A stretch of DNA of 64,000 nt, taken from NCBI RefSeq assembly GCF_001499995.1, contig NZ_LQIU01000002.1:1-64000 (forward strand). The letters are read 5' to 3'. The notes beneath the pieces were generated by a model. The model did no database searches, was not told where the DNA came from, and saw only the letters and a program-made list of their open reading frames with translations. This document shows positions 1-64,000 of the stretch, in pieces. This DNA comes from Mycobacterium sp. IS-1496 (lineage in GTDB: Bacteria > Actinomycetota > Actinomycetes > Mycobacteriales > Mycobacteriaceae). Every line of letters begins with the position of its first letter. Within the stretch, counting starts at the first letter, position 1. The position numbers were made by a program, and so were the translations under genes.

Positions 1-18
1 ACGCTGGCATCCTCGACC

Positions 19-231
19 GCAACACACGATTCGAACCCACAACACTCCTCAATCAGAAGGGTGTTGCATCGACCGCTTGAAACCGCCGCTGAAATGCCGC
101 CCTGAAAACACGATCGACGCCGCTCGCCGGCGGACGCGCGAAATTCTCAGGCGTGTTCGTCTTGCGCACTGTGCCGCATGGGTGAATCATCGCTGTTGCG
201 TCATAAACATCGTGTTGCAGATAACGCAACA
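19..231. promoter_or_regulatory. Upstream region with repeated TGTTGC/GCAACA half-sites
   Basis: No gene can be supported in the first 261 bases. TGTTGC occurs at 62-67, 194-199 and 213-218, and its complement GCAACA at 19-24 and 226-231. The pair 213-218/226-231 forms an inverted repeat with a 7-base centre. The three sites between 194 and 231 lie 31-68 bases before the chosen start of the first gene (262), a suitable place for an operator. The IclR-type regulator at the other end of the operon is the obvious candidate to bind them, but that is inference. The sequence before about position 75 may be the decayed end of an upstream element. Confidence 0.4.
40..66 (+). terminator. Hairpin, possible end of upstream unit
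   Basis: CAACAC at 40-45 pairs with GTGTTG at 61-66, and CCT (47-49) with AGG (58-60) extends the stem past a one-base bulge. No T-run follows, so it is at best a weak intrinsic terminator. It could equally be part of the end of a decayed insertion sequence. Confidence 0.25.
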
Positions 232-261
232 ACTCCGAAGCTGAGTGGAAGCGGTCCGCCC

Positions 262-2688
262 ATGCCCAAAATCGTCGTGATCGGTGCCGGGATTGTCGGC
301 ACCTCGCTGGCCGACGAACTGACGGCGCGCGGCGCCACCGATGTCACCGTGGTCGACCGTGGTCCGCTGTTCGCCACCGGCGGGTCCACCTCCCATGCGC
401 CCGGCCTGGTGTTCCAGACCAACACGTCGAAGACCATGACCGCGTTCGCCCGCTACACCGTCGAGAAGTTCCTCACCCTAGACCACCCGGACGGGTGGGC
501 GTTCAACCAGGTCGGCGGGCTGGAGGTCGCGACGACACCCGAACGCTGGGCCGATCTGCACCGCAAGGCGGGATGGGCGCAGTCATGGGGGATCGAGGGC
601 CGGTTGCTGTCGGCCGACGAGTGCGCCGCCCTGCACCCACTGGTCGACCGCGACCGCATTCTCGGCGGATTCCACACTCCCACCGACGGTCTGGCGAAGG
701 CCGTCCGAGCGGCCGAAGCGCAGGCCGGCCGGGCGATGGCCCGCGGTGCGGTGTTCCTCCCGCACACCGAGGTGCTCGGTGTGGTCGAGAAGGCGGGCCG
801 GGTGACCGGCGTGCGGACCTCCAACGGCCTGCTCGACGCCGACGTCGTCGTGTGTGCCGCCGGCTTCTGGGGCGCCGAACTGGCCGAGCAGGTCGGGTTG
901 GTGCTGCCGCTGGTGCCGATGGCCCACCAGTACGCCAGGACGGGACAGATCGCGCCGCTGGTCGGCCGCAACACCGAGCGCTCCGAGGCCGGCCTGCCGA
1001 TCCTGCGCCACCAGGACGCCGACCTGTACTTCCGCGAACACGTCGACCGCATCGGCATCGGCTCCTACTGCCACCGGCCGATGCCCGTCGACATGTCCAC
1101 GCTGATGGCCGACACCGCAGGCGAGGCGATGCCCTCGATGCTGCCGTTCACCGACGACGACTTCGCCCCTGCCTGGCGCGAGGCGGTGAAACTGCTTCCC
1201 GTGCTCGATGATTCGAAGATCGAAGAGGCCTTCAACGGCATCTTCTCGTTCACGCCCGACGGCTTCTCGATCATGGGGCAGCACCGCGATCTGGCCGGTT
1301 TCTGGGTGGCCGAGGCGGTATGGGTCACCCATTCCGCCGGGGTGGCCAAGGCGACCGCCGAGTGGATCCTCGACGGCGCCCCTTCGACAGACGTCGGCGA
1401 ATGCGACCTCTACCGCTTCGAGGACATGGCCCGCAGCCCCGAGTTCATCGGGCAGACCAGCGCGCAGGCGTTCGTCGAGGTCTACGACGTCATCCACCCG
1501 TACCAGTTCCGCACCGCGCTGCGGGGACTGCGGACCAGCCCGTTCTACGAGCGTCACCGGGAACTCGGCGCACACTTCTACGAAGGCGGGGGCTGGGAGC
1601 GGCCCGCCTGGTTCGAGGCCAACGCCCCACTGCTGCGCGAGACGGTGGTGCCCGAGCGCGACGACTGGTCCGCCCGCCACTGGTCACCCATCTCGATCGC
1701 CGAGGCCCGGGTGACCCGCGAGCGGGTCGCGATGTACGACATGACACCGCTGACCCGCTACGAGGTCACCGGCCCCGGCGCGGCGGCGTTCCTGCAGCGG
1801 ATGACCACCAACAACGTCGACAAGAGTGTCGGATCGGTCACCTACACGCTGTTGCTCGACGAAACGGGCGGAATCCGCAGCGACCTCACCGTCGCGCGCC
1901 TCGGTGAGACGACGTTCCAGGTCGGCGCCAATTCCCCCCGCGACCTCGACTGGCTGGACCGCCACCGGCCCGGCGACGTCGTCCTGCGCGACATCACCGG
2001 CGCCACCTGCTGCGTCGGCGTCTGGGGGCCGCTGGCCCGCGACATGGTCCAGCCGTTGTGCCCGGATGACCTGTCCCATGGCGCATTCCGTTACTTCCGC
2101 GCGCTGCGCACCTACCTCGGCGCCGTCCCGGTCACCATGATGCGGGTGTCCTACGTCGGCGAGCTCGGATGGGAGATCTACACCTCCGCCGAGTACGGCC
2201 GCGCCCTGTGGGACATGCTCTTCGAGGCGGGCCGCGCACACGGCGTCATCGCCGCCGGTCGGGTGGCGTTCAACAGCCTGCGCGTCGAGAAGGGTTACCG
2301 CAGCTGGGGAACGGACATGACGGCCGAGCACCGCCCCGCCGATGTGGGACTGGAGTTCGCGGTCCGGATGGACAAGGGCGACTTCGTCGGCAGGGCAGCG
2401 CTCGAGCAGGCGCCGCCACCGCGAAAAACGCTCCGCAGCATCGTGTTCGACGATCCTCGCGCCGTCGTACTCGGCAAGGAGCCGGTGTCTGTGGCCGGTG
2501 AATGCGTCGGCTACGTGACCAGCGCGGGTTACTCACCGACGGTCGGGCGCACGATCGCCTACGCCTGGCTGCCCGTAGGCGCGGACACCGGTGACGCGGT
2601 GTCCGTCGACTACCGCGGCACCCGGCATGCCGCCACCGTCCACGGCGAGCCGGTCGTCGACCCCGACATGCTGCGGATCCGGAGATAG
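262..2688 (+). CDS. FAD-dependent oxidoreductase with GcvT domain, dimethylglycine dehydrogenase-like
   Basis: Predicted to oxidatively demethylate dimethylglycine to sarcosine, with the released one-carbon unit passed to tetrahydrofolate in the GcvT half. The 808-residue protein starts with a dinucleotide-binding motif (IGAGIVGTSLADEL, about residues 6-19). A GGSTSHAPGL segment follows, whose His matches the residue that covalently holds FAD in this family. The N-terminal half is a DAO-type flavin domain and roughly residues 430-800 are GcvT and GcvT C-terminal domains. I chose ATG 262, preceded by a GGAAG ribosome site, over an in-frame ATG at 178, because the earlier start would place the TGTTGC repeats inside the gene and adds a tail with no domain character. 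First gene of the choline/betaine operon. Sarcosine dehydrogenase is the alternative activity. Confidence 0.85.
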   Translation: MPKIVVIGAGIVGTSLADELTARGATDVTVVDRGPLFATGGSTSHAPGLVFQTNTSKTMTAFARYTVEKFLTLDHPDGWAFNQVGGLEVATTPERWADLHRKAGWAQSWGIEGRLLSADECAALHPLVDRDRILGGFHTPTDGLAKAVRAAEAQAGRAMARGAVFLPHTEVLGVVEKAGRVTGVRTSNGLLDADVVVCAAGFWGAELAEQVGLVLPLVPMAHQYARTGQIAPLVGRNTERSEAGLPILRHQDADLYFREHVDRIGIGSYCHRPMPVDMSTLMADTAGEAMPSMLPFTDDDFAPAWREAVKLLPVLDDSKIEEAFNGIFSFTPDGFSIMGQHRDLAGFWVAEAVWVTHSAGVAKATAEWILDGAPSTDVGECDLYRFEDMARSPEFIGQTSAQAFVEVYDVIHPYQFRTALRGLRTSPFYERHRELGAHFYEGGGWERPAWFEANAPLLRETVVPERDDWSARHWSPISIAEARVTRERVAMYDMTPLTRYEVTGPGAAAFLQRMTTNNVDKSVGSVTYTLLLDETGGIRSDLTVARLGETTFQVGANSPRDLDWLDRHRPGDVVLRDITGATCCVGVWGPLARDMVQPLCPDDLSHGAFRYFRALRTYLGAVPVTMMRVSYVGELGWEIYTSAEYGRALWDMLFEAGRAHGVIAAGRVAFNSLRVEKGYRSWGTDMTAEHRPADVGLEFAVRMDKGDFVGRAALEQAPPPRKTLRSIVFDDPRAVVLGKEPVSVAGECVGYVTSAGYSPTVGRTIAYAWLPVGADTGDAVSVDYRGTRHAATVHGEPVVDPDMLRIRR

Positions 2689-2691
2689 CCG

Positions 2692-3825
2692 ATGTCCTAC
2701 GACGTCATCGTGATCGGCCTCGGCGGCATGGGCAGCGCCGCCGCGTACCACCTCGCCGCCCGCGGTCAGCGTGTGCTCGGGCTGGAGAAGTTCACCCCGG
2801 CCCACGACAAGGGGTCCAGCCACGGCGGGTCCCGCATCATCCGGCAGTCCTACTTCGAGGATCCCGCGTACGTTCCGCTGCTGCTGCGCGCCTATGACCT
2901 GTGGGACCGGCTCGCCGCCGACTCCGCCCGCGAGGTGTACCGGATGACCGGTGGCCTGTTCATCGGGCCACCCGACTGCCTCACCGTCGCCGGGAGTCTG
3001 CACGCCAGCCGGCAGTGGGGCCTGCCACACGAGGTGCTCGACACCGGCGAGATCCGCCGCCGATATCCGAACTTCACCCCGCGCCACGGCGACATCGCGC
3101 TCTACGAGGCCAAGGCCGGGTTCGCCCGCCCCGAGATGACCGTGCAGGCCCACCTGGACCTCGCTGATCGGGCCGGTGCAACCATGCGGTTCGGCGAGGA
3201 GGTCACCGGGTGGTCGGAGACCGCCGACGGCGTCCGCGTGACCACCGCCGCCGGGACGTACACGGCGGGCCAGCTGGTGATCTGTCCGGGCGCGTGGGCG
3301 CCACAGCTGCTCGCCGAGTTCGGCATCCCCATCACCGTCGAGCGTCAGGTGTTGTACTGGCTCGACCCGGTCGGCGGCGTCGACCCGTTCGCCGACCACC
3401 CCATCTTCATCGCCGAAAACGAACGCGCTGAACAGATCTACGGCTTCCCGGCCATCGACGGCCCGAACGGCGGGGTGAAGGTCGCGTTCTTCCGGAAGGG
3501 CATCGTGTGCACACCGGACACCATCGATCGCGTGGTACACGAGCAGGAGATCCAGGAGATGCGCGAGGAGGTGGCACGACTGCTGCCCGCACTGGACGGA
3601 CCGTGTGTGCACTCCGCGACGTGCATGTACTCGAACACCCCCGACCAGCACTTCGTGATCGCCCGCCACCCCGACAGCATCAATGTGACCGTGGCATGCG
3701 GATTCTCGGGACACGGGTTCAAGTTCGTCCCGGTGGTCGGGGAGATCATCGCCGACCTCGCCACGACCGGCGCCACCGCCCACCCCATCGGCCTCTTCGA
3801 CCCCCGCCGGCTGGTGACCGCATGA
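2692..3825 (+). CDS. Monomeric sarcosine oxidase / N-methyl amino acid oxidase
   Basis: Predicted to oxidise sarcosine to glycine, formaldehyde and hydrogen peroxide, the last demethylation of betaine breakdown. The 377-residue length suits the monomeric sarcosine oxidase/N-methyltryptophan oxidase family. Visible features are the N-terminal FAD-binding motif ([15 protein letters not shown]), the [12 protein letters not shown] segment and the [11 protein letters not shown] motif near residue 310, whose Cys carries covalent FAD in characterised members. It starts three bases after the preceding stop, with GGAG upstream, and its own stop overlaps the next start (ATGA). Other N-methylated amino acids are possible substrates, but the neighbours favour sarcosine. 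Confidence 0.88.
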
Positions 3826-4979
3826 CCGCCACCGGGCAGTCCGCAACCCTGCTCGCCACCCTCGGCGGCGAGTTCTACACCAGCGACGCGGTATTCGCCG
3901 CCGAGCAGACCGGGATCTTCGAGAACACCTGGATCTGCGCAGTCCGCACCGGCGACCTGGCCTTGCCGGGACAGTTCAAGAAGGTGCAGATCGGGCGGGA
4001 GAGCGTGCTGGTGGTGCGGGCCCGTGACGGGCTGCTCCGGGCGTTCCTCAACGTCTGCCGGCATCGCGGCGCGCAACTGTGCACCGAATCCGAGGGGCAG
4101 GTCCGGCGCACACTGCGCTGCCCGTACCACGCGTGGACCTATGCGCTGGACGGCAGGCTCGTCGCCGCACCGAACATCGCGACGCTCACCGACAACACCG
4201 GCGCGGCCATCGACCGCTACGAGTACGGGCTGGTGCCCGTGGCGCTCAGCGAATGGCTCGGATATGCGTGGGTGTGCCTGGCCGACGTCCCGCCGTCGTT
4301 CGAGGAGACCGTCGTGGGCGAGGTGGCGTTGCGCCTCGGCGACGCCGGGGCCATCGACCGCTACGGCGTGGACGGTCTGCAACTCGGCCACCGCATCGTC
4401 TACGAGGTCGCCGCAAACTGGAAGCTCATCGTCGAGAACTTCATGGAGTGCTACCACTGCTCGTCGATCCATCCCGAACTGGTCGACGTGCTGCCCGAGT
4501 TCGCGCGTGGCATGGCGGCCCAGTCCTCCGTCGGTCACGGCGCCGAATTCGGTTCCGAGGTCTCCGGTTTCACCGTCGATGGGTCCGCGGGTTTCGGCAC
4601 CCTGCCCGGCCTGTCGGGTGACCAGGACCGGCGGTATTTCGCGATCACCGTGCGGCCGTCGGTGTTCGTCAACCTCGTACCCGACCACATCATCTTCCAC
4701 CGCATGTACCCGCTGGCGGCCGACCGCACCGTCGTCGAATGCGACTGGCTCTACGCACCGGACGTCGTGACCGCCGGACACGACGTGACGCGCTCGGTCG
4801 AGTTGTTCCACCGGGTGAACCAGCAGGACTTCGAGGCCTGCGAACGTACGCAGCCGGCCATGTCGTCGCGGGCGTACCGACACGGCGGTGTGCTCGTACC
4901 CGCCGAACATCACCTCGCGGAGTTCCATCAGTGGGTAGTGTCCCGTCTCGGCATGTCGGACGGTTGCGCAAGGGGCTGA
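3822..4979 (+). CDS. Rieske oxygenase, glycine betaine demethylase-like (GbcA type)
   Basis: Rieske non-haem iron oxygenase alpha subunit of 385 residues, predicted to convert glycine betaine to dimethylglycine with release of formaldehyde. The [2Fe-2S] ligands are seen as C79-x-H81 and C100-x2-H103. The mononuclear iron site is the [15 protein letters not shown] segment, with His212 and His217. The start overlaps the sarcosine oxidase stop by four bases. The substrate is inferred from neighbours acting immediately before and after it. Related enzymes act on carnitine or stachydrine, which cannot be excluded. The electron-donating reductase that GbcA-type oxygenases need is not encoded in this window. 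Confidence 0.8.
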
Positions 4980-4982
4980 CCC

Positions 4983-6485
4983 ATGGACGGTGGACCGGAC
5001 CTCTACATCGGAGGTTCATGGCGTCATGCCGGTGACGGCGGCACCCGCGACATCGTCAACCCGGCCGACGGCAGTGTCTTCGCCACCGTGGACGAAGCGA
5101 CACCGGACGACGCCCGCGCCGCCGTCGCGGCCGCGCGGCACGCCTTCGACGACGGCGCCTGGCCCGCCACCCCGGTCGCCGAACGCGCGGACCTGCTCGA
5201 CCGGATCGCCGACCTCCTCGTCCGCGACAAAGAGGACCTCGCGCTGCTGGAGACCCGTGACACGGGGAAGACGCTGCCGGAGAGCCGCATCGACATCGAC
5301 GACGTCACCTCGGTGTTCCGCTACTACGCGCGGTTGATCGCCGTGCAGTCCGACCGGGTCGTCGACGTCGGTGACCCTGCGGTCATCAGCCGCGTCGTCC
5401 ACGAGCCCATCGGGGTGTGCGTTCTCATCGCGCCGTGGAACTACCCACTGCTGCAGATGTCGTGGAAGGTGGCACCGGCGTTGGCGGCCGGATGCACGAT
5501 GGTCATGAAACCCAGCGAGGTCACCCCACTGAGCACCATCGCGTTCTGCCGGCTGCTCGAAGAGGCTCTCGAAGGATGTGGCGCGCCCGCCGGTGTGGTG
5601 AATCTCGTCCAGGGCAGCGGGGCCACCCTCGGCGACGCGCTCACCGACACCGCCGACGTCGACTTCATCTCCTTCACCGGGGGTGTGGCCACAGGGCGCA
5701 CCATCGCCGAGGTCGCGGCCAAGCACGTCACCAAGGTGGCGCTCGAACTCGGCGGCAAGAACCCCCACATCGTCTTCGCCGACATCGCGGAGTCGGGCCA
5801 TTTCGACACAGCCGTCGACCACGTTCTGACCGGGGTGTTCCTGCACTCGGGGCAGGTGTGCTCGGCCGGTACCCGGCTCATCGTCGAGGAGTCGATCGCC
5901 GACGACTTCGTCGCCGACCTCGCCGCGCGGGCGGCCAAGATCCACGTCGGCGACGGGATGGACCCCGCCAGCGAGACCGGACCGCTGGTCTCCGAACAGC
6001 ACCGCGCCAAGGTCGAGTCCTATGTGGCCCTGGGCATCTCGGAGGGCGCCCAACTGGTCTGCGGCGGCGCGCGGCCCAGCGACCCGGCGCTATCGAAGGG
6101 CAGTTTCTACCTGCCCACGATCTTCGACCGGTGTGACCGGTCGATGCGGATCGTCACCGAAGAGACCTTCGGGCCGATCCTGACGGTGGAGCGGTTCACC
6201 GACGAGTCCGAGGCGATCTTCCTCGGCAACGACACGCAGTACGGTCTCGCGGCCGGTGTGCGGACTTCCGACACGGCGCGGGGCGAACGTGTGGTGCGGG
6301 CCCTGCGGCACGGCACGGTGTGGCTCAACGACTTCGGTTACTACACCGCCGCAGCGGAATGGGGCGGATACGGCAAATCGGGCAACGGTCGCGAACTCGG
6401 TCCCGCCGGGCTCGCGGAATACCAAGAGACCAAGCACATCTGGCACAACGTCGCGCCTCAGAAGGCCGGTTGGTTCAAGGGCTGA
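4983..6485 (+). CDS. betB: Betaine aldehyde dehydrogenase (aldehyde dehydrogenase superfamily)
   Basis: NAD(P)-dependent aldehyde dehydrogenase of 500 residues, the usual family length. Predicted to oxidise betaine aldehyde to glycine betaine, so it acts after the GMC dehydrogenase of this operon. The catalytic Glu lies in VALELGGKNP, the catalytic Cys in HSGQVCSAGTRL, and the cofactor loop in FTGGVATGRTIAEVA. An AAGGGG ribosome site precedes the ATG, which is three bases after the Rieske gene stop. The superfamily has broad substrates, so the betaine aldehyde assignment rests on context. Confidence 0.85.
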   Translation: MDGGPDLYIGGSWRHAGDGGTRDIVNPADGSVFATVDEATPDDARAAVAAARHAFDDGAWPATPVAERADLLDRIADLLVRDKEDLALLETRDTGKTLPESRIDIDDVTSVFRYYARLIAVQSDRVVDVGDPAVISRVVHEPIGVCVLIAPWNYPLLQMSWKVAPALAAGCTMVMKPSEVTPLSTIAFCRLLEEALEGCGAPAGVVNLVQGSGATLGDALTDTADVDFISFTGGVATGRTIAEVAAKHVTKVALELGGKNPHIVFADIAESGHFDTAVDHVLTGVFLHSGQVCSAGTRLIVEESIADDFVADLAARAAKIHVGDGMDPASETGPLVSEQHRAKVESYVALGISEGAQLVCGGARPSDPALSKGSFYLPTIFDRCDRSMRIVTEETFGPILTVERFTDESEAIFLGNDTQYGLAAGVRTSDTARGERVVRALRHGTVWLNDFGYYTAAAEWGGYGKSGNGRELGPAGLAEYQETKHIWHNVAPQKAGWFKG

Positions 6486-6504
6486 CCGCAGAAAGGACAC
6501 CACG

Positions 6505-8070
6505 ATGGTCATCAAGGAGCCTTCCGGGGCGAGCGGAGCGACGGGGAATGTGTCGGCCGACAGCGGCCTGGACGACTTCGGATACCGAGAGTCGCTGGAC
6601 CGCAGCATCGGCAAGTTCGCCAGCTTCGCCGCAGGCGTCAGCTACATCTCGATCCTCACCGGCACGTTCCAGCTGTTCTATTTCGGCTTCGGCACCGCCG
6701 GTCCGGCCTACCTGTGGTCCTGGCCGATCGTCTTCGTCGGGCAGATGTCGGTGGCGTTGTGTTTCATGGAACTCGCGGCGAAATACCCCGTCGCCGGGTC
6801 GGTCTACAACTGGAGCAAGAAGCTGGCGAGCCGGCTGGTGGGCTGGACATCGGGTTGGCTGATGCTCACCGCGTCCATCGTGACGATCTCGGCGGTGGCG
6901 CTGGCCTATCAGCTGAACCTGCCGCGACTGTGGAGCGGCTTCCAGATCATCGGCGACGGCTCCGGCGAATACGACTACGCCGCCAACGCCGTACTGCTCG
7001 GCACGATCCTGATCGCCTTCACCACGCTGGTCAACGCGCTCGGTGTGCGGTTGATGGCGATGATCAACAGCTCAGGGGTGTTCATCGAGTTGATCGCCGC
7101 CGTGCTGATCGCGTTCCTGCTCGCCATCAACATCCAGAACGCCCCCGACATCTTCTTCTCCGCCAACGGTTACGGCGCCGACGAGAGCATGGGATACCTC
7201 GGCGCGTTCCTGGTGGCGTCGCTGGCGTCCGGGTACGTCATGTACGGCTTCGACACCGCGTCGTCGCTGGGGGAGGAGACCGTCGAACCCCGCCGCACCG
7301 CCCCCAAGGCCATCGCCCGCGCGATCCTCGCCTCGTTCGTGATCGGTGGCGCCATCTTGGTCTTCGCCGTGATGGCCGCGCCCAATCTGCAGGATCCCGC
7401 GCTCGGTGAGAGCTCAGGTGGGCTGCAGTACATCGTCGAACAGGTGATGTGGGGTCCGCTCGGCAAGGTGTTCCTGGTCTGCATCGTCATCGCCGTCACC
7501 GTGTGCACCCTGGCGGTGCACACCGCCGCGATCCGGCTGACATTCGCCATGGCCCGCGACAACGCACTGCCCTTCGGCGAGAAGCTGGCGACGGTCAACC
7601 CCAAGACCCAGACGCCGATCGTGCCCGCGGTGACCATCGGCATCATCGCCGTGTTCATCCTCGTCATCAACATCGGTCAGCCGAAGATCTTCACCGTGCT
7701 GACGTCGATCGCGATCATCATGATCTACCTGGCCTACCTGATGGTGACCGGACCGCTGCTCAAGAAGCGCCTGCAGGGACAGTGGCCGCCGAAGGATCTC
7801 AAGGAGGGCGGCTACTTCACGATGGGCCGCTGGGGCCTGCCGGTGAACATCTTCGCCGTGGTGTGGGGAATCGGGATGGCGCTCAACTTGGCGTGGCCGC
7901 GGGCCGCGGTGTACGGCGAGCCCTGGTACAACACCTGGGGCGCGTTCGTGTACATCGGGGTCATCCTCGGCGCGGGCCTGCTGTGGTACGCGGTCAAGGG
8001 CCGCCACCACATCGGCTGCCTCGAATCCCACGCGGCCACAACGAAAAACGAGGCCGCTCTCGATGGCTGA
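6505..8070 (+). CDS. APC-family amino acid/choline-type permease
   Basis: Integral membrane transporter of about 521 residues with roughly twelve hydrophobic segments. The N-terminal DRSIGKFASFAAGVSYISI region and the EETVEPRRTAPKAIARAI loop are typical of APC amino acid/GABA/choline permeases. ATG 6505 is chosen because it follows an AGAAAGG ribosome site by eight bases, whereas the open frame extends upstream inside the aldehyde dehydrogenase. The 3' end overlaps the choline dehydrogenase start by eight bases. Likely role is uptake of choline, betaine or a related amine for the operon; the substrate cannot be read from sequence. Confidence 0.82.
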   Translation: MVIKEPSGASGATGNVSADSGLDDFGYRESLDRSIGKFASFAAGVSYISILTGTFQLFYFGFGTAGPAYLWSWPIVFVGQMSVALCFMELAAKYPVAGSVYNWSKKLASRLVGWTSGWLMLTASIVTISAVALAYQLNLPRLWSGFQIIGDGSGEYDYAANAVLLGTILIAFTTLVNALGVRLMAMINSSGVFIELIAAVLIAFLLAINIQNAPDIFFSANGYGADESMGYLGAFLVASLASGYVMYGFDTASSLGEETVEPRRTAPKAIARAILASFVIGGAILVFAVMAAPNLQDPALGESSGGLQYIVEQVMWGPLGKVFLVCIVIAVTVCTLAVHTAAIRLTFAMARDNALPFGEKLATVNPKTQTPIVPAVTIGIIAVFILVINIGQPKIFTVLTSIAIIMIYLAYLMVTGPLLKKRLQGQWPPKDLKEGGYFTMGRWGLPVNIFAVVWGIGMALNLAWPRAAVYGEPWYNTWGAFVYIGVILGAGLLWYAVKGRHHIGCLESHAATTKNEAALDG

Positions 8071-9613
8071 ATCCCCGTTCCCTCCGCATGTTGGGGACAC
8101 CGGCACGTTCGACTACGTGATCGCAGGCGGCGGGACCGCCGGATGTGTCCTGGCCGCGCGGCTGTCGGAGGATCCCGACGTCACGGTCTGTCTGATCGAG
8201 GCCGGGCCGAGCGACGTCGGCGACGACAAGATCCTGGTGCTCGCCGACTGGATGCACCTGCTCGACTCGGGCTACGACTGGGACTATCCGATCGAACCGC
8301 AGGAGCGGGGCAACTCGTTCATGCGGCATGCGCGGGCCCGGGTGCTCGGCGGCTGTTCGTCGCACAACTCGTGCATCGCGTTCTGGCCGCCGGCCGAGGC
8401 GCTCGACGAATGGGTGACCATGGGTGCCGACGGCTGGAGTGCCGCCGAAATCCTGCCGCTGACCGAGAGATTGACCAAGACCGTCCAGTTGCGCGACGTC
8501 CCGCCGGCCGATCCGTGCGGTGCCGCGGTGCTGCAGGCCGCTGCCTCGGTGGGTATACCGACCGTCGCCTTCAACCGCGGTGAGACGGTCCGCAACGGCG
8601 CAGGCTGGTTCCAGATCAACGCCGGCGAAGACGGCATCCGCAACTCGACCTCGCACGCGTTCCTGCACCCGATCCTCGACACCCGCCGCAATCTCGAGGT
8701 GCGCACCGACTGCTGGATCGCCGAGATCCTGTTCGACGAGGCGAACGTCGCGACCGGGGTGCGCTACCAACGCCCCGATCTGACCGGCTACGACACCGTC
8801 ACGGCGCGGCGTGAGGTCATCGTCTGCGCCGGCGCGATCGACACCCCGAAGCTGTTGATGCTCTCGGGGATCGGACCCACCGCCCACCTGCGGGAGATGG
8901 GCATCCCGGTGCGGGTCGACTCCCCGGGCGTGGGGGCGAACCTCGACGACCACGTCGAGGGCCTGGTGTTCTGGGAGGCTGCCAGGCCGATGGTGAACTC
9001 CTCCACGCAGTGGTGGGAGATCGGGCTGTTCACCACCCTCGACGAGGGGGTGACGCAACCGGACCTGATGATGCACTACGGCAGCGTGCCGTTCGACATG
9101 AACACGCTGCGGCGCGGCTATCCCACGACCGACAACGGATTCTGCTTGACGCCCAATGTGACCCAGGGCCGCAGCCGGGGCACGGTGCGGTTGCGCAGCC
9201 GCGACTTCCGGGACCGCGCACGCGTCGACCCGCAGTACTTCACCGACCCCGACGGTTACGACGAACGGATCATGCTGGCCGGGGTGAAACTGGCGCGCTC
9301 GATCGCCGAGCAGCCGTCGCTGGCGCCGTGGGTGCAGCGGGAACTGGCGCCGGGGCCGGATGCCACCACTGACGACGAACTGCTCGACTACATCCATCAG
9401 TGCCACAACACCGTCTACCACCCCGCGGCGACCGCGCGGATGGGCGCCACCAGCGATCCGATGGCGGTTCTCGACCCGCAACTGCGGGTCAAGGGGGTGT
9501 CGCGGCTGCGGGTGGTCGACGCCTCCGCGATGCCCAAACTGCCCGCGGTCAACCCGAACATCACCGTCATGACGATGGCGGAGAAATGTGCTGACCTGAT
9601 CCGAGAGTCATGA
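8063..9613 (+). CDS. betA: GMC-family choline dehydrogenase
   Basis: FAD-dependent GMC oxidoreductase of 516 residues, predicted to oxidise choline to betaine aldehyde at the head of the pathway. The ADP-binding motif AGGGTAGCVLAARLSE is near the N-terminus, the GMC signature 1 region is around ARVLGGCSSHNSCI, and the C-terminal CHNTVYHPAATARMG and NPNITVMTMAEKCADLI blocks carry the catalytic His/Asn region. It overlaps the permease by eight bases and its stop overlaps the next start (ATGA). Other GMC alcohol oxidases look similar; the betB neighbour supports choline. Confidence 0.85.
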   Translation: MAESPFPPHVGDTGTFDYVIAGGGTAGCVLAARLSEDPDVTVCLIEAGPSDVGDDKILVLADWMHLLDSGYDWDYPIEPQERGNSFMRHARARVLGGCSSHNSCIAFWPPAEALDEWVTMGADGWSAAEILPLTERLTKTVQLRDVPPADPCGAAVLQAAASVGIPTVAFNRGETVRNGAGWFQINAGEDGIRNSTSHAFLHPILDTRRNLEVRTDCWIAEILFDEANVATGVRYQRPDLTGYDTVTARREVIVCAGAIDTPKLLMLSGIGPTAHLREMGIPVRVDSPGVGANLDDHVEGLVFWEAARPMVNSSTQWWEIGLFTTLDEGVTQPDLMMHYGSVPFDMNTLRRGYPTTDNGFCLTPNVTQGRSRGTVRLRSRDFRDRARVDPQYFTDPDGYDERIMLAGVKLARSIAEQPSLAPWVQRELAPGPDATTDDELLDYIHQCHNTVYHPAATARMGATSDPMAVLDPQLRVKGVSRLRVVDASAMPKLPAVNPNITVMTMAEKCADLIRES

Positions 9614-11442
9614 CCCCCGCGGGCTCGACCGACGACGCCGTCCGGGCGTTCCTCGCCGGGCACACGCCTTTTCAGTCGATGCCCGACGAGGAACTCGACC
9701 GGCTCGCCGAGTGCGCCCGCGTCGAGGAGTTCCCCCAGGGCGCAGTGGTCGCCGACTACGCCAGCCGGATCCCGGACGACGTGTGGATGGTGTTCGACGG
9801 GCAGGTCACCCTGCACACCAGCGTCGACGGCGCGCTGATCGACACCGTCGATCCGGGCGGGATCTTCGGATACACCCCGATGCTGGTGGGCGGCGGGATG
9901 CAGTTCCAGGCGCGTACCGCCTTGCGCAGCAGACTGATTCGGCTCCCTTCCGGGCTGGTGCGCTCGCAGTTCGCCAGCCCGGCCGGGCTGGCGTTCCTGG
10001 CGTCGTCGGCGTGGAACGCGACCACGGCCGCGCGCCCGCCCGGCACATCGGCCGGTCAGGCGGTCGGCGAGATGGTGGCCGGGGACGTCCTGACCGTCGA
10101 CCCGCACACCGCCGTGCGCGAGGCCGTCACCCAGATGACCCGCCACCGCGTGTCGTACGCCCTGATCCGGCTGCCCGACGGGGGCCTGGGCATCTTCACC
10201 GACCGGGATCTGAGGACCCGGGTCGTCGCGGCGGGCCTGCCCGTCGACGTGGAGATCAGTCGCGTGATGAGCGCCCCCGCGCGCACGGTCACCGCCGACC
10301 TGACCGCCGAGACGGTGCTCATGGAGATGCTCGAAAGCGGTGTGCGGCACATGCCGGTGCTGACCGGCCGCGGTGAGGTGGTCGGCGTGCTCGAGGACGC
10401 CGACCTGCTCGCGGCCTCGGCGCGGCAGAGTTTCCTGCTGCGCCGGGCGATCGGCTCCGCAGGGGACGCCCGCGAGTTGCAGCGCGCCGGGCAGCGGGTC
10501 CGGCGCATCGCGGGTGACCTGTTCCGCAACGGGACCAAGGCGTCGGCGGCCAGTGCGATCCTGTCCGTCGTCGTCGACAGCCTGGTACGCCGCGCGCTCG
10601 AGATCGCCCTGACCGAATCCGGGCGCGCGGTCGACGGTTTCGCGTGGCTCACGCTCGGCAGTGTCGCGAGACGGGAAGCGATGCCGTCCTCCGACGTGGA
10701 CAGCGCGCTGTCGTGGCGTGACGAAACTTCCTGTGACGCAGCGGAACTACGAGAGATCGCGGCCCGCACCCACGCGATCATCGACGGCTGCGGGCTGCCG
10801 TCGGACACCAACGGCGCCGTCGCCACCCAACCCGGGTTCTCCCGGTCGGCCTCGCAGTGGTCGGCCGCGGCGCAGGGCTGGCTGGACCATCCGCTGCGCG
10901 ACCGCGGCCTGATCATGTCGTCACTGATGATCGACGCCCGTGTGGTCTGGGGTGACGCGGCGCTGCACACCGTGCCGACCGCGTACCGCCGGCTGCGGGA
11001 CCACCCCGAAGCGCTGCGGCTGCAACTGCTCGACGCCTTGTCTGGCCGGGTGCGCACCCGGTCGCTGCGTGACGTGCTCGCCCGCCGCGGCGGCACCTTC
11101 GACCTCAAGAGCCATGCCGTCACGCCGATCGTCAACCTGGCCAGGTGGGGTGGGCTGACGGCGGGCGTGACGGCTGCGACCACACCGGCGCGGTTGGCGG
11201 CCGCGGCGCAGGCGCGGGCCATCAGCAGCCAGGACGCCACCACCCTGCGTGACGTCTTTCTCATGCTGCAGCGCCTGCGCATGACCCACCAGGTCGATCA
11301 ACTCGCCGCCGGGCACACACCCGGAGACGTCATCACGATGTCGGAGCTGTCGCCGCTCAACCGGAGCCTGCTCAACGAAGGCCTGCGCGAGATCGCCGCC
11401 GTGCAGCGCCGGGTGCGCCAAACCGGCATCCCTCCGGTTTAG
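9610..11442 (+). CDS. cNMP-binding/CBS/DUF294 nucleotidyltransferase-like signalling protein
   Basis: 610-residue cytosolic protein with four regions. These are a cyclic-nucleotide-binding-like beta barrel (about 15-130), two CBS motifs (about 150-210 and 215-275), a DUF294 nucleotidyltransferase-like domain, and a helical DUF294 C-terminal domain (about 470-600). The nucleotidyltransferase motif GSVARREAMPSSDVDSALSW retains the GS...D-x-D pattern. Proteins of this architecture often sit beside transporters or oxidative pathways, but their reaction is not established. Here it is translationally coupled to the choline dehydrogenase (ATGA overlap), suggesting nucleotide- or adenylate-responsive control of betaine metabolism. 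No substrate is claimed. Confidence 0.8.
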   Translation: MTPAGSTDDAVRAFLAGHTPFQSMPDEELDRLAECARVEEFPQGAVVADYASRIPDDVWMVFDGQVTLHTSVDGALIDTVDPGGIFGYTPMLVGGGMQFQARTALRSRLIRLPSGLVRSQFASPAGLAFLASSAWNATTAARPPGTSAGQAVGEMVAGDVLTVDPHTAVREAVTQMTRHRVSYALIRLPDGGLGIFTDRDLRTRVVAAGLPVDVEISRVMSAPARTVTADLTAETVLMEMLESGVRHMPVLTGRGEVVGVLEDADLLAASARQSFLLRRAIGSAGDARELQRAGQRVRRIAGDLFRNGTKASAASAILSVVVDSLVRRALEIALTESGRAVDGFAWLTLGSVARREAMPSSDVDSALSWRDETSCDAAELREIAARTHAIIDGCGLPSDTNGAVATQPGFSRSASQWSAAAQGWLDHPLRDRGLIMSSLMIDARVVWGDAALHTVPTAYRRLRDHPEALRLQLLDALSGRVRTRSLRDVLARRGGTFDLKSHAVTPIVNLARWGGLTAGVTAATTPARLAAAAQARAISSQDATTLRDVFLMLQRLRMTHQVDQLAAGHTPGDVITMSELSPLNRSLLNEGLREIAAVQRRVRQTGIPPV

Positions 11443-11452
11443 GCTGGCGCCG
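11440..11452 (+). promoter_or_regulatory. Leaderless-type -10 element for the iclR gene
   Basis: TAGGCT at 11440-11445 fits the mycobacterial -10 consensus TANNNT and lies seven bases before ATG 11453. Transcription would then begin at the start codon itself. The TAG is also the stop codon of the DUF294 gene. The regulator could therefore be transcribed separately from the operon it may control. Confidence 0.45.
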
Positions 11453-12241
11453 ATGCCCAGGGATGACGACAGGCCGGCCGCGGCGGTGCAGTCCGTCGAC
11501 CGCGCGCTCGTCGTCCTCGAGATCCTCGCCAAGGCCGGTCAGGCCGGGGTCACCGAGATCGCTGCCGCGCTCGGCGTGCACAAGTCGACGGTCTCGCGGC
11601 TGATCGCGGTGCTGGAGTCACGCGGTTACGTCGAGCAGGTGTCCGGCCGGGGCAAGTACCGGCTCGGCTTCGCGATCGCCCGGCTGGCGCGGGCGAGCAG
11701 CGGCCACCTCGACCTGGGCCGGCTCAGTCAGGACGTGTGCGACGGCCTGACCGAGGCTCTCGGCGAGACGACGAACGTGGCGATCCTCGACGAGGATCGC
11801 AGTGTCAACATCGTCGAATCCATCGGCCCCGGCGAGATCACGCTGCGGACCTGGGTGGGGCAGAGCTGCCCCGCGCATGCGACGTCCAGCGGCAAGGTGC
11901 TGCTGGCCGGGCTCGACCCCGCCGAGGTGCGGGCACGGCTGACCGAACCGCTGGCGTCGTTCACGCCCGCCACCATTGCGACGGTGGCGCAACTACTGAC
12001 CGAACTGGCCGAGGTCCGCGACCGCGGGTGGGCCAGCGTCACCGAGGAACTCGAGGTGGGCCTCAACGCGGTCGCAGCACCGGTTCGGGATGCGAACTCT
12101 CAGGTCGTCGCCGCGCTGAGTGTGTCGGGGCCGTCGTACCGGCTGGGTGAGGAGAAGTTCGGCGAGGTCGCCAAGCAGACCGTCGCCGCCGCCGACGCCG
12201 TCAGCCGGCGGTTGGGCTGGATCGACCCCGACACGGTGTGA
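11453..12241 (+). CDS. IclR-family transcriptional regulator
   Basis: 262-residue regulator with an N-terminal winged helix-turn-helix (about residues 12-75, including KAGQAGVTEIAAALGVHKSTVSRLIAVLE) joined to an IclR effector-binding domain (about 85-255; compare GQSCPAHATSSGKVLLAGL and the C-terminal AAPVRDANSQVVAALSVSGP). It closes the choline/betaine cluster on the same strand and is the only DNA-binding regulator there, so it is the likely local regulator. A TANNNT box seven bases before ATG suggests a leaderless transcript. Ligand and polarity of control are unknown. Confidence 0.88.
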   Translation: MPRDDDRPAAAVQSVDRALVVLEILAKAGQAGVTEIAAALGVHKSTVSRLIAVLESRGYVEQVSGRGKYRLGFAIARLARASSGHLDLGRLSQDVCDGLTEALGETTNVAILDEDRSVNIVESIGPGEITLRTWVGQSCPAHATSSGKVLLAGLDPAEVRARLTEPLASFTPATIATVAQLLTELAEVRDRGWASVTEELEVGLNAVAAPVRDANSQVVAALSVSGPSYRLGEEKFGEVAKQTVAAADAVSRRLGWIDPDTV

Positions 12242-12315
12242 CAGATCGACCCGTCGATGTCACGTCGACGGCGCGTCATCGGGCGCCTTGCCTGCCGAGA
12301 CCGGGGACAAACCCG

Positions 12316-12328
12316 TAAGCTCGATGAG
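12316..12328 (+). promoter_or_regulatory. Leaderless-type -10 element for pafA
   Basis: TAAGCT at 12316-12321 is followed by seven bases and then GTG 12329. The same hexamer with the same spacing precedes pafB (19943-19955). The spacing predicts a leaderless mRNA. The 87 bases between iclR and pafA show no convincing T-tailed terminator. Confidence 0.45.
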
Positions 12329-13687
12329 GTGCAGCGACGAATCATGGGGATCGAGACCGAATTCGGTGTGACCTGCACGTTCCATGGCCACCGCCGGTTG
12401 AGTCCGGACGAGGTCGCCCGGTATCTGTTCCGGCGGGTGGTGTCGTGGGGCCGCAGTTCGAACGTCTTTCTGCGCAATGGCGCGCGGTTGTATCTCGACG
12501 TCGGGTCCCACCCGGAGTACGCCACCGCCGAATGCGACAACCTGATCCAGTTGGTCACCCACGACCGGGCCGGCGAGCGGGTGCTCGAAGACCTGCTCAT
12601 CGACGCCGAGCAGCGGTTGGCCGACGAGGGCATCGGCGGCGACATCTATCTGTTCAAGAACAACACCGACTCGGCGGGCAACTCCTACGGCTGCCACGAG
12701 AACTACCTGATCGTCCGTGCCGGGGAGTTCTCCCGGATCTCCGATGTCCTGCTGCCCTTCCTGGTCACCCGTCAGTTGATCTGCGGTGCGGGCAAGGTGC
12801 TGCAGACACCCAAGGCGGCGACGTTCTGCCTCAGTCAGCGCGCCGAGCACATCTGGGAGGGCGTCTCGTCGGCGACCACCCGGTCCCGGCCGATCATCAA
12901 CACCCGCGACGAACCGCACGCCGACGCCGAGAAGTACCGCCGGCTGCACGTGATCGTCGGCGACTCGAACATGTGCGAGTCCACCACCATGCTGAAGGTG
13001 GGCACCGCCTCGTTGGTGCTGGAGATGATCGAGGCGGGGGTCCCATTCCGCGACTTCTCGCTGGACAACCCGATCCGGGCCATCCGCGAGGTCAGCCACG
13101 ACCTGACGGGGCGTCGGCCGGTGCGGCTGGCCGGCGGGCGGCAGGCCAGCGCGCTCGACATCCAGCGCGAGTACTACTCGCGCGCGGTCGACTACCTGCA
13201 GACCCGGGAGCCGAACTCGCAGATCGAGCAGGTCGTGGACCTGTGGGGCCGCCAGCTCGACGCGGTGGAGAGCCAGGACTTCGCGAAGGTCGACACCGAG
13301 ATCGACTGGGTGATCAAGCGCAAGCTGTTCCAGCGCTACCAGGACCGCTACAACATGGAGCTGTCCGACCCGAAGATCAGTCAACTCGACCTGGCCTACC
13401 ACGACATCAAGCGCGGTCGCGGGGTCTTCGACTTGTTGCAGCGCAAGGGCCTGGCCGCGCGTATCACCACCGACGAGGACATCGACGCCGCCGTCGACAC
13501 ACCGCCGCAGACCACGCGCGCGAAGCTGCGCGGTGAGTTCATCAGCGCCGCACAGGAAGCCGGCCGGGACTTCACGGTCGACTGGGTGCACCTGAAGCTC
13601 AACGACCAGGCGCAGCGCACGGTCCTGTGCAAGGACCCCTTTCGCTCGGTCGACGAGCGCGTCAAGCGGCTCATCGCCAGCATGTAG
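12329..13687 (+). CDS. pafA: Pup--protein ligase (proteasome accessory factor A)
   Basis: Ligates prokaryotic ubiquitin-like protein (Pup) to lysines of target proteins using ATP, marking them for the mycobacterial proteasome. From GTG 12329 the protein is 452 residues, which I recall as the length of M. tuberculosis PafA. It opens [20 protein letters not shown]; the GIETEFG motif carries a metal-binding Glu of this glutamine-synthetase-like fold. The longer open frame upstream encodes basic sequence absent from PafA. In M. tuberculosis pafA, pafB and pafC are adjacent; here about 6.3 kb separates pafA from pafB. The pup-prcBA and dop genes are not in this window. Confidence 0.97.
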
Positions 13688-13693
13688 TCCCCG

Positions 13694-13724
13694 CCCCACT
13701 GACGCTGAATTTCGTGCGGTGGGG
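13694..13724 (+). terminator. Hairpin after pafA
   Basis: CCCCAC (13694-13699) pairs with GTGGGG (13719-13724), with ACG/CGT pairing inside the 19-base loop. It begins seven bases after the pafA stop. There is no T-run, so any terminator role would be of the tail-less kind. The rest of the 188-base gap to the next gene holds a TAACAT -10-like box at 13741-13746 and no supported ORF. Confidence 0.3.
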
Positions 13725-13875
13725 TCGAGCCGTGCTCAGGTAACATTTGCTGGACGATTCGTGAACGGGTGGCCGAGACGTGTCCCGAGGCAGATGAGGG
13801 TTTGATCTTGTCGGCGAAGCACTTGCTGGGCGGTTCGACGGCAGGGCTTCGCGCACTGGGTGAGTGGGGGTGGCG

Positions 13876-14712
13876 ATGACCGAGTTGAGAGTCAACACCG
13901 GCGAGCTGGCTAACGGGGGGAACGGTCTGGTCAGCGGCGCACAGGCCATCCCGGAGCCGTTGCAACCGCTGGTGACCACGGGCACGGATGCGCTCTCACT
14001 CGCACTGACCGCGCGGACGAACGAGGTCGAGCTGCCGCTGATCGAGGGCATGCCCAAGACGAAGGCCGAAGCGCTCGCGACGGCGGAGAACATCATCCGA
14101 GCCGCAGCGCTCTACGAGCAGAGCGATCAACAGATCGCTGACCAGGTGCGCAAGGCGCTCGCGGAACTGGACGGCGCTCGAGCTGCGGGCGGTGGCGGGG
14201 GTGCTGCGGGCGGTGGCGCCGGTGCCGGTGCTGTCGGAGCTGCGACCGGCGGCGTCGGCGGGGGAGCCACGGGTGCCGCGGGCGCGGGCCAGGACATGGG
14301 TCAGATGGGCCAGATGATGGGCATGCCGATGCAGTTGGCGCAGCAGGCCGCTCAGATACCGATGCAGCTCGCCGGGATGGCGATGCAGATTCCGCAGGGG
14401 ATCATGCAGGGCGTTCAGAGCGGAATGCAGCAGGTCGGCCAGATGACGAGCCAGTTCGGTGAGATGGGCGGCGCCGAGAAGGACGAGAAGGCAAAGCTCG
14501 AAGAGGAACTCCGCGAGAAGGAAGAAGCGCCGGCCGAAGAGGGGGAGCCGGAGGGTGCGGCACCCGCCGAGGGGGCAGGGGAGCGTGCGCCCGAATATGC
14601 CCCGCGGCACGCGGCTCCGGAGACGCCTCAAGCGGATGCCGCGCCGGAGGCCCCGCCGCCCCGGCCGAAGCCCGCGCCCACCAGGCCTGCTGATTCGTCG
14701 ATTGTGTTGTGA
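13876..14712 (+). CDS. Type VII secretion substrate-like protein with YxxxD motif
   Basis: 278-residue protein of unknown function, first of a three-gene cassette. Residues 1-100 look like a helical hairpin of the DUF2580/Esp kind and end with Y80-E-Q-S-D84, which fits the YxxxD/E export signal of mycobacterial ESX substrates. A Gly/Ala-rich spacer follows, then a Met/Gln-rich amphipathic stretch (about 135-195; MGQMGQMMGMPMQLAQQ), then a charged Glu/Lys coiled-coil-like segment and an Ala/Pro-rich tail. ATG 13876 is preferred over GTG 13864 because GGGGGTGG sits just before it. The family assignment is by pattern only. Confidence 0.7.
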   Translation: MTELRVNTGELANGGNGLVSGAQAIPEPLQPLVTTGTDALSLALTARTNEVELPLIEGMPKTKAEALATAENIIRAAALYEQSDQQIADQVRKALAELDGARAAGGGGGAAGGGAGAGAVGAATGGVGGGATGAAGAGQDMGQMGQMMGMPMQLAQQAAQIPMQLAGMAMQIPQGIMQGVQSGMQQVGQMTSQFGEMGGAEKDEKAKLEEELREKEEAPAEEGEPEGAAPAEGAGERAPEYAPRHAAPETPQADAAPEAPPPRPKPAPTRPADSSIVL

Positions 14713-14743
14713 CTGTGGGTGTTTCTGACGCGAAGGTGCGCAT

Positions 14744-15931
14744 ATGAGTCTGCCTCCCCCTCCGAATCCGTACGGTGGCCAGCCGCCCTATGGCGGCCAG
14801 CCGCAGTTCGGAGGTCAGCCGCAGTGGGGTGGTCAGCAACCGGGTGCGGGTGAGGGGCAGTTCAGCGGACCGCCGCCGTGGGGCCCTCCGCCGCAGCAAC
14901 CGCAGTGGGGCGGTCCGCCGCCCGGTCCGCCACCGCAGAGGGGCGGCAACGGGAAGTGGATTCTGGGCGGCGTCATCGTGTTGCTGGTCGTCGCGCTGGC
15001 GGTGACGCTGACGATCTTGGTGACGCGCGACGGTTCCGATGGGAATTCGCCGACGCCGCCGGGGGACGGGCAGGCGTCGGAGTTCGCGAGTGCGAACGAC
15101 ACCGGACCGGTCAACATCATCACCGAGGATCCGACGTGTGATGCGTGGGGGCGGGTGTCCCGGGACTACAGCCAATCCACAGAAGCCGCTGGGTGGGCGG
15201 CTCGTAACGCCGCGGTCCCTGCTTCTGGATGGACCCCCGAACAGCGTGCAATGTACGAGTCTGTTGGCGAATCGATGATGGACGCTTCAAACAAGGTCGA
15301 GAACCTCGTGAAGCTGACCACTCACCGTGCAATGCGCGAGCTTTATCAGCAATTTCGCGCTTACTCACGTAGCTTCGTCGGCCGCATACCGTCCTATGAG
15401 CCGAAAGACGACGATCTTGCCGTAGTCGTCGACAACTTAGCGTCCGGTCTCGCCATGATTTGCTCCGCCGCCGATTACGGTTCGGCGCAGGCGGTCTCAC
15501 CGCTTGTCCAAGCCGCTCCCGATCCCTCCAATACGCCATCGTTGCCGGTCGATGCGTCAGAAGATTACCAGTTCCTCAGCGCTTCCAGTCCCTCGTGCAG
15601 TGCCTGGGATGCCGCAGCGAAGGGCTTTTCCTTGGCTGTCCGGGATTGGCGGGAGATAGATGCGAATATTGCTGCGGTTGACTGGACGCCGAACCAACGT
15701 CGGGTAATAGACGAGACTATTCCCGTCATGATGTCGAATGCAGACACGCTGGTTCGATTGGGCGGCACTAGCGAAAATGCGGTTTTCGAAGACTTCGCTT
15801 ATCTCGCGGCGCAGTACCGTCGCGGTTACGCAGCCGCCTTGCCCGACTACACCAGCGCTGACAACTATCTCTCGGCCGCGTCAACATATGTTGTCAATGC
15901 GGTGTTGTGGGCGTGCAAGGCGGCGCAATGA
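14744..15931 (+). CDS. Proline-rich single-pass membrane protein with duplicated outer domain
   Basis: 395 residues, function unknown. The N-terminal 65 residues are a Pro/Gly/Gln-rich cytosolic region with GGQPxxGG repeats. A single membrane segment follows (about residues 69-90, WILGGVIVLLVVALAVTLTI). The outer part holds two related units of about 110 residues. Each begins with a Cys followed by x-A-W, has a central WTP-x-QR motif (WTPEQR, WTPNQR), and ends with a Cys near the C-terminus, suggesting one disulfide per unit. The last four bases overlap the next start (ATGA). From about 15130 base composition falls sharply, so the outer domain appears foreign relative to the N-terminal part. 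Confidence 0.72.
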   Translation: MSLPPPPNPYGGQPPYGGQPQFGGQPQWGGQQPGAGEGQFSGPPPWGPPPQQPQWGGPPPGPPPQRGGNGKWILGGVIVLLVVALAVTLTILVTRDGSDGNSPTPPGDGQASEFASANDTGPVNIITEDPTCDAWGRVSRDYSQSTEAAGWAARNAAVPASGWTPEQRAMYESVGESMMDASNKVENLVKLTTHRAMRELYQQFRAYSRSFVGRIPSYEPKDDDLAVVVDNLASGLAMICSAADYGSAQAVSPLVQAAPDPSNTPSLPVDASEDYQFLSASSPSCSAWDAAAKGFSLAVRDWREIDANIAAVDWTPNQRRVIDETIPVMMSNADTLVRLGGTSENAVFEDFAYLAAQYRRGYAAALPDYTSADNYLSAASTYVVNAVLWACKAAQ

Positions 15932-18225
15932 TTGGGCGAGCCGCATCCACGGAGAAGCCAACCGGCCACTACGCGGCTGAGATGACTGGCCCAGGTGCCT
16001 GGCCTGAGACCGATGAAAGCGTGTTTACTAACCGCGCGAGTTCGCTCCGTGAGACTCTCTCAAGTCTTGAAGGGGCACGCCAAAGTTGGGCGTCGAAACA
16101 AGCCGCCTTGTTTAATGGGATCCACATCTGGTCGGGTGGGGCGTCCGATAAGGCAGGAGCGCGGGTCTCGAAGAGCACTGGATCGATGGAACTTCACAAG
16201 CAACAATTGAGTGATGCGATCGCATGGTGTGATCGCGCCACAGAACACATCAGTGGAGCGAAGGAAGCTATCGGCGGGAACGTTCGGAGCGCTCAAGAAA
16301 CGATCGCAGAAATGGAGCGGACTGCTGCAGAGCAGAATAAGGACGCTACCTATGCGATTCGGTCACTCGTGAATGACAAATATATGGAGAACTTCAACAC
16401 CCTTAGCGATCTCGCTGAGAAGTTGGGTTACGAGCGCGGTGTTCCCCAAGCGCCTTATGACGAGGACGACCTAACGGATCCAACGAAAGACAACGGCGAA
16501 CATACCGTGAATGCCGTCTCGCATCTAACTAAGCCTGTGGACGGTGACCGGATCTCAGCTTCACTCCCTCAACCAGGGTCTGCGCTTACGCCACCAGCGC
16601 CGCAACCAGAAAAGGTTGTCGATCGGCAGTTCGTCTCAAACTCTGTGGCACAGGTCCCGAGAACTCAGGGCCCCACGCTGCAAGGCCGCGGAGGAGTCGA
16701 CGGTGAAGTTCTTACCTCTGCTGCATCCGGGCCCGCCCCGGTTGCGCCACCTACTCCGATCTCAGGTAAACCCCCTATCTCCGCGCCGCCTCCATCAATC
16801 AGTCCGCAAGCGCCGACTGTGCATTCCGGCTCCGCGCCATCCCCATCGCCTCTGGGCAGCGGGTCGTCTGCGCCCTCAGCGCCGAGCCTCGCCGGAGGCG
16901 GTGCCAGCGGTGCATCCGGACTCGGCGGCAGCAGCGGCGGCTCGTTGGGAGGCGACACGTCGAGCAGTCCGATCGGCGACAGCCCGTCCTCGGTGGGCGA
17001 CCAGCCAAGCGTCGACCCGACCCAGGGCGCCTCGGGTCCGACGTCCGGCTCCGGTGGACAGCAGCCCTACCAGCCGCCGCCGATCGCGGACAGGCTGTCG
17101 AATATCGGACCACCGATGCAACCGGCCTCCGCGCCGATAGCCCCACCGGCCGCGCCGGCGGAGGTTGCGCCGCCGGCTTCGCCTGCTCCCTCGAGTCCGG
17201 TGACAAGCCAAGCGGCCCACGCGCCGGTGGCCCCCGTAGCCCCGCCGTCTGCCGGCGGTGGTGTTCCGATGTCGGGCGGTCCGGCCATGCCTCCGCCACC
17301 CATGCCGTTGGGTCCGCCACCCACACCGTCGCCCGCCGCACCGGTCGTCCCTCCATCCGCCGCACCACCTCCGGTGGCTCCTTCAGCCTCGAGCGCAGGG
17401 TCGGTGGTCGGTGCACCCGCTCCCGTGCCGGTGTCGGCGGCTCGCGCTGAGCGCGATGCCATCACCAGCTCGATGCGTAGGCAGTCAACCGGTGACCCGG
17501 TGCAGGTCGCGCGGCGAGTCGCCGCGGCCCTAAATGCCTCCGAGACAATGGATTTCGGTTTCTTTTGGGCTACCGGGGTCACGAAGGACGGCACCATCCT
17601 CGTCGCAAACAGCTACGGCATCGGCTACATCCCAGAAGGGGTGAAGCTGCCCGAGGGCGTGAAGTTGGTCAGCGCCGACGAGTCGATCCCGATCGAGGAT
17701 CGCGCCAAGTGGGCGACATTCCCCATGCTCGCGCTGCACGGCTGGGCTCAGCACCACGACGTCCCGCTGCGTGCCGTGGTCGCGACGGCCGAGCAGTTCG
17801 ACGGCTTCGATCCGGGGGCGGCGCGCGTCATCCTCAAACCCGATGACATCCCGGAGCGAGGCGACATGGCGGGCCGTTCCCGCCTTGAGGTCATCGCCCC
17901 CAGCGCCGCGCGCCAACTCGACTCAGTCGGCGACCCGATGCTCGGTGAACTCCTGCCACCTGCACCCGCGGACGCGACCCCTCCCGCCGACAAATCGATG
18001 ATGCTGTGGTTCGACGTGATGAAGCCGCTGATGAGCACGTCAGCGGATCGCGGACCTGCGCATCTGGAAGCGATGGTCACTTACGCGAACCACGCGCAGG
18101 AGCTTGCTCTGCACAGAGCGCAGACAGCCGCAGATGCCCCGGCGCAACGGGCAGCCATCGCCGACTGGGTCTACTGGCAGCACATCAGCGTGATGAGCAG
18201 CGACGCCATCGTCGTCAAGCAGTAG
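15928..18225 (+). CDS. Large WxG/proline-rich protein with Rv3899c/Rv2082-like C-terminal domain
   Basis: 765 residues. The N-terminal 200 residues are helical and contain W68-S-G70 in a WxG100-like setting followed by a long second helix. About residues 210-500 are a low-complexity Pro/Ala/Ser/Gly linker. The last 250 residues form a separate folded domain beginning near DAITSSMRRQSTGDPVQVARR, with blocks such as FWATGVTKDGTILVANSYG and FPMLALHGWAQHHDVPLRA. From memory this C-terminal domain resembles M. tuberculosis Rv3899c/Rv2082, proteins of unknown function; this needs an alignment. ATG 15928, coupled to the preceding stop, is preferred over GTG 15907. The first 750 bases have low G+C and rare codons. 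Confidence 0.7.
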   Translation: MIGRAASTEKPTGHYAAEMTGPGAWPETDESVFTNRASSLRETLSSLEGARQSWASKQAALFNGIHIWSGGASDKAGARVSKSTGSMELHKQQLSDAIAWCDRATEHISGAKEAIGGNVRSAQETIAEMERTAAEQNKDATYAIRSLVNDKYMENFNTLSDLAEKLGYERGVPQAPYDEDDLTDPTKDNGEHTVNAVSHLTKPVDGDRISASLPQPGSALTPPAPQPEKVVDRQFVSNSVAQVPRTQGPTLQGRGGVDGEVLTSAASGPAPVAPPTPISGKPPISAPPPSISPQAPTVHSGSAPSPSPLGSGSSAPSAPSLAGGGASGASGLGGSSGGSLGGDTSSSPIGDSPSSVGDQPSVDPTQGASGPTSGSGGQQPYQPPPIADRLSNIGPPMQPASAPIAPPAAPAEVAPPASPAPSSPVTSQAAHAPVAPVAPPSAGGGVPMSGGPAMPPPPMPLGPPPTPSPAAPVVPPSAAPPPVAPSASSAGSVVGAPAPVPVSAARAERDAITSSMRRQSTGDPVQVARRVAAALNASETMDFGFFWATGVTKDGTILVANSYGIGYIPEGVKLPEGVKLVSADESIPIEDRAKWATFPMLALHGWAQHHDVPLRAVVATAEQFDGFDPGAARVILKPDDIPERGDMAGRSRLEVIAPSAARQLDSVGDPMLGELLPPAPADATPPADKSMMLWFDVMKPLMSTSADRGPAHLEAMVTYANHAQELALHRAQTAADAPAQRAAIADWVYWQHISVMSSDAIVVKQ

Positions 18226-18378
18226 GCGGGGCAATTCGTCGATGCGCGGTTGGGACTGACATGGCGATGGCGAACGTTCGCGTCGGGTAGCGGCACTGCG
18301 GCGTGTCGAGTACGTGGCGTTGGAGACGGGGAAAGTGCGGGGCCCGGAATTGTCAGACCCCTCTGCTTTTATGGGGTC

Positions 18379-19682
18379 ATGTCCTCGAGCATGGCGTCCG
18401 GCGCGGTGGTGGTGCGCCCCATCGACCGCCTTGAGGTGCTGTTCGAGGAGCTGGCGGAGTTGATCGGTCAGCGCAATGCGATCGACGGCCGCATCGTGGA
18501 GATCGCCGCCGAGATCGACCACGACGAGCTGTGTGGGATGACGGGTGCGAAGTCGGTGGCGCATCTGATGGCGTGGAAGACCGGGTCGTCGTCGAGGAAC
18601 GGTAAGACCATCGCCGCCATCGCGCACCGGATCGCGGAGTTCCCCCAGTGCGTGCAGGCGCTGCGGGAGGGCCGGTTGTCGCTGGATCAGGTCGGGGTGA
18701 TCGCCGAGGGCGCGGGGGCAGGGTCTGATGAGCATTACGCCGAGCTGGCTCGAAGCGCCACGGTCAATCAGTTACGGACCGCGATCAAACTCGAACCCCG
18801 ACCCGAACCGAACCCGAGCCCGAACCTCGGGCCGACACTGACATCCCGCCTGAGCCGGTGCCGGTGCCCGAGCCGCGATCATCGGTCACCAAGACCTCCG
18901 ATGAGCAGTACACCTACTGGCACATCGCGATGCCGCATGCCGAGGCGGCGGTGTTCGACGCCGCCCTGCAGTCCCATCACGACGGGTTGGTCGCGCAGTG
19001 GAAACACGACCACGACAACCCCGACGACACCGACAGCCCGGGCGCGGGGCGGCCGCCGTTCCCCACTCTCGGCGATGCGTTCAATAGCCTGGTCGAGGCC
19101 GGGTGGGACGCCGAGGCCGCTCGCCGCCCGCACGGGCATCGCACCACCGTGGTCGTGCACCTCGACCTCACAGCCCGTATCGCCGCCCTGCACCTGGGGC
19201 CGCTGCTCTCGGATGCCGATCGCCGCTACCTGACCTGTGACGCCACCTGCGAAGTGTGGTTCGAACGCGCCGGACAGCCCATCGGCTCGGGCCGCGCCAC
19301 CCGGTTGATCAGCCGCCGGCTGCGTCGCGCCCTGGAACATCGCCACCCCACCTGCGCGGTCCCCGGGTGTGGGGCCACCCGCGGGCTGCACGCCCACCAC
19401 ATCCGGCACTGGGAAGACGGCGGCCGCACCGACCTGGACAACCTCGTGCTGGTCTGCCCCTACCACCACCGGCTGCACCACAAAGGCGTCATCACCATCA
19501 CCGGACCCGCCTCCCGACTCACCGTGACCGACGGCACCGGCCGCGCACTGCACTCCGGATCACTGGCCCGCCCGCCGAATCAGCCCCCGCCCACGGTCGC
19601 CCCCTATCAGGGACCCAGCGGGGAGCGTGCCGACTGGTGGTGGTACCCGCCATACCAACCCCCACCACCAACGAAGAACTGA
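18379..19682 (+). pseudogene. DUF222/HNH endonuclease (13E12 family), frameshifted
   Basis: Two reading frames together make one 13E12-type protein. Codons from ATG 18379 give the DUF222 part (LEELAELIGQRNAIDGRIVE... to QLRTAIKLEPRPEP). After about 18808 the homologous reading continues in another frame (EPEPEPRADTD, then TKTSDEQYTYWHIAMP) through to the HNH motif CAVPGCGATRGLHAHHIRHW and CPYHHRLHHKG. Restoring one C in the GAACC(C)GAACCC repeat near 18808 would rejoin them. In mycobacteria these genes are repetitive and probably mobile, and this one sits at the edge of the accessory block. A sequencing error or programmed slippage are alternatives to a true pseudogene. Confidence 0.82.
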
Positions 19683-19683
19683 G

Positions 19684-19698
19684 GACGCCCCGGGCGTC
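19684..19698 (+). terminator. Short GC-rich hairpin after the HNH gene
   Basis: GACGCC and GGCGTC around a CCG loop form a perfect 6-bp stem two bases after the HNH stop codon. Only a weak downstream T content is seen, so this is a possible tail-less terminator or a boundary palindrome of the element. Confidence 0.35.
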
Positions 19699-19792
19699 GA
19701 TAAGTGCAGAAAAGCCGTGAGCACAGAGTCATTCGTCGTGCTACTCGTCGTACCGTCATCACATCGAGCCCAAACCGGAGGAGACCAGCCAC

Positions 19793-19945
19793 GTGACGCT
19801 TCGCAACCGCATCCCGAGGTGGAGGTGCCGGTGCGGCTGGCCCGGACAGTTCATCGTCCCGGGCGCACGGTCTTACGGCGCTGGGGCCGACCAGCCGAGC
19901 ACACGCACCGCGTCGCCGAGCCTGACCAACCGCCCGACGCCCTAA
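19793..19945 (+). CDS. Possible small basic ORF upstream of pafB
   Basis: A GTG-started 50-codon frame follows a strong CCGGAGGAG sequence by 8-10 bases. The product is basic at its N-terminus, with a CRCGW cysteine pair, and ends in a low-complexity Thr/Pro/Ser tail. The stop codon TAA is also the first three bases of the pafB -10 box. No family is recognised. It could be a real small protein, a leader peptide or a chance frame in high-G+C DNA. Confidence 0.35.
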   Translation: MTLRNRIPRWRCRCGWPGQFIVPGARSYGAGADQPSTRTASPSLTNRPTP

Positions 19946-19955
19946 GCTCTTACGA
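19943..19955 (+). promoter_or_regulatory. Leaderless-type -10 element for pafB
   Basis: TAAGCT at 19943-19948 lies seven bases before GTG 19956, identical in hexamer and spacing to the pafA arrangement. It suggests that pafBC has its own promoter here, compatible with the physical separation from pafA. Confidence 0.45.
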
Positions 19956-20936
19956 GTGGCGACCTCCAAAGTCGAACGGCTGATGAACCTGGTCATCGCG
20001 CTGCTCTCGACGCGCACGTTCATCACCGCCGACCGCATTCGGCAGGTCGTCGCCGGCTACGCCGACAGCCCCAGCGACGAGGCGTTCTCCCGCATGTTCG
20101 AGCGGGACAAGAACGAGCTCCGCGACCTCGGCATCCCGCTGGAGACCGGGCGCGTCTCGCAGTTCGACCCCACCGAGGGCTACCGCATCAACCGCGACGC
20201 CTACGCCCTGCCCGCCGTCGAACTCACCGGCGACGAAGCCGCCGCCGTCGCGGTCGCCACCCAGCTGTGGGAATCACCCGAACTCATCACCGCCACCCAG
20301 GGTGCCCTGCTCAAGCTGCGCGCGGCCGGCGTGGACGTCGACCCCGCCGACGGCGTCGCCATCTCCACGGCGACCCTGCCCGGTGTCCGCGGCAACGAAG
20401 AGACACTGCGAACCCTGCTCCAGGCCATCGACACCGGTCAGGCTGTCCAGTTCGGCCATCGCAGGGACCGCTCCGAGCCCTACACCACCCGCACCGTCGA
20501 ACCCTGGGGCGTCGTCACCCACCGCGGCCGTTGGTACCTGGTCGGCCACGACCGCGACCGCGACGCCCCCCGCACCTTCCGCCTGTCGCGCATCGCCGAC
20601 GACGTCACCACCATCGGCCCGCCCGGCGCGGTCCACAAACCCCACGATGTCGACCTTCGCGAACTGGTCCACCGCGCCGTCGCCGAGTGGCCCACCGGCG
20701 CCCAGGCCCGCGTCTGGGTCGCCGACGGCCGCGCCACCGCCCTGCGCCGCCAGGCCATCGTCGAAGGCCCGATGACCCTCGGCGGCCGCGCCGGCGAGGT
20801 GGTGACCGTCGAGATCGGCATGTTCGACCGGCTGGCCCGCGAGGTCGCCAGCTACGGCGCCGACGCCGTCGCGCTCGAACCGCAGTCGCTGCGCGACGAC
20901 GTCATCGCCCGACTGAGAGCGCAGGCCACCGCATGA
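19956..20936 (+). CDS. pafB: Transcriptional activator PafB (HTH-WYL)
   Basis: 326-residue WYL-domain regulator. With PafC it forms the activator of the LexA-independent mycobacterial DNA-damage response. An N-terminal winged helix (about residues 1-70, opening ATSKVERLMNLVIALLSTRTF) is followed by a WYL effector region (about 140-230) and the WCX extension. The WYL core is visible as RTVEPWGVVTHRGRWYLVGHDRDR. Start GTG 19956 matches the known PafB N-terminus. Its stop overlaps the pafC start (ATGA). Confidence 0.95.
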   Translation: MATSKVERLMNLVIALLSTRTFITADRIRQVVAGYADSPSDEAFSRMFERDKNELRDLGIPLETGRVSQFDPTEGYRINRDAYALPAVELTGDEAAAVAVATQLWESPELITATQGALLKLRAAGVDVDPADGVAISTATLPGVRGNEETLRTLLQAIDTGQAVQFGHRRDRSEPYTTRTVEPWGVVTHRGRWYLVGHDRDRDAPRTFRLSRIADDVTTIGPPGAVHKPHDVDLRELVHRAVAEWPTGAQARVWVADGRATALRRQAIVEGPMTLGGRAGEVVTVEIGMFDRLAREVASYGADAVALEPQSLRDDVIARLRAQATA

Positions 20937-21910
20937 GCGCCGTCTCGACCCGGCTGGTCCGGCTGCTCAACATGGTCCCGTACTTCCAGGCCAACCCCCG
21001 GATCACCTACACCGAAGCCGCCTCCGACCTCGGTGTCACCGTCAAGCAGCTGCAGGACGACCTCAACCAGCTGTGGATGTGCGGCCTGCCCGGCTACGGC
21101 CCCGGCGACCTCATCGACTTCGAGTTCTCCGGCGACACCATCGAGGTCACGTTCTCCGCCGGGATCGACCGGCCGCTACGCCTCACCTCCCCTGAGGCCA
21201 CCGGTGTGCTGGTGGCGCTGCGCGCGCTCGTCGACGTGCCCGGCATGGTCGACCCCGAGGCGGCCCGCAGCGCCATCGCCAAGATCGAGCAGGCCGCCGG
21301 CGCCGCTGGACACGACCTCGGCGACACGGTGACCGCCGTCGAGGAACCCGCACCGGCGGAGAGCGAGGCCGCCGCCGCGGTCCGCACGGCGGTGCGCAAT
21401 GCCCGCGCGCTGATGATCGAGTACTACTCCGCCTCCCACGACATCCTCACCAGCCGCGTCGTCGACCCGATCCGCGTGATCCTCGTCGCCGATCACACCT
21501 ATCTCGAGGCGTGGTGCCGCTCCGCCGAAGGTGTGCGGCTGTTCCGGTTCGACCGCATCGTCGACGCCCGCGTCCTCGATGAACCCTCTGCGCCGCCACC
21601 CCCTGCGGTTGAGGCCGGCCCCGACACGTCGCTGTTCGACGCCGATCCGGCGTTGCCGTCGGCCACTCTGCTCATCGACCGTTCCGCCTCCTGGATGTTC
21701 GACTACTACCCCCTTCGCGTGGTGCGCGAACTGGCCGACGGCGCCTGCGAAGCCGCGATGACGTACGCCTCCGACGACTGGATGGCCCGCTTCGTGCTCG
21801 GCTTCGGTTCGGCGGTGCGGGTGGTCGAACCGCAGGCCCTGGCCGACAGAGTGCGGCAATCGGCCGCCGCGGCCTTGCTCGCCTACGAGAACGACCCCGC
21901 CGGCGGGTAG
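20933..21910 (+). CDS. pafC: Transcriptional activator PafC (HTH-WYL)
   Basis: 325-residue partner of PafB with the same layout: N-terminal winged helix ([25 protein letters not shown]), WYL domain (around [22 protein letters not shown]) and WCX C-terminal region. ATG 20933 overlaps the pafB stop by four bases, so the two are translationally coupled, fitting a heterodimer. The TAG stop falls in TAGACT, a TANNNT box that may serve the tatA promoter. Confidence 0.95.
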
Positions 21911-21939
21911 ACTCGGCGACGACTTCGAGGAGGTGCACA
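21908..21939 (+). promoter_or_regulatory. tatA -10-like box and strong ribosome site
   Basis: TAGACT at 21908-21913 overlaps the pafC stop and resembles a mycobacterial -10. The GAGGAGG sequence just before the TTG start at 21940 is a strong Shine-Dalgarno and decides the unusual start codon. Confidence 0.4.
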
Positions 21940-22182
21940 TTGGGCGGTCTACAACCCTGGCACTGGGTAATCGTCATCGCGGTGTTCGTGCTGCTGTTCG
22001 GCGCCAAGAAACTGCCAGATGCTGCGCGTTCACTGGGCAAGTCCATGCGGATCTTCAAGTCGGAGATCAAGGAGATGCAGTCGGAAGGCAAGACGGACAA
22101 CCCGTCGGCCACACCGATCGCCTCCGAGCGCGTCGACACCGCCAACCCGACGGCCGAGCAACCCGACAAACGGTCGGCCTGA
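21940..22182 (+). CDS. tatA: Sec-independent translocase subunit TatA
   Basis: 80-residue pore-forming subunit of the twin-arginine translocase, which exports folded proteins. One N-terminal membrane helix ([15 protein letters not shown]) is followed by the conserved [21 protein letters not shown] hinge and amphipathic helix and a polar tail. The start is TTG, chosen because the family N-terminus (M-G-x-L-x-P-W-H-W) begins exactly there and GAGGAGG precedes it; the nearby GTG is out of frame. tatC follows 77 bases later. Confidence 0.96.
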
Positions 22183-22259
22183 CCCCACGCTTTCCGTCCC
22201 ACGCGGCCTGACGCCGCGTCGTCAGGCGGCGTCCGTCGGCGGCCCCTAGGCAACTACAC

Positions 22260-23210
22260 GTGCAAACCCCCGGATTCCTCAAGCGGCTCAACCCGCGGCA
22301 ACGCCGCGCACGGGTCAACCCCGACGGCACCATGTCGTTGGTCGAGCACCTCCACGAACTGCGCAACCGGCTCCTCGTGGCGGCCGCCGCGATAGTGCTG
22401 ACCACCATCTTCGGGTTCTTCTGGTACAGCCACGGCTTCCTCGGCTTCCACAGCCTGGGCGAATGGCTGCGCGGCCCGTACTGCGCGCTGCCCGACTACG
22501 CGCGGGCCTCGATCACCGACGACGGGCAGTGCCGCCTGCTGGCCACCGCGCCGTTCGACCAGTTCATGCTGCGCTTGAAGGTCGCGCTGATGGCGGGCAT
22601 CGTGCTGGCGTGTCCGGTGTGGCTGCACCAGCTGTGGGCGTTCATCACCCCCGGCCTGTACCGCAACGAACGCCGCTTCGCGATGGCCTTTGTCGGCATC
22701 GGGGCGGTGCTCTTCATCGCCGGCGCGATCCTGGCCTACGTCGTGCTCGCCACCGCGCTGGGTTTCCTGCTCACCGTCGGCAGCGACGTCCAGGTCACCG
22801 CGCTCTCGGGTGACCAGTACTTCGGCTTCCTCATCAACCTGCTGCTGGTGTTCGGTTTCAGCTTCGAATTCCCGCTGCTGATCGTGATGCTCAATTTCAT
22901 CGGGATGCTGCCCTACGAACGCCTCAAGGCGTGGCGCCGCGGCCTGATCTTCGCGCTGTTCGTGTTCGCCGCGTTCTTCACGCCCGGCTCCGACCCGTTC
23001 TCGATGCTCGCGCTGGCCTGCGCGCTGACCGTGCTGCTCGAGTTCGCGATCCAGGTGGCCCGGATCCACGACAAGCGCAAGGCGAAGCGGGAGGCCGCCG
23101 AGACCGTGCCGGAGGACGAGGCCGCGCCGATCGGCGGCGTCGAACCGATCGAACCGCCCAGCGCGGTGTCGACTCCATCCCGATCCACCATTCATGACGA
23201 ATCCACCTGA
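22260..23210 (+). CDS. tatC: Sec-independent translocase subunit TatC
   Basis: 316-residue polytopic membrane subunit that recognises twin-arginine signal peptides. It has the TatC hallmark [16 protein letters not shown] at about residues 24-39 and six hydrophobic segments, followed by a hydrophilic, Glu/Ala/Pro-rich tail. The start is GTG at 22260. The gene overlaps helY by 17 bases, giving the arrangement tatA-tatC-helY known from mycobacteria. Confidence 0.96.
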
Positions 23211-25950
23211 CACCCAACTCGCCGCGTTCTCCGCGGCGCTGCCGTTCACGCTCGACCCGTTCCAGATCCGCGCCTGCGAGGCGCTCGAAAGCGGGCACGG
23301 CGTGCTCGTGTGCGCCCCCACCGGCGCCGGGAAGACCGTCGTCGGCGAGTTCGCCGTGCACCTCGCCCTGGCCGCGGGCGGCAAATGCTTCTACACCACC
23401 CCGATCAAGGCGCTGAGCAACCAGAAGCACGCAGACCTGGTCCGGCGCTACGGGGCCGACAAGATCGGCCTGCTCACCGGGGACCAGTCCATCAACGGCG
23501 ACGCCGACATCATCGTGATGACCACCGAAGTGCTCCGAAACATGCTGTACGCGGATTCCCCTGCACTGCACGGTCTGTCGCACGTCGTGATGGACGAGGT
23601 GCATTTCCTCGCCGACCGGATGCGCGGTGCGGTCTGGGAGGAGGTGATCCTGCACCTGCCCGACGAGGTGAGGCTGGTCAGCCTGTCGGCGACGGTGAGC
23701 AACGCCGAGGAGTTCGGCGGGTGGATCCAGACGGTGCGCGGGGACACCACCGTGGTGGTCGACGAGCACCGGCCGGTACCGCTGTGGCAGCACGTGCTGG
23801 TCGGCAAGCGGCTGTTCGACCTGTTCGACTACCGGGCGCACAGCCCCGCACGCAGCGGCCGTGAACTCGTCGTCGACCCCGAGCTGCTGCGCCACATCGC
23901 CCACCGGCGCGAAGCCGACCGCCTCGCCGACTGGCAGCCGCGCGGCCGGGGACGCTCGGCCCACCGCAGCCGGCCCACGATCTACCGGCCACCCGCCCGG
24001 CCCGACGTGATCGCCGCCCTGGACCGAGAGGGGCTGCTGCCGGCGATCACGTTCGTGTTCTCCCGCGCCGGCTGCGACGCCGCGGTCAAGCAGTGTCTGC
24101 GGTCGCCGCTGCGGTTGACGACGAACGAGGAGCGCCAACGCATCGCCGAGGTGATCGATCGCCGCTGCGCCGACCTCGCCGAAGCCGACCTGATCGTGCT
24201 CGACTACCACGAATGGCGCGAGGGCCTGCTGCGCGGGCTGGCCGCCCACCACGCCGGCATGCTCCCGGTCTTCCGCCACACCGTCGAGGAATTGTTCACC
24301 GCCGGTCTGGTCAAGGCCGTCTTCGCCACCGAGACACTGGCTTTGGGCATCAACATGCCCGCCCGCACCGTGGTGCTCGAGAAGCTGATCAAGTTCAACG
24401 GCGAACAGCACATGCCGCTGACGCCGGGGGAGTACACGCAGTTGACCGGACGGGCGGGCCGCCGCGGCATCGATGTCGAGGGCCACGCGGTCGTGTTGTG
24501 GACTCCTGACGTGGAACCCGTCGAGGTGGCCGGGCTGGCCTCGACCCGCACGTTCCCGCTGCGCAGCTCGTTCGCGCCGTCGTACAACATGACCATCAAC
24601 CTGGTCGGGCAGATGGGCCCGGCGCTGGCGCGCCAACTGCTCGAGCAGTCGTTCGCCCAGTACCAGGCCGACCGCTCGGTGGTCGGTCTGCGCCGCGGCG
24701 TCGAACGCGGCGAACGGATGCTCGACGAGATCGCCGGCGAGCTCGGCGGCCGCGACGCCCCGATCCTGGACTACGTCCGGCTACGCGCGAAGATCTCCGA
24801 ACGCGAACGCGCGCAGTCCCGGTCGTCCCGGCTGCAGCGCCGCGCGGTCGCCAACGACGCGCTCAGCGCACTGCGGCGCGGTGACATCATCACCATCACC
24901 AACGGGCGGCGCGGAGGGTTGGCCGTCGTGCTCGAATCCGCCCGCGACACCGACGATCCGCGTCCGCTCGTGCTGACCGAACACCGATGGGCGGGCCGCA
25001 TCTCGTCGGCCGACTACACCGGCGCGACCCCCCGCGTCGGCACCATGACGCTGCCCAAACGCGTCGAGCACCGCAATCCGCGGGTGCGCCGCGACCTGGC
25101 GTCGGCACTGCTGTCGGCTGCCGCCGGGATGGCGATGCCGGAGTCCCGGGGCCGGCGCAGGGGGGCCCAGCAGGACGACGACACCGACCCCGAGCTCGTC
25201 TCGCTGCGTGACCGAATGCGCCGCCACTCCGCCCATCACCTGCCCGACCGCGAGGACAAGGCCCGCGTCGCCGAGCGGTATCTGCGCATCGAACGGGACA
25301 ACGCGCAGATCCAGAAGAAGGTCGCCTCCGCCACCAACTCGCTGGCGCGCACCTTCGACCGGATCGTTGTCCTGCTCGGCGAACGCGGGTTCATCGACAC
25401 CACCGGTGACGATCCGAAGGTCACCGACGACGGCCGCCTGCTGGCCCGTATCTACAGCGAGAGCGATCTGCTGGTCGCGGAGTGCCTGCGCGCGGGCACC
25501 TGGGAAGGGCTGGACGCCGCAGAACTGGCCGCGGTGCTGTCGTCGGTGCTGTTCGAGTCGCGTGGCGACACGCCCGGCGTCCCGGCCGGATACGAGGCGC
25601 CGACGGCGAAGGTGCGCCGCGCGTTGTCGCAGACCCGGCGCCTGTCTGCTGACCTGCGCTCCGACGAGCGGCGCCACCACCTCAGCCCCGGCCGGGAACC
25701 CGACGAGGGTTTCGTCAGTGCCATCTACCGGTGGGCGACCACCGGCGACCTGACCACCGCGCTGGCCGCGTCGGACGCCTCCGGTGGCGGGTCACCGCTG
25801 TCCGCAGGCGATTTCGTGCGGTGGTGTCGACAGGTGCTCGACCTGCTCGACCAGGTCCGCAACGCCGCGCCGACGCCCGCCCTGCGCACCGCCGCGAAAC
25901 GCGCGATCAACGACATTCGACGCGGCGTCGTGGCAGTTGATGCGGGGTAG
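23194..25950 (+). CDS. helY: DEVH-box helicase HelY (Ski2/Mtr4-like)
   Basis: 918-residue superfamily 2 helicase of the Ski2-like group, probably acting on RNA. Walker A is [14 protein letters not shown] (near residue 40), the DEVH box is [14 protein letters not shown] (near 133), and the RecA2 motif [12 protein letters not shown] is near 415. A long C-terminal region includes a DSHCT-type domain. It starts inside the tatC end. The TAG stop falls within TAGTGT (25948-25953), a possible -10 for the next gene. The substrate in mycobacteria is not established. Confidence 0.93.
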
Positions 25951-25991
25951 TGTGTGGTGCCAGCGAGCCGAGCGAGGACCAAGGAGACACG

Positions 25992-26774
25992 ATGAGCGGA
26001 CCGCAGGGATCTGATCCGACGCAGCCGTGGGCCGGTCAACAACCGGACGCGGGTACGGATCAGCCGGCCGGCGACCCGTCGAACACCCAGTGGCAGTCAC
26101 CCGGACAGGGCGGCGAGCAGGGCACTTCCGAGACCCCGCAGTGGCAGCAGCCCCCGGCGTACACGCCGCAGCAGTATCCCCAGTACCAGCAGCCGACTCA
26201 GCAGCAGCCGTCGTATCAGCCCTACCCGCAGACCGAGCAGTACGGCCAGCCCCAGTACGGTCAACCGCAGTACGGCCAGCCCGGTCAGTACGGCCAGCCC
26301 CAGTACGGGCAACCGCAGTACGGTCAGCAGCCGCAGTACGGCCAGCAACCCCAGTACGGCCAGCCGCAGTACGGCCAGCCGGGTCAGACGGGCCAGTACG
26401 GCGCGTTCCCGCCTCCCGGTGCCGAGGACGGCTCCAAGCGTTCGCTGGGCGTGATCGGCGCCGTCATCGGCGTGCTCGCCCTGGTGATCCTGGCCGTGGT
26501 CCTGGTTCTCGGCTTCTGGAAGCCCGGCTTCTTCGTGACGACCAAACTCGACGTCAATGCCGCCCAGTCCGGTGTGCAGCAGATCCTCACCGACGAGTCG
26601 AACGGCTACGGCGCCAAGAACGTCCGCGACGTGAAGTGCAACAACGGGGAGAGCCCCGAGGTCAAGAAGGGCGCCACGTTCGACTGCGAGGTCAGCATCG
26701 ACGGCACGAAACGCGAAGTGACCGTGACCTTCCAGGACGACGACGGCACCTACGAGGTCGGCCGGCCGCGTTAG
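25992..26774 (+). CDS. DUF4333 membrane protein with YGQPQ repeats (Rv2091c-like)
   Basis: 260-residue single-pass membrane protein, position and layout matching M. tuberculosis Rv2091c. About residues 1-145 are a cytosolic Gln/Pro/Tyr-rich region with many copies of QYGQP-type units. A membrane segment follows (about 155-178, [21 protein letters not shown]), then a DUF4333 outer domain of some 80 residues with two cysteines ([17 protein letters not shown]) likely disulfide-linked. ATG 25992 follows AAGGAG. The stop overlaps the stop of the convergent exonuclease gene (TTAG, 26771-26774). Function unknown. Confidence 0.85.
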
Positions 26775-27721
26775 TCGAGGGCGTCGAGCGCCTTCTGCAG
26801 CCGCCCGACCGAGGAGGTGACGCCGAGGTCGCCCGCCAACTGGGCGACCTTGCGCGGATGTGCTGCGGCCAACGGCAACTCGTCGGTCTTCGTCGACATC
26901 GAGACCGGGGCGTCGGTGGCCACCCGCACCACCGGTTCGGCCGCCTCGATGTAGTCGGCGGCGGCCAGCATCTTCTTGCGGTACGCCTTCGACATCTTCG
27001 ACTTCGGGTCGTTGGCGGCTGCGACGATCGCCTCCAGGGAGCCGAACTGGGCCAGCAGCGTCGCGGCGGTCTTCTCGCCGACACCCGGCACCCCGGGCAG
27101 CCCGTCTGACGGGTCCCCGCGCATCAACGCCAATTCGGCGTAGGCCGCTCCGGCCCGCTCCTTGGGCACCGCGTACTGGTCGGCGACCTCGGTCGGCCCG
27201 AACAGCGTGGCCTTGCTCATCCCGCGGCCGAGGTAGAGCACCCGCACCTCGACCGGTGAGTCGCGCACCACCTGCAACATGTCCCGGTCACCGCTGACCA
27301 CGATCACCCGGTCGCGCGTCTCGGCGGCGGCCAGTGTGCCCAGCACGTCGTCGGCCTCGTACCCGGGCGCGCCGGCGTGGGGGATCCCGAACGCGTCGAG
27401 CATCTCCATGATCATGTCAACCTGCGGGGTGAGGTCGTCGGGCACGACCTCGACATCGGCGCCGGTGGGTTGCTCCTCGGCGACCCGGTGCGCCTTGTAC
27501 GACGGGACCAGGTCGACGCGCCACTGGGGTCGCCAGTCGTCGTCGCGGCACACCACCAGCCGGGAGGGCCGCTCCCTGCCGATCAACATCGCGACGGTGT
27601 CGAGGAATCCGCGCACCGCGTTGACCGGTCGGCCGTCGGGGGCGGTGATCGACGACGGCAGCGCGAAGTACGAGCGGAACCACATGCTCGCGCCGTCGAG
27701 CAGCAGCAACTGACCGCTCAT
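26771..27721 (-). CDS. 5'-3' exonuclease (Pol I N-terminal/FEN-type), Rv2090-like
   Basis: 316-residue stand-alone flap/5'-3' exonuclease homologous to the N-terminal domain of DNA polymerase I, probably acting on DNA flaps or RNA primers. Metal-binding acidic clusters are seen in [42 protein letters not shown] and [12 protein letters not shown], and the helix-hairpin-helix in [18 protein letters not shown]. The ATG overlaps the stop of the hotdog gene upstream on this strand (ATGA). It corresponds in position and strand to Rv2090. Confidence 0.9.
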
Positions 27722-28566
27722 CGCCGGCTCTCGAACACGTAGGAGGCGCTGGTGATCGGGCGGTCGCCGTTCCCCTCGTCGTGCAACACCACCCGCACCG
27801 CGACGACCCCGTCGGCCGACACGGGCTCGGCCTCCGCCCGGAACGGGCCCGTCTTCCCGCGGGCCATGAACATCACGTGCGACGACGTGCCCTGCAGCTG
27901 GTCGGTGCCCGCCACCCGGGCCGCGGCGTCGGCGGCCGCGGTCTCGAGCACCACGAACTGCGGGCCGATGTGCAGGGCGGCGTCCGGCGACGCCACCTCG
28001 GCGGACAATTCCGGAAGCGCCCAGTGCCCGTCGGGACGCCGGTACGCGCCGAACACCTGCCACAGCGGCGGCAGGTCGGGGGAGTCGATGACCTCGATCG
28101 CGTCGACCTCCATCTTCTGCAGACCCTCCGGCGGCGTGCCGATGCTGACACCCTGACCCTCGATCAACGCCAGCACGCGGTCGGGCCGGTCGGCGTCGAC
28201 GATCTTGGCGCGGCTGTACCCCATCTGCCTGCCCCGCCTGAGCTCCTCGGAGACGACCTCGATACGCCGCACGTCGCGGCCGGCGTCGAGGAGCTGACAC
28301 GAATGCACGACCGGGTTGGGCACGGCCTCCAGATCGGACATGTGCCCGCTCTCCGGCGCCGCGATCCCCAACACGGACAACAGGAGTCCGCCGGTCGGGT
28401 TGCGCATGTCGCTGCGCAGGGTGACGGTGTCGTCGACTGCACGCGGGTCCATGGAGGCGTACAGCCGGCCGATGTAGCGGTAACTGAGCAGACCACCCCA
28501 ACGTCGCCGCAGTTCCTCGGCATACGCGTCGTGGTCGTCGATCAGGTCGCGGATATCTCGGAGCAT
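27718..28566 (-). CDS. Hotdog-fold thioesterase-like protein
   Basis: 282-residue protein with two regions resembling PaaI/acyl-CoA thioesterase hotdog domains. The N-terminal one is around [23 protein letters not shown] and [19 protein letters not shown]; the second is the C-terminal 110 residues ending [13 protein letters not shown] role in acyl-CoA hydrolysis is a family guess; no catalytic residue is assigned. It precedes the exonuclease in a two-gene unit. I do not recall an equivalent between Rv2089c and Rv2090 in M. tuberculosis, so it may be an insertion or a lineage-specific loss there. Confidence 0.6.
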
Positions 28567-28578
28567 CGCCTAGAACAG

Positions 28579-28591
28579 TAGCCTTGAAGTC
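28579..28591 (+). promoter_or_regulatory. Leaderless-type -10 element for pepE
   Basis: TAGCCT at 28579-28584 lies seven bases before ATG 28592, within only 25 bases separating pepE from the divergent hotdog gene. The spacing predicts a leaderless pepE transcript. Confidence 0.45.
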
Positions 28592-29734
28592 ATGACCGGC
28601 AGCCGATTCGACACCGATGTCTACGCCCGACGACTCCAGGCCGCCGCGGCGGCGGCGGGTGACGCCGGACTGGCCGGCCTGGTCATCACGCCCGGTTACG
28701 ACCTGCGCTACCTGGTGGGTTCGCGCGCGCAGACCTTCGAGCGGCTGACGGCGCTGGTGCTGCCCTCCGGCGGCGACCCGACCATCGTGGTGCCACGGCT
28801 GGAGTTGGCCGCGCTCAAAGAGTCAGCGATTCCCGAACTCGGTGTGGCGGTGCGGGACTGGGTCGACGGCGACAACCCGTACGAACTCGTCGCCGAGGCG
28901 CTCGGCGGCGCCCCCGCCCGCACGGCGGTGACCGACTCCATGCCGGCGCTGCACCTGCTGCCGCTGGCCGGTGTGCTCGGCGAGGTGCCGGTGCTGGCCA
29001 CCGACGTGCTGCGGCGCCTGCGGATGCTCAAGGACGCCGCCGAGGTCGACGCGTTGCGCAAGGCCGGTGCGGCCATCGACCGGGTGCACGCCCGGGTGCC
29101 GGAGTTCCTGGTGGCCGGCCGCACCGAAGCCGACGTCGCCGCCGACATCGCGGAAGCCATTGTCGCCGAGGGCCATTCCGAGGTGGCGTTCATCATCGTC
29201 GGGTCGGGCCCGCACGGCGCCGACCCGCACCACGAATGCTCCGACCGTGAGTTGCGGGCCGGCGACATCGTCGTGGTCGACATCGGTGGCCCCTACGAAC
29301 CGGGCTACAACTCCGACTCCACCCGCACGTACAGCCTGGGTCAACCGGATCCCGAGGTGGCGCGCCGCTACGCGGTGCTGCAGCGCGCCCAGCAGGCCGC
29401 CGTCGAGGCGGTGCGTCCGGGCGTCACCGCCGAGCAGATCGATGCGGCCGCGCGCGATGTGCTGGCCGCCGAGGGGCTTGCCGAGGCGTTCGTGCACCGC
29501 ACCGGCCACGGCATCGGCCTCTCGGTGCACGAGGAGCCCTACATCGTCGCCGGTAACGACCTGCCGCTCGAGCCGGGGATGGCGTTCAGCGTGGAGCCCG
29601 GCATCTACTTCCCGGGACAGTGGGGTGCGCGCATCGAGGACATCGTGATCGTCACCCAAGACGGCGCCGAGTCGGTGAACAACCGGCCGCACGACCTGAT
29701 CGTGGTGCCGGCCGGCCCGGACGCCACGGCCTGA
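28592..29734 (+). CDS. pepE: M24-family Xaa-Pro dipeptidase/aminopeptidase
   Basis: 380-residue metallopeptidase predicted to cleave X-Pro bonds. An N-terminal creatinase-like domain (about 1-135) precedes the pita-bread M24 domain. Metal ligands are visible in [19 protein letters not shown] (two Asp), [15 protein letters not shown] (His), [14 protein letters not shown] (Glu) and [10 protein letters not shown] (Glu). It corresponds to Rv2089c PepE in position and length, and faces the Rv2074-like gene convergently across 18 bases. Confidence 0.9.
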
Positions 29735-29752
29735 CGGGTCGCCGCAGCCGGG

Positions 29753-30178
29753 TCAGTCTCCGGAGCGGTCGAGCAGTTGGGACGACCCCAGCACCCGCTC
29801 GACGCGCACCTCGATCACCACGCGCTCCGGGTTGACCCGCGGCGTGCGGTACCGCTGGGCGTAGCGCAGTTCGGCGTCGCGGACGGCGTCCGGGTCGGAA
29901 TTCACGGTCGACTTGCCCTCCAGCGACAGCCAGCGGGCCCCGTCGACCTGGCTGAGTACCGCCACCCCCCGCTGCTCGGCGTTGACCGCCTTCTGCGAGC
30001 CGCCGGAGGTGATTACCCGGGCGATGTGCGTCTTGGGGTCGAAGGTGAATCCGACCGCCACGACGTGCGGAGAGTTGTCCGACCGCAAGGTGGTCAGCAT
30101 GGCGAGATGACGTTCGGTCAGGAACGCCAGCGCGTCGCTGGTGAGCCGGGTGGTCGCCTTGCGGCCCGATGTAGCCAC
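29753..30178 (-). CDS. F420-dependent biliverdin reductase-like flavin-fold protein (Rv2074 homologue)
   Basis: 141-residue split-barrel PPOX/FDOR-B protein. Its sequence ([64 protein letters not shown]) closely matches my memory of M. tuberculosis Rv2074, an F420H2-dependent biliverdin reductase. GTG 30178 gives near family length; a GTG nine bases upstream is also possible. The next gene diverges from it across 34 bases, as with Rv2073c/Rv2074. Confidence 0.88.
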
Positions 30179-30212
30179 GGGACCCACGCTAGCGCAGGAG
30201 ATACTGGCAGCC

Positions 30213-30962
30213 GTGAAGGACACGGATAGCGGTTCGGTGGTGATCTTCGGCGGCCGCAGCGAGATCGGCGTCGAGGTGGCGACGCGGCTGGCGCCGGGTG
30301 CGACGGTGGTGCTGGCCGCGCGTGGTGCCGACCGGCTCGACGACGAGGTCAGCGCCGTACGGGCAGCCGGTGCGGCGGCGGTGCACACCGTCGACTTCGA
30401 CGCCGACGACCTCGCCTCGCACGCGCTGTTGGTGGCGAAACTGGTCTCCGACCACGGCCCGATCGCCACCGCGGTCGTCGCCTTCGGCATCCTCGGCGAC
30501 CAGGCGCGCGCCGAGCGCGACCCGGCCCACGCGGCGGCGATCGTGCACACCGATTACGTCGCCCAGGTCAGCCTGCTGACGGTGCTCGCGGCGACCATGC
30601 GGGAACACGGGTCCGGTGCGCTCATCGTGTTCTCGTCGGTGGCCGGCGCCCGCGTCCGCCGCGCGAACTACGTCTACGGGTCGGCCAAGGCCGGGCTCGA
30701 CGGTTTCGCCAACGGACTGGCCGACGCGCTGCACGGGTCCGGGGTGCACCTGTTGCTGGTCCGGCCCGGCTTCGTGATCGGCCGGATGACCGCGGGCATG
30801 GACCCCGCGCCGCTGTCGAGCACCCCGGCCCAGGTGGCCGAGGCGACGGTGCGCGCGCTCGAGAAGGGGCGCCGCGAGGTGTGGATCCCGCGGTCGCTGG
30901 GCGCCGCGGTGGTGGTCATGCGGTTGTTGCCGCGGTTCGTGTGGCGCAGGATGCCGCGGTGA
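30213..30962 (+). CDS. Short-chain dehydrogenase/reductase (Rv2073c-like)
   Basis: 249-residue SDR, the length I recall for Rv2073c. The cofactor motif is [15 protein letters not shown] and the active site is Ser in [11 protein letters not shown] plus Y-x3-K in [12 protein letters not shown] 30213 is chosen because the upstream extension has no SDR character and lies over the divergent promoter. Its stop overlaps the cobL start (GTGA), so it heads the cobLMK operon. DprE2/KR-like SDRs resemble it; the substrate is unknown and a role in cobalamin synthesis is not implied by sequence. Confidence 0.87.
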
Positions 30963-32143
30963 ACCGAGTGATGGTGGTCGGCATCGGCGCCGACGGCATG
31001 GCCGGGCTGTCAGCCGCATCGGCCGCCGAATTGCGCCGCGCGACAACGATTCACGGGTCGAAGCGTCAGCTCGATCTGCTCGACGACACCGTGGCCGCCG
31101 AACGCCGGGAATGGCCGTCGCCGCTGCTGCCCGCCCTGCACGCCCTCCGCGACGCGCCCGGCGGCGACGTCCACATCGTGGCCAGCGGCGACCCGATGCT
31201 GCACGGCATCGGTGGCACGGCGGTGCGGGTCTTCGGAGCGGAGCGGGTCACCGTGCTGCCCCACGTGTCGTCGGTGACGCTGGCGTGCGCCCGCCTGGGC
31301 TGGGCGGTGCAGGACACCGAGGTGATCAGCCTGGTGACGGCCGCGCCCCGGCTGGCGGTGCGCCGCGGCGGCCGTGCGGTCGTGCTGTCCCGCGACGAAT
31401 CCACCCCGGCGACGCTGGCCCGGTTGCTGACCGACACCGGGCGGGGCGAGTCGGAGATGACGGTGCTCGAACAGCTCGGCGGGCCGGCCGAGCGCCGACT
31501 CGATGCCACCGCCAGGGCGTGGGCGGCCGACCCGCCCGGCGACGTCGACGCGCTCAACGTCGTCGCCATCCGGTACCTGCCTGACGACCGGCGGTTGCAG
31601 GTGCTGCCCGACGACGCGTACGCCCACGACGGGCAGATCACCAAACAGTCGATGCGCGCGGTGACCCTGGCCGCGCTGGCGCCGCGCCCGGGCGAGCTGC
31701 TGTGGGACGTGGGCGCCGGATCGGGCAGCATCGGCATCGAGTGGTGCCGCAGCGGAGCGGGATGCCGGGCGATCGCCTTCGAGCGGGACGAGGCACGACG
31801 GGCGCGCATCGCCGCCAATGCGGACGCCCACGGCGTCGACGTCGAGGTGTGGGAGGTGGCGCCGGATTCGTTCGGCGATGCGCCGGTGCCGTCGGCGGTG
31901 TTCGTCGGCGGTGGCCTGACCGCACCCGGTCTGTTGGACGGCTGCTTCGCGGCGCTGCCGTCCGGCGGCCGGCTGGTCGCCAACGCCGTCACTGTGGAGT
32001 CCGAAGCGGTTCTCGTTCAGTGGTATTCGAAGATGGGTGGGGAGTTGCGCCGCTACCAGCACTACCGTGGTGAGCCGGTCGGCACGTTCACGGGCTGGCG
32101 GCCCGCCATGCCGGTGACGCAGTGGGTGGCGGTCAAGCCGTGA
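30959..32143 (+). CDS. cobL: Precorrin-6Y C5,15-methyltransferase (decarboxylating)
   Basis: 394-residue bifunctional enzyme of aerobic cobalamin synthesis that methylates C5 and C15 of precorrin-6Y and decarboxylates the acetate side chain. The N-terminal half is a tetrapyrrole methylase (VVGIGADGMAGLSAASAAEL; HIVASGDPMLHGIG). The C-terminal half is a CbiT-type SAM methyltransferase (DVGAGSGSIGIEWCRSG). GTG 30959 overlaps the SDR stop; another GTG nine bases on is possible. The stop overlaps cobM (GTGA). Confidence 0.93.
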   Translation: MNRVMVVGIGADGMAGLSAASAAELRRATTIHGSKRQLDLLDDTVAAERREWPSPLLPALHALRDAPGGDVHIVASGDPMLHGIGGTAVRVFGAERVTVLPHVSSVTLACARLGWAVQDTEVISLVTAAPRLAVRRGGRAVVLSRDESTPATLARLLTDTGRGESEMTVLEQLGGPAERRLDATARAWAADPPGDVDALNVVAIRYLPDDRRLQVLPDDAYAHDGQITKQSMRAVTLAALAPRPGELLWDVGAGSGSIGIEWCRSGAGCRAIAFERDEARRARIAANADAHGVDVEVWEVAPDSFGDAPVPSAVFVGGGLTAPGLLDGCFAALPSGGRLVANAVTVESEAVLVQWYSKMGGELRRYQHYRGEPVGTFTGWRPAMPVTQWVAVKP

Positions 32144-32892
32144 CCGTCTACTTCATCGGGGCCGGTCCGGGCGCGGCCGATCTGATCACCGTACGCGGGC
32201 AGCGGCTGCTCAGCCGGTGTCCGGTGTGCCTGTACGCCGGATCGATCATGCCCGAGGACCTGCTGGCGCTCTGCCCGCCCGACGCGCGCATCGTCGACAC
32301 CGGCCCGCTCACGCTCGACCAGATCGTCGACGAACTCGCCCGGGCACACGCCGCGGGACAGGACGTGGCCCGCCTGCATTCCGGGGATCCGTCGATCTAC
32401 AGCGCGCTCGCCGAGCAGTGCCGCCGCCTCGACGCGCTGGGAGTCGATTACGAGGTGGTGCCGGGCGTTCCGGCGTTCGCCGCGGCGGCGGCCGCGTTGG
32501 GTCGCGAACTCACCGTGCCCGGCGTCGCCCAGACCGTCACGTTGAGCCGGGTCGCGACGTTGTCGACGGCCATGCCGCCCGGGGAGGACCTGCGCACCCT
32601 GTCCGCCGCGGGCGGCACCCTGGTGCTGCACCTGGCGGCCGCGCAGATCGACACCATCGTGCCCGAACTGCTGGCCGGCGGCTACCGTCCGCAAACACCC
32701 TGCGCCGTGGTGGCTTTCGCGAGCTGGCCCGAGGAGATCGTGCTGCGCGGCACCCTCGCCGACATCGCCGCCCAGATGCACGACGCCGCCGTCACCCGCA
32801 CCGCGGTGATCGTCATCGGCGACGTGCTCGCCGCCGACGGCACCGACAGCTACCTGTACTCGTCCGGGCGTGTGCGCCGCGGGCGGCACTGA
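32140..32892 (+). CDS. cobM: Precorrin-4 C11-methyltransferase
   Basis: 250-residue SAM-dependent tetrapyrrole methylase that converts precorrin-4 to precorrin-5. Family blocks seen are VYFIGAGPGAADLITVRGQ, YAGSIMPEDLLALCP, ARLHSGDPSIYSALAEQ and YEVVPGVPAFAAAAAALG. The GTG start overlaps the cobL stop by four bases, and the TGA stop shares one base with the cobK ATG. Confidence 0.95.
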   Translation: MTVYFIGAGPGAADLITVRGQRLLSRCPVCLYAGSIMPEDLLALCPPDARIVDTGPLTLDQIVDELARAHAAGQDVARLHSGDPSIYSALAEQCRRLDALGVDYEVVPGVPAFAAAAAALGRELTVPGVAQTVTLSRVATLSTAMPPGEDLRTLSAAGGTLVLHLAAAQIDTIVPELLAGGYRPQTPCAVVAFASWPEEIVLRGTLADIAAQMHDAAVTRTAVIVIGDVLAADGTDSYLYSSGRVRRGRH

Positions 32893-33620
32893 TGCGGATC
32901 CTGCTGCTGGGCGGCACGGGGGAGGCGCGGGCGCTGGCGGCGGCGCTGCACCCCGACGTCGAGGTGATCAGTTCCCTGGCCGGGCGGGTGCCCGATCCGG
33001 CGCTGCCGGTGGGGCAGGTGCGGATCGGCGGCTTCGGTGGCGTCGACGGGATGCGTCGCTGGTTGACCGACAACCCCGTCGACGCGGTCGTGGACGCGAC
33101 GCATCCGTTCGCGGCGACCATCACCGCGACGGCCGCCGCGGTCTGCGCGGACCTGGGCCTGCCGCACCTGCTGCTGGCCCGGCCGGCGTGGCCGCCGGGC
33201 GACGCGATCGTGGTGAGTGACGATCGAGAGGCAGCGGAAACCGTTGCACGACAAGGGTTCGCCAGGGTATTCCTCACCACCGGGCGCACCGGCGTCGCCG
33301 CCTTCCGCGACAGCGACGCCTGGTTCCTGATCCGGGCGGTCACCGCGCCCGATGCCGAGCTCCTCCCGCGGCGCCACGAACTGCTGCTCTCGCGCGGCCC
33401 GTACCGCTACGACGACGAACTCGCCGTGCTGCGCGACCATCGCGTCGACGCGCTGGTCACCAAGAACAGCGGCGGCGACATGACCCGGCCGAAACTCGAC
33501 GCCGCCGCGGCCCTGGGCATCCCCGTCGTGATGGTGGATCGGCCGCCCGTTCCGCCGGGTGTCCGCATGGTGGGGACCGTGGCGGACGCGGTGGCGTGGG
33601 TCAGCTCGCGGGCGCGATGA
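32892..33620 (+). CDS. cobK: Precorrin-6A reductase
   Basis: 242-residue NADPH-dependent reductase converting precorrin-6A to precorrin-6B. Typical blocks are ILLLGGTGEARALAAAL, VDATHPFAATITATAAAVC, VFLTTGRTGVAAFRD and VTKNSGGDMTRPKLDAA. Third and last gene of the coupled cobLMK run. Its 3' end overlaps the convergent kinase gene by 20 bases. Confidence 0.95.
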   Translation: MRILLLGGTGEARALAAALHPDVEVISSLAGRVPDPALPVGQVRIGGFGGVDGMRRWLTDNPVDAVVDATHPFAATITATAAAVCADLGLPHLLLARPAWPPGDAIVVSDDREAAETVARQGFARVFLTTGRTGVAAFRDSDAWFLIRAVTAPDAELLPRRHELLLSRGPYRYDDELAVLRDHRVDALVTKNSGGDMTRPKLDAAAALGIPVVMVDRPPVPPGVRMVGTVADAVAWVSSRAR

Positions 33621-34680
33621 GGTCGAGGGTGCCCAACTCGCGGATCGCCTGACAGCCACGGGCCGCCATCACGAGCATCATCTCGTCGCCGCGTTCGGTG
33701 GACGTCGCGAACGCACACCCGAGCACGGTGATCAGCGGCGCCTGCAGCATGCCCAATCGATAATCCCGCCAACAGGTTTCGAGGTCGTAACCGGTGACGC
33801 CGTGGCTGAGCAGCCGCCGGTGGTAGGCGGCGACCAGATCGCGTTCGACGGCGGCGCGGATCTCGGGCTGCAGACTCGTGGCGCTGAAGTACGAGAGATC
33901 GCGGGCGGGCAGACCGGATCCGAGCGTCTGCCAGTCGACCACGGTGATCCGCGACCGGTCCGGGTCGAACAGCATGTTGTCGAGGCGGTAGTCGCCGTGC
34001 AGCACCGCGAACCGGTCCGGTTCGGCCAGCAGCCACGGCGTCACCACCGACATCGCGGCCGTCACCGTGTCGCGGTCCTCCTGGCGCATCCGGTCGCCGA
34101 GCCGGTCCAGCGTCATACCGGCCGCCATGGCCGCCACCTCGCCGAAGCCCTGCGCCGAGGCGGGTTCGGGCTTCGGCATCGCGATGCCGGGGAAGTCGGC
34201 CCACCGCGGGTCACACCACGTCGGCCCGTGCAGATCGGCCAACGCCTCGACCGCCAGGCGCGCCTCCTCGGCGCTGCACCCGGCGATCTGGTCACCCTGC
34301 ACGGCGGGCGCCATGTCGCCGAGCAGCAGCACGAAATCGACTCCGTCACCGGCGATCTCGCAGTGGTAGCAGGGTGGGGTCGGGATCTGCACCACACCGG
34401 CGAGGTTGGTGTAGAAGGCATGCTCGGAGCGGTAGCCGATCGCGACCCGGTCGCGGACCGTCTCGTCCTGGGCGGGCAGTTTGATCGCGTACGACGACGG
34501 CAGGTCCGGGCGCGGCTCGGCATAGGTGACCGTCACCCGGTAGGTGGCACCGGTCTGCCCGGTGCCGATCGGCACGATGTCGACGGCGGTGACGTCGACG
34601 GGCACGCCGTCGCGGGCCAGTGCGCTGCCGAGCCATTGCGGGGTGACGTCTGCGGGCTTGCCGGGGATGAGGGCCTGCAC
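33601..34680 (-). CDS. APH-fold small-molecule kinase (ecdysteroid/acyl-CoA-related phosphotransferase type)
   Basis: 359-residue aminoglycoside phosphotransferase/choline kinase-fold protein. The catalytic loop is VLHGDYRLDNMLFD and the metal-binding Asp is in ITVVDWQTLGSG. A recognisable C-terminal block is TSTERGDEMMLVMAARG. GTG 34680 follows an AAAGGCGG ribosome site. The substrate is unknown; this subgroup is common in mycobacteria and need not give drug resistance. It occupies the place where M. tuberculosis has sigC, blaC and Rv2067c, between cobK and cobI. It resembles the N-terminal half of the protein at 60945-62948. Confidence 0.82.
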   Translation of the reverse strand: MQALIPGKPADVTPQWLGSALARDGVPVDVTAVDIVPIGTGQTGATYRVTVTYAEPRPDLPSSYAIKLPAQDETVRDRVAIGYRSEHAFYTNLAGVVQIPTPPCYHCEIAGDGVDFVLLLGDMAPAVQGDQIAGCSAEEARLAVEALADLHGPTWCDPRWADFPGIAMPKPEPASAQGFGEVAAMAAGMTLDRLGDRMRQEDRDTVTAAMSVVTPWLLAEPDRFAVLHGDYRLDNMLFDPDRSRITVVDWQTLGSGLPARDLSYFSATSLQPEIRAAVERDLVAAYHRRLLSHGVTGYDLETCWRDYRLGMLQAPLITVLGCAFATSTERGDEMMLVMAARGCQAIRELGTLDLIAPAS

Positions 34681-34717
34681 GGCACCGCCTTTCGTCACGC
34701 TGTGACGCGTGACACTA

Positions 34718-36205
34718 TCACCCGGGATAGTAACGCGGGGTGAACACCCGATCGCCGGCATCGCCGGTGTACCACTGGGTCTGGGACGACCCCACGATGA
34801 GCAGGCAGCGCATGTCGACCTGGGCGGGGTCCAGGTCGGCCAAACGCACCACCCGGACCTCCTCGTGCGGGCCCGCCACGTCGCGGCCGATGATCACCGG
34901 CGTGCCGGGGTCGCGGTGGGCCAGCAGCAGCTCGCGCATCCTGCCGACCTGCCAGGTGCGGCTCTTCGACGCCGGGTTGTAGATCGCCAGGACCAGGTCG
35001 GCCTGCGCGGCCGCGGTCAGCCGGGCCTCGATGATCTCCCACGGTTTGAGCCGGTCGGACAGCGAGATCACCGCGTAGTCGTGGCCGAGCGGCGCGCCGA
35101 CGCGACTGGCCACCGCCTGGGCGGCCGTCATCGCCGGGATCACCCGCACCTCGACGCCCGGCCACTGCTTGGCCTCCTCGAGGACGGCGGTCGCCATCGC
35201 GAACACCCCCGGATCTCCGGACGACACCACCGCGACGGCGCGGCCCTGTTCGGCCAGCGTGCACGCCAGCCGGGCGCGGGCCGGCTCGTCGGTGTTGTCG
35301 CTGGGGTGCCGCTGCTGGCCGTCGCGCAGACCGACCCGGTCGAGGTAGGGGCCGTAGCCGATCAGGTCGGTCGCCGCGACCAGTTCGCGGCGGCTCTGGG
35401 GGGTCATCCACTCGATCGCCCCGGGTCCCAGCCCGATCACGGTGACACTGCCGCTGCCCGCGCGCCGGCGCGAACCGCCGGGGAGCATCGCCAGCGAGAA
35501 GTACGGCACCTTGTCCTCGCCGTCGACGTCCGCCGCGGACAGGGTGCGCTGATCGGGGGTGCTCGCGCGTTCGACGTAGAACGCCTCGTCGAGCCGGCCC
35601 GTCGCCGCCAGCGCCGCCCGCACCGTCGGGTACGACCGGCCCAGCTTGAGCACGACGGCGGCGTCGGTGTCGGCCAGCCGGCGTTCGAGTTCGGCGGCGG
35701 GCAGGGTGCCCGGCAGGATCGTCAGCACCTCCTCGCCCTGCACCAGCGGCGTGGCGATGGCCGCCGACGCGGCGCTCACCGACGTCACACCCGGCACGAT
35801 CTCGGCGGCGAACCGCTCGGTGAGCCGCGTGTGCATGTGCATGTAGGAGCTGTAGAACAGCGGGTCGCCCTCGGCGAGCAGCGCCACGTCGCGGCCCGCG
35901 TCCAGGTGGGCGGCGATGCGTTCGGCGGCCTCGCGGTAGAAGTCCTCCATCGCACCGGCGTAGCCGCCGGGATGGTCGGTCACCTCGGTGGTCACCGGAT
36001 AGACCAGATGCTCTTCGAGCTGACCGCCGCGCAGGTACGGTTCGGCGATCCGGCGCGCGATGCTGCGGCCGTGGCGCGCACTGTGGTAGGCCACCACGTC
36101 GGCCTGCCCGATCACCCGGGCCGCCTTGACGGTGACGAGTTCGGGGTCGCCGGGCCCCAGCCCGACGCCGTACAGCGTGCCGCGCTTCGTCGTTGGCAGG
36201 GTCAT
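34718..36205 (-). CDS. cobIJ: Fused precorrin-2 C20- and precorrin-3B C17-methyltransferase (CobIJ)
   Basis: 495-residue fusion of two tetrapyrrole methylases. Residues 1-240 are CobI ([38 protein letters not shown]), methylating precorrin-2 at C20. Residues 250-495 are CobJ ([37 protein letters not shown]), performing ring contraction of precorrin-3B. The ATG overlaps the cobH stop by four bases. It is read divergently from cobLMK, as in M. tuberculosis. Confidence 0.95.
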
Positions 36206-36837
36206 TCGCGTTCGCTCGCAATCGCATTCACGGCGGCCGCCGCCATCGCGCTGCCGCCGCGCCGGCCCGTCACCACGAGATACGCCATCCCTCGGGGCCG
36301 CGCGACGAGCTCGTCCTTCGACTGCGCCGACCCGACGAACCCGACCGGTCCGCCCAGCACGGCCGCGGGGACCGGCGCACCCTCGTCGATCAACTCGAGC
36401 AGCCGGAACAGCGCCGTCGGCGCATTCCCGATCGCGAGCACCGCACCACCGAGCCGGTCGGCCCACAGGTCGACCGCCGCCGCGGACCGGGTGAAGCCCA
36501 GCTTCGCCGCGAGCTCGGGTGCGCGGGGATCGGCGACCAGCGACACCACCTCGTTGTCGGCGGGCAGCCGCGACCGGGTGATCCCGGCGGCCACCATCGA
36601 CGAATCGCACAGCACCGGAGCGCCCGCGGTCAGCGCGGTGTGCGCGCGGGCCACGACGTCGTCGCTGAACGCCACGTGGTCGGCCACGTCGACCTGTCCG
36701 CACGTGTGGATCAGCCGGACCACCACCCGCGCCACATCGTCGGGGAAGCGCGCCAGATCCGCCTCGTCGCGGATGGTCGCGAACGACTGCCGGTAGATCT
36801 CGGCGGCGTCGCGGATGTAGTCCAGCACGCCGCTCAC
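36202..36837 (-). CDS. cobH: Precorrin-8X methylmutase
   Basis: 211-residue enzyme moving the C11 methyl group to C12, forming hydrogenobyrinate. The catalytic His lies in [15 protein letters not shown]. Other family blocks are [28 protein letters not shown] and [19 protein letters not shown] start at 36837, one base after the cobG stop. Confidence 0.95.
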
Positions 36838-36838
36838 C

Positions 36839-37960
36839 CTACGACGGGCGCTCGCGCGGCCGATAACCGTCCGGGCCCGCGATCAGCACCTGGCCGACCG
36901 GCGGGCTGCCGCACCCGCGTTCGCACCCCACGAAGTGGCGATGGCCCGGCGCGGGGTCGTCGACCGCGGCGGCCGCGTCAGCGCGCACGTCGGCGGCCGA
37001 CCGTTCGCAGCCCGGGCTTCCCGTGCAGGCACTGACGTCGAGCCACAGGGAGTTCTCGTCGAACACCAGCCCCATCGGCGCCAGCACCCGCAGCGCCACG
37101 TCGGCGACGCCTTCGTCGAGGTCGCAGATCAGCAACGACCGCCACGGCGTGACGATCACCGGCGCCTCGACCGCGCCGACGAACTCGGCGGTCCTGGCGG
37201 GCAGCACGCCGAGCGGAACCGCGGCGCCCAGGGTGATTCGGCCGTCGTCCTGGGGGAGCCAGCCCACCGGCGGGCGAATGACCGGGGGCCAGGTGGCGCC
37301 GGGTTCGGCCGTGACCGGCAGCCCGGTCAGCAGGTCCTGCGGTGCGGCGAGCTCGCCCACGCGCCAGGCGATGCCGCGCACCGCCACGAACCGCACGGCC
37401 ACGTCGATCAGGGTGCGGACCGCGTCGTCGAGGGTCAGCCGTACGCCGGTGTCACGGCCGGCCAGCAGCAACGCTGCGTTGTCGCCGTCGAGAGCGTGCA
37501 CGCCGACATCGGTACCGAGACCGGAGATGTCGCCGCGACCGTCGTCGAGGCCGAACCAGAACCGGCCGGAGGACTCCGCCAGCGCGGGCTCGTGCCGGAT
37601 CGCCGCGTCGAGGTCGCCGATCAGGTGCCGCAGGTCGGCGAGACCACCGGAGCGTCCGGACAGGGGCGAGGCCACGATGTTGCGGACCCGCTCGTGGGTC
37701 GGGGAGGGCAGCAGTCCGGCCCCGGCCATCGCCTCGGCGACCGCGCCGGTGTCGGTGATACCGCGGATCTGGAGGTTGCCGCGCGAGGTCAGCTCGAGAT
37801 CCGGTGAGCCGTAGCGGGTGGCCGTCTGCGCGAGCGCGGTGAGCGCGGCGCCGGAGATCATGCCGCCGGGCAGTCGGACACGGGCCAGCGCGCCGTCAGC
37901 GGCCCGGTGCACCGAGAGGGCACCCGGGCACGCGTCCTGATCGCGGGATCGAGTCGTCAC
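36839..37960 (-). CDS. cobG: Precorrin-3B synthase
   Basis: 373-residue ferredoxin/sulfite-reductase-fold enzyme that uses O2 to make precorrin-3B, marking the aerobic cobalamin route. The Fe-S ligands are visible as [10 protein letters not shown] and CERGCGSPP near the C-terminus. The N-terminal [17 protein letters not shown] and [10 protein letters not shown] blocks are family features. GTG start. It heads the cobG-cobH-cobIJ run on the minus strand. I see no B12-riboswitch-like sequence in the 193 bases upstream. Confidence 0.92.
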
Positions 37961-38064
37961 TGGCTGCCATTCTAGGAACGCCCGTCCGGGGACCGTGGCC
38001 GTCGCAGGGTGTGAGCTGTTCCGGCACCGCTGTCCAGGATTTGTTTGATCGAGTCACTATTTTT

Positions 38065-38089
38065 CAGATCCGGCCTCCGTTCGGATCTG
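38065..38089. repeat. Perfect 8-bp inverted repeat between cobG and the cNMP-binding gene
   Basis: CAGATCCG (38065-38072) and CGGATCTG (38082-38089) flank a 9-base spacer. A TAGGCT -10-like box for the rightward gene is at 38109-38114, so the repeat would cover roughly -56 to -32 of that promoter. The T-run next to it is on the wrong side for a terminator in either direction. Best read as a protein-binding site; the binder is unknown. Confidence 0.5.
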
Positions 38090-38108
38090 CGGAAGGCCCC
38101 CGATTCAC

Positions 38109-38114
38109 TAGGCT
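38109..38114 (+). promoter_or_regulatory. -10-like box for the cNMP-binding gene
   Basis: TAGGCT fits TANNNT and lies 39 bases before ATG 38154, which has its own GGAG ribosome site, so a short leader is expected. The nearby inverted repeat at 38065-38089 is suitably placed to control it. Confidence 0.35.
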
Positions 38115-38153
38115 CCGCGATGTCAGGGTCACATCGGGGAACAGGAGCCGGTC

Positions 38154-38585
38154 ATGAAAGCCCGCGACAAACAAGACGAGGAAGACGTCAGCCGGCTTCG
38201 CGAATTCGCGGAATTCGCGGACTTCTCCGACGACGATCTCCGGCGTCTCGTTCGAGCGGCACACCGCACCTCGACGTCGGCGCCGTGGCCGTTGATCCAC
38301 GAGCAGACCCCGTCGGACGCCTGCTTCATCCTGCTCAGCGGATCAGCCTCGGTGTACCTCGGCCGCGACCGCGTGGCGGAACTGTCGCCGGGCGAGGTCA
38401 TCGGCGAATCGGCCCTGCGTCAAGGGAAGCTGCGTTCGGCGACCGTGACGACGACGGGCCCGGCCGAGGTCCTGCGCATCGGCCGCGAGGACTTCGCGCG
38501 CCTGCTCGACGAGATCCCCGCGCTGCGCGGGACGGTCGACGACACCGTCGCGCGCCACACGTCGGGGACGCCGGCGACCGACTGA
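38154..38585 (+). CDS. Stand-alone cyclic-nucleotide-binding domain protein
   Basis: 143-residue protein made almost entirely of a cNMP-binding beta barrel (ACFILLSGSASVYLG; ELSPGEVIGESALRQGKLRSATVTT), with a short helical lead and no DNA-binding domain. The phosphate-binding cassette is only approximate (GESALRQGKLRSAT), so nucleotide binding is possible but unproven. ATG 38154 follows GGAG. Convergent with the dioxygenase gene, leaving one base between stops. Function unknown. Confidence 0.8.
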   Translation: MKARDKQDEEDVSRLREFAEFADFSDDDLRRLVRAAHRTSTSAPWPLIHEQTPSDACFILLSGSASVYLGRDRVAELSPGEVIGESALRQGKLRSATVTTTGPAEVLRIGREDFARLLDEIPALRGTVDDTVARHTSGTPATD

Positions 38586-38586
38586 C

Positions 38587-39504
38587 TCAGCTCGCGAGCG
38601 CGATCGGCACCACCACTTCGGAGTAGCCGGACGCGTCACCGACGACGACCCGGCTGCGCTGTCCGTACACGTCGACGGGGATGTCGCCGGCCAGCGTGAC
38701 GCGGCTCAGCCGCCGGTACTGGTCGTCGTAGTCGGCCACCGCGTAGTGCTGGGTCGCGCGGTTGTCCCAGACCGCCAGGTCACCAGGTTCCCAGCTCCAC
38801 CGCACGGTGTTCTCCAGCTTGGTGACGCGGTTCTGCAGCAGCGCCAGCAGCGCGGTCGACTCGGCGACCCCCAGGCCGACGAACTGTTTGATGAAGTGGC
38901 CGAGCAACAGCACCTTGCGGCCGGTCTCGGGATGGATGCGCACCACCGGGTGTTCGGTCTCGAAGTACTCGGAGACGAACTCCTCGCGGTACTCCCGTTC
39001 GGTGGCGGCGAGCGCCTCACGGCGGCCGTCGTAGTCGGCGGCGTAGTCGAACCTGTTGGTGTGCACGGCCCACAGGTTCTCGACGAGCGCGCGCAGCGGG
39101 GCCGGCAGCTGGTCGTAGGCGGCCTCAGTCGACGCCCACGTGGTGGTGCCGCCGTACTCCGGCAGGGTGACCGCGCGCAGCAGCGAGGCCTTGGGGATGC
39201 GGTCGACGAACGTGACATCGGTGTGCCAGCTGTTGGCCTTGTCGTAGCGCGAGTCGATCGGCAGGATCCGGTGCCCGCGCGAGGTCACCGTCGGATGGGC
39301 CGTCGTCGGGGTGCCCAGCCGCCGCGCGAACGCCAGCTGTCCGTCGTCGTCGAGGTGATGCTGACCGCGGAAGAAGATCACCTTGTGCTCGAGCAACGCC
39401 TCGTTGATCGCGGTCACGGTCGTCGGGTCCAGCCCGCCCCCGACTCGGACCCCGTCGATCCGGGCGCCGATGTTCGCGCCCAACTTCACCACTCGTAACG
39501 ACAT
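38587..39504 (-). CDS. Alpha-ketoglutarate/Fe(II) dioxygenase, alkylsulfatase/TauD type (Rv3406-like)
   Basis: 305-residue TauD/TfdA-family dioxygenase. Iron ligands are H-x-D in NSWHTDVTF and the distal His in [19 protein letters not shown]; the following Arg would bind 2-oxoglutarate. The sequence runs close to my memory of M. tuberculosis Rv3406, a type II alkyl sulfatase that releases sulfate from alkyl sulfate esters. Sulfur scavenging is thus the likely role. ATG start is followed by [18 protein letters not shown]. It diverges from the OpuC-type operon. Confidence 0.85.
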
Positions 39505-39585
39505 GCCGGTCAGGGTGGCCGCCGCGCCGACGCCGCACCATGGTTTGACTCATGGCGAACCGAACCCCCGTCGCGCCGTCGGGTC

Positions 39586-39610
39586 GTTTCGTTTTCCTTG
39601 ACCGGGGGTA
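39586..39610 (+). promoter_or_regulatory. SigF-like promoter of the osmoprotectant ABC operon
   Basis: GTTT (39586-39589), sixteen bases, then GGGTA (39606-39610) match the mycobacterial SigF pattern GTTT-N15-17-GGGTA. The first gene starts about 44 bases downstream (39654) after a GGAGG site. This fits a general-stress sigma factor controlling osmoprotectant uptake. Confidence 0.5.
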
Positions 39611-39653
39611 CCAGCGAATTCGGCATTCAACGAGCCGAGACGCGGAGGTGGTC

Positions 39654-40301
39654 GTGCGGGAGCTGTGGGACTACCTCAGAACCCACCAGGCACAGCTGAT
39701 CTTCGACTCGTACCAGCATGTCAGCGCGGTGGTGCAGAGCGTGCTCATCGCGACGGTCATCGGCGTCGCGATCGGGGTGCTGACCTACCGCAACGCCACC
39801 GCGGCCAACCTCGCCACCGCGACGTCGAGTGTGATCCTCACGGTGCCGGCGTTCGCACTGCTCGGTCTGCTGATCCCGCTGTTCGGCCTCGGCGTGGTGC
39901 CGAGCGTGGCGGCGCTGGTGCTGTACTCGCTGCTGCCGATCATCCGAAACACGATCGTCGGGCTCAACGCCGTCGACCCGGCCCTCACCGACGCGGCGCG
40001 CGGTATCGGCATGAGCCGGATGGCGACCCTGGGCCGTGTCGAACTGCGGCTGGTGTGGCCGTCGATCCTGTCGGCCATGCGGATCAGCACCCAGATGTCG
40101 ATGGGCGTGCTGGCCATCGCCGCCTACGTCAAGGGCCCCGGACTCGGAAACCTGATATTCGCCGGGCTGGCCCGGGTCGGCAGCCCCACCGCCGTCCCCA
40201 TGGCGCTCACCGGAACCCTGCTGATCGTCATCCTCGCCCTCGTCCTCGACGCCGTGCTGGTGCTGATCGGCCGGCTCACCACATCGAAAGGCATTCGATG
40301 A
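39654..40301 (+). CDS. OpuC/ProW-type osmoprotectant ABC transporter permease
   Basis: 215-residue inner-membrane permease with about five to six helices and the permease-ATPase coupling loop (AVDPALTDAARGIGMSRMATL). GTG 39654 is chosen because GGAGG lies five bases upstream and a SigF-like promoter lies just before it; the alternative ATG 39552 would place that promoter inside the gene. It is the first of four genes joined by ATGA/GTGA overlaps. The system would import glycine betaine, choline or similar solutes. Confidence 0.9.
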   Translation: MRELWDYLRTHQAQLIFDSYQHVSAVVQSVLIATVIGVAIGVLTYRNATAANLATATSSVILTVPAFALLGLLIPLFGLGVVPSVAALVLYSLLPIIRNTIVGLNAVDPALTDAARGIGMSRMATLGRVELRLVWPSILSAMRISTQMSMGVLAIAAYVKGPGLGNLIFAGLARVGSPTAVPMALTGTLLIVILALVLDAVLVLIGRLTTSKGIR

Positions 40302-41473
40302 CAACACAGAACGGCGCGACGGTGACCGATCCGTCCGGAGTGCGCATCGAACTCGACCACGTGTCCAAGGTGTATCCGGGCGCGGCCGAACCCGCGGTCG
40401 ACGATGCGTCGCTGGACATTCCGGCCGGTGAGATCGTCGTCTTCGTCGGACCCTCCGGGTGCGGTAAGACCACGATGATGCGGATGATCAACCGGCTCTC
40501 CGAGCCGACCTCCGGTCAGATCCGCATCGGGGACGTGGACGCGCTGTCGATCAAACCGACCGAACTGCGGCGCAAGATCGGTTACTCCATCCAGCAGGCC
40601 GGCCTGTTCCCGCACATGACCATCCGGCAGAACGTCGGCCTGGTGCCCGGGCTGTTGCGCTGGGATCGCAAACGCATCGAGTCGCGGGTCGACGAACTGC
40701 TCGACCTGGTCGGGCTCGATCCGGGACAGTACGCCGACCGGTATCCGCGGCAGCTGTCCGGCGGTCAGCAGCAGCGCGTCGGGGTGGCCAGGGCACTGGC
40801 CGCCGACCCGCCCGTCCTGTTGATGGACGAGCCCTTCGGCGCCGTCGACCCGATCACCCGCAGCACCCTGCAGGACGAATTGCTGCGTCTGCAAACCGAA
40901 TTGCGCAAGACCATCGTGTTCGTCACCCACGACTTCGGGGAGGCCGTCAAGCTCGGTGACCGCATCGCGGTGCTCGGCCCCCGCTCGAAGCTGCTGCAGT
41001 ACGACACCCCCCAGAACATCCTGGCCAGCCCCGCCGACGACACCGTGGCCGGCTTCGTCGGCTCCGGTGCCTCCCTGCGGCAGCTCGGGCTGATGCGGAT
41101 CAAGGACATCGAGTTGCGCGACCATCTGGCCGTTCACGAGGACGACTCCCTCGAACAGGTCCGCAGCACGCTGGCGGGCAGCGACGCCGAGTGGGCGGTG
41201 ATCCTCGACCACCGCGACCGTCCGGTGAAGTGGGTGCGGGAGAACCGGTTGCGCAACGCCGCGTCGCTCTCGGACGCCGCGGAGGACCTCGACGTCGTCA
41301 GCACGCACTCCACCCTCGAGGACGCCCTGGAAGCCATCCTCGCCGAACAGCACGCCTCCGCGGTGGTGACCGGGGCCGGCGGCCGGTACGCCGGGCTGGT
41401 CACCCTGGAGATGCTCATCGACACGATCACCCGGCTGCGCGCGGAGGCCAACGCGGAGAACTCCGAATCGTGA
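40298..41473 (+). CDS. OpuC/ProV-type osmoprotectant ABC transporter ATPase with CBS domains
   Basis: 391-residue ATP-binding subunit. Walker A is FVGPSGCGKTTMMRMINRL, the ABC signature is RQLSGGQQQRVGVARALA and Walker B is PPVLLMDEPFGAVDP. The last 120 residues form a CBS pair (MRIKDIELRDHLAVHEDD... to ASAVVTGAGGRYAGLVT), as in OpuA/OpuC ATPases that sense ionic strength. Translationally coupled to both permease genes. Confidence 0.93.
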   Translation: MTTQNGATVTDPSGVRIELDHVSKVYPGAAEPAVDDASLDIPAGEIVVFVGPSGCGKTTMMRMINRLSEPTSGQIRIGDVDALSIKPTELRRKIGYSIQQAGLFPHMTIRQNVGLVPGLLRWDRKRIESRVDELLDLVGLDPGQYADRYPRQLSGGQQQRVGVARALAADPPVLLMDEPFGAVDPITRSTLQDELLRLQTELRKTIVFVTHDFGEAVKLGDRIAVLGPRSKLLQYDTPQNILASPADDTVAGFVGSGASLRQLGLMRIKDIELRDHLAVHEDDSLEQVRSTLAGSDAEWAVILDHRDRPVKWVRENRLRNAASLSDAAEDLDVVSTHSTLEDALEAILAEQHASAVVTGAGGRYAGLVTLEMLIDTITRLRAEANAENSES

Positions 41474-42249
41474 GCACCGTCGCCGACCGGGCTCGGGATC
41501 GCAAGGCGCCCAAGACCGCATCCGCCGAGCGGCTGCGGCTGCTCATCCAGCCGGCGCTCGTGCTCGTCGTCGGTGCCGCGGTGGTGTTCTGGGCGTTCAA
41601 CCGCGATCTCACCGCGACGCAACAGGAGAACATCAACCCCGGCAACGTGGCGACGCTGATCTGGCAGCATCTGCTCATCACCGCCGCGGTGACGGCGATC
41701 GTGCTGGCGGTCGGCGTCCCGCTGGGTGTCCTCGTCACCCGCCCGGGCGCCAAGGCGTTGCGGCCCTTGTTCATCGGCGTGGCCAACGTCGGCCAGGCGG
41801 CCCCGGCGATCGGTCTGCTGGTGCTGCTCTTCCTGCTCACCGCGCGGACCGGGTTCTGGATCGGCGTCCTGCCGATCGCGCTCTACTCGCTGCTTCCGGT
41901 GCTGGCGAGCACCATCCTCGGCCTCGACCAGGTGGACCGCTCGTTCATCGACGCTGGGCTCGGACAGGGGATGTCGCGCAAGGGTCTGCTGCTGCGCGTG
42001 GAACTCCCGCTGGCGGTGCCCTACATCCTCGCCGGCATGCGCACCTCACTGGTGCTGGCCGTCGGCACCGCGACGCTGTCGTTCCTCGTCAACGCCGGCG
42101 GCCTGGGCATCCTCATCGACACCGGCTACAAGCTGCAGGACAACGTCACGCTGATCCTCGGCAGTGTGCTCGCCGTCTGCCTGGCCCTGCTGGTCGACTG
42201 GCTCGGCGGACTCGCCGAATTCTTCCTGAACCCCAAGGGGCTCCGATGA
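41470..42249 (+). CDS. OpuC/ProW-type osmoprotectant ABC transporter permease
   Basis: 259-residue second permease. A cytosolic N-terminus precedes a membrane helix near residues 25-45 and the permease domain (GVANVGQAAPAIGLLVLLFLL; coupling loop QVDRSFIDAGLGQGMSRKGLL). GTG 41470 overlaps the ATPase stop and its stop overlaps the binding-protein start. It is about 45 residues longer than the first permease because of the N-terminal extension. Confidence 0.92.
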   Translation: MSTVADRARDRKAPKTASAERLRLLIQPALVLVVGAAVVFWAFNRDLTATQQENINPGNVATLIWQHLLITAAVTAIVLAVGVPLGVLVTRPGAKALRPLFIGVANVGQAAPAIGLLVLLFLLTARTGFWIGVLPIALYSLLPVLASTILGLDQVDRSFIDAGLGQGMSRKGLLLRVELPLAVPYILAGMRTSLVLAVGTATLSFLVNAGGLGILIDTGYKLQDNVTLILGSVLAVCLALLVDWLGGLAEFFLNPKGLR

Positions 42250-43268
42250 ACGGCGATTTCGGTGTACTTCGTCGCGGCCGGCGCAACCGACGACACCGGC
42301 ATCGCCGGGTGACGGCGGCCCTGCTCGCGGTGTTGCTCACCGTGAGCGGGTGCGGGCTCGGCTCGGGCAGCACCGTCCCGCTGATGGTGGGGCCGGGTTC
42401 GGTCAGGCCGACGCCGGGTCTGGAGGGCGTGCAGATCACCGTCGGCTCCAAGGAGTACACCGAGCAGGTCATCCTGGGCTACATCCTGGAGTTCACGCTG
42501 ATGGCGGCCGGCGCACAGGTGCGCGACCTGACCGGCATCGTCGGCTCGCGCAGCACGCGGGAGGCGCAGCTGCGGGGGCAGGTCGACGTGGCCTACGAGT
42601 TCACCGGCAACGCGTGGATCAACTACCTCGGCCACGAGAAGCCGATCCCGAACACCCGCGAACAGTTCGAGGCCGTACGCGACGAGGACCTCGAGCGCAA
42701 CGACATGGTCTGGCTCGACCCCGGACCGATGGACGACACGTACGCGCTGGCGGCCAGCAAGCAGGTGATCGAACGGACCGGCGTCCGCACCCTGTCGCAG
42801 TACGCCGACCTGGTCCGGTCCAACCCCGCAGCGGCCAAGACCTGTGTCGACACCGAGTTCCGCGCGCGCCAGGACGGGTTCCCCGGGATGGCGGCCGCGT
42901 ACGGTTTCGACCCCGCGCGGGCCCAGACCCCGATTTTGCAGGTCGGCATCATCTACCAGGCCACGGCCGACGGCCGGCAGTGCGATTTCGGTGAGGTCTT
43001 CACCACCGACGGCCGCATCGCCGCCCTCGACCTGACCGTCCTCACCGACGACAAGCAGTTCTTCGCGCACTACAACCCGTCGGTGACGATGAAACGCGGG
43101 TTCTTCGACGCCCATCCGGAGATCGCCGAGGTCACCGCGCCCGTCACCGCCGCCCTCACCAATGAGGCGATCATCGAGATGAACAAACAGGTCGACGTCG
43201 AAGGGCGGGATCCCGCGATCGTCGCACGCGACTGGATGGTCGCCGAAGGGTTCGTCACCCCCGCCTGA
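42246..43268 (+). CDS. OpuC/ProX-type osmoprotectant-binding lipoprotein
   Basis: 340-residue extracytoplasmic solute-binding protein. The N-terminus is strongly basic (Arg/His-rich, about 22 residues), then a hydrophobic segment ends in the lipobox VSGC near residue 36. The mature domain starts with VQITVGSKEYTEQVILGY, the OpuAC/ProX family opening. It supplies the ligand to the coupled transporter. Ligand choice (betaine, choline, carnitine) cannot be read from sequence. Confidence 0.92.
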   Translation: MNGDFGVLRRGRRNRRHRHRRVTAALLAVLLTVSGCGLGSGSTVPLMVGPGSVRPTPGLEGVQITVGSKEYTEQVILGYILEFTLMAAGAQVRDLTGIVGSRSTREAQLRGQVDVAYEFTGNAWINYLGHEKPIPNTREQFEAVRDEDLERNDMVWLDPGPMDDTYALAASKQVIERTGVRTLSQYADLVRSNPAAAKTCVDTEFRARQDGFPGMAAAYGFDPARAQTPILQVGIIYQATADGRQCDFGEVFTTDGRIAALDLTVLTDDKQFFAHYNPSVTMKRGFFDAHPEIAEVTAPVTAALTNEAIIEMNKQVDVEGRDPAIVARDWMVAEGFVTPA

Positions 43269-43289
43269 CCGGGGCGAATGGCCCGGCTG

Positions 43290-43305
43290 TGTGGCGTCCG
43301 TCACA
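43290..43305. promoter_or_regulatory. CRP-like operator upstream of the small ORF and cobN
   Basis: TGTGGCGTCCGTCACA matches the mycobacterial CRP consensus TGTG-N8-CACA exactly in both half-sites. It lies in the 153-base gap after the transporter operon and 117 bases before the small ORF. The same bases could form a weak hairpin ending the transporter transcript. Confidence 0.45.
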
Positions 43306-43421
43306 CGCCCGGCGTAGTTGATCGGTCCGGCACAAACAGTGGCCTGCGCTGCGTCCCGGTCGTACGTTGCCAGTGAGCCGATACCGCGGGTACCGGTTAA
43401 CTGACTCGAAAGGGGTGTCCA

Positions 43422-43529
43422 GTGTTCGCACTGATCGCCATCGCCGTGACGCTGTTCGTCCTCCTCGCCGTACTCGGCCTGCCCTATCAGCAGTCGTGGT
43501 ACGGCCGGTGGGGTGGCTCGGACCAGTGA
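43422..43529 (+). CDS. 35-residue single-pass membrane peptide upstream of cobN
   Basis: A GTG start after GAAAGGGG begins a 35-codon frame. Residues 1-21 form one clean hydrophobic helix (MFALIAIAVTLFVLLAVLGL) and the tail is aromatic and polar (YQQSWYGRWGGSDQ), ending 27 bases before cobN. Good ribosome site, membrane-helix character and position argue for a real small protein, possibly cotranscribed with cobN. No family is recognised. Confidence 0.6.
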   Translation: MFALIAIAVTLFVLLAVLGLPYQQSWYGRWGGSDQ

Positions 43530-43556
43530 GCGGATGCGGTGGGGTACGAATGGTGA

Positions 43557-46500
43557 GTGACCCCGCCGCACCCCGCGCCGACCGTCCTGCTCCTGTCGAC
43601 CTCTGACACCGACCTGATCACCGCCCGCTCCAGCGGCGCGCGGTATCGCTGGGCGAACCCGTCCCGGCTGGTGACCGGGGAGCTCGACGAGCTGCTCGAC
43701 GGCGCGGACGTCGTCGTCATCCGGATCCTCGGCGGCTACCGGGCCTGGCAGGAGGGCATCGACGCCGTCTCGGCCAAGGGGCTGCCCACCGTGGTGGTCA
43801 GCGGCGAGCAGGCCCCCGATGCGGAGTTGATGCGGCACTCCACGGTCCCGCAGGGCGCCGCACTCCAGGCTCACGTCTACCTCGCACAGGGCGGCGTGGA
43901 CAACCTGCGTCAGCTGTACGCCTTCCTCTGCGACACGCTGCTGATGACGGGCTTCGGGTTCGCTCCGCCCGCCACCACGCCCACCTGGGGGCTGCTCGAC
44001 CGGGACGTCCCCGCCGCCGACGGGCCGACGGTCGCCGTCCTGTACTACCGGGCTCAGCAACTGGCGGGCAACACCGCCTACATCGAGGCGCTCTGCGACG
44101 CGATCGAGGCGCAAGGCGGGCGGCCGCTGCCGGTGTACTGCGCCTCGCTGCGCAACGCCGACCCGGAACTGCTGACGCTTCTGGGATCCGCGGACGCGCT
44201 GATCACCACCGTGCTCGCGGCGGGCGCGGCCACCCCCGCCGCCGTGGGCGCCGGGGGCGACGACGACAGTTGGAACGTCGCCCACCTCGCCGCGCTGGAC
44301 GTGCCCATCCTGCAGGGCCTCTGCCTGACCAGTTCCCGCGCGCAGTGGTCCGACAATGACGACGGCCTGTCGCCGCTCGACGTGGCCACGCAGGTGGCCG
44401 TCCCCGAATTCGACGGCCGCGTCATCACCGTGCCGTTCTCGTTCAAGGAGATCGACGGCGAAGGCCTGATCTCCTACGTCGCCGACCCCGAACGGTGCGC
44501 CCGGGTGGCCGGCATCGCCCTGCGGCACGCACGCCTGCGCCGAATTCCTGTGCGAGACAAGCGGATAGCGGTGGTGTTCTCGGCCTATCCGACCAAGCAT
44601 GCGCGGATCGGCAACGCCGTCGGACTCGACACCCCCGCGAGCGCGGTGGCATTGCTGCGGGCCATGCGGGAGGCCGGCTACGACATCGGTGAGGTACCCG
44701 GTGTGGAAGCCCAGGACGGGGACGCGCTGATCCACGCCCTCATCGAGCGCGGCGGTCAGGACCCGGAGTGGCTCACCGACGGTCAGCTGACCGGAAACCC
44801 GGTTCGACTGTCCGCCAACGACTATCGCGCCTGGTTCGCCACCCTGCCCGCCGAACTGACCGACGCCGTCGTCGAACACTGGGGCCCACCGCCCGGTGAG
44901 CTCTTCGTCGACCGCACCGGCGATCCCGACGGCGAGATCGTCATCGCCGCACTACAAACCGGCAACATCGTGCTGATGGTGCAGCCGCCCCGCGGATTCG
45001 GGGAGAACCCGGTGGCCATCTACCACGATCCCGATCTGCCGCCCAGTCACCACTACCTCGCGGCCTACCGCTGGATCGACTCCGGGTTCGGCGCCCACGC
45101 CGTCGTGCACCTCGGCAAGCACGGCAACCTCGAGTGGCTGCCGGGTAAGACGCTGGGCATGTCGGCGGCCTGTGGCACCGACGCCGCACTCGGCGATCTG
45201 CCGCTGATCTACCCCTTCCTGGTCAACGACCCGGGGGAGGGGACCCAGGCCAAGCGACGGGCCCACGCCACCCTGGTCGACCACCTCATCCCCCCGATGG
45301 CCCGGGCCGAATCCTACGGTGACATCGCGCGTCTCGAGCAACTCCTCGACGAACACGCCAACGTCTCGGCGCTCGATCCGAACAAGCTCCCCGCGGTGCG
45401 CCAACAGATCTGGACGTTGATGCGGGCGGCGAAGATGGACCATGACTTGGGTCTCGAGGAACGCCCCGACGAGGACTCGTTCGACGACATGCTGCTGCAC
45501 GTCGACGGATGGCTCTGCGAGATCAAGGACGTCCAGATCCGCGACGGGCTGCACATCCTGGGCGCTCCGCCCGCCGGCGAGGCCGAACTGGACCTCGTGC
45601 TGGCGATCCTGCGCGCCCGCCAACTCTTCGGCGGCGAGCAGACCCTGCCCGGACTGCGCCAGGCCCTCGGCCTCGCCGAGGACGGCCACGACGAGCGAAC
45701 CAGCGTCGACGCCGTCGAAGCCAGGGCCCGGCACCTGGTGGCGGCGCTGCAGGCGGCCGGCTGGGATGCCGCGGTGGTGGACACCATCACCGACGACGCG
45801 CAGGTGGCGGCGATCCTGCGGTTCGCCGCCACCGAGGTGGTGCCGCGGCTGGCCGGTACGGCGGCCGAGATCACGCAGGTGCTGCGTGCGCTCGACGGCC
45901 GCTACATCGCCGCGGGCCCTTCAGGATCCCCGTTGCGCGGGCTGGTCAACGTCCTGCCGACCGGGCGCAACTTCTACTCCGTGGACCCCAAGGCCGTGCC
46001 CTCCCGGCTGGCGTGGGAAACCGGTGTGGCCATGGCGGATTCGCTGCTCGAGCGCTACCGCCACGACCACGGGACGTGGCCGCGGTCGGTCGGGCTGTCG
46101 GTGTGGGGCACCTCGGCCATGCGGACCTCCGGTGACGACATCGCCGAAGTCCTTGCGCTGCTCGGTGTCCGGCCGGTTTGGGATGACGCGTCCCGCCGGG
46201 TCGTCGACCTCGAGCCGATCACACCGGCCGAACTCGGCCGGCCGCGCATCGACGTCACGGTCCGGATCTCCGGCTTCTTCCGTGACGCCTTCCCGCACGT
46301 GGTCGCCATGCTCGACGACGCGGTCACTCTCGTCGCGGGGCTCGACGAATCCGACGACGACAACTACGTCCGCGCCCACACCCGGGCCGACCTCGCCCAG
46401 CACGGTGACCAACGGCGCGCCACCACACGGATATTCGGATCCAAGCCGGGTACCTACGGGGCGGGGCTGCTGCAGTTGATCGACAGCCGCAACTGGCGCG

Positions 46501-47141
46501 ACGACGCCGACCTCGCCGAGGTCTACACCGCGTGGGGCGGATTCGCCTACGGCCGCGGACTGGACGGCAGACCCGCCGCCGACGACATGAACCGCAGCTA
46601 CCGGCGAATCGCGGTCGCCGCCAAGAACACCGACACCCGCGAACACGACATCGCCGACTCCGACGACTACTTCCAGTACCACGGCGGGATGGTCGCCACG
46701 GTGCGCGCGCTGACGGGCAAGGCCCCCGCCGCCTACATCGGTGACAACACCCGGCCCGACGCCGTACGCACCCGCACGCTGTCGGAGGAGACCAACCGGG
46801 TCTTCCGCGCCCGCGTGGTCAACCCCCGCTGGATCACCGCGATGCGCAGGCACGGCTACAAGGGCGCGTTCGAGATGGCCGCGACGGTGGACTACCTGTT
46901 CGGTTACGACGCCACGGCACACGTCATGGCGGACTGGATGTACGACAGGCTGTCGCAGGAGTACGTGCTCGACGCGGAGAACCGCAAGTTCATGGAGGAA
47001 TCGAATCCGTGGGCGCTGCACGGGATGGCCGAACGGTTGTTGGAGGCCGCCGGACGCGGCATGTGGGCCGAACCCGACCCCGCCACGCTGGACGGTCTGC
47101 GCCAGGTGCTGTTGGAGACCGAGGGGGAGTTGGAAGGCTGA
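43557..47141 (+). CDS. cobN: Cobaltochelatase subunit CobN
   Basis: 1194-residue large subunit of the aerobic cobaltochelatase, which inserts Co2+ into hydrogenobyrinic acid a,c-diamide with CobS and CobT. The sequence opens TVLLLSTSDTDLITARSSG, as in mycobacterial CobN. It contains typical blocks such as VHLGKHGNLEWLPGKTLGMS and GLVNVLPTGRNFYSVDPKA. The GTG start gives a near-family N-terminus. Partner genes for the chelatase motor are not in the window. Confidence 0.96.
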   Translation: MTPPHPAPTVLLLSTSDTDLITARSSGARYRWANPSRLVTGELDELLDGADVVVIRILGGYRAWQEGIDAVSAKGLPTVVVSGEQAPDAELMRHSTVPQGAALQAHVYLAQGGVDNLRQLYAFLCDTLLMTGFGFAPPATTPTWGLLDRDVPAADGPTVAVLYYRAQQLAGNTAYIEALCDAIEAQGGRPLPVYCASLRNADPELLTLLGSADALITTVLAAGAATPAAVGAGGDDDSWNVAHLAALDVPILQGLCLTSSRAQWSDNDDGLSPLDVATQVAVPEFDGRVITVPFSFKEIDGEGLISYVADPERCARVAGIALRHARLRRIPVRDKRIAVVFSAYPTKHARIGNAVGLDTPASAVALLRAMREAGYDIGEVPGVEAQDGDALIHALIERGGQDPEWLTDGQLTGNPVRLSANDYRAWFATLPAELTDAVVEHWGPPPGELFVDRTGDPDGEIVIAALQTGNIVLMVQPPRGFGENPVAIYHDPDLPPSHHYLAAYRWIDSGFGAHAVVHLGKHGNLEWLPGKTLGMSAACGTDAALGDLPLIYPFLVNDPGEGTQAKRRAHATLVDHLIPPMARAESYGDIARLEQLLDEHANVSALDPNKLPAVRQQIWTLMRAAKMDHDLGLEERPDEDSFDDMLLHVDGWLCEIKDVQIRDGLHILGAPPAGEAELDLVLAILRARQLFGGEQTLPGLRQALGLAEDGHDERTSVDAVEARARHLVAALQAAGWDAAVVDTITDDAQVAAILRFAATEVVPRLAGTAAEITQVLRALDGRYIAAGPSGSPLRGLVNVLPTGRNFYSVDPKAVPSRLAWETGVAMADSLLERYRHDHGTWPRSVGLSVWGTSAMRTSGDDIAEVLALLGVRPVWDDASRRVVDLEPITPAELGRPRIDVTVRISGFFRDAFPHVVAMLDDAVTLVAGLDESDDDNYVRAHTRADLAQHGDQRRATTRIFGSKPGTYGAGLLQLIDSRNWRDDADLAEVYTAWGGFAYGRGLDGRPAADDMNRSYRRIAVAAKNTDTREHDIADSDDYFQYHGGMVATVRALTGKAPAAYIGDNTRPDAVRTRTLSEETNRVFRARVVNPRWITAMRRHGYKGAFEMAATVDYLFGYDATAHVMADWMYDRLSQEYVLDAENRKFMEESNPWALHGMAERLLEAAGRGMWAEPDPATLDGLRQVLLETEGELEG

Positions 47142-47167
47142 TCCCGGTGCGGTCGGGCGGACGCCGC

Positions 47168-47179
47168 TAGGTTGATCAC
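47168..47179 (+). promoter_or_regulatory. Leaderless-type -10 element for the F420/PPOX pair
   Basis: TAGGTT at 47168-47173 lies six bases before ATG 47180. The same hexamer and spacing precede the GTG at 60945. Confidence 0.42.
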
Positions 47180-47563
47180 ATGGCCCCCACCTTCGCCGAG
47201 ATCGCCGGCTCCGAGTACATCCTGCTGACCACCTTCACCAAGGACGGCCGAGCCAAGCCGACCGCGGTCTGGGCCGCACCGGCCGGCGACAAGCTCCTGG
47301 TGATCACGCAGGAGAAGTCCTGGAAGGTCAAGCGGATCCGCAACACCCGGCGCGTCACGATCGCCAAGTGCGACCGCGCGGGGAAACCGCAGAGTGAGCC
47401 GGTGGAAGCCGCGGCGACGATCCTCGACAAGTCCGCCAACGCCGCCACCTACGACGCGCTCGGAAACCGCTACGGGCTGCTGGGCAAGACGTTCAACGTT
47501 TTCTCGAAGCTGCGCGGGGGCATGAAGAACAACGTGACGATCGAGATCGAGGCGGCGGCCTGA
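47180..47563 (+). CDS. PPOX-class F420-dependent flavin-fold protein (Rv2061c-like), copy 1
   Basis: 127-residue split beta-barrel protein of the pyridoxamine-phosphate-oxidase-like/F420 family, matching Rv2061c in position next to cobN. Conserved text is YILLTTFTKDGRAKPTAVW and DKLLVITQEKSWKVKRIRNT. The substrate is unknown; the fold binds F420 or a flavin. The next gene, one base after this stop, is a clear paralogue. Confidence 0.85.
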   Translation: MAPTFAEIAGSEYILLTTFTKDGRAKPTAVWAAPAGDKLLVITQEKSWKVKRIRNTRRVTIAKCDRAGKPQSEPVEAAATILDKSANAATYDALGNRYGLLGKTFNVFSKLRGGMKNNVTIEIEAAA

Positions 47564-47564
47564 C

Positions 47565-47951
47565 ATGGCGCCCACCTTCACAGACGTCTACGGCGAGAAG
47601 TACCTGCTGTTGACGACGTTCACCAAGGACGGCCGACCCAAGCCCACCCCGGTGTGGGGGGTGCCCGACGGCGACAAACTGCTCATCATCACCGACGACG
47701 GGTCGTGGAAGACCAAACGCATCAACAACACTGCGCGGGTGACGATCCAGAAGTGCGGCGTACTCGGCAAACCCAAGGGCGACCCGGTCGAGGCCGTCGC
47801 CCGCAACCTGCCGCACTCCGAGACCCGCCGGGTCTGGAACATGGTCACCAAGCGCTACTGGTGGCACGCATGGTGGTGGGTGCCCCACGCGATCATCCGC
47901 GGTGGCGTCGACAAACTGCACAGCGCCATCGAGGTGACCAGCCCGGCCTAA
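47565..47951 (+). CDS. PPOX-class F420-dependent flavin-fold protein, copy 2
   Basis: 128-residue tandem paralogue of the preceding protein (both begin MAPTF and share LLTTFTKDGR, KPT-x-VW and GDKLL). The C-terminal thirds differ: this copy has a Trp-rich WWHAWWWVPHAIIR segment instead of the NVFSKLRGG end. It overlaps the convergent hydrolase gene by four bases. Probably arose by gene duplication; separate substrates are likely but unproven. Confidence 0.85.
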   Translation: MAPTFTDVYGEKYLLLTTFTKDGRPKPTPVWGVPDGDKLLIITDDGSWKTKRINNTARVTIQKCGVLGKPKGDPVEAVARNLPHSETRRVWNMVTKRYWWHAWWWVPHAIIRGGVDKLHSAIEVTSPA

Positions 47952-48655
47952 CGGGTCAGATGCGTGGCGAAGAACGCGAACACCCGCCGCCATGCGTCGT
48001 CGGTGGCCTCGGCGTGGTAGCCGAAATTCGCGATACGGATCAGCGGCTGCGCGGGCAGCCGGTTGGCGAAGCTGTGGCCGGCGTCCGGGTAGACCTTGAC
48101 GTCCGCGGGCACCCCCTTGGCCGTCACCATCTCCTGCAGTCTCGGCCCCGCGTCCCGGCCCAGCGGGTCGCGCCCGCCGAAGCTCGCCACCACCGGGCAC
48201 GACGCGTCGAGGGTCTCGTCGATGTGCTTGGGCAGCGGGGTCCCGTAGAACGGCGCCGAGGCGCCGAAGTTGCCAGGACCGAGGAGCAGCGCGAACTGTC
48301 CGCCCATGCAGAACCCGGCGATCCCGACCGCGCCCGAGCACTGCGGCAACCCGAGCAGGTGGTCACGGGCGGCGAGCACGTCGTCGAAGGCGCGGCCGCG
48401 CTGCTGCAGCGCCTCCCGGAACACCCGGGTGATGCACCGGGCCCGGCCCCCGCGTGAGTACAGGTTCGGGGTGATCGCGACGAACCCGGCGGCCGCGATC
48501 CGCGCCGAGGTGGCCTCGTTGTCCGGGCCGTACCCGATCGCGTCGTGCACCACCACCACACCGGGCCAGGGGCCGTCGCCCTGAGGCACGCTCAGCAGCG
48601 CCTCGATCGGTCCGTCCGGGGCGTCGACGCGCACTGTGGTCACCGTGTTGATCAT
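47948..48655 (-). CDS. Dienelactone hydrolase family protein (Rv2054-like)
   Basis: 235-residue alpha/beta hydrolase. The nucleophile elbow is GFCMGGQFALLLG (Cys in the nucleophile position, as in dienelactone hydrolases), and the catalytic His region is YPDAGHSFANRLP. ATG 48655 is preceded by GGGA. Matches Rv2054 in strand and position. The true substrate is unknown. Confidence 0.9.
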   Translation of the reverse strand: MINTVTTVRVDAPDGPIEALLSVPQGDGPWPGVVVVHDAIGYGPDNEATSARIAAAGFVAITPNLYSRGGRARCITRVFREALQQRGRAFDDVLAARDHLLGLPQCSGAVGIAGFCMGGQFALLLGPGNFGASAPFYGTPLPKHIDETLDASCPVVASFGGRDPLGRDAGPRLQEMVTAKGVPADVKVYPDAGHSFANRLPAQPLIRIANFGYHAEATDDAWRRVFAFFATHLTR

Positions 48656-48704
48656 GGTTCCCGAATGTACGGAACCCACCTGGCCCCCGAGACGTTGGAG
48701 GGCT

Positions 48705-49178
48705 ATGGCAATGCGGCTGTTCCTGCTCTACGCGGTCCTCGAGGTGGCGGTCATCGTGGCGCTCGTCTCGACCGTCGGTCTGGGTTGGGCGCTCCTGATC
48801 TCCGTGGCGACGTTCGTCCTCGGCCTCCTGCTGGCCGGGTCGCAACTCAAGCGGCAGCTGCAGCGCCTGCGTTCCGGCCTGACGGCGACGACGGCTCACG
48901 GTGCGGTCACCGACAGCGCGCTGGTCGCGCTGGGCACCGTGCTCGTCGTCCTGCCCGGGATCGCGAGCTCGGTCGTCGGGGCGCTCCTGCTGCTGCCGCC
49001 GACGCGGGCGGCGGCCCGTCCGGTGGTGACCGCGCTGGTGGCACGCCGGTTCGGGCGCGGCATGCCGATCGTCGTGACGGGGATGTCCGCCCGACCCCGC
49101 CGTGCGGACTACATCGACGGTGAGGTCGTCGATGTCGTCGACGTCGCACCCCCTGCGGTGGAGCGCCGGGTCGACTGA
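48705..49178 (+). CDS. fxsA: FxsA family membrane protein (Rv2053c-like)
   Basis: 157-residue membrane protein with two N-terminal helices (LFLLYAVLEVAVIVALVSTVG and LLISVATFVLGLLLAG), a third around VALGTVLVVLPGIASSVVGALLLLP, and a basic tail. This is the FxsA layout; FxsA suppresses phage T7 exclusion in E. coli, and its normal role is unknown. GGAGGG precedes ATG 48705, and an ATG two codons later has equally good spacing. Confidence 0.85.
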   Translation: MAMRLFLLYAVLEVAVIVALVSTVGLGWALLISVATFVLGLLLAGSQLKRQLQRLRSGLTATTAHGAVTDSALVALGTVLVVLPGIASSVVGALLLLPPTRAAARPVVTALVARRFGRGMPIVVTGMSARPRRADYIDGEVVDVVDVAPPAVERRVD

Positions 49179-49199
49179 CCCGGCTAGTCTGTCGGCTTC

Positions 49200-50792
49200 G
49201 TGACGACACTGCTGCTGAACGGGCGGGTGCACAGCCCCGCCCAACCCGATGCCACCGCCATCGCCGTACGCGACGGCATGGTGGCGTGGCTCGGCAGCGA
49301 CGACGTCGGCCGCGCCCAGTTCCCGCAGGCCGAGATCGTCGACCTCGACGGCGGCTTCGTGGCGCCGGCGTTCGTCGACAGCCACGTCCACGTCACCGCG
49401 ACGGGTCTGACGCTCGTCGGCCTCGATCTGCGCCCCGCCACCTCACTGCGCCACTGCCTCGACCTGCTCACCGAGCACGCGCGGAGTCACCCGGACGGGG
49501 TGATCTGGGCGCACGGCTGGGACGAATCCGGATGGCCCGAACCCACGCCGCCGAGCACCGACGATCTCGACGCCGCGGTGGGGCAGCGCGCGGCATACCT
49601 CGCCCGGGTCGACGTCCACTCCGCGGCGGCCTCGACCGCGCTGCGCGAGCAGGCGACGAACCTGGTCGACGCCGCGGGATACCACCCGCAGCGGCCCCTG
49701 ACCGCCGGCGCGCACCATCTCGTGCGCGCCGCCGCACGCGCGCTGCTGACCGCGGACCAGCGCGGCCGGGCCCGCCGGGCCGCACTGGACGCCGCCGCCG
49801 CCCACGGCATCGTCGCGGTGCACGAGTGCGCGGGGCCTCAGATCGGCGGTCTCGAGGACTGGCTGGAACTGCGCGACATCGAGCACGGGGTGGAGGTCGT
49901 CGGGTACTGGGGTGAGGCCGTCACCGACGCCGACCGGGCCCACGATCTCGTCGACCGCACCGGTGTCCGCGGTCTGGCGGGGGACCTGTTCGTCGACGGT
50001 GCGCTCGGCTCACGCACCGCGTGGTTGACCCGGCCCTACAGCGACGCGCCGGAGCAGTGCGGCAACGCCTACCTCGACGAGGACGCCGTCGCGGCCCATC
50101 TGCGCGCCTGCACCCAGGCCGGCGTCACCGCCGGCTTCCACGTCATCGGCGACGCGGCGGTCGGCGCGGTGGTGTCCGCGCTCGGGCGGGTCGTCGAGCA
50201 GTTCGGAGCGCCCGCGGTGGCCCGGTGCGGGCACCGCCTCGAACATCTGGAGATGGTCACCACCGAGCAGGCCGCCCGACTCGGCTCATGGGGTGTGGTG
50301 GCCAGCATGCAACCGCACTTCGACGATCTGTGGGGCGGTCCGGACGGGATGTACGCCCAGCGGCTGGGCCGGGATCGAGCCGCCGGGCTCAACCCGTTCG
50401 CGCTGTTAGCATCCCATGGCGTGCCCCTCGCGTTCGGCTCGGACAGCCCCGTCACCAGCATCGATCCCTGGTCGACGGTGCGGGCGGCGAGCCGCCACCA
50501 GACCCCGGGCAGTGCGATCTCGCTGCGCGCCGCGTTCGCCGCCGCCACCCGCGGCGCCTGGCGCGCGGCCGGCGTCCGCGACGGCGTCACCGGCACCCTG
50601 GTGCCCGGCGCCCCGGCGTCGTATGCGGTCTGGGACGTCGGCGACCTGACCGTCAGCGCCCCCGCCGACAGCGTCCAGCGCTGGTCGACCGACCCGCGCT
50701 CGCGCGTACCCGCGCTGCCGCGACTGGAACCCGGCGACGCGCCGCCGCGCTGCCGCCAGACGGTGCACCGAGGGGTCGTCATCCATGGCTGA
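49200..50792 (+). CDS. Amidohydrolase family 3 protein (YtcJ-like; Rv2052c position)
   Basis: 530-residue metal-dependent hydrolase of the YtcJ/N-substituted formamide deformylase type. The metal-binding H-x-H is in [11 protein letters not shown]; further histidines are in [11 protein letters not shown] and [10 protein letters not shown], and the catalytic Asp in [19 protein letters not shown] box nine bases before the GTG suggests a near-leaderless transcript. It overlaps lnt by eight bases. The substrate is unknown. Confidence 0.87.
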
Positions 50793-52506
50793 CGCACCGC
50801 GCGGCCGGATGGCGGGCCTGGCGCCTCGGCTTCGCAGCCTCCCGCAGGCGGTGGTCGACCGGATGTGGCAACTGGTCGCGGCGATCGCCGGCGGGCTGCT
50901 GCTCTGCGTGAGCTTCCCGCCGTTCGGGTGGTGGTACTGCGCATTCCTCTCGGCTGCGCTGCTGGCGTGGGTGCTGCGCAAGGACTCGACGACGCGCGCA
51001 GGCGGATTCGGGTACGGATACCTCTTCGGGCTGGCGTTCTACGTCCCCCTGCTGCCGTGGATCAGCGGCCTGGTCGGCGCGTTGCCGTGGTTGGCGCTGG
51101 CGGCCGTCGAGGCGCTCTTCCCGGCGTTGTTCGGCCTCGCCGCGGTGACGGTGCGCCGGCTGCCCGGCTGGCCGCTGTGGTTCGCCGCGCTGTGGGCAGC
51201 GCAGGAGTGGCTGAAGTCCAGCGTGCCGTTCGGGGGCTTCCCGTGGGGTGTGGTGGCGTTCGGCCAGACCGACGGTCCGCTGCTGTCGCTGGTCCGCATC
51301 GGCGGCGCGCCGCTGCTGTCGTGCGCCGTGATGCTCGCCGGTTTCGCGGTGGCGGCCCTGATCGAGGAGATCGTGCACTGGATCCGCGGTCACGACGTCC
51401 GCGTCGGCGCACCGCCCGCGGTCGTGCTGCCGGGAGCGATCATCGCGGTGGTGCTGCTCGGAACCGCCGTCGTCTGGCCGCAGGTGCGGCACTCGGCGAC
51501 GGGCGCGGTCGACGACCAGCCGGTGACCGTCGCGGCGGTCCAGGGCAACGTGCCGCGACTGGGGCTCGAGTTCAACGCCCAGCGGCGTGCGGTCCTCGAC
51601 AACCACGTCGAGGAGACGCTGCGGCTCGCGCAGGACGTGCGGGCGGGACGGGCGCCGCAGCCGATGTTCGTGGTGTGGCCCGAGAACTCGTCGGACATCG
51701 ACCCGCTGGCCAACCCGGACGCCGCCGAACGGATCTCGACGGCGGCCGCGGCGATCAACGCGCCGATGCTCGTCGGCGCCGTCGTCCGGACGCCCGAACA
51801 CACCCCGGACAACCCGGTGTCGACCAACACGGTGCTGGTGTGGAATCCGGCCACGGGCCCCGCCGACCGTCACGACAAACGGATCGTGCAGCCGTTCGGC
51901 GAATACCTGCCCTGGCGCGGCTTCTTCAGCAAGCTCTCGCCGTACGCCGAGCGGGCGGGTTACTTCATCCCCGGCGACGGCAGCGGCGTCGTCAACGCGG
52001 CCGGTGTGCCCGTCGGGATCACCACCTGCTGGGAGGTCATCTTCGACCGGGCCGCCCGGGAATCCGTGCGCAACGGGGCACAGGTGCTCGCGGTGCCCAC
52101 CAACAACGCCACGTTCGACGAGGCCATGAGCCGCCAGCAACTCGCCTTCGGCAGACTGCGCGCCGTCGAACACGACCGGTACGTGGTCATCGCCGGGACC
52201 ACCGGCATCAGCGCGGTCATCGCCCCGGACGGCCGGGACCTCGCGCGGACGGCGTTCTTCGAACCCGCCTACCTCGACACCCAGATCCGGCTCAAGACCG
52301 ACATCACGCCCGCCACCCGGTGGGGTCCGCTCGTGCAGGGGCTGCTGCTGATCGCCGGGGTGGGCGCCGTGATCGCCGCCATACTGCACAATGGGAATTT
52401 CGTGCCCACGAGGACGGCGCGGCGGTCGCGGCGGCGGCGAACCGCGATCCCGGACCGGGATGACCGGTCCGCAGCACGCAGCAGCAGCAACGAAGGAGCC
52501 TCATGA
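50785..52506 (+). CDS. lnt: Apolipoprotein N-acyltransferase
   Basis: 573-residue membrane enzyme that adds the third acyl chain to lipoproteins. About residues 25-235 are six or seven membrane helices and about 245-500 are the periplasmic nitrilase-like domain. The nitrilase Glu is probably E300 (VVWPENSSD), the Lys is in [18 protein letters not shown] and the nucleophile is C415 ([14 protein letters not shown]). A C-terminal helix (residues ~515-540) and a basic tail follow. Coupled to ppm1 by ATGA. In M. tuberculosis the two are fused as Rv2051c; here they are separate, as in M. smegmatis. Confidence 0.94.
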
Positions 52507-53300
52507 GCGACCCGGCGGCGCAAGCGCAACGCCCGGCCGGCGCGGACATCCGCCCGAGCCAGCGGACGCTGGTCATCATCCCGACGTACAACGAGCGGGA
52601 GAACCTGCCGCTGATCGTCAACCGCGTGCACCAGGCGTGCCCGCAGGTGCACATCCTCGTGGTCGACGACGGCAGCCCCGACGGCACCGGGGAGCTCGCC
52701 GACGAGTTGGCGCTGACCGACCCGGACCGGATGCACGTCATGCACCGCGCCAGCAAGGACGGGCTGGGCGCGGCGTACCTGGCCGGGTTCGCGTGGGGGC
52801 TCAGCCGCGGCTACTCGGTGCTGGTCGAGATGGACGCCGACGGCAGCCACGCACCCGAGCAGCTGCACCGGCTCCTCGACGCCGTCGACGCGGGCGCCGA
52901 CCTGGCGATCGGCTCGCGGTACGTCCCCGGCGGCGCCATCCGCAACTGGCCGCGGCGCCGCTACGCGCTGTCCAAGACGGCCAACACCTACGCCCGGGTG
53001 CTGCTCGGGGTGGACATCCACGACATCACCGCCGGCTACCGCGCCTACCGGCGTGAGGTGCTCGAGAAGATCGACCTGTCCGCGGTCGACTCCAAGGGGT
53101 ACTGCTTCCAGATCGACCTGACCTGGCGGACCATCAACAACGGGTTCGTCGTGGTCGAGGTGCCCATCACGTTCAGCGAGCGTGAACTGGGTCAGTCGAA
53201 GATGAGCGGATCGAACATCCGCGAGGCCATGCTCAAGGTCGCGGACTGGGGAATCCGCGGGCGCTTCGACCGCGCCCGCGGACTGGAATACCGGCGCTAG
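52503..53300 (+). CDS. ppm1: Polyprenol monophosphomannose synthase
   Basis: 265-residue GT2 glycosyltransferase making polyprenol-phosphate-mannose from GDP-mannose, the mannose donor for lipomannan, lipoarabinomannan and glycoproteins. Motifs are [33 protein letters not shown] and [14 protein letters not shown]. The coupled Lnt protein is expected to hold it at the membrane. The end faces rbpA across seven bases. Confidence 0.96.
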
Positions 53301-53307
53301 CCGACGC

Positions 53308-53646
53308 TCAGCTGCCGCGCCGCTTCGACTTGATCAGATCGAGGCGCTCCTTGAGCAGTTCCTCGAGCTCCTCGACGCTGCGGCGCTCGAGCAGCATGTC
53401 CCAGTGGGTACGCGGCGGCTTGACCTTCTTCGGCTCGGGGACGTCACCCTCGATCAGGGTGCCTTCCAAGCCGTTGCGGCAGAGCCACGTGCCGGGGATC
53501 TCGGCGTCGTCGGCGAACGGGACGTCGAACTCTTCGCCGTTGTCGGTGCGGTAGCGAGCGACCTGACGCGGCGCCAGGTCGTGGTTGCGGTCGGTCTCGT
53601 AGCTCACAGCTCCGAGGCGACTGCCTCTCAGGACACGATCAGCCAT
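53308..53646 (-). CDS. rbpA: RNA polymerase-binding protein RbpA
   Basis: 112-residue actinobacterial RNA polymerase-binding protein that stabilises SigA/SigB open complexes. Visible are the core barrel (ARYRTDNGEEFDVPFADDAEIP, WLCRNGLEGTLIEG), the basic linker and the sigma-interacting helix (TPHWDMLLERRSVEELEELL-like region, here RTHWDMLLERRSVEELEELL). ATG 53646 follows GAGGAG. A GGAAC-N18-GTTG promoter lies upstream on the same strand. Confidence 0.97.
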   Translation of the reverse strand: MADRVLRGSRLGAVSYETDRNHDLAPRQVARYRTDNGEEFDVPFADDAEIPGTWLCRNGLEGTLIEGDVPEPKKVKPPRTHWDMLLERRSVEELEELLKERLDLIKSKRRGS

Positions 53647-53687
53647 CGTCGAACACTCCTCATCGAAAAAGATTCTTGCCGGATTAT

Positions 53688-53714
53688 CAACGCGGCGGAG
53701 CCACGAACGGTTCC
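53688..53714 (-). promoter_or_regulatory. ECF-sigma (SigE/SigH-like) promoter of rbpA
   Basis: On the minus strand GGAAC, eighteen bases, then GTTG match the SigE/SigH pattern (GGAAC/T-N17-19-GTT). The start codon lies about 41 bases downstream with GAGGAG before it. Stress induction of rbpA by redox/ECF sigma factors is known in actinobacteria, so the site is plausible. Confidence 0.5.
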
Positions 53715-53772
53715 CGACTCGACCCTCCATGTTACCGGGGTCGGCGGGGTGACCCGTCTACAGTCTGATTTC

Positions 53773-54114
53773 GTGGAGACCGCGAGCAGACGGCGTACCC
53801 GGGCCCAGCCGTGCCGTTGGTGTGGCCGCGAGGTCGCCGACGCCGGTCTGGGCCGGCGCCGTCAGTACTGCAGGCAGTCCTGCCGGCAACGGGCCTACGA
53901 GCAGCGCGCGATGGTGCGGGGCACCTCACTGTCCCCGGACGCGGTCGTGCTGACCGCGGAGGAGGCCGCGCTGCTGGCCGACCGGGTGTTCGAGGTGCGC
54001 TGCGCGGCCGAGGACGTCGCGACGGCGATCGACGAAGGAGCCGGATCCGACGAGCTACGCCAACTGTGCGATGCGCTGATGCGCGCAGCCAAGGCGGCCG
54101 ACGGCTGGCGGTAG
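53773..54114 (+). CDS. Small CxxC zinc-ribbon-like protein (Rv2049c position)
   Basis: 113-residue hypothetical protein. The N-terminus has CRWCGREV and then RRRQYCRQSCRQRAYEQRA, a C-x2-C...C-x3-C pattern typical of small actinobacterial zinc-binding proteins. The rest is helical and acidic. The start is GTG 53773, with a TACAGT box eight bases before it suggesting leaderless expression. It diverges from rbpA and matches the strand and place of Rv2049c. Function unknown. Confidence 0.72.
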   Translation: METASRRRTRAQPCRWCGREVADAGLGRRRQYCRQSCRQRAYEQRAMVRGTSLSPDAVVLTAEEAALLADRVFEVRCAAEDVATAIDEGAGSDELRQLCDALMRAAKAADGWR

Positions 54115-54148
54115 GTTTTCCCGTGTGCGGCCCGGGTAACCGGCCGCG

Positions 54149-55780
54149 GTGGTTGGAGAAGACAAGCGCGCCGCGGACCTGACTCGCACGGCCCGACGGG
54201 TGTTCGGCTGGGAGGAACTGCATCCCGAACAGCTCGAGGCGATGGAGGCCGTCCTCGCCGGCCGCGACGTGGTGACCGTGTTGCCGACCGGTTCGGGCAA
54301 GTCCGCGATCTACCAGGTGCCCGCGGTGCTGCTGGAGGGTGCGACCGTGGTCGTCTCCCCGTTGATCGCGTTGCAGCGCGATCAGATCGCCGGTCTGGCC
54401 GATTCCGACGCACCCGAGGCCGTCGCGATCCACTCCCAGCAGCGTTCGACCGTCACCGAGCACAACTGGGAGGCGGTGCGCAGCCACGAAGCCGAATACA
54501 TCTTCGTCTCGCCGGAGCAGCTGGCCAACGACACGGTGCTGGCCGAGCTCGCCGAAGCGTCGGTGTCGCTGATCGTCGTGGACGAAGCGCACTGTGTCTC
54601 CGCGTGGGGCCACGACTTCCGGCCGGACTACCTGCGGTTGGCCGACGCGTTCGCCCAGTTCGGCAAGGGGGCGCCGGTTGTGGCGCTCACCGCGACGGCG
54701 TCGGTGGTGGTGCGCCGCGAGATCGTGGAGCGGCTGAAGCTGCGTGACCCGCTGATGGTGGTGGGCGGCTTCGACCGGCCCAACCTGACCCTCGAGGTGC
54801 AGCAGTTCGTCCGCGACGCCGACAAGCGCGCCGCGGTGGTGGACGCCGTCGTCGACCTCGAAGCCCCCGGGCTGCTCTACACCGCCACCCGCAAGGACGC
54901 CGAGCGCTACGCCGACGCGCTGGGTGAGCGCGGCGTCCGCGCGGCGGTCTACCACGCCGGACTGGCGGCCGCGGACCGCGAGACCGTCCACGAGAGTTTC
55001 CGCAACGACGACGTCGACGTGGTCGTGGCCACCTCGGCGTTCGGGATGGGGATCGACAAACCCAACGTGCGGTTCGTCGTGCACGCGTCGGTGCCCGACT
55101 CGTTGGACTCGTACTACCAGCAGATCGGCAGGGCGGGGCGCGACGGTGAGGTGGCGCGCGTGGTGCTGTTCTACCGCGCCGAGGATCTGGGGTTGGCCCG
55201 CTTCTTCACCACCCACCGCCCCGACGGCGACCTCATCGACGCCGTCTACCGGGCGCTCGCCACCGACAGGCCCACGCGGCTCAAGACGCTGCGCGAACGA
55301 CTCGACGTGCGGGGACGCCGCCTGACCAACGCGATCAACCTGCTCGAACAGGCGGACGCGATCCGGTCGACACGAAAAGGCTTCCTCTCCAATGGGATTG
55401 CACCTGGGGATGCGGTGGATGCCGCAACCGAGGTGGTCGAGGCGCGTGAACGCGTGGACCGCAGCCGCGTCGAGATGATGCGGGGCTACGCCGAGTCCCG
55501 GCACTGCCGGCGGCAGTTCCTGCTCACCTACTTCGGTCAGCCGCTGCCGGGCCCGTGCGGCAACTGCGACCGCTGCCGCGACGGCGAGGCCACCGAGGAC
55601 GCGGACACCTCCGGACAGTCCGCCATCCCGGTCAACACCGCGGTGGCGCACAAGGAGTGGGGCGACGGTGTGGTGATCGGTGGCGACACCGACCGCGTCA
55701 CCGTTCTGTTCGAGGATTACGGGTACCGCACGCTGGCCATGGCGGCCGTCACCGAGAACCACCTGCTCACGACGCTCTGA
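54149..55780 (+). CDS. recQ: RecQ-family ATP-dependent DNA helicase
   Basis: 543-residue superfamily 2 3'-5' DNA helicase. Walker A is VLPTGSGKSAIYQVPAV, the DEAH motif with RecQ aromatic-rich loop is VVDEAHCVSAWGHDFRPDYLRL, and the second RecA domain has ATSAFGMGIDKPNVRFVVH and YYQQIGRAGRDG. A zinc cluster is in SRHCRRQFLLTYFGQP followed by CGNCDRC. No HRDC domain is evident; the last ~70 residues form a separate small beta-rich end (KEWGDGVVIGGDTDRVTVLF). I recall no recQ in M. tuberculosis. GTG start at 54149, just downstream of an in-frame stop. Confidence 0.93.
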   Translation: MVGEDKRAADLTRTARRVFGWEELHPEQLEAMEAVLAGRDVVTVLPTGSGKSAIYQVPAVLLEGATVVVSPLIALQRDQIAGLADSDAPEAVAIHSQQRSTVTEHNWEAVRSHEAEYIFVSPEQLANDTVLAELAEASVSLIVVDEAHCVSAWGHDFRPDYLRLADAFAQFGKGAPVVALTATASVVVRREIVERLKLRDPLMVVGGFDRPNLTLEVQQFVRDADKRAAVVDAVVDLEAPGLLYTATRKDAERYADALGERGVRAAVYHAGLAAADRETVHESFRNDDVDVVVATSAFGMGIDKPNVRFVVHASVPDSLDSYYQQIGRAGRDGEVARVVLFYRAEDLGLARFFTTHRPDGDLIDAVYRALATDRPTRLKTLRERLDVRGRRLTNAINLLEQADAIRSTRKGFLSNGIAPGDAVDAATEVVEARERVDRSRVEMMRGYAESRHCRRQFLLTYFGQPLPGPCGNCDRCRDGEATEDADTSGQSAIPVNTAVAHKEWGDGVVIGGDTDRVTVLFEDYGYRTLAMAAVTENHLLTTL

Positions 55781-55854
55781 CATCGCGGTCGACGCGCTGT
55801 CATCAGGCGCGGGACGTCGTACGATGAGGCGACCCGACACCGAGATAGGCAGCT

Positions 55855-57117
55855 GTGGCTCCGTCACCGCCCGAATCGCTCCCGGCCACCACGAGTGGCG
55901 CGGTGCACCGTGGCGTCTGGCGGTTCGGCGACTTCACGCTCGACACCCTTCGTTACGAATTACGTTGCGGTACAGACGTGATCAGAGTCGAACCGCAGGT
56001 GTTCGACGTACTCACCCACCTGGTGGCGAACCATGACCGATTCGTCAGCAAGGAAGAGCTGTTCGACACGGTGTGGGGTGGACGTTTCGTCGGCGAGGCC
56101 GCGCTGACCAGCCGCATCAAGGCCGCCCGACGGGCGCTCGGCGACGACGGCGAGTCGCAACGCTTCATCCGCACGGTGCGCGGTCGCGGTTACCAGTTCG
56201 TCGCCGCCATCCTGGCGGACGCGACACCGGCGGCGCCTCCGCCGGCCGACGTCCTGCCGCCGGCGGCCGAGGCCGCCCCGCGCCAGCACATCGCGTTCTG
56301 CCGTGCCGCCGACGGCGTCCGGTTGGCGTACGCGGTCTCCGGTGAGGGTCCGCCGCTCGTCCGGGCCGCCAACTGGATGACCCACCTCGGCTACGACATC
56401 GAGAGTTCGGTGTGGCGGCACTGGGTCCGCGAGTTCTCGCAGCGCCACTCATTCGTCCGCTACGACGAGCGCGGGTGCGGACTGTCCGACTGGGAGGTCG
56501 ACGATTTCACCTTCGACGCGTGGGTGACCGATCTGGAGTCGGTGGTCGAAGCGCTGGGACTGGAGCGGTTCCCGCTGATGGGGGTGTCCCAGGGCGGCGC
56601 GGTGGCCGTGGCCTACGCGGCCCGGCATCCCGACCGGGTGAGCCGGCTGGTGCTCGCAGGCGCCTACGCCAAGGGCCGTGCCGTGCGGGCGGTCAACGAG
56701 GACGAGAAACGCGCCGCCTCGCTGGATCTCGACCTCGCCAGGGTCGGCTGGGGACGCGACGACCCGGCTTTCCGTCAGGTCTTCGCCGCGCAGTTCCTGC
56801 CCGACGGCACGCGCGCCGACTGGGCCGCATTCGATCGACTGCAGCGCCGCACCACCTCGCCGGAGAACGCCGTGCGCTTCCTCACCGAGTTCGGCCGCAT
56901 CGACGTCTGCGACGCAGCCCGGGAGGTGAAGTGCCCGACGCTCGTGTTGCACTCGCGCGACGATCATCGCGTGCCGGTGCGCTTCGGCGAGGAGTTGGCC
57001 GCGCTGATTCCCGACGCGCGGATGGTGCGTCTGCACAGCAACAACCACCTGCTGACGGGCACCGAACCGGCCTGGCAGGTGTTCTGCGCCGAGGCCGCGG
57101 CGTTCCTGGCCGACTGA
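55855..57117 (+). CDS. Winged-helix regulator fused to an alpha/beta hydrolase
   Basis: 420-residue two-domain protein. Residues 15-115 are an OmpR/ToxR-type DNA-binding winged helix (RVEPQVFDVLTHLVANHDRFVSKEEL; RGRGYQFVAAI). After a Pro/Ala linker, about 140-418 are an alpha/beta hydrolase with the nucleophile elbow MGVSQGGAVAVAYAARH and His in SNNHLLTGTEPAW. There is no receiver domain, so the hydrolase domain may serve as sensor for a small ester or lipid. Just after its stop are three 11-bp direct repeats, the spacing bound by OmpR-type domains. Enzymatic activity is possible because the Ser and His are intact. Confidence 0.88.
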   Translation: MAPSPPESLPATTSGAVHRGVWRFGDFTLDTLRYELRCGTDVIRVEPQVFDVLTHLVANHDRFVSKEELFDTVWGGRFVGEAALTSRIKAARRALGDDGESQRFIRTVRGRGYQFVAAILADATPAAPPPADVLPPAAEAAPRQHIAFCRAADGVRLAYAVSGEGPPLVRAANWMTHLGYDIESSVWRHWVREFSQRHSFVRYDERGCGLSDWEVDDFTFDAWVTDLESVVEALGLERFPLMGVSQGGAVAVAYAARHPDRVSRLVLAGAYAKGRAVRAVNEDEKRAASLDLDLARVGWGRDDPAFRQVFAAQFLPDGTRADWAAFDRLQRRTTSPENAVRFLTEFGRIDVCDAAREVKCPTLVLHSRDDHRVPVRFGEELAALIPDARMVRLHSNNHLLTGTEPAWQVFCAEAAAFLAD

Positions 57118-57150
57118 TCTCCACGCAATCTCCACGGATTCTCCATGTAT
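57118..57150 (+). promoter_or_regulatory. Three tandem 11-bp direct repeats, candidate winged-helix operator
   Basis: TCTCCACGCAA, TCTCCACGGAT and TCTCCATGTAT follow each other without gaps at 57118, 57129 and 57140. They start immediately after the regulator's stop codon and end 29 bases before the lipoprotein ATG. Tandem sites one helical turn (11 bp) apart are the usual target of OmpR/PhoB-type winged helices, and such a domain is encoded next door. Confidence 0.6.
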
Positions 57151-57179
57151 CGCCTGAATCGGGAATCCATGCTGGTCAC

Positions 57180-57923
57180 ATGACACAGCACATCCGTAAG
57201 CACACCCGCACCCTGCTTCTCGGGGTCAGTGCGATCTGCGCGTTCGGCACGCTGTCCGCGTGCTCGGGCGGCGAGTCCACCACCGAGACGACGACGTCCG
57301 CGCCGGGCACCACCGCCGCACCCGCATCCGCGGAGGCGTTCCCGCCCTCGGCCAAGTACATCGCCGATATGGAGAAGGACGGCCGCACGATGACGATCGG
57401 GATCGCCGTCGACGGCGACCAGTTCGCCGCGTACGCCTGCAACGGCACCGATGACGAAGCCTGGTTCTTCGGCGACCAGGCCGACGGCGCCATCCAGGCC
57501 ACGTCGAAGTTCCGCGACACGCTCGAGGCCTCGTTCGACGGCGACGACGTCGAGGGCGATCTGACGATGGACGGCGTCACCTACGCCTTCACCGCCGCGG
57601 AGGTGCCCGCGCCGGCGGGCATGTACACCGCGGCGCTGGGCGGCGTGCGCGAGTCGTGGGTGCTGCGGCCCAACGGTTCGGCCGTCGGTGTGCAGTTCGG
57701 CGGCCTCGGCGGAGACTTCGGCCGAGACGACGACCAGAACATCTTCGAGAAACAACAACAGCTCAAGGACGCGCAGTTCCGCGCCGAGGTGCGCAACCGG
57801 CGACTGTTGCAGCAAGCCGGACAGCTCCAGCAGCGGCCGGACGGCAGATGGGGCGCCACCATCGACGGTCAACCCGTCGAGGCGGTGATCGTCGACGGCG
57901 ACTTCCGGCTTCCACCGTCCTGA
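57180..57923 (+). CDS. Secreted lipoprotein of unknown function
   Basis: 247-residue protein with a basic N-terminus, hydrophobic segment (TLLLGVSAICAFGTL) and lipobox LSAC near residue 28, followed by a Ser/Thr/Ala-rich stalk. The mature domain is about 110 residues of beta-rich sequence (IGIAVDGDQFAAYACNGTDDEAWFFG). A Gln/Arg/Asp-rich helical segment and a short C-terminal beta element follow. The 11-bp repeats upstream suggest control by the adjacent regulator-hydrolase. No family recognised with confidence. Confidence 0.75.
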   Translation: MTQHIRKHTRTLLLGVSAICAFGTLSACSGGESTTETTTSAPGTTAAPASAEAFPPSAKYIADMEKDGRTMTIGIAVDGDQFAAYACNGTDDEAWFFGDQADGAIQATSKFRDTLEASFDGDDVEGDLTMDGVTYAFTAAEVPAPAGMYTAALGGVRESWVLRPNGSAVGVQFGGLGGDFGRDDDQNIFEKQQQLKDAQFRAEVRNRRLLQQAGQLQQRPDGRWGATIDGQPVEAVIVDGDFRLPPS

Positions 57924-57936
57924 GCCGCCGGACCGC

Positions 57937-57967
57937 CGGCCCCGTGGACCCAGCACCCGCGGGGCCG
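57937..57967 (+). terminator. GC-rich 8-bp hairpin after the lipoprotein gene
   Basis: CGGCCCCG (57937-57944) and CGGGGCCG (57960-57967) are perfectly complementary around a 15-base loop, starting 14 bases after the stop. No T-run follows. A tail-less terminator is plausible in this high-G+C genome. Confidence 0.45.
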
Positions 57968-58014
57968 TCGGCCTTCCGTCACGCCGCGCCCGCCGGGCGT
58001 ACGCTGCGGAACTG

Positions 58015-58590
58015 ATGGATGACTGGTTCGACCGAAGCCCGTTCGTCGGGTTCGTGCCGTGGATCATCTACTGGGTCGTCGCCGACGGCCCGAGCACGTG
58101 GAAGTTCGGCGCGCTCTGCGCGGTCCTGTCCGCCGTCATCCTCGGAGTCGCGATGGGCCGGGGCGGTCCGCGGCTGCTCGACATCGTCACGATCGTGTTC
58201 TTCTTCGGCGTCACGGTGGTCGCGACCGCCGTCGGCGCCGCAGACCGGGACTGGATGGACACCTACGCGACCACGCTGTCCAGTGCTGTGCTGGCGGTGA
58301 TGACGTTGGTGTCGCTGGCGTTCGTGCCGTTCACCGAGCAGTACGCCAGAGAGTCGGTGCCGCTTCAGGATTGGGAGGAGCCGGCCTTCCGGCGCAGCAA
58401 CCAGGTGCTGACCCTGATGTGGGCGCTGGTGTTCTCGTTGATCGCGTTGCTCGGGTTGCTCGCCGCGCAGATCCCGCACACCCGCGACTGGACCAACTAC
58501 GTCATCCCCGTCGTCGTCATCGTCGGCGCCATCGGGATGACGCACGCCTACCCGCAGCGGGCCCGGGACCGGGCGCGCCCGGCGAAGTGA
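58015..58590 (+). CDS. Polytopic membrane protein of unknown function
   Basis: 191-residue protein with about six hydrophobic segments, beginning MDDWFDRSPFVGFVPWIIYWVVADGPSTWKF-like (first helix about residues 10-22) and ending in a short basic tail. A TACGCT box lies nine bases before ATG, which could be a near-leaderless promoter. No family or partner is recognised. It converges on the lppI-like gene. Confidence 0.72.
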   Translation: MDDWFDRSPFVGFVPWIIYWVVADGPSTWKFGALCAVLSAVILGVAMGRGGPRLLDIVTIVFFFGVTVVATAVGAADRDWMDTYATTLSSAVLAVMTLVSLAFVPFTEQYARESVPLQDWEEPAFRRSNQVLTLMWALVFSLIALLGLLAAQIPHTRDWTNYVIPVVVIVGAIGMTHAYPQRARDRARPAK

Positions 58591-58606
58591 AGCGTGCCGA
58601 CTGCGA

Positions 58607-59296
58607 TCAGCAGCTGAAGCGTGCGCCGACACCTGGCGGCGGCGTCACCTGTTGTAGACAGCCGAACGGTTCGACGCCCGTGTCACTCAACCGCGCCGCC
58701 GACTGGTGGGCGTAGTTGACACAGAACAGGCCCGACGGGTCGGTGCGGCACCGGTAGTCGCCGAAGTTCAGCGCCTGCCCGTACGGCAGTTCGACACCGA
58801 ATCCGTCGGAGAACGGACCGGGATCGGCGTGCGCCGAACCGACGTCGAGGGTGGCCCCCGGGAAGTCGACCCAGCCGCCCTTCCACTCGCCGTACACGTC
58901 GGGCGGACGCGCCGGCGGCTCCGTCAGATCCACCAGACAGGTCAACGCCCCTTCGGCGCGGCGGTCGGTGACGCACTTCGACGTGCCTGCGGGTGTGGTG
59001 AACGCGACGCCGTCACCGAGATCCGTGGCGGCCCCCTCGCGGCTCACCGTGCGGAAACCCTCGGGTGCGGCCGGGGGCGCGGCCTCGATCCACCGGACCA
59101 CCTCGCCGATCGGCGCCCCGGCCGCCGGGGCGCTGGTCGGCGGGGGTTTCGTCGTCGTCGTCGTCGGCGTCGGTGAGGTGCGGGTGGTGACGGACGGCGC
59201 CGACAGCGTCGGTTCCGTCTGCCGCGCCTGCTCCTCGACGCCCTGGGAACAACCCGCGACCAGCACAGACGCCGCCAGCATCACAGCAATCCGCAT
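58607..59296 (-). CDS. lppI: Lipoprotein, LppI-like
   Basis: 229-residue lipoprotein with signal sequence MRIAVMLAASVLVAGC (lipobox VAGC, Cys16) and a long Thr/Pro stalk (about 25-60). The outer domain of about 160 residues has several cysteines (SKCVTDRRAEGALTCL; YRCRTDPSGLFCVNY; FGCLQQ). Strand, size and position beside the lipT-like gene suggest the counterpart of Rv2046 (LppI); this is from memory of gene order, not alignment. Function unknown. Confidence 0.68.
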   Translation of the reverse strand: MRIAVMLAASVLVAGCSQGVEEQARQTEPTLSAPSVTTRTSPTPTTTTTKPPPTSAPAAGAPIGEVVRWIEAAPPAAPEGFRTVSREGAATDLGDGVAFTTPAGTSKCVTDRRAEGALTCLVDLTEPPARPPDVYGEWKGGWVDFPGATLDVGSAHADPGPFSDGFGVELPYGQALNFGDYRCRTDPSGLFCVNYAHQSAARLSDTGVEPFGCLQQVTPPPGVGARFSC

Positions 59297-59355
59297 GGTC
59301 GCCAGGCTAGCGGGCCGACACGCACACCCCGGTCAGGCGCGGCCGCGCAGACGTG

Positions 59356-59374
59356 TTCGACTACCGTCGAAAAC
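59356..59374. promoter_or_regulatory. Inverted repeat covering the -10 box of the lipT-like gene
   Basis: TTCGAC-TACC-GTCGAA (59356-59371) is a perfect inverted repeat. Its centre holds TACCGT (59362-59367), a TANNNT box seven bases before ATG 59375, predicting a leaderless transcript. A protein bound here would block the promoter. The half-sites are in the opposite order to the mycobacterial LexA box. Confidence 0.42.
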
Positions 59375-60883
59375 ATGCACGAGCGTACCGTCCGCGCAAC
59401 CATCAGCACCGGAACGGTCGAGGGGTTCACCCGCGACGGGGTCCACCGGTGGCGAGCCATTCCCTACGCCCAGCCGCCCGTGGGGCGCCGCCGGTTCCGC
59501 GCCCCGCTGCCCGCCGAGCCGTGGCGCGGGGTCCGGTACTGCCACAGCGTGGGCAACTGTGCCCCCCAGGACCCGAGGTACACGCTCCTCGGCGTGGGGA
59601 AGCGCCAGCAGATGAGCGAGGACTGCCTGACGCTCAACGTGGTCGCGCCGGAGAAGCCTGCGGACGGTCCGTTGCCGGTGATGTTCTTCGTCCACGGCGG
59701 GGGATACGCGTTCGGCAGTTCGGCCACCCCGATCTACGACGGTGCCGCGATGGCGCGCCGCGGGTGCGTCTACGTGTCGGTCAACTACCGCCTCGGCCCG
59801 CTGGGCTGTATGGACTTCTCGTCGCTGTCCACCCCGGAGAATCCGATCGACGGGAACCTGTTCCTGCGCGACCTGGTGATGGCGTTGCGGTGGGTTCGCG
59901 ACAACATCGCGGTGTTCGGCGGCGACCCGGGCAACGTCACGATCTTCGGCGAGAGCGCGGGCGCCCACGCGGTCGCCACGCTGCTCGCCGTGCCGCAGGC
60001 CAAAGGCCTGTTTCATCAAGCGATCTCGCAGAGCCCGGCCAGCGGGATGGTGCGCTCCCACGAGGCGGCCGCGGCGTTCGCCGAACGCTTCGTCGAGCAG
60101 CTCGGCGCCCGGCCCCAGGACGGCGCCGCCGCGTTGATGGCCGCTCGGCCCGTTCAGCTCGGCGACGCGCTCGAGCACCTGATCCGGCGGGGAATGACCC
60201 ATATGCCGGGCGCGTTCCCGGTCGGTCCGTCGTACGGCACCGACTACCTGCCCGTCGAACCCGTCGCGGCGATGGCAGAGGGCAGCGCGCACCGGGTGCC
60301 GCTGATCGTGGGCAACAACGCCGAGGAGGGTCGGCTGTTCAGCCGGTTCCTGCCGCTGCTGCCGATGTCGGAGCCGATGATCGAGACGCTGCTGGCCGAT
60401 TCGGACGCCGAGCGCCGTGACCGGATCACCGGCGCCTATCCCGGCTATCCGGACCCGTCGGCGTGCATGCAACTGGGTGGGGATTTCGCCTTCGGCACCG
60501 CCACGTGGCAGATCTCAGAGGCGCACTCCCGTCACGCCCCGACGTTCGTGTACCGCTACGACTACGCACCGCGCACGCTGAAGTGGTCGGGGCTGGGCGC
60601 GACGCACGCGACCGAACTGCTGGCGGTCTTCGACACCTACCGCACCAGGTTCGGATCCCTGCTGACCGCGGCCGCCGACCGGCGTTCGGCCGTCAAGGTG
60701 AGCAGGGACGTCCAGCGCCGCTGGCGGGCGTTCAGTCGTAGCGGAACGCCCGGCGACGGGTGGGAGCCCTACCGCGCCGATCAGCGTGCGGTGCTGGTCT
60801 TCGACCGCAGGCCGCGCGTCGAGTACGACCCCGATGCCGATCGCAGGCAGGCCTGGGAAGGGTTCACGCTCTCCACGCGCTGA
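59375..60883 (+). CDS. lipT: Type-B carboxylesterase (LipT-like)
   Basis: 502-residue carboxylesterase/lipase. The oxyanion region is FFVHGGGYAFGSS, the nucleophile elbow is FGESAGAHAVATLL with catalytic Ser near residue 195, and the acid is probably in NNAEEGRLF. The His is expected near GATHATELLAVF. N-terminal VEGFTRDGVHRWRAIPYAQPPVG is typical of the type-B family. Size and position fit Rv2045c LipT. Substrate unknown, probably a short-chain ester. Confidence 0.85.
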   Translation: MHERTVRATISTGTVEGFTRDGVHRWRAIPYAQPPVGRRRFRAPLPAEPWRGVRYCHSVGNCAPQDPRYTLLGVGKRQQMSEDCLTLNVVAPEKPADGPLPVMFFVHGGGYAFGSSATPIYDGAAMARRGCVYVSVNYRLGPLGCMDFSSLSTPENPIDGNLFLRDLVMALRWVRDNIAVFGGDPGNVTIFGESAGAHAVATLLAVPQAKGLFHQAISQSPASGMVRSHEAAAAFAERFVEQLGARPQDGAAALMAARPVQLGDALEHLIRRGMTHMPGAFPVGPSYGTDYLPVEPVAAMAEGSAHRVPLIVGNNAEEGRLFSRFLPLLPMSEPMIETLLADSDAERRDRITGAYPGYPDPSACMQLGGDFAFGTATWQISEAHSRHAPTFVYRYDYAPRTLKWSGLGATHATELLAVFDTYRTRFGSLLTAAADRRSAVKVSRDVQRRWRAFSRSGTPGDGWEPYRADQRAVLVFDRRPRVEYDPDADRRQAWEGFTLSTR

Positions 60884-60932
60884 CGCGACACTCGTGGTTG
60901 ACACCCGTCAACAGTGTGATGCAGCCCACTGC

Positions 60933-60944
60933 TAGGTTCATCGC
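60933..60944 (+). promoter_or_regulatory. Leaderless-type -10 element
   Basis: TAGGTT at 60933-60938 lies six bases before GTG 60945, the same hexamer and spacing as before the F420/PPOX pair at 47168. Confidence 0.42.
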
Positions 60945-62948
60945 GTGGCTCACACTGCAGACCTCGTCATCGAACGTCCCTCGGACCTCACCGCCGAGTG
61001 GCTGACCACCGTGCTGGGCGCGGGTGCCGTCACCGGATTCGGCTTCGAACGCATCGGCACCGGCCAGATGAGCGAGTGCTACCGCGTCTCGCTCGCCTAC
61101 GCCGACACCGCGACCGCCGGACCGGAATCGGTGGTCCTCAAGGTCGCCGCGACCGACCCCAACAGCCGCCAGACCGGGTTGGCGCTCGGGCTCTACGAGC
61201 GGGAAGTGCGGTTCTACACCGACATCGCCCCGGGCCTGCCGGGTCCGGTGGCGCCCTGCTATCACGCCGCCTACAACGGCGAGACCGGTGCGTTCGACCT
61301 GCTGCTCGGCGACGCGGCGCCCGCGGTGGTCGGCGACGAGATCCGCGGTGCGACGGTCGAGCAGGCGGCGCTCGCACTGGCCGAACTCGGCCGCGTTCAC
61401 GGCCCGCTGCTCGGTGACGCCGCGCTCGCCGACGCCGACTGGCTCAACCGCGAGTCACCGATGAATCAGGCGCTCATCGGCCAACTGTGGGCGGGCTTCG
61501 CCGACCGCTACGGTGACGCGATCGCGCCGGAGCACCGCGCCGTCTGCGAGCGCCTGGTCGCGGTGTTCGACGCCTATCTCGACGCCGAGGGCGCCCCCGA
61601 GCGCCCGCACGGGCTGATCCACGGCGACTATCGACTCGACAACATGCTGTTCGGCCAGCCCGGCGCGGACCGGCCGCTGACCGTCGTCGACTGGCAGACA
61701 GTCACCTGGGGACCCGCGTTCACCGACGTGGCCTACTTCCTGGGATGTGCGCTGCCGGTGGAGGATCGGCGCGCGCACTACGATGCGCTGCTGCGCGCCT
61801 ACCACGACGCGCTGGGGGCCCAGGCGCCGGTGGACCTGGCGGCCGTCCGCGACGGGGTCCGCCGCCAGAGCTTCTTCGGCGTGATGATGGCGATCGTGTC
61901 CTCGATGCTGGTCGCGCGTACCGAGCGCGGCGACGAGATGTTCATGACGATGTTGCGCCGCCACTGCCAACACGTGCTCGACACCGACGCCCTGGCCGCG
62001 CTGCCGGACGCGACAGCCGGTGAACCCCTGCAGCCCGGCGCCGACGACGAGGGCTCACACCGGCCCGGCGACGAGGAACTCTGGAACGAGAGCTGGTATT
62101 TCGACTTCGCCGACGGGGCACAGGATGTCGGCGGCTGGGTCCGGCTCGGGCTGTACCCGAACCGCAACGCCGCCTGGGTCAACGCGCTGGTGTGCGGACC
62201 GGGTATGCCGACCATCGGGATCGTGGACTTCGAGGCCCCGCTGCCGGACGACTACACCGAAACCGTCACCGACAGTACGCATCTCGGCCTCGAACCCGTC
62301 GAACCGCTGCGCACCTACCGGGTCACCGTCCGCGGCCGCGGGGAAGCGCACGACGATCCCGTCGCACTGTTGCGCGGGGAGGCGGGCCGTCCGGTCGACC
62401 TGACGATGGATCTGACGTGGACGACTGTCGGCACGCCCTATCAATACCGCATCACGTCACGCTACGAGATCGCCTGCACGGTGTCGGGCACCATCAGCGC
62501 CGACGGCCGCGAGTACACGTTCGACGCGGTGCCCGGACAGCGGGACCACTCGTGGGGGGTGCGCGACTGGTGGGCCATGGACTGGGTGTGGAACGCCCTG
62601 CACCTCGACGACGGCACCCACTTGCACGGGGTCGACCTGCGGATCCCCGGGATGGGGCCGATGAGCATCGGTTACGTGCAGTCCCCGGGCGCTGCCCTGA
62701 TCGAGACCACCGAGATGACCGCCCAGGCGACGTTCGCCGACACCGGTCTGCCGGTCACCACCTCGCTGACGGTGCAACCCGGCGACCTCACCGTCGACGT
62801 GGACATCCGCGGCTTCGCCCCGGTGATGCTGACCTCGGGGGACGGCCGCGTCAGTCACTTCCCCCGGGCGTGGGCGGCGGTCACCACGGGAGACGGACGC
62901 ACGGGCATCGGCTGGCTGGAGTGGAACCGCAACGTCACCCGCCCCTGA
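60945..62948 (+). CDS. APH-fold kinase fused to a lipocalin/AttH-like domain
   Basis: 667-residue two-domain protein. Residues 1-345 are an aminoglycoside-phosphotransferase-fold kinase with catalytic loop LIHGDYRLDNMLFGQ, metal Asp in LTVVDWQTVTWGP and TERGDEMFMTMLRRHCQ, resembling the protein at 33601-34680. Residues about 375-665 are a beta-rich AttH/CrtC-like domain, with GQRDHSWGVRDWWAMDWVWN as its most distinctive block. Both halves are complete. A role in modifying a terpenoid or steroid-like substrate is only a guess from the families. GTG start with a leaderless-type box. Confidence 0.8.
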   Translation: MAHTADLVIERPSDLTAEWLTTVLGAGAVTGFGFERIGTGQMSECYRVSLAYADTATAGPESVVLKVAATDPNSRQTGLALGLYEREVRFYTDIAPGLPGPVAPCYHAAYNGETGAFDLLLGDAAPAVVGDEIRGATVEQAALALAELGRVHGPLLGDAALADADWLNRESPMNQALIGQLWAGFADRYGDAIAPEHRAVCERLVAVFDAYLDAEGAPERPHGLIHGDYRLDNMLFGQPGADRPLTVVDWQTVTWGPAFTDVAYFLGCALPVEDRRAHYDALLRAYHDALGAQAPVDLAAVRDGVRRQSFFGVMMAIVSSMLVARTERGDEMFMTMLRRHCQHVLDTDALAALPDATAGEPLQPGADDEGSHRPGDEELWNESWYFDFADGAQDVGGWVRLGLYPNRNAAWVNALVCGPGMPTIGIVDFEAPLPDDYTETVTDSTHLGLEPVEPLRTYRVTVRGRGEAHDDPVALLRGEAGRPVDLTMDLTWTTVGTPYQYRITSRYEIACTVSGTISADGREYTFDAVPGQRDHSWGVRDWWAMDWVWNALHLDDGTHLHGVDLRIPGMGPMSIGYVQSPGAALIETTEMTAQATFADTGLPVTTSLTVQPGDLTVDVDIRGFAPVMLTSGDGRVSHFPRAWAAVTTGDGRTGIGWLEWNRNVTRP

Positions 62949-63026
62949 CGACGAGCGCGCGCGTCCGCTCCGCGACACGCCGCGCGGATTCGGCATTCTG
63001 CGCACGCCCGCGGCAGGCTGACGGGC

Positions 63027-63356
63027 GTGCTCGTGCTCAAGTCCGCCGTCCTGTTCGTCCTCGCCGCAGTGCTCGAGATCGGTGGCGCATGGCTGGTCTG
63101 GCAGGGGGTGCGTGAGCACCGCGGCTGGATCTGGGCGGGCGCAGGGGTCCTCGCACTGGGCGCCTACGGCTTCGTGGCGGCGTTCCAGCCCGACGCCCAC
63201 TTCGGCCGCATCCTGGCCGCGTACGGCGGGGTGTTCGTCGCGGGTTCCCTGCTGTGGGGCGTGGTGGTCGATGGTTTCCGCCCTGATCGATGGGACATCA
63301 CCGGCGCGCTCATCTGCCTGGCCGGGGTGGGCCTCATCATGTACGCCCCGCGCTGA
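63027..63356 (+). CDS. UPF0060/YnfA family membrane protein
   Basis: 109-residue protein with four membrane helices. The family blocks [24 protein letters not shown] and [30 protein letters not shown] are intact apart from normal variation. YnfA-type proteins are distantly related to small multidrug transporters; the role in mycobacteria is unknown. GTG start, 78 bases after the previous stop. Confidence 0.92.
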
Positions 63357-63425
63357 GGAGCAACGGAAATATGACGTCGGCTTCGCGGCGCGGGTGACCG
63401 CGGAACCGGTGGGTACCCGCTCGTC

Positions 63426-63638
63426 ATGAGCGATCAAGAATTCAAGAAGGGCGACAAGGTCACCTGGCAGAGCCACGGCAGCACCGCCGAGGGCGAGGTC
63501 GTCGAGAAGATCACCTCCGAGACCGAGGCGGCGGGCCGGAAGGTCAAGGCGTCCAAGGACGAACCGCAGTACCGGGTGGTCAGCGACAAGAGCGGCAACG
63601 ACGCCGTGCACAAGCCCGGCGCGCTCGACAAGAAGTGA
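63426..63638 (+). CDS. DUF2945 (hypervirulence-associated TUDOR-domain) small protein
   Basis: 70-residue hydrophilic protein with the DUF2945 pattern (KKGDKVTWQSHGSTAEGEVVEKIT, then EPQYRVVSDKSGNDAVHKPGAL). Family members are short Tudor-like domains of unknown role, often next to DUF3140 genes. The ATG is ten bases after a GGGTA sequence resembling a SigF -10, but no GTTT is seen at the right distance. Start is ten bases upstream-adjacent to the DUF3140 pair. Confidence 0.9.
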   Translation: MSDQEFKKGDKVTWQSHGSTAEGEVVEKITSETEAAGRKVKASKDEPQYRVVSDKSGNDAVHKPGALDKK

Positions 63639-63648
63639 CGGTCATCCG

Positions 63649-63987
63649 ATGACCGCCGACAATGACGCCGAACAGACGTGGTCGCAGTTCAAGGACGCGG
63701 TCAACATGACCGCCGGTGAACTCGACGAATGGCTGGACACCGACGAGTCGAAGTCGGTGGGGCAGAAGTCCGGCGGCGGCGAAGCCACCGGACACGCCAG
63801 CGGGCGCCACATCGTGTCGATCCTGCACACCAAGAAGGCCGACCTCAGCGACGACGACCACGCCCACATGCGGAAGGTCGTCGGATACGTCAACCGGCAT
63901 CTCGCGCAACGGCCGTCGGGAGACGTCGAGAACACCCCGTGGCGGTACTCGCTGATGAACTGGGGCCACGACCCGCTCAAGAAGTGA
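63649..63987 (+). CDS. DUF3140 protein
   Basis: 112-residue hydrophilic protein with the DUF3140 core (FKDAVNMTAGELDEWLDTDES, GRHIVSILHTKKADLSDDD, RKVVGYVNRHLAQRP, WRYSLMNWGHDP). It begins ten bases after the DUF2945 stop, so the two are likely cotranscribed. Family function is unknown; such pairs are common in stress-related operons of actinobacteria and other bacteria. Confidence 0.9.
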   Translation: MTADNDAEQTWSQFKDAVNMTAGELDEWLDTDESKSVGQKSGGGEATGHASGRHIVSILHTKKADLSDDDHAHMRKVVGYVNRHLAQRPSGDVENTPWRYSLMNWGHDPLKK

Positions 63988-64000
63988 CCTGTCGTCAGCT

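Follow-up and report, generated by a model that had tools for sequence, protein, structure and literature searches.

A likely relocated cassette of espJ-like, Msmeg0070-like and espK genes between pafA and pafB of Mycobacterium sp. IS-1496

Introduction

What are three genes resembling type VII secretion substrates doing between the proteasome-pathway genes pafA and pafB, and how did they come to be there? This question is raised by a locus of Mycobacterium sp. IS-1496, analysed here in a window of 64,000 nucleotides (the whole stretch of DNA studied). The first-pass annotation had called the trio uncharacterised. The third gene is espK (PDB 8ako), the first is most like espJ, and the second matches Msmeg0070 in position, size and layout; the locus is likely a relocated three-gene cassette made up of an espJ-like gene, an Msmeg0070-like membrane gene and espK.

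In M. smegmatis, Msmeg0069-0071 form the mid (mating-identity) locus inside ESX-1, with Msmeg0070 as the self-identity gene (PMC9040860); msmeg_0069 is espJ and msmeg_0071 is espK (PMC8262963). The literature found on mycobacterial kin recognition covers one gene in one species.

Results

Gene content of the locus

The left neighbour pafA (12257..13687, + strand; Pfam Pup_ligase, E 2.8e-171) is followed on the same strand by three intact open reading frames, as first described: gene A of 278 amino acids in the Msmeg0069 position (13876..14712, with an alternative GTG start possible at 13864), gene B of 395 amino acids (14744..15931) and gene C of 765 amino acids in the Msmeg0071 position (15928..18225). 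The gap between A and B is 31 nt, and B and C overlap by 4 bp (ATGA). Order, single direction, sizes and near-identical spacing are those of the mid locus, in which Msmeg0070 has 388 amino acids and starts 32 nt after Msmeg0069 (PMC9040860). Against three relatives dN/dS is 0.10-0.33 for the three genes, the dS of B and of C being close to 1. Downstream, and overlooked at first, a DUF222-HNH gene, which we take to be of the 13E12 type, lies in two overlapping frames (18250..19682, + strand; frames 18250-19233 and 18858-19682), the second of which matches the Pfam families DUF222 (E 1.7e-27) and HNH (E 1.5e-8). The right neighbour is pafB (19956..20936, + strand), with WYL and WCX domains.

Gene C is EspK. 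Its C-terminal domain (residues 512-765; 17461..18222, + strand), which in M. tuberculosis binds EspB, matches chain B of PDB 8ako with E 3.6e-87 over 238 residues, and the EspB-contact residues F659, K663 and S667 of the EspB chaperone EspK (Rv3879c; PDB 8AKO) are kept as F695, K699 and S703. The likeness extends to a proline-rich linker and to a WxG motif in the N-terminal part (W68-S-G70; 16129..16137, + strand); a W.G is found at residues 31-130 in 106 of the 114 listed EspK relatives of at least 600 amino acids. There are 329 relatives in all, and among the 120 listed several are named EspK or EccK. In distinction to Rv3879c, the espK of the window is unlinked to espB, has a hypervariable N-terminus and overlaps the B gene; PMC9040860 detected no gene of the B type among members of the M. 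tuberculosis complex. The link of the C-terminal domain to Rv3899c and Rv2082 suggested at first holds at the level of fold, as both, together with Rv0029, share the fold of the EspK C-terminal domain in a published fold comparison (PMC9811218), which concerns EspK and not the protein of the window.

Profile searches, proposed in the first-pass annotation for a WXG100 or DUF2580 assignment, gave for gene C a weak Pfam WXG100_2 match (15.7 bits, cut-off 27). For gene A no Pfam family was found at E<=1, DUF2580/EspC and WXG100 included, and the DUF2580 assignment suggested earlier was rejected on this ground. The YxxxD motif of A (Y80-E-Q-S-D84; 14113..14127, + strand) is indeed present and is more than a chance occurrence, since Y80 and D84 are invariant in all 48 aligned proteins (that of the window and 47 chosen from 120 listed relatives). 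In the predicted model the motif is carried by a helical N-terminal domain (pLDDT about 66-87 for residues 1-100), the model as a whole being poor (pTM 0.26). Gene A resembles EspJ (Rv3878) in its length of about 280 residues, its place before espK and its YxxxD; of its 267 relatives, the 120 listed include one named EspJ in its source but also one named EspC and four with PE in their name. By position and by the name of that one relative, A thus appears most like EspJ, without profile support.

Gene B encodes a protein with a Pro/Gly-rich N-terminus, one membrane helix and two tandem four-helix ectodomains, as predicted by hydropathy and AlphaFold2, which agrees with the membrane partner claimed at first. 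The helix is placed at residues 75-93 (14966..15022, + strand; low AlphaFold2 confidence in this segment), and the best 19-residue hydrophobic stretch starts at residue 73; the proline-rich Msmeg0070 has a single membrane segment at 67-89 (PMC9040860). A predicted disulfide closes each ectodomain repeat, C132-C240 in the first (15137..15463, + strand; pLDDT mostly >90) and C285-C391 in the second (15596..15916, + strand). The two repeats align with a score of 115, against 53 for the best of 500 shuffles. Because the four cysteines are invariant in all 62 aligned B proteins (that of the window and 61 chosen from 120 listed), they are more than a chance feature. An M. smegmatis protein (P0110, given without locus tag) shows 46% identity with B along its full length; on this identity and on the shared layout we assign B as a putative Msmeg0070 homologue.

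Genomic site

The trio is present once in the genome, between pafA and pafB, and the only EspK match of the genome is at this site. That the cassette was inserted there, splitting the two genes, is supported by the spacing comparison proposed in the first-pass annotation: among 40 fetched genomes that lack the cassette, 38 have pafA and pafB matches at most 1,104 bp apart, and the other two (G006 and G055) carry unrelated inserts. G015, with no pafA-grade match, was left out of this count. The cassette had also been described as ESX-associated and devoid of its own machinery; none stands beside it, but ESX-1 does exist in this genome, on other contigs, where EspB, EccD1, EccE and a subtilase are found. 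On one of them eccD1 and espL are 334 bp apart, and the interval contains no espJ or espK match.

Seven EspK sequences from the paf site form one clade (support 100/99), and all seven sampled loci have all three genes. The clade includes a putative M. doricum. In seven other genomes B-espK is found away from eccD1 at further sites, where the order varies: in G034 espJ follows espK and is encoded on the other strand, and in the G044 locus espJ was not found. A search for related loci returned 2 loci. The cassette has likely moved to the paf site from a secretion-system locus. The DUF222-HNH gene was rejected as its carrier because in G002 pafB directly follows espK, its match starting 77 bp past that of espK. 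An IS110 gene stands beside the copy in G011, in this one case only.

Location inside esx1, where the mid locus is found, does not apply to the window's cassette. As Clark et al. already noted Msmeg0069-0070 orthologues outside esx1 (PMC9040860), we regard that location as usual for a mid locus and not as defining. A match to B is present in 95 of 198 genomes of the genus; 26 of these have more than one, the highest number being 8.

A hypervariable block shared by B and espK

A block reaching from about residue 141 of B through the N-terminal domain of EspK to about its residue 321 (15164..16890, no strand assigned) has sharp edges: DNA identity to strain IS-1742 is 52.9% inside it, 92.9% just before and 85.2% after, and 85-97% around. 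Its GC content of 0.587, against 0.697 for the window, is the lowest in the window. High polymorphism together with a conserved EspK C-terminus is thus found here as in the mid locus, in which Msmeg0071 of two mating strains is 27% identical in its N-terminal and 93% in its C-terminal part (PMC9040860); in two proteins named M. monacense, EspK identity is 58% and 100%, respectively. A difference is that among the nearest relatives of the window's cassette the variability is confined to one block: the cytosolic part of B is conserved, and so is EspJ, which varies in M. smegmatis but here is 99% identical to that of IS-1742 over the first 100 residues.

Among the sampled EspK proteins, the N-terminus diverges much faster in those with a B gene at their side. 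At 80-90% identity of the C-terminal domain, mean identity of the N-terminal domain is 51.5% in pairs with B (7 pairs) versus 77.8% in those without (12 pairs); 5 of the 42 rows were too short for this test, and 13 B-less pairs lacking an N-terminal alignment of at least 60 residues, all involving row L080, were left out of the means. In the EspK tree B stands beside espK in all 25 rows of one half and was seen in none of the 17 rows of the other, 14 of which show at least 1.9 kb on the B side. This tree leaves out G015 C152 and C667, the weak match G020 C2 and the split match of G031; its label "other" for G008 and G013 C145 denotes short contigs on which the site is not visible.

Co-evolution of B with the EspK N-terminus was discarded as a proof of pairing, the correlation over 21 pairs falling from r 0.78 to 0.05 when one pair is removed. 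The partial r is 0.24 (6 of 2000 permutations as high) and 0.13 without the window and G002.

Discussion

In place of the "effector or surface complex" put forward in the first-pass annotation, we propose a predicted kin-recognition cassette. We consider it probable that this cassette, standing apart from ESX-1, moved to its present place and discriminates kin before chromosomal DNA transfer, the outer part of B being the predicted tag. B would be anchored by its one helix, with two disulfide-closed helical bundles outside, and its variable half would be the mark of self, a role that Msmeg0070 has in M. smegmatis. Through its conserved C-terminal domain EspK may bind EspB and deliver it to the ESX-1 machinery encoded elsewhere, and the YxxxD export signal, absent from most EspK relatives, would come from EspJ. 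The variable EspK N-terminus may be matched to B or may simply travel with it when the block is exchanged. To the first of these we give rather little credence in its full form, in which EspK, exported by ESX-1, would present its variable N-terminus to neighbouring cells and the variable outer half of a cognate B would recognise it as self; spare B genes in arrays would widen the kin range, and the cassette, complete in itself, would wander from site to site in the chromosome and work in trans with ESX-1. The identity signal may involve neither EspK nor export by ESX-1, because in M. smegmatis disruption of Msmeg0071 left compatibility unchanged and identity survived deletion of eccCb and esxBA (PMC9040860).

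The strongest competitor, in our view unlikely, is that EspJ, EspK and a membrane helper are displaced ESX-1 substrates and chaperone that serve EspB export and export of the EspE/EspF type and play no part in identity, the variability being due to pressure of phages or predators on exposed proteins. The EspB-contact residues kept in EspK fit this, as does an EspA/EspE-family gene that adjoins the cassette or lies within about 2.2 kb in G042, G052, G049 and G039, and so does M. marinum, where EspB/EspK and EspJ belong to the Group II substrates, on which the export of Group III depends (PMC13192266, PMC13203967). However, the M. smegmatis homologue of B has a shown identity role that persists without eccCb or esxBA, and EspK without B has the better conserved N-terminus.

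It is very improbable that the variable part of EspK kills or inhibits and that the B genes, alone or in arrays, confer immunity. The multiple B matches in genomes with B (7 in G049, 8 in G182) and a second B after espK in GA-2829, 49% identical to that of the window, would suit such antagonism, but EspK has no match to toxin families in Pfam and NCBIfam at E<=1, and it varies in its N-terminus, which bears the WxG, and not at a C-terminal tip. A decaying relic of a chance insertion, as the unusual site next to a two-frame DUF222-HNH gene might suggest, is hardly credible against three open frames under the dN/dS given above and the retention of all three genes throughout the sampled clade.

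Beyond the work of Clark et al. (PMC9040860), the present analysis describes the paf site, shows how widely the apparent moves are spread, maps the edges of the block and records the arrays of B. A whole cassette stands here apart from ESX-1, other species have B-espK at yet other sites, the variable block has been mapped, and there are sets of spare membrane genes; the predicted split between identity and secretion functions becomes directly testable at this locus. The published calls of espJ and espK as missing in fast growers (PMC6917791, PMC8217490) may partly be relocations.

Composition of the cassette

The cassette flanked by pafA and pafB is composed of three open frames on the forward strand: gene A (13876-14712), on the pafA side, gene B (14744-15931) and gene C (15928-18225). 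A and B are separated by 31 nt, and B and C overlap in ATGA. Gene A has a single YxxxD (Y80-D84), gene B four cysteines and one strongly hydrophobic segment, and gene C a single WxG, at residue 68. In the genome of 5.29 Mb each gene is matched in full only once, further matches of A and B being partial and weak. Between espK and pafB lies a DUF222-HNH gene in two frames (18250-19682), which is not at that place in the related genome G002.

By its sequence, gene C is EspK. No Pfam family scores above cut-off (DUF5632 22.4 bits, cut-off 25; WXG100_2 15.7, cut-off 27); residues 522-759 match PDB 8ako chain B (E 3.6e-87), the EspK domain solved with EspB (PMC9811218). In the accessible text of that paper the EspK C-terminal domain holds the EspB tip, its fold is linked to Rv3899c, Rv0029 and Rv2082, and the cited interface residues F659, K663 and S667 correspond to F695, K699 and S703 of gene C. 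Several of the 120 relatives listed are source-named EspK, and two EccK.

Gene A is EspJ-like. Among the 120 listed of its 267 relatives are the names EspJ (one), EspC (one), type VII secretion target (two) and names with PE (four, three of them with a precomputed PE domain). All 48 aligned proteins keep Y80 and D84, and YxxxD/E is found at residues 61-120 in 117 of the 120 listed. Of the 114 EspK relatives listed with a length of 600 aa or more, only 11 show this motif at residues 91-230, and 106 have W.G at residues 31-130. YxxxD from A and WxG from EspK may together make up one export signal.

Gene B is of the Msmeg0070 kind. It has 461 relatives, and all 120 listed carry precomputed Pfam PF27060; a Pfam scan of gene B itself gave no match. 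One protein from M. smegmatis shares 46% identity with it along the full length. The AlphaFold2 model (pLDDT at least 90 at 253 of 395 residues) places a predicted membrane helix at residues 75-93 and shows two ectodomains of four helices each; the two ectodomain repeats align with a score of 115, the best of 500 shuffles reaching 53. According to the accessible part of PMC9040860, mid, the mating-identity locus of M. smegmatis, was narrowed to Msmeg0069-0071, self-identity is conferred by Msmeg0070 as determined by insertion and complementation, and this proline-rich protein of 388 aa, with a membrane segment at 67-89, starts 32 nt after Msmeg0069. The equation of msmeg_0069 with espJ and msmeg_0071 with espK is found in the text available of PMC8262963 and in a table of PMC12502791.

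Sites of the cassette in the genus

A search of 60 genus genomes with the EspK C-terminal domain (E≤0.001) gave matches in 49, of which 36 reach at least 170 bits, and 40 stretches around strong matches were fetched. The cassette lies between pafA and pafB in the window, G002, G042, G014, G052, IS-1742 (whose contig stops short of pafB) and GA-2829. In seven genomes (G028, G011, G040, G039, G044, G049 and G034) B-espK is found apart from eccD1, with espJ upstream in five, after espK on the opposite strand in G034, and not found at the B-espK locus of G044. On one-contig chromosomes the distance from B-espK to eccD1, as numbered, is 2.24 Mb (G002), 0.53 Mb (G011) and 0.27 Mb (G039). Neighbours of B-espK include UppS/DsbH-type (G028), O-methyltransferase (G011, G040), alpha-amylase (G039) and SMC (G034) genes, and LpqB is beside it in G044 and beside a second, stop-bearing copy in G037.

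In the EspK C-domain tree (42 rows) the seven paf rows form one clade (100/99), and the ten rows classed as 'other', which include two from short contigs, require five changes, at least two forced. The tree is split into 17 and 25 rows (100/99); B is beside espK in all 25, and was seen in none of the 17, where the side on which B would be expected is visible over at least 1.9 kb in 14 and over 0.5 kb in L079, and is cut off in L085 and L089. In the pafA+pafB DNA tree of 46 genomes the six paf genomes group as a single clade (100/100); for the detached state five changes are needed, at least three of them forced. The pafA-pafB gap is at most 1,104 bp in 38 of 40 other genomes. Given these clades, change counts and small gaps, one paf insertion plus several other moves is the simplest reading; since the trees are rooted at the midpoint, the direction of the moves is one that we infer. 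Unrelated inserts are present in the same gap, GAF/ANTAR regulators in G006 and MFS, deacetylase and LacI genes in G055 (L142 and L128), and insertions may therefore favour this place.

ESX-1 of the window's genome is on other contigs than the cassette. Contig 35 carries split EccC genes followed by PPE, EsxB, EsxA, EspI, EccD1, EspL and the end of EspB, which continues on contig 18, adjoining EccE and a subtilase; the assembly break (G000:C35 end / C18 start) falls inside espB. The EccD1 and EspL matches on contig 35 are about 334 bp apart, and espJ/espK matches sought between them were not found. These two matches are also close, 14 to 201 bp, in G002, G042, G028, G049 and G034; EspL was not found in the fetched stretch of G014, G052, G011, G040, G039 and G044.

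The variable block

DNA identity between the window and IS-1742 is 96.6% in pafA, 90.6% in A and 92.9% in B codons 1-140, falls to 52.9% at 15164-16890 (B from about residue 141 through the EspK N-terminal domain) and is 85.2% after this block, within which identity to G002 is 72.3%. Of three relatives compared, the nearest to the window is thus IS-1742 outside the block and G002 inside it. Among the seven paf loci, pairwise identities are 43-59% for B ectodomains and 41-57% for EspK N-termini, window-G002 excepted (80% for both), against 72-90% for EspK C-domains and 70-95% for B residues 1-66. The same pattern is described between M. smegmatis mating strains in the accessible parts of PMC9040860 and PMC3706393. 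Two proteins named M. monacense have 58% identical EspK N-termini and 100% identical C-domains.

The N-terminus was long enough for comparison in 23 of 25 rows with B and 14 of 17 without. At 70-80% C-domain identity, N-termini share on average 45.5% in the 17 pairs that have B and 69.4% in the 14 pairs that lack it (range 38-86%), and at 80-90% the means are 51.5% (7 pairs) and 77.8% (12 pairs), the pairs being aligned over 100 residues and not independent. GC is 0.587 in the block and 0.697 on average in the window; among 623 sliding windows of block length, 2 have a GC this low, and the minimum is at the one that begins at 15101.

Proposed working

In M. smegmatis mating is barred by identical mid regions and permitted by different ones. 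By analogy, the outer half of B would be the identity tag. Recombination in the conserved flanks would exchange it as one block, and such replacement would maintain a population with many types. By means of its conserved C-terminal domain, EspK would go on serving EspB, acting in trans with ESX-1. In M. marinum, according to the accessible text of PMC13192266 and PMC13203967, EspB/EspK and EspJ are one secretion group required for EspE/EspF. An EspA/EspE-family gene adjoins the cassette or lies within about 2.2 kb in G042, G052, G049 and G039; in two relatives such genes, with PF18879 and TPR_23, are found between espK and pafB, at L053 5245-7554 and L055 9659-11854. In the window's genome this family is on contigs 12 and 13, away from the cassette.

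Clark et al. note, in the accessible part of PMC9040860, that in some species Msmeg0069-0070 orthologues are missing from esx1 and located together elsewhere. We found no literature linking espJ, espK and pafA, and the accessible texts on espK, mating identity, Msmeg0070 and kin recognition, mostly without subscription papers, do not describe the paf site, arrays of B or a cross-species link of B with the N-terminus of EspK.

Additional B genes

Of 198 genus genomes, 95 have B at E≤1e-15, and 26 of these have more than one match, with 7 in G049 and 8 in G182, counts based on at most nine scored candidates per genome and including some partial matches. B sets, tandem or scattered, lie at G049:C3:140998-147229 and on G182:C1. 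Three genomes without a strong EspK match (G016, G022, G030) have B homologues in which the match begins only near residue 64. A second B match is present in 6 of 25 fetched loci, one of them partial, and in GA-2829 a second, divergent B gene follows espK (L003 12359-13504).
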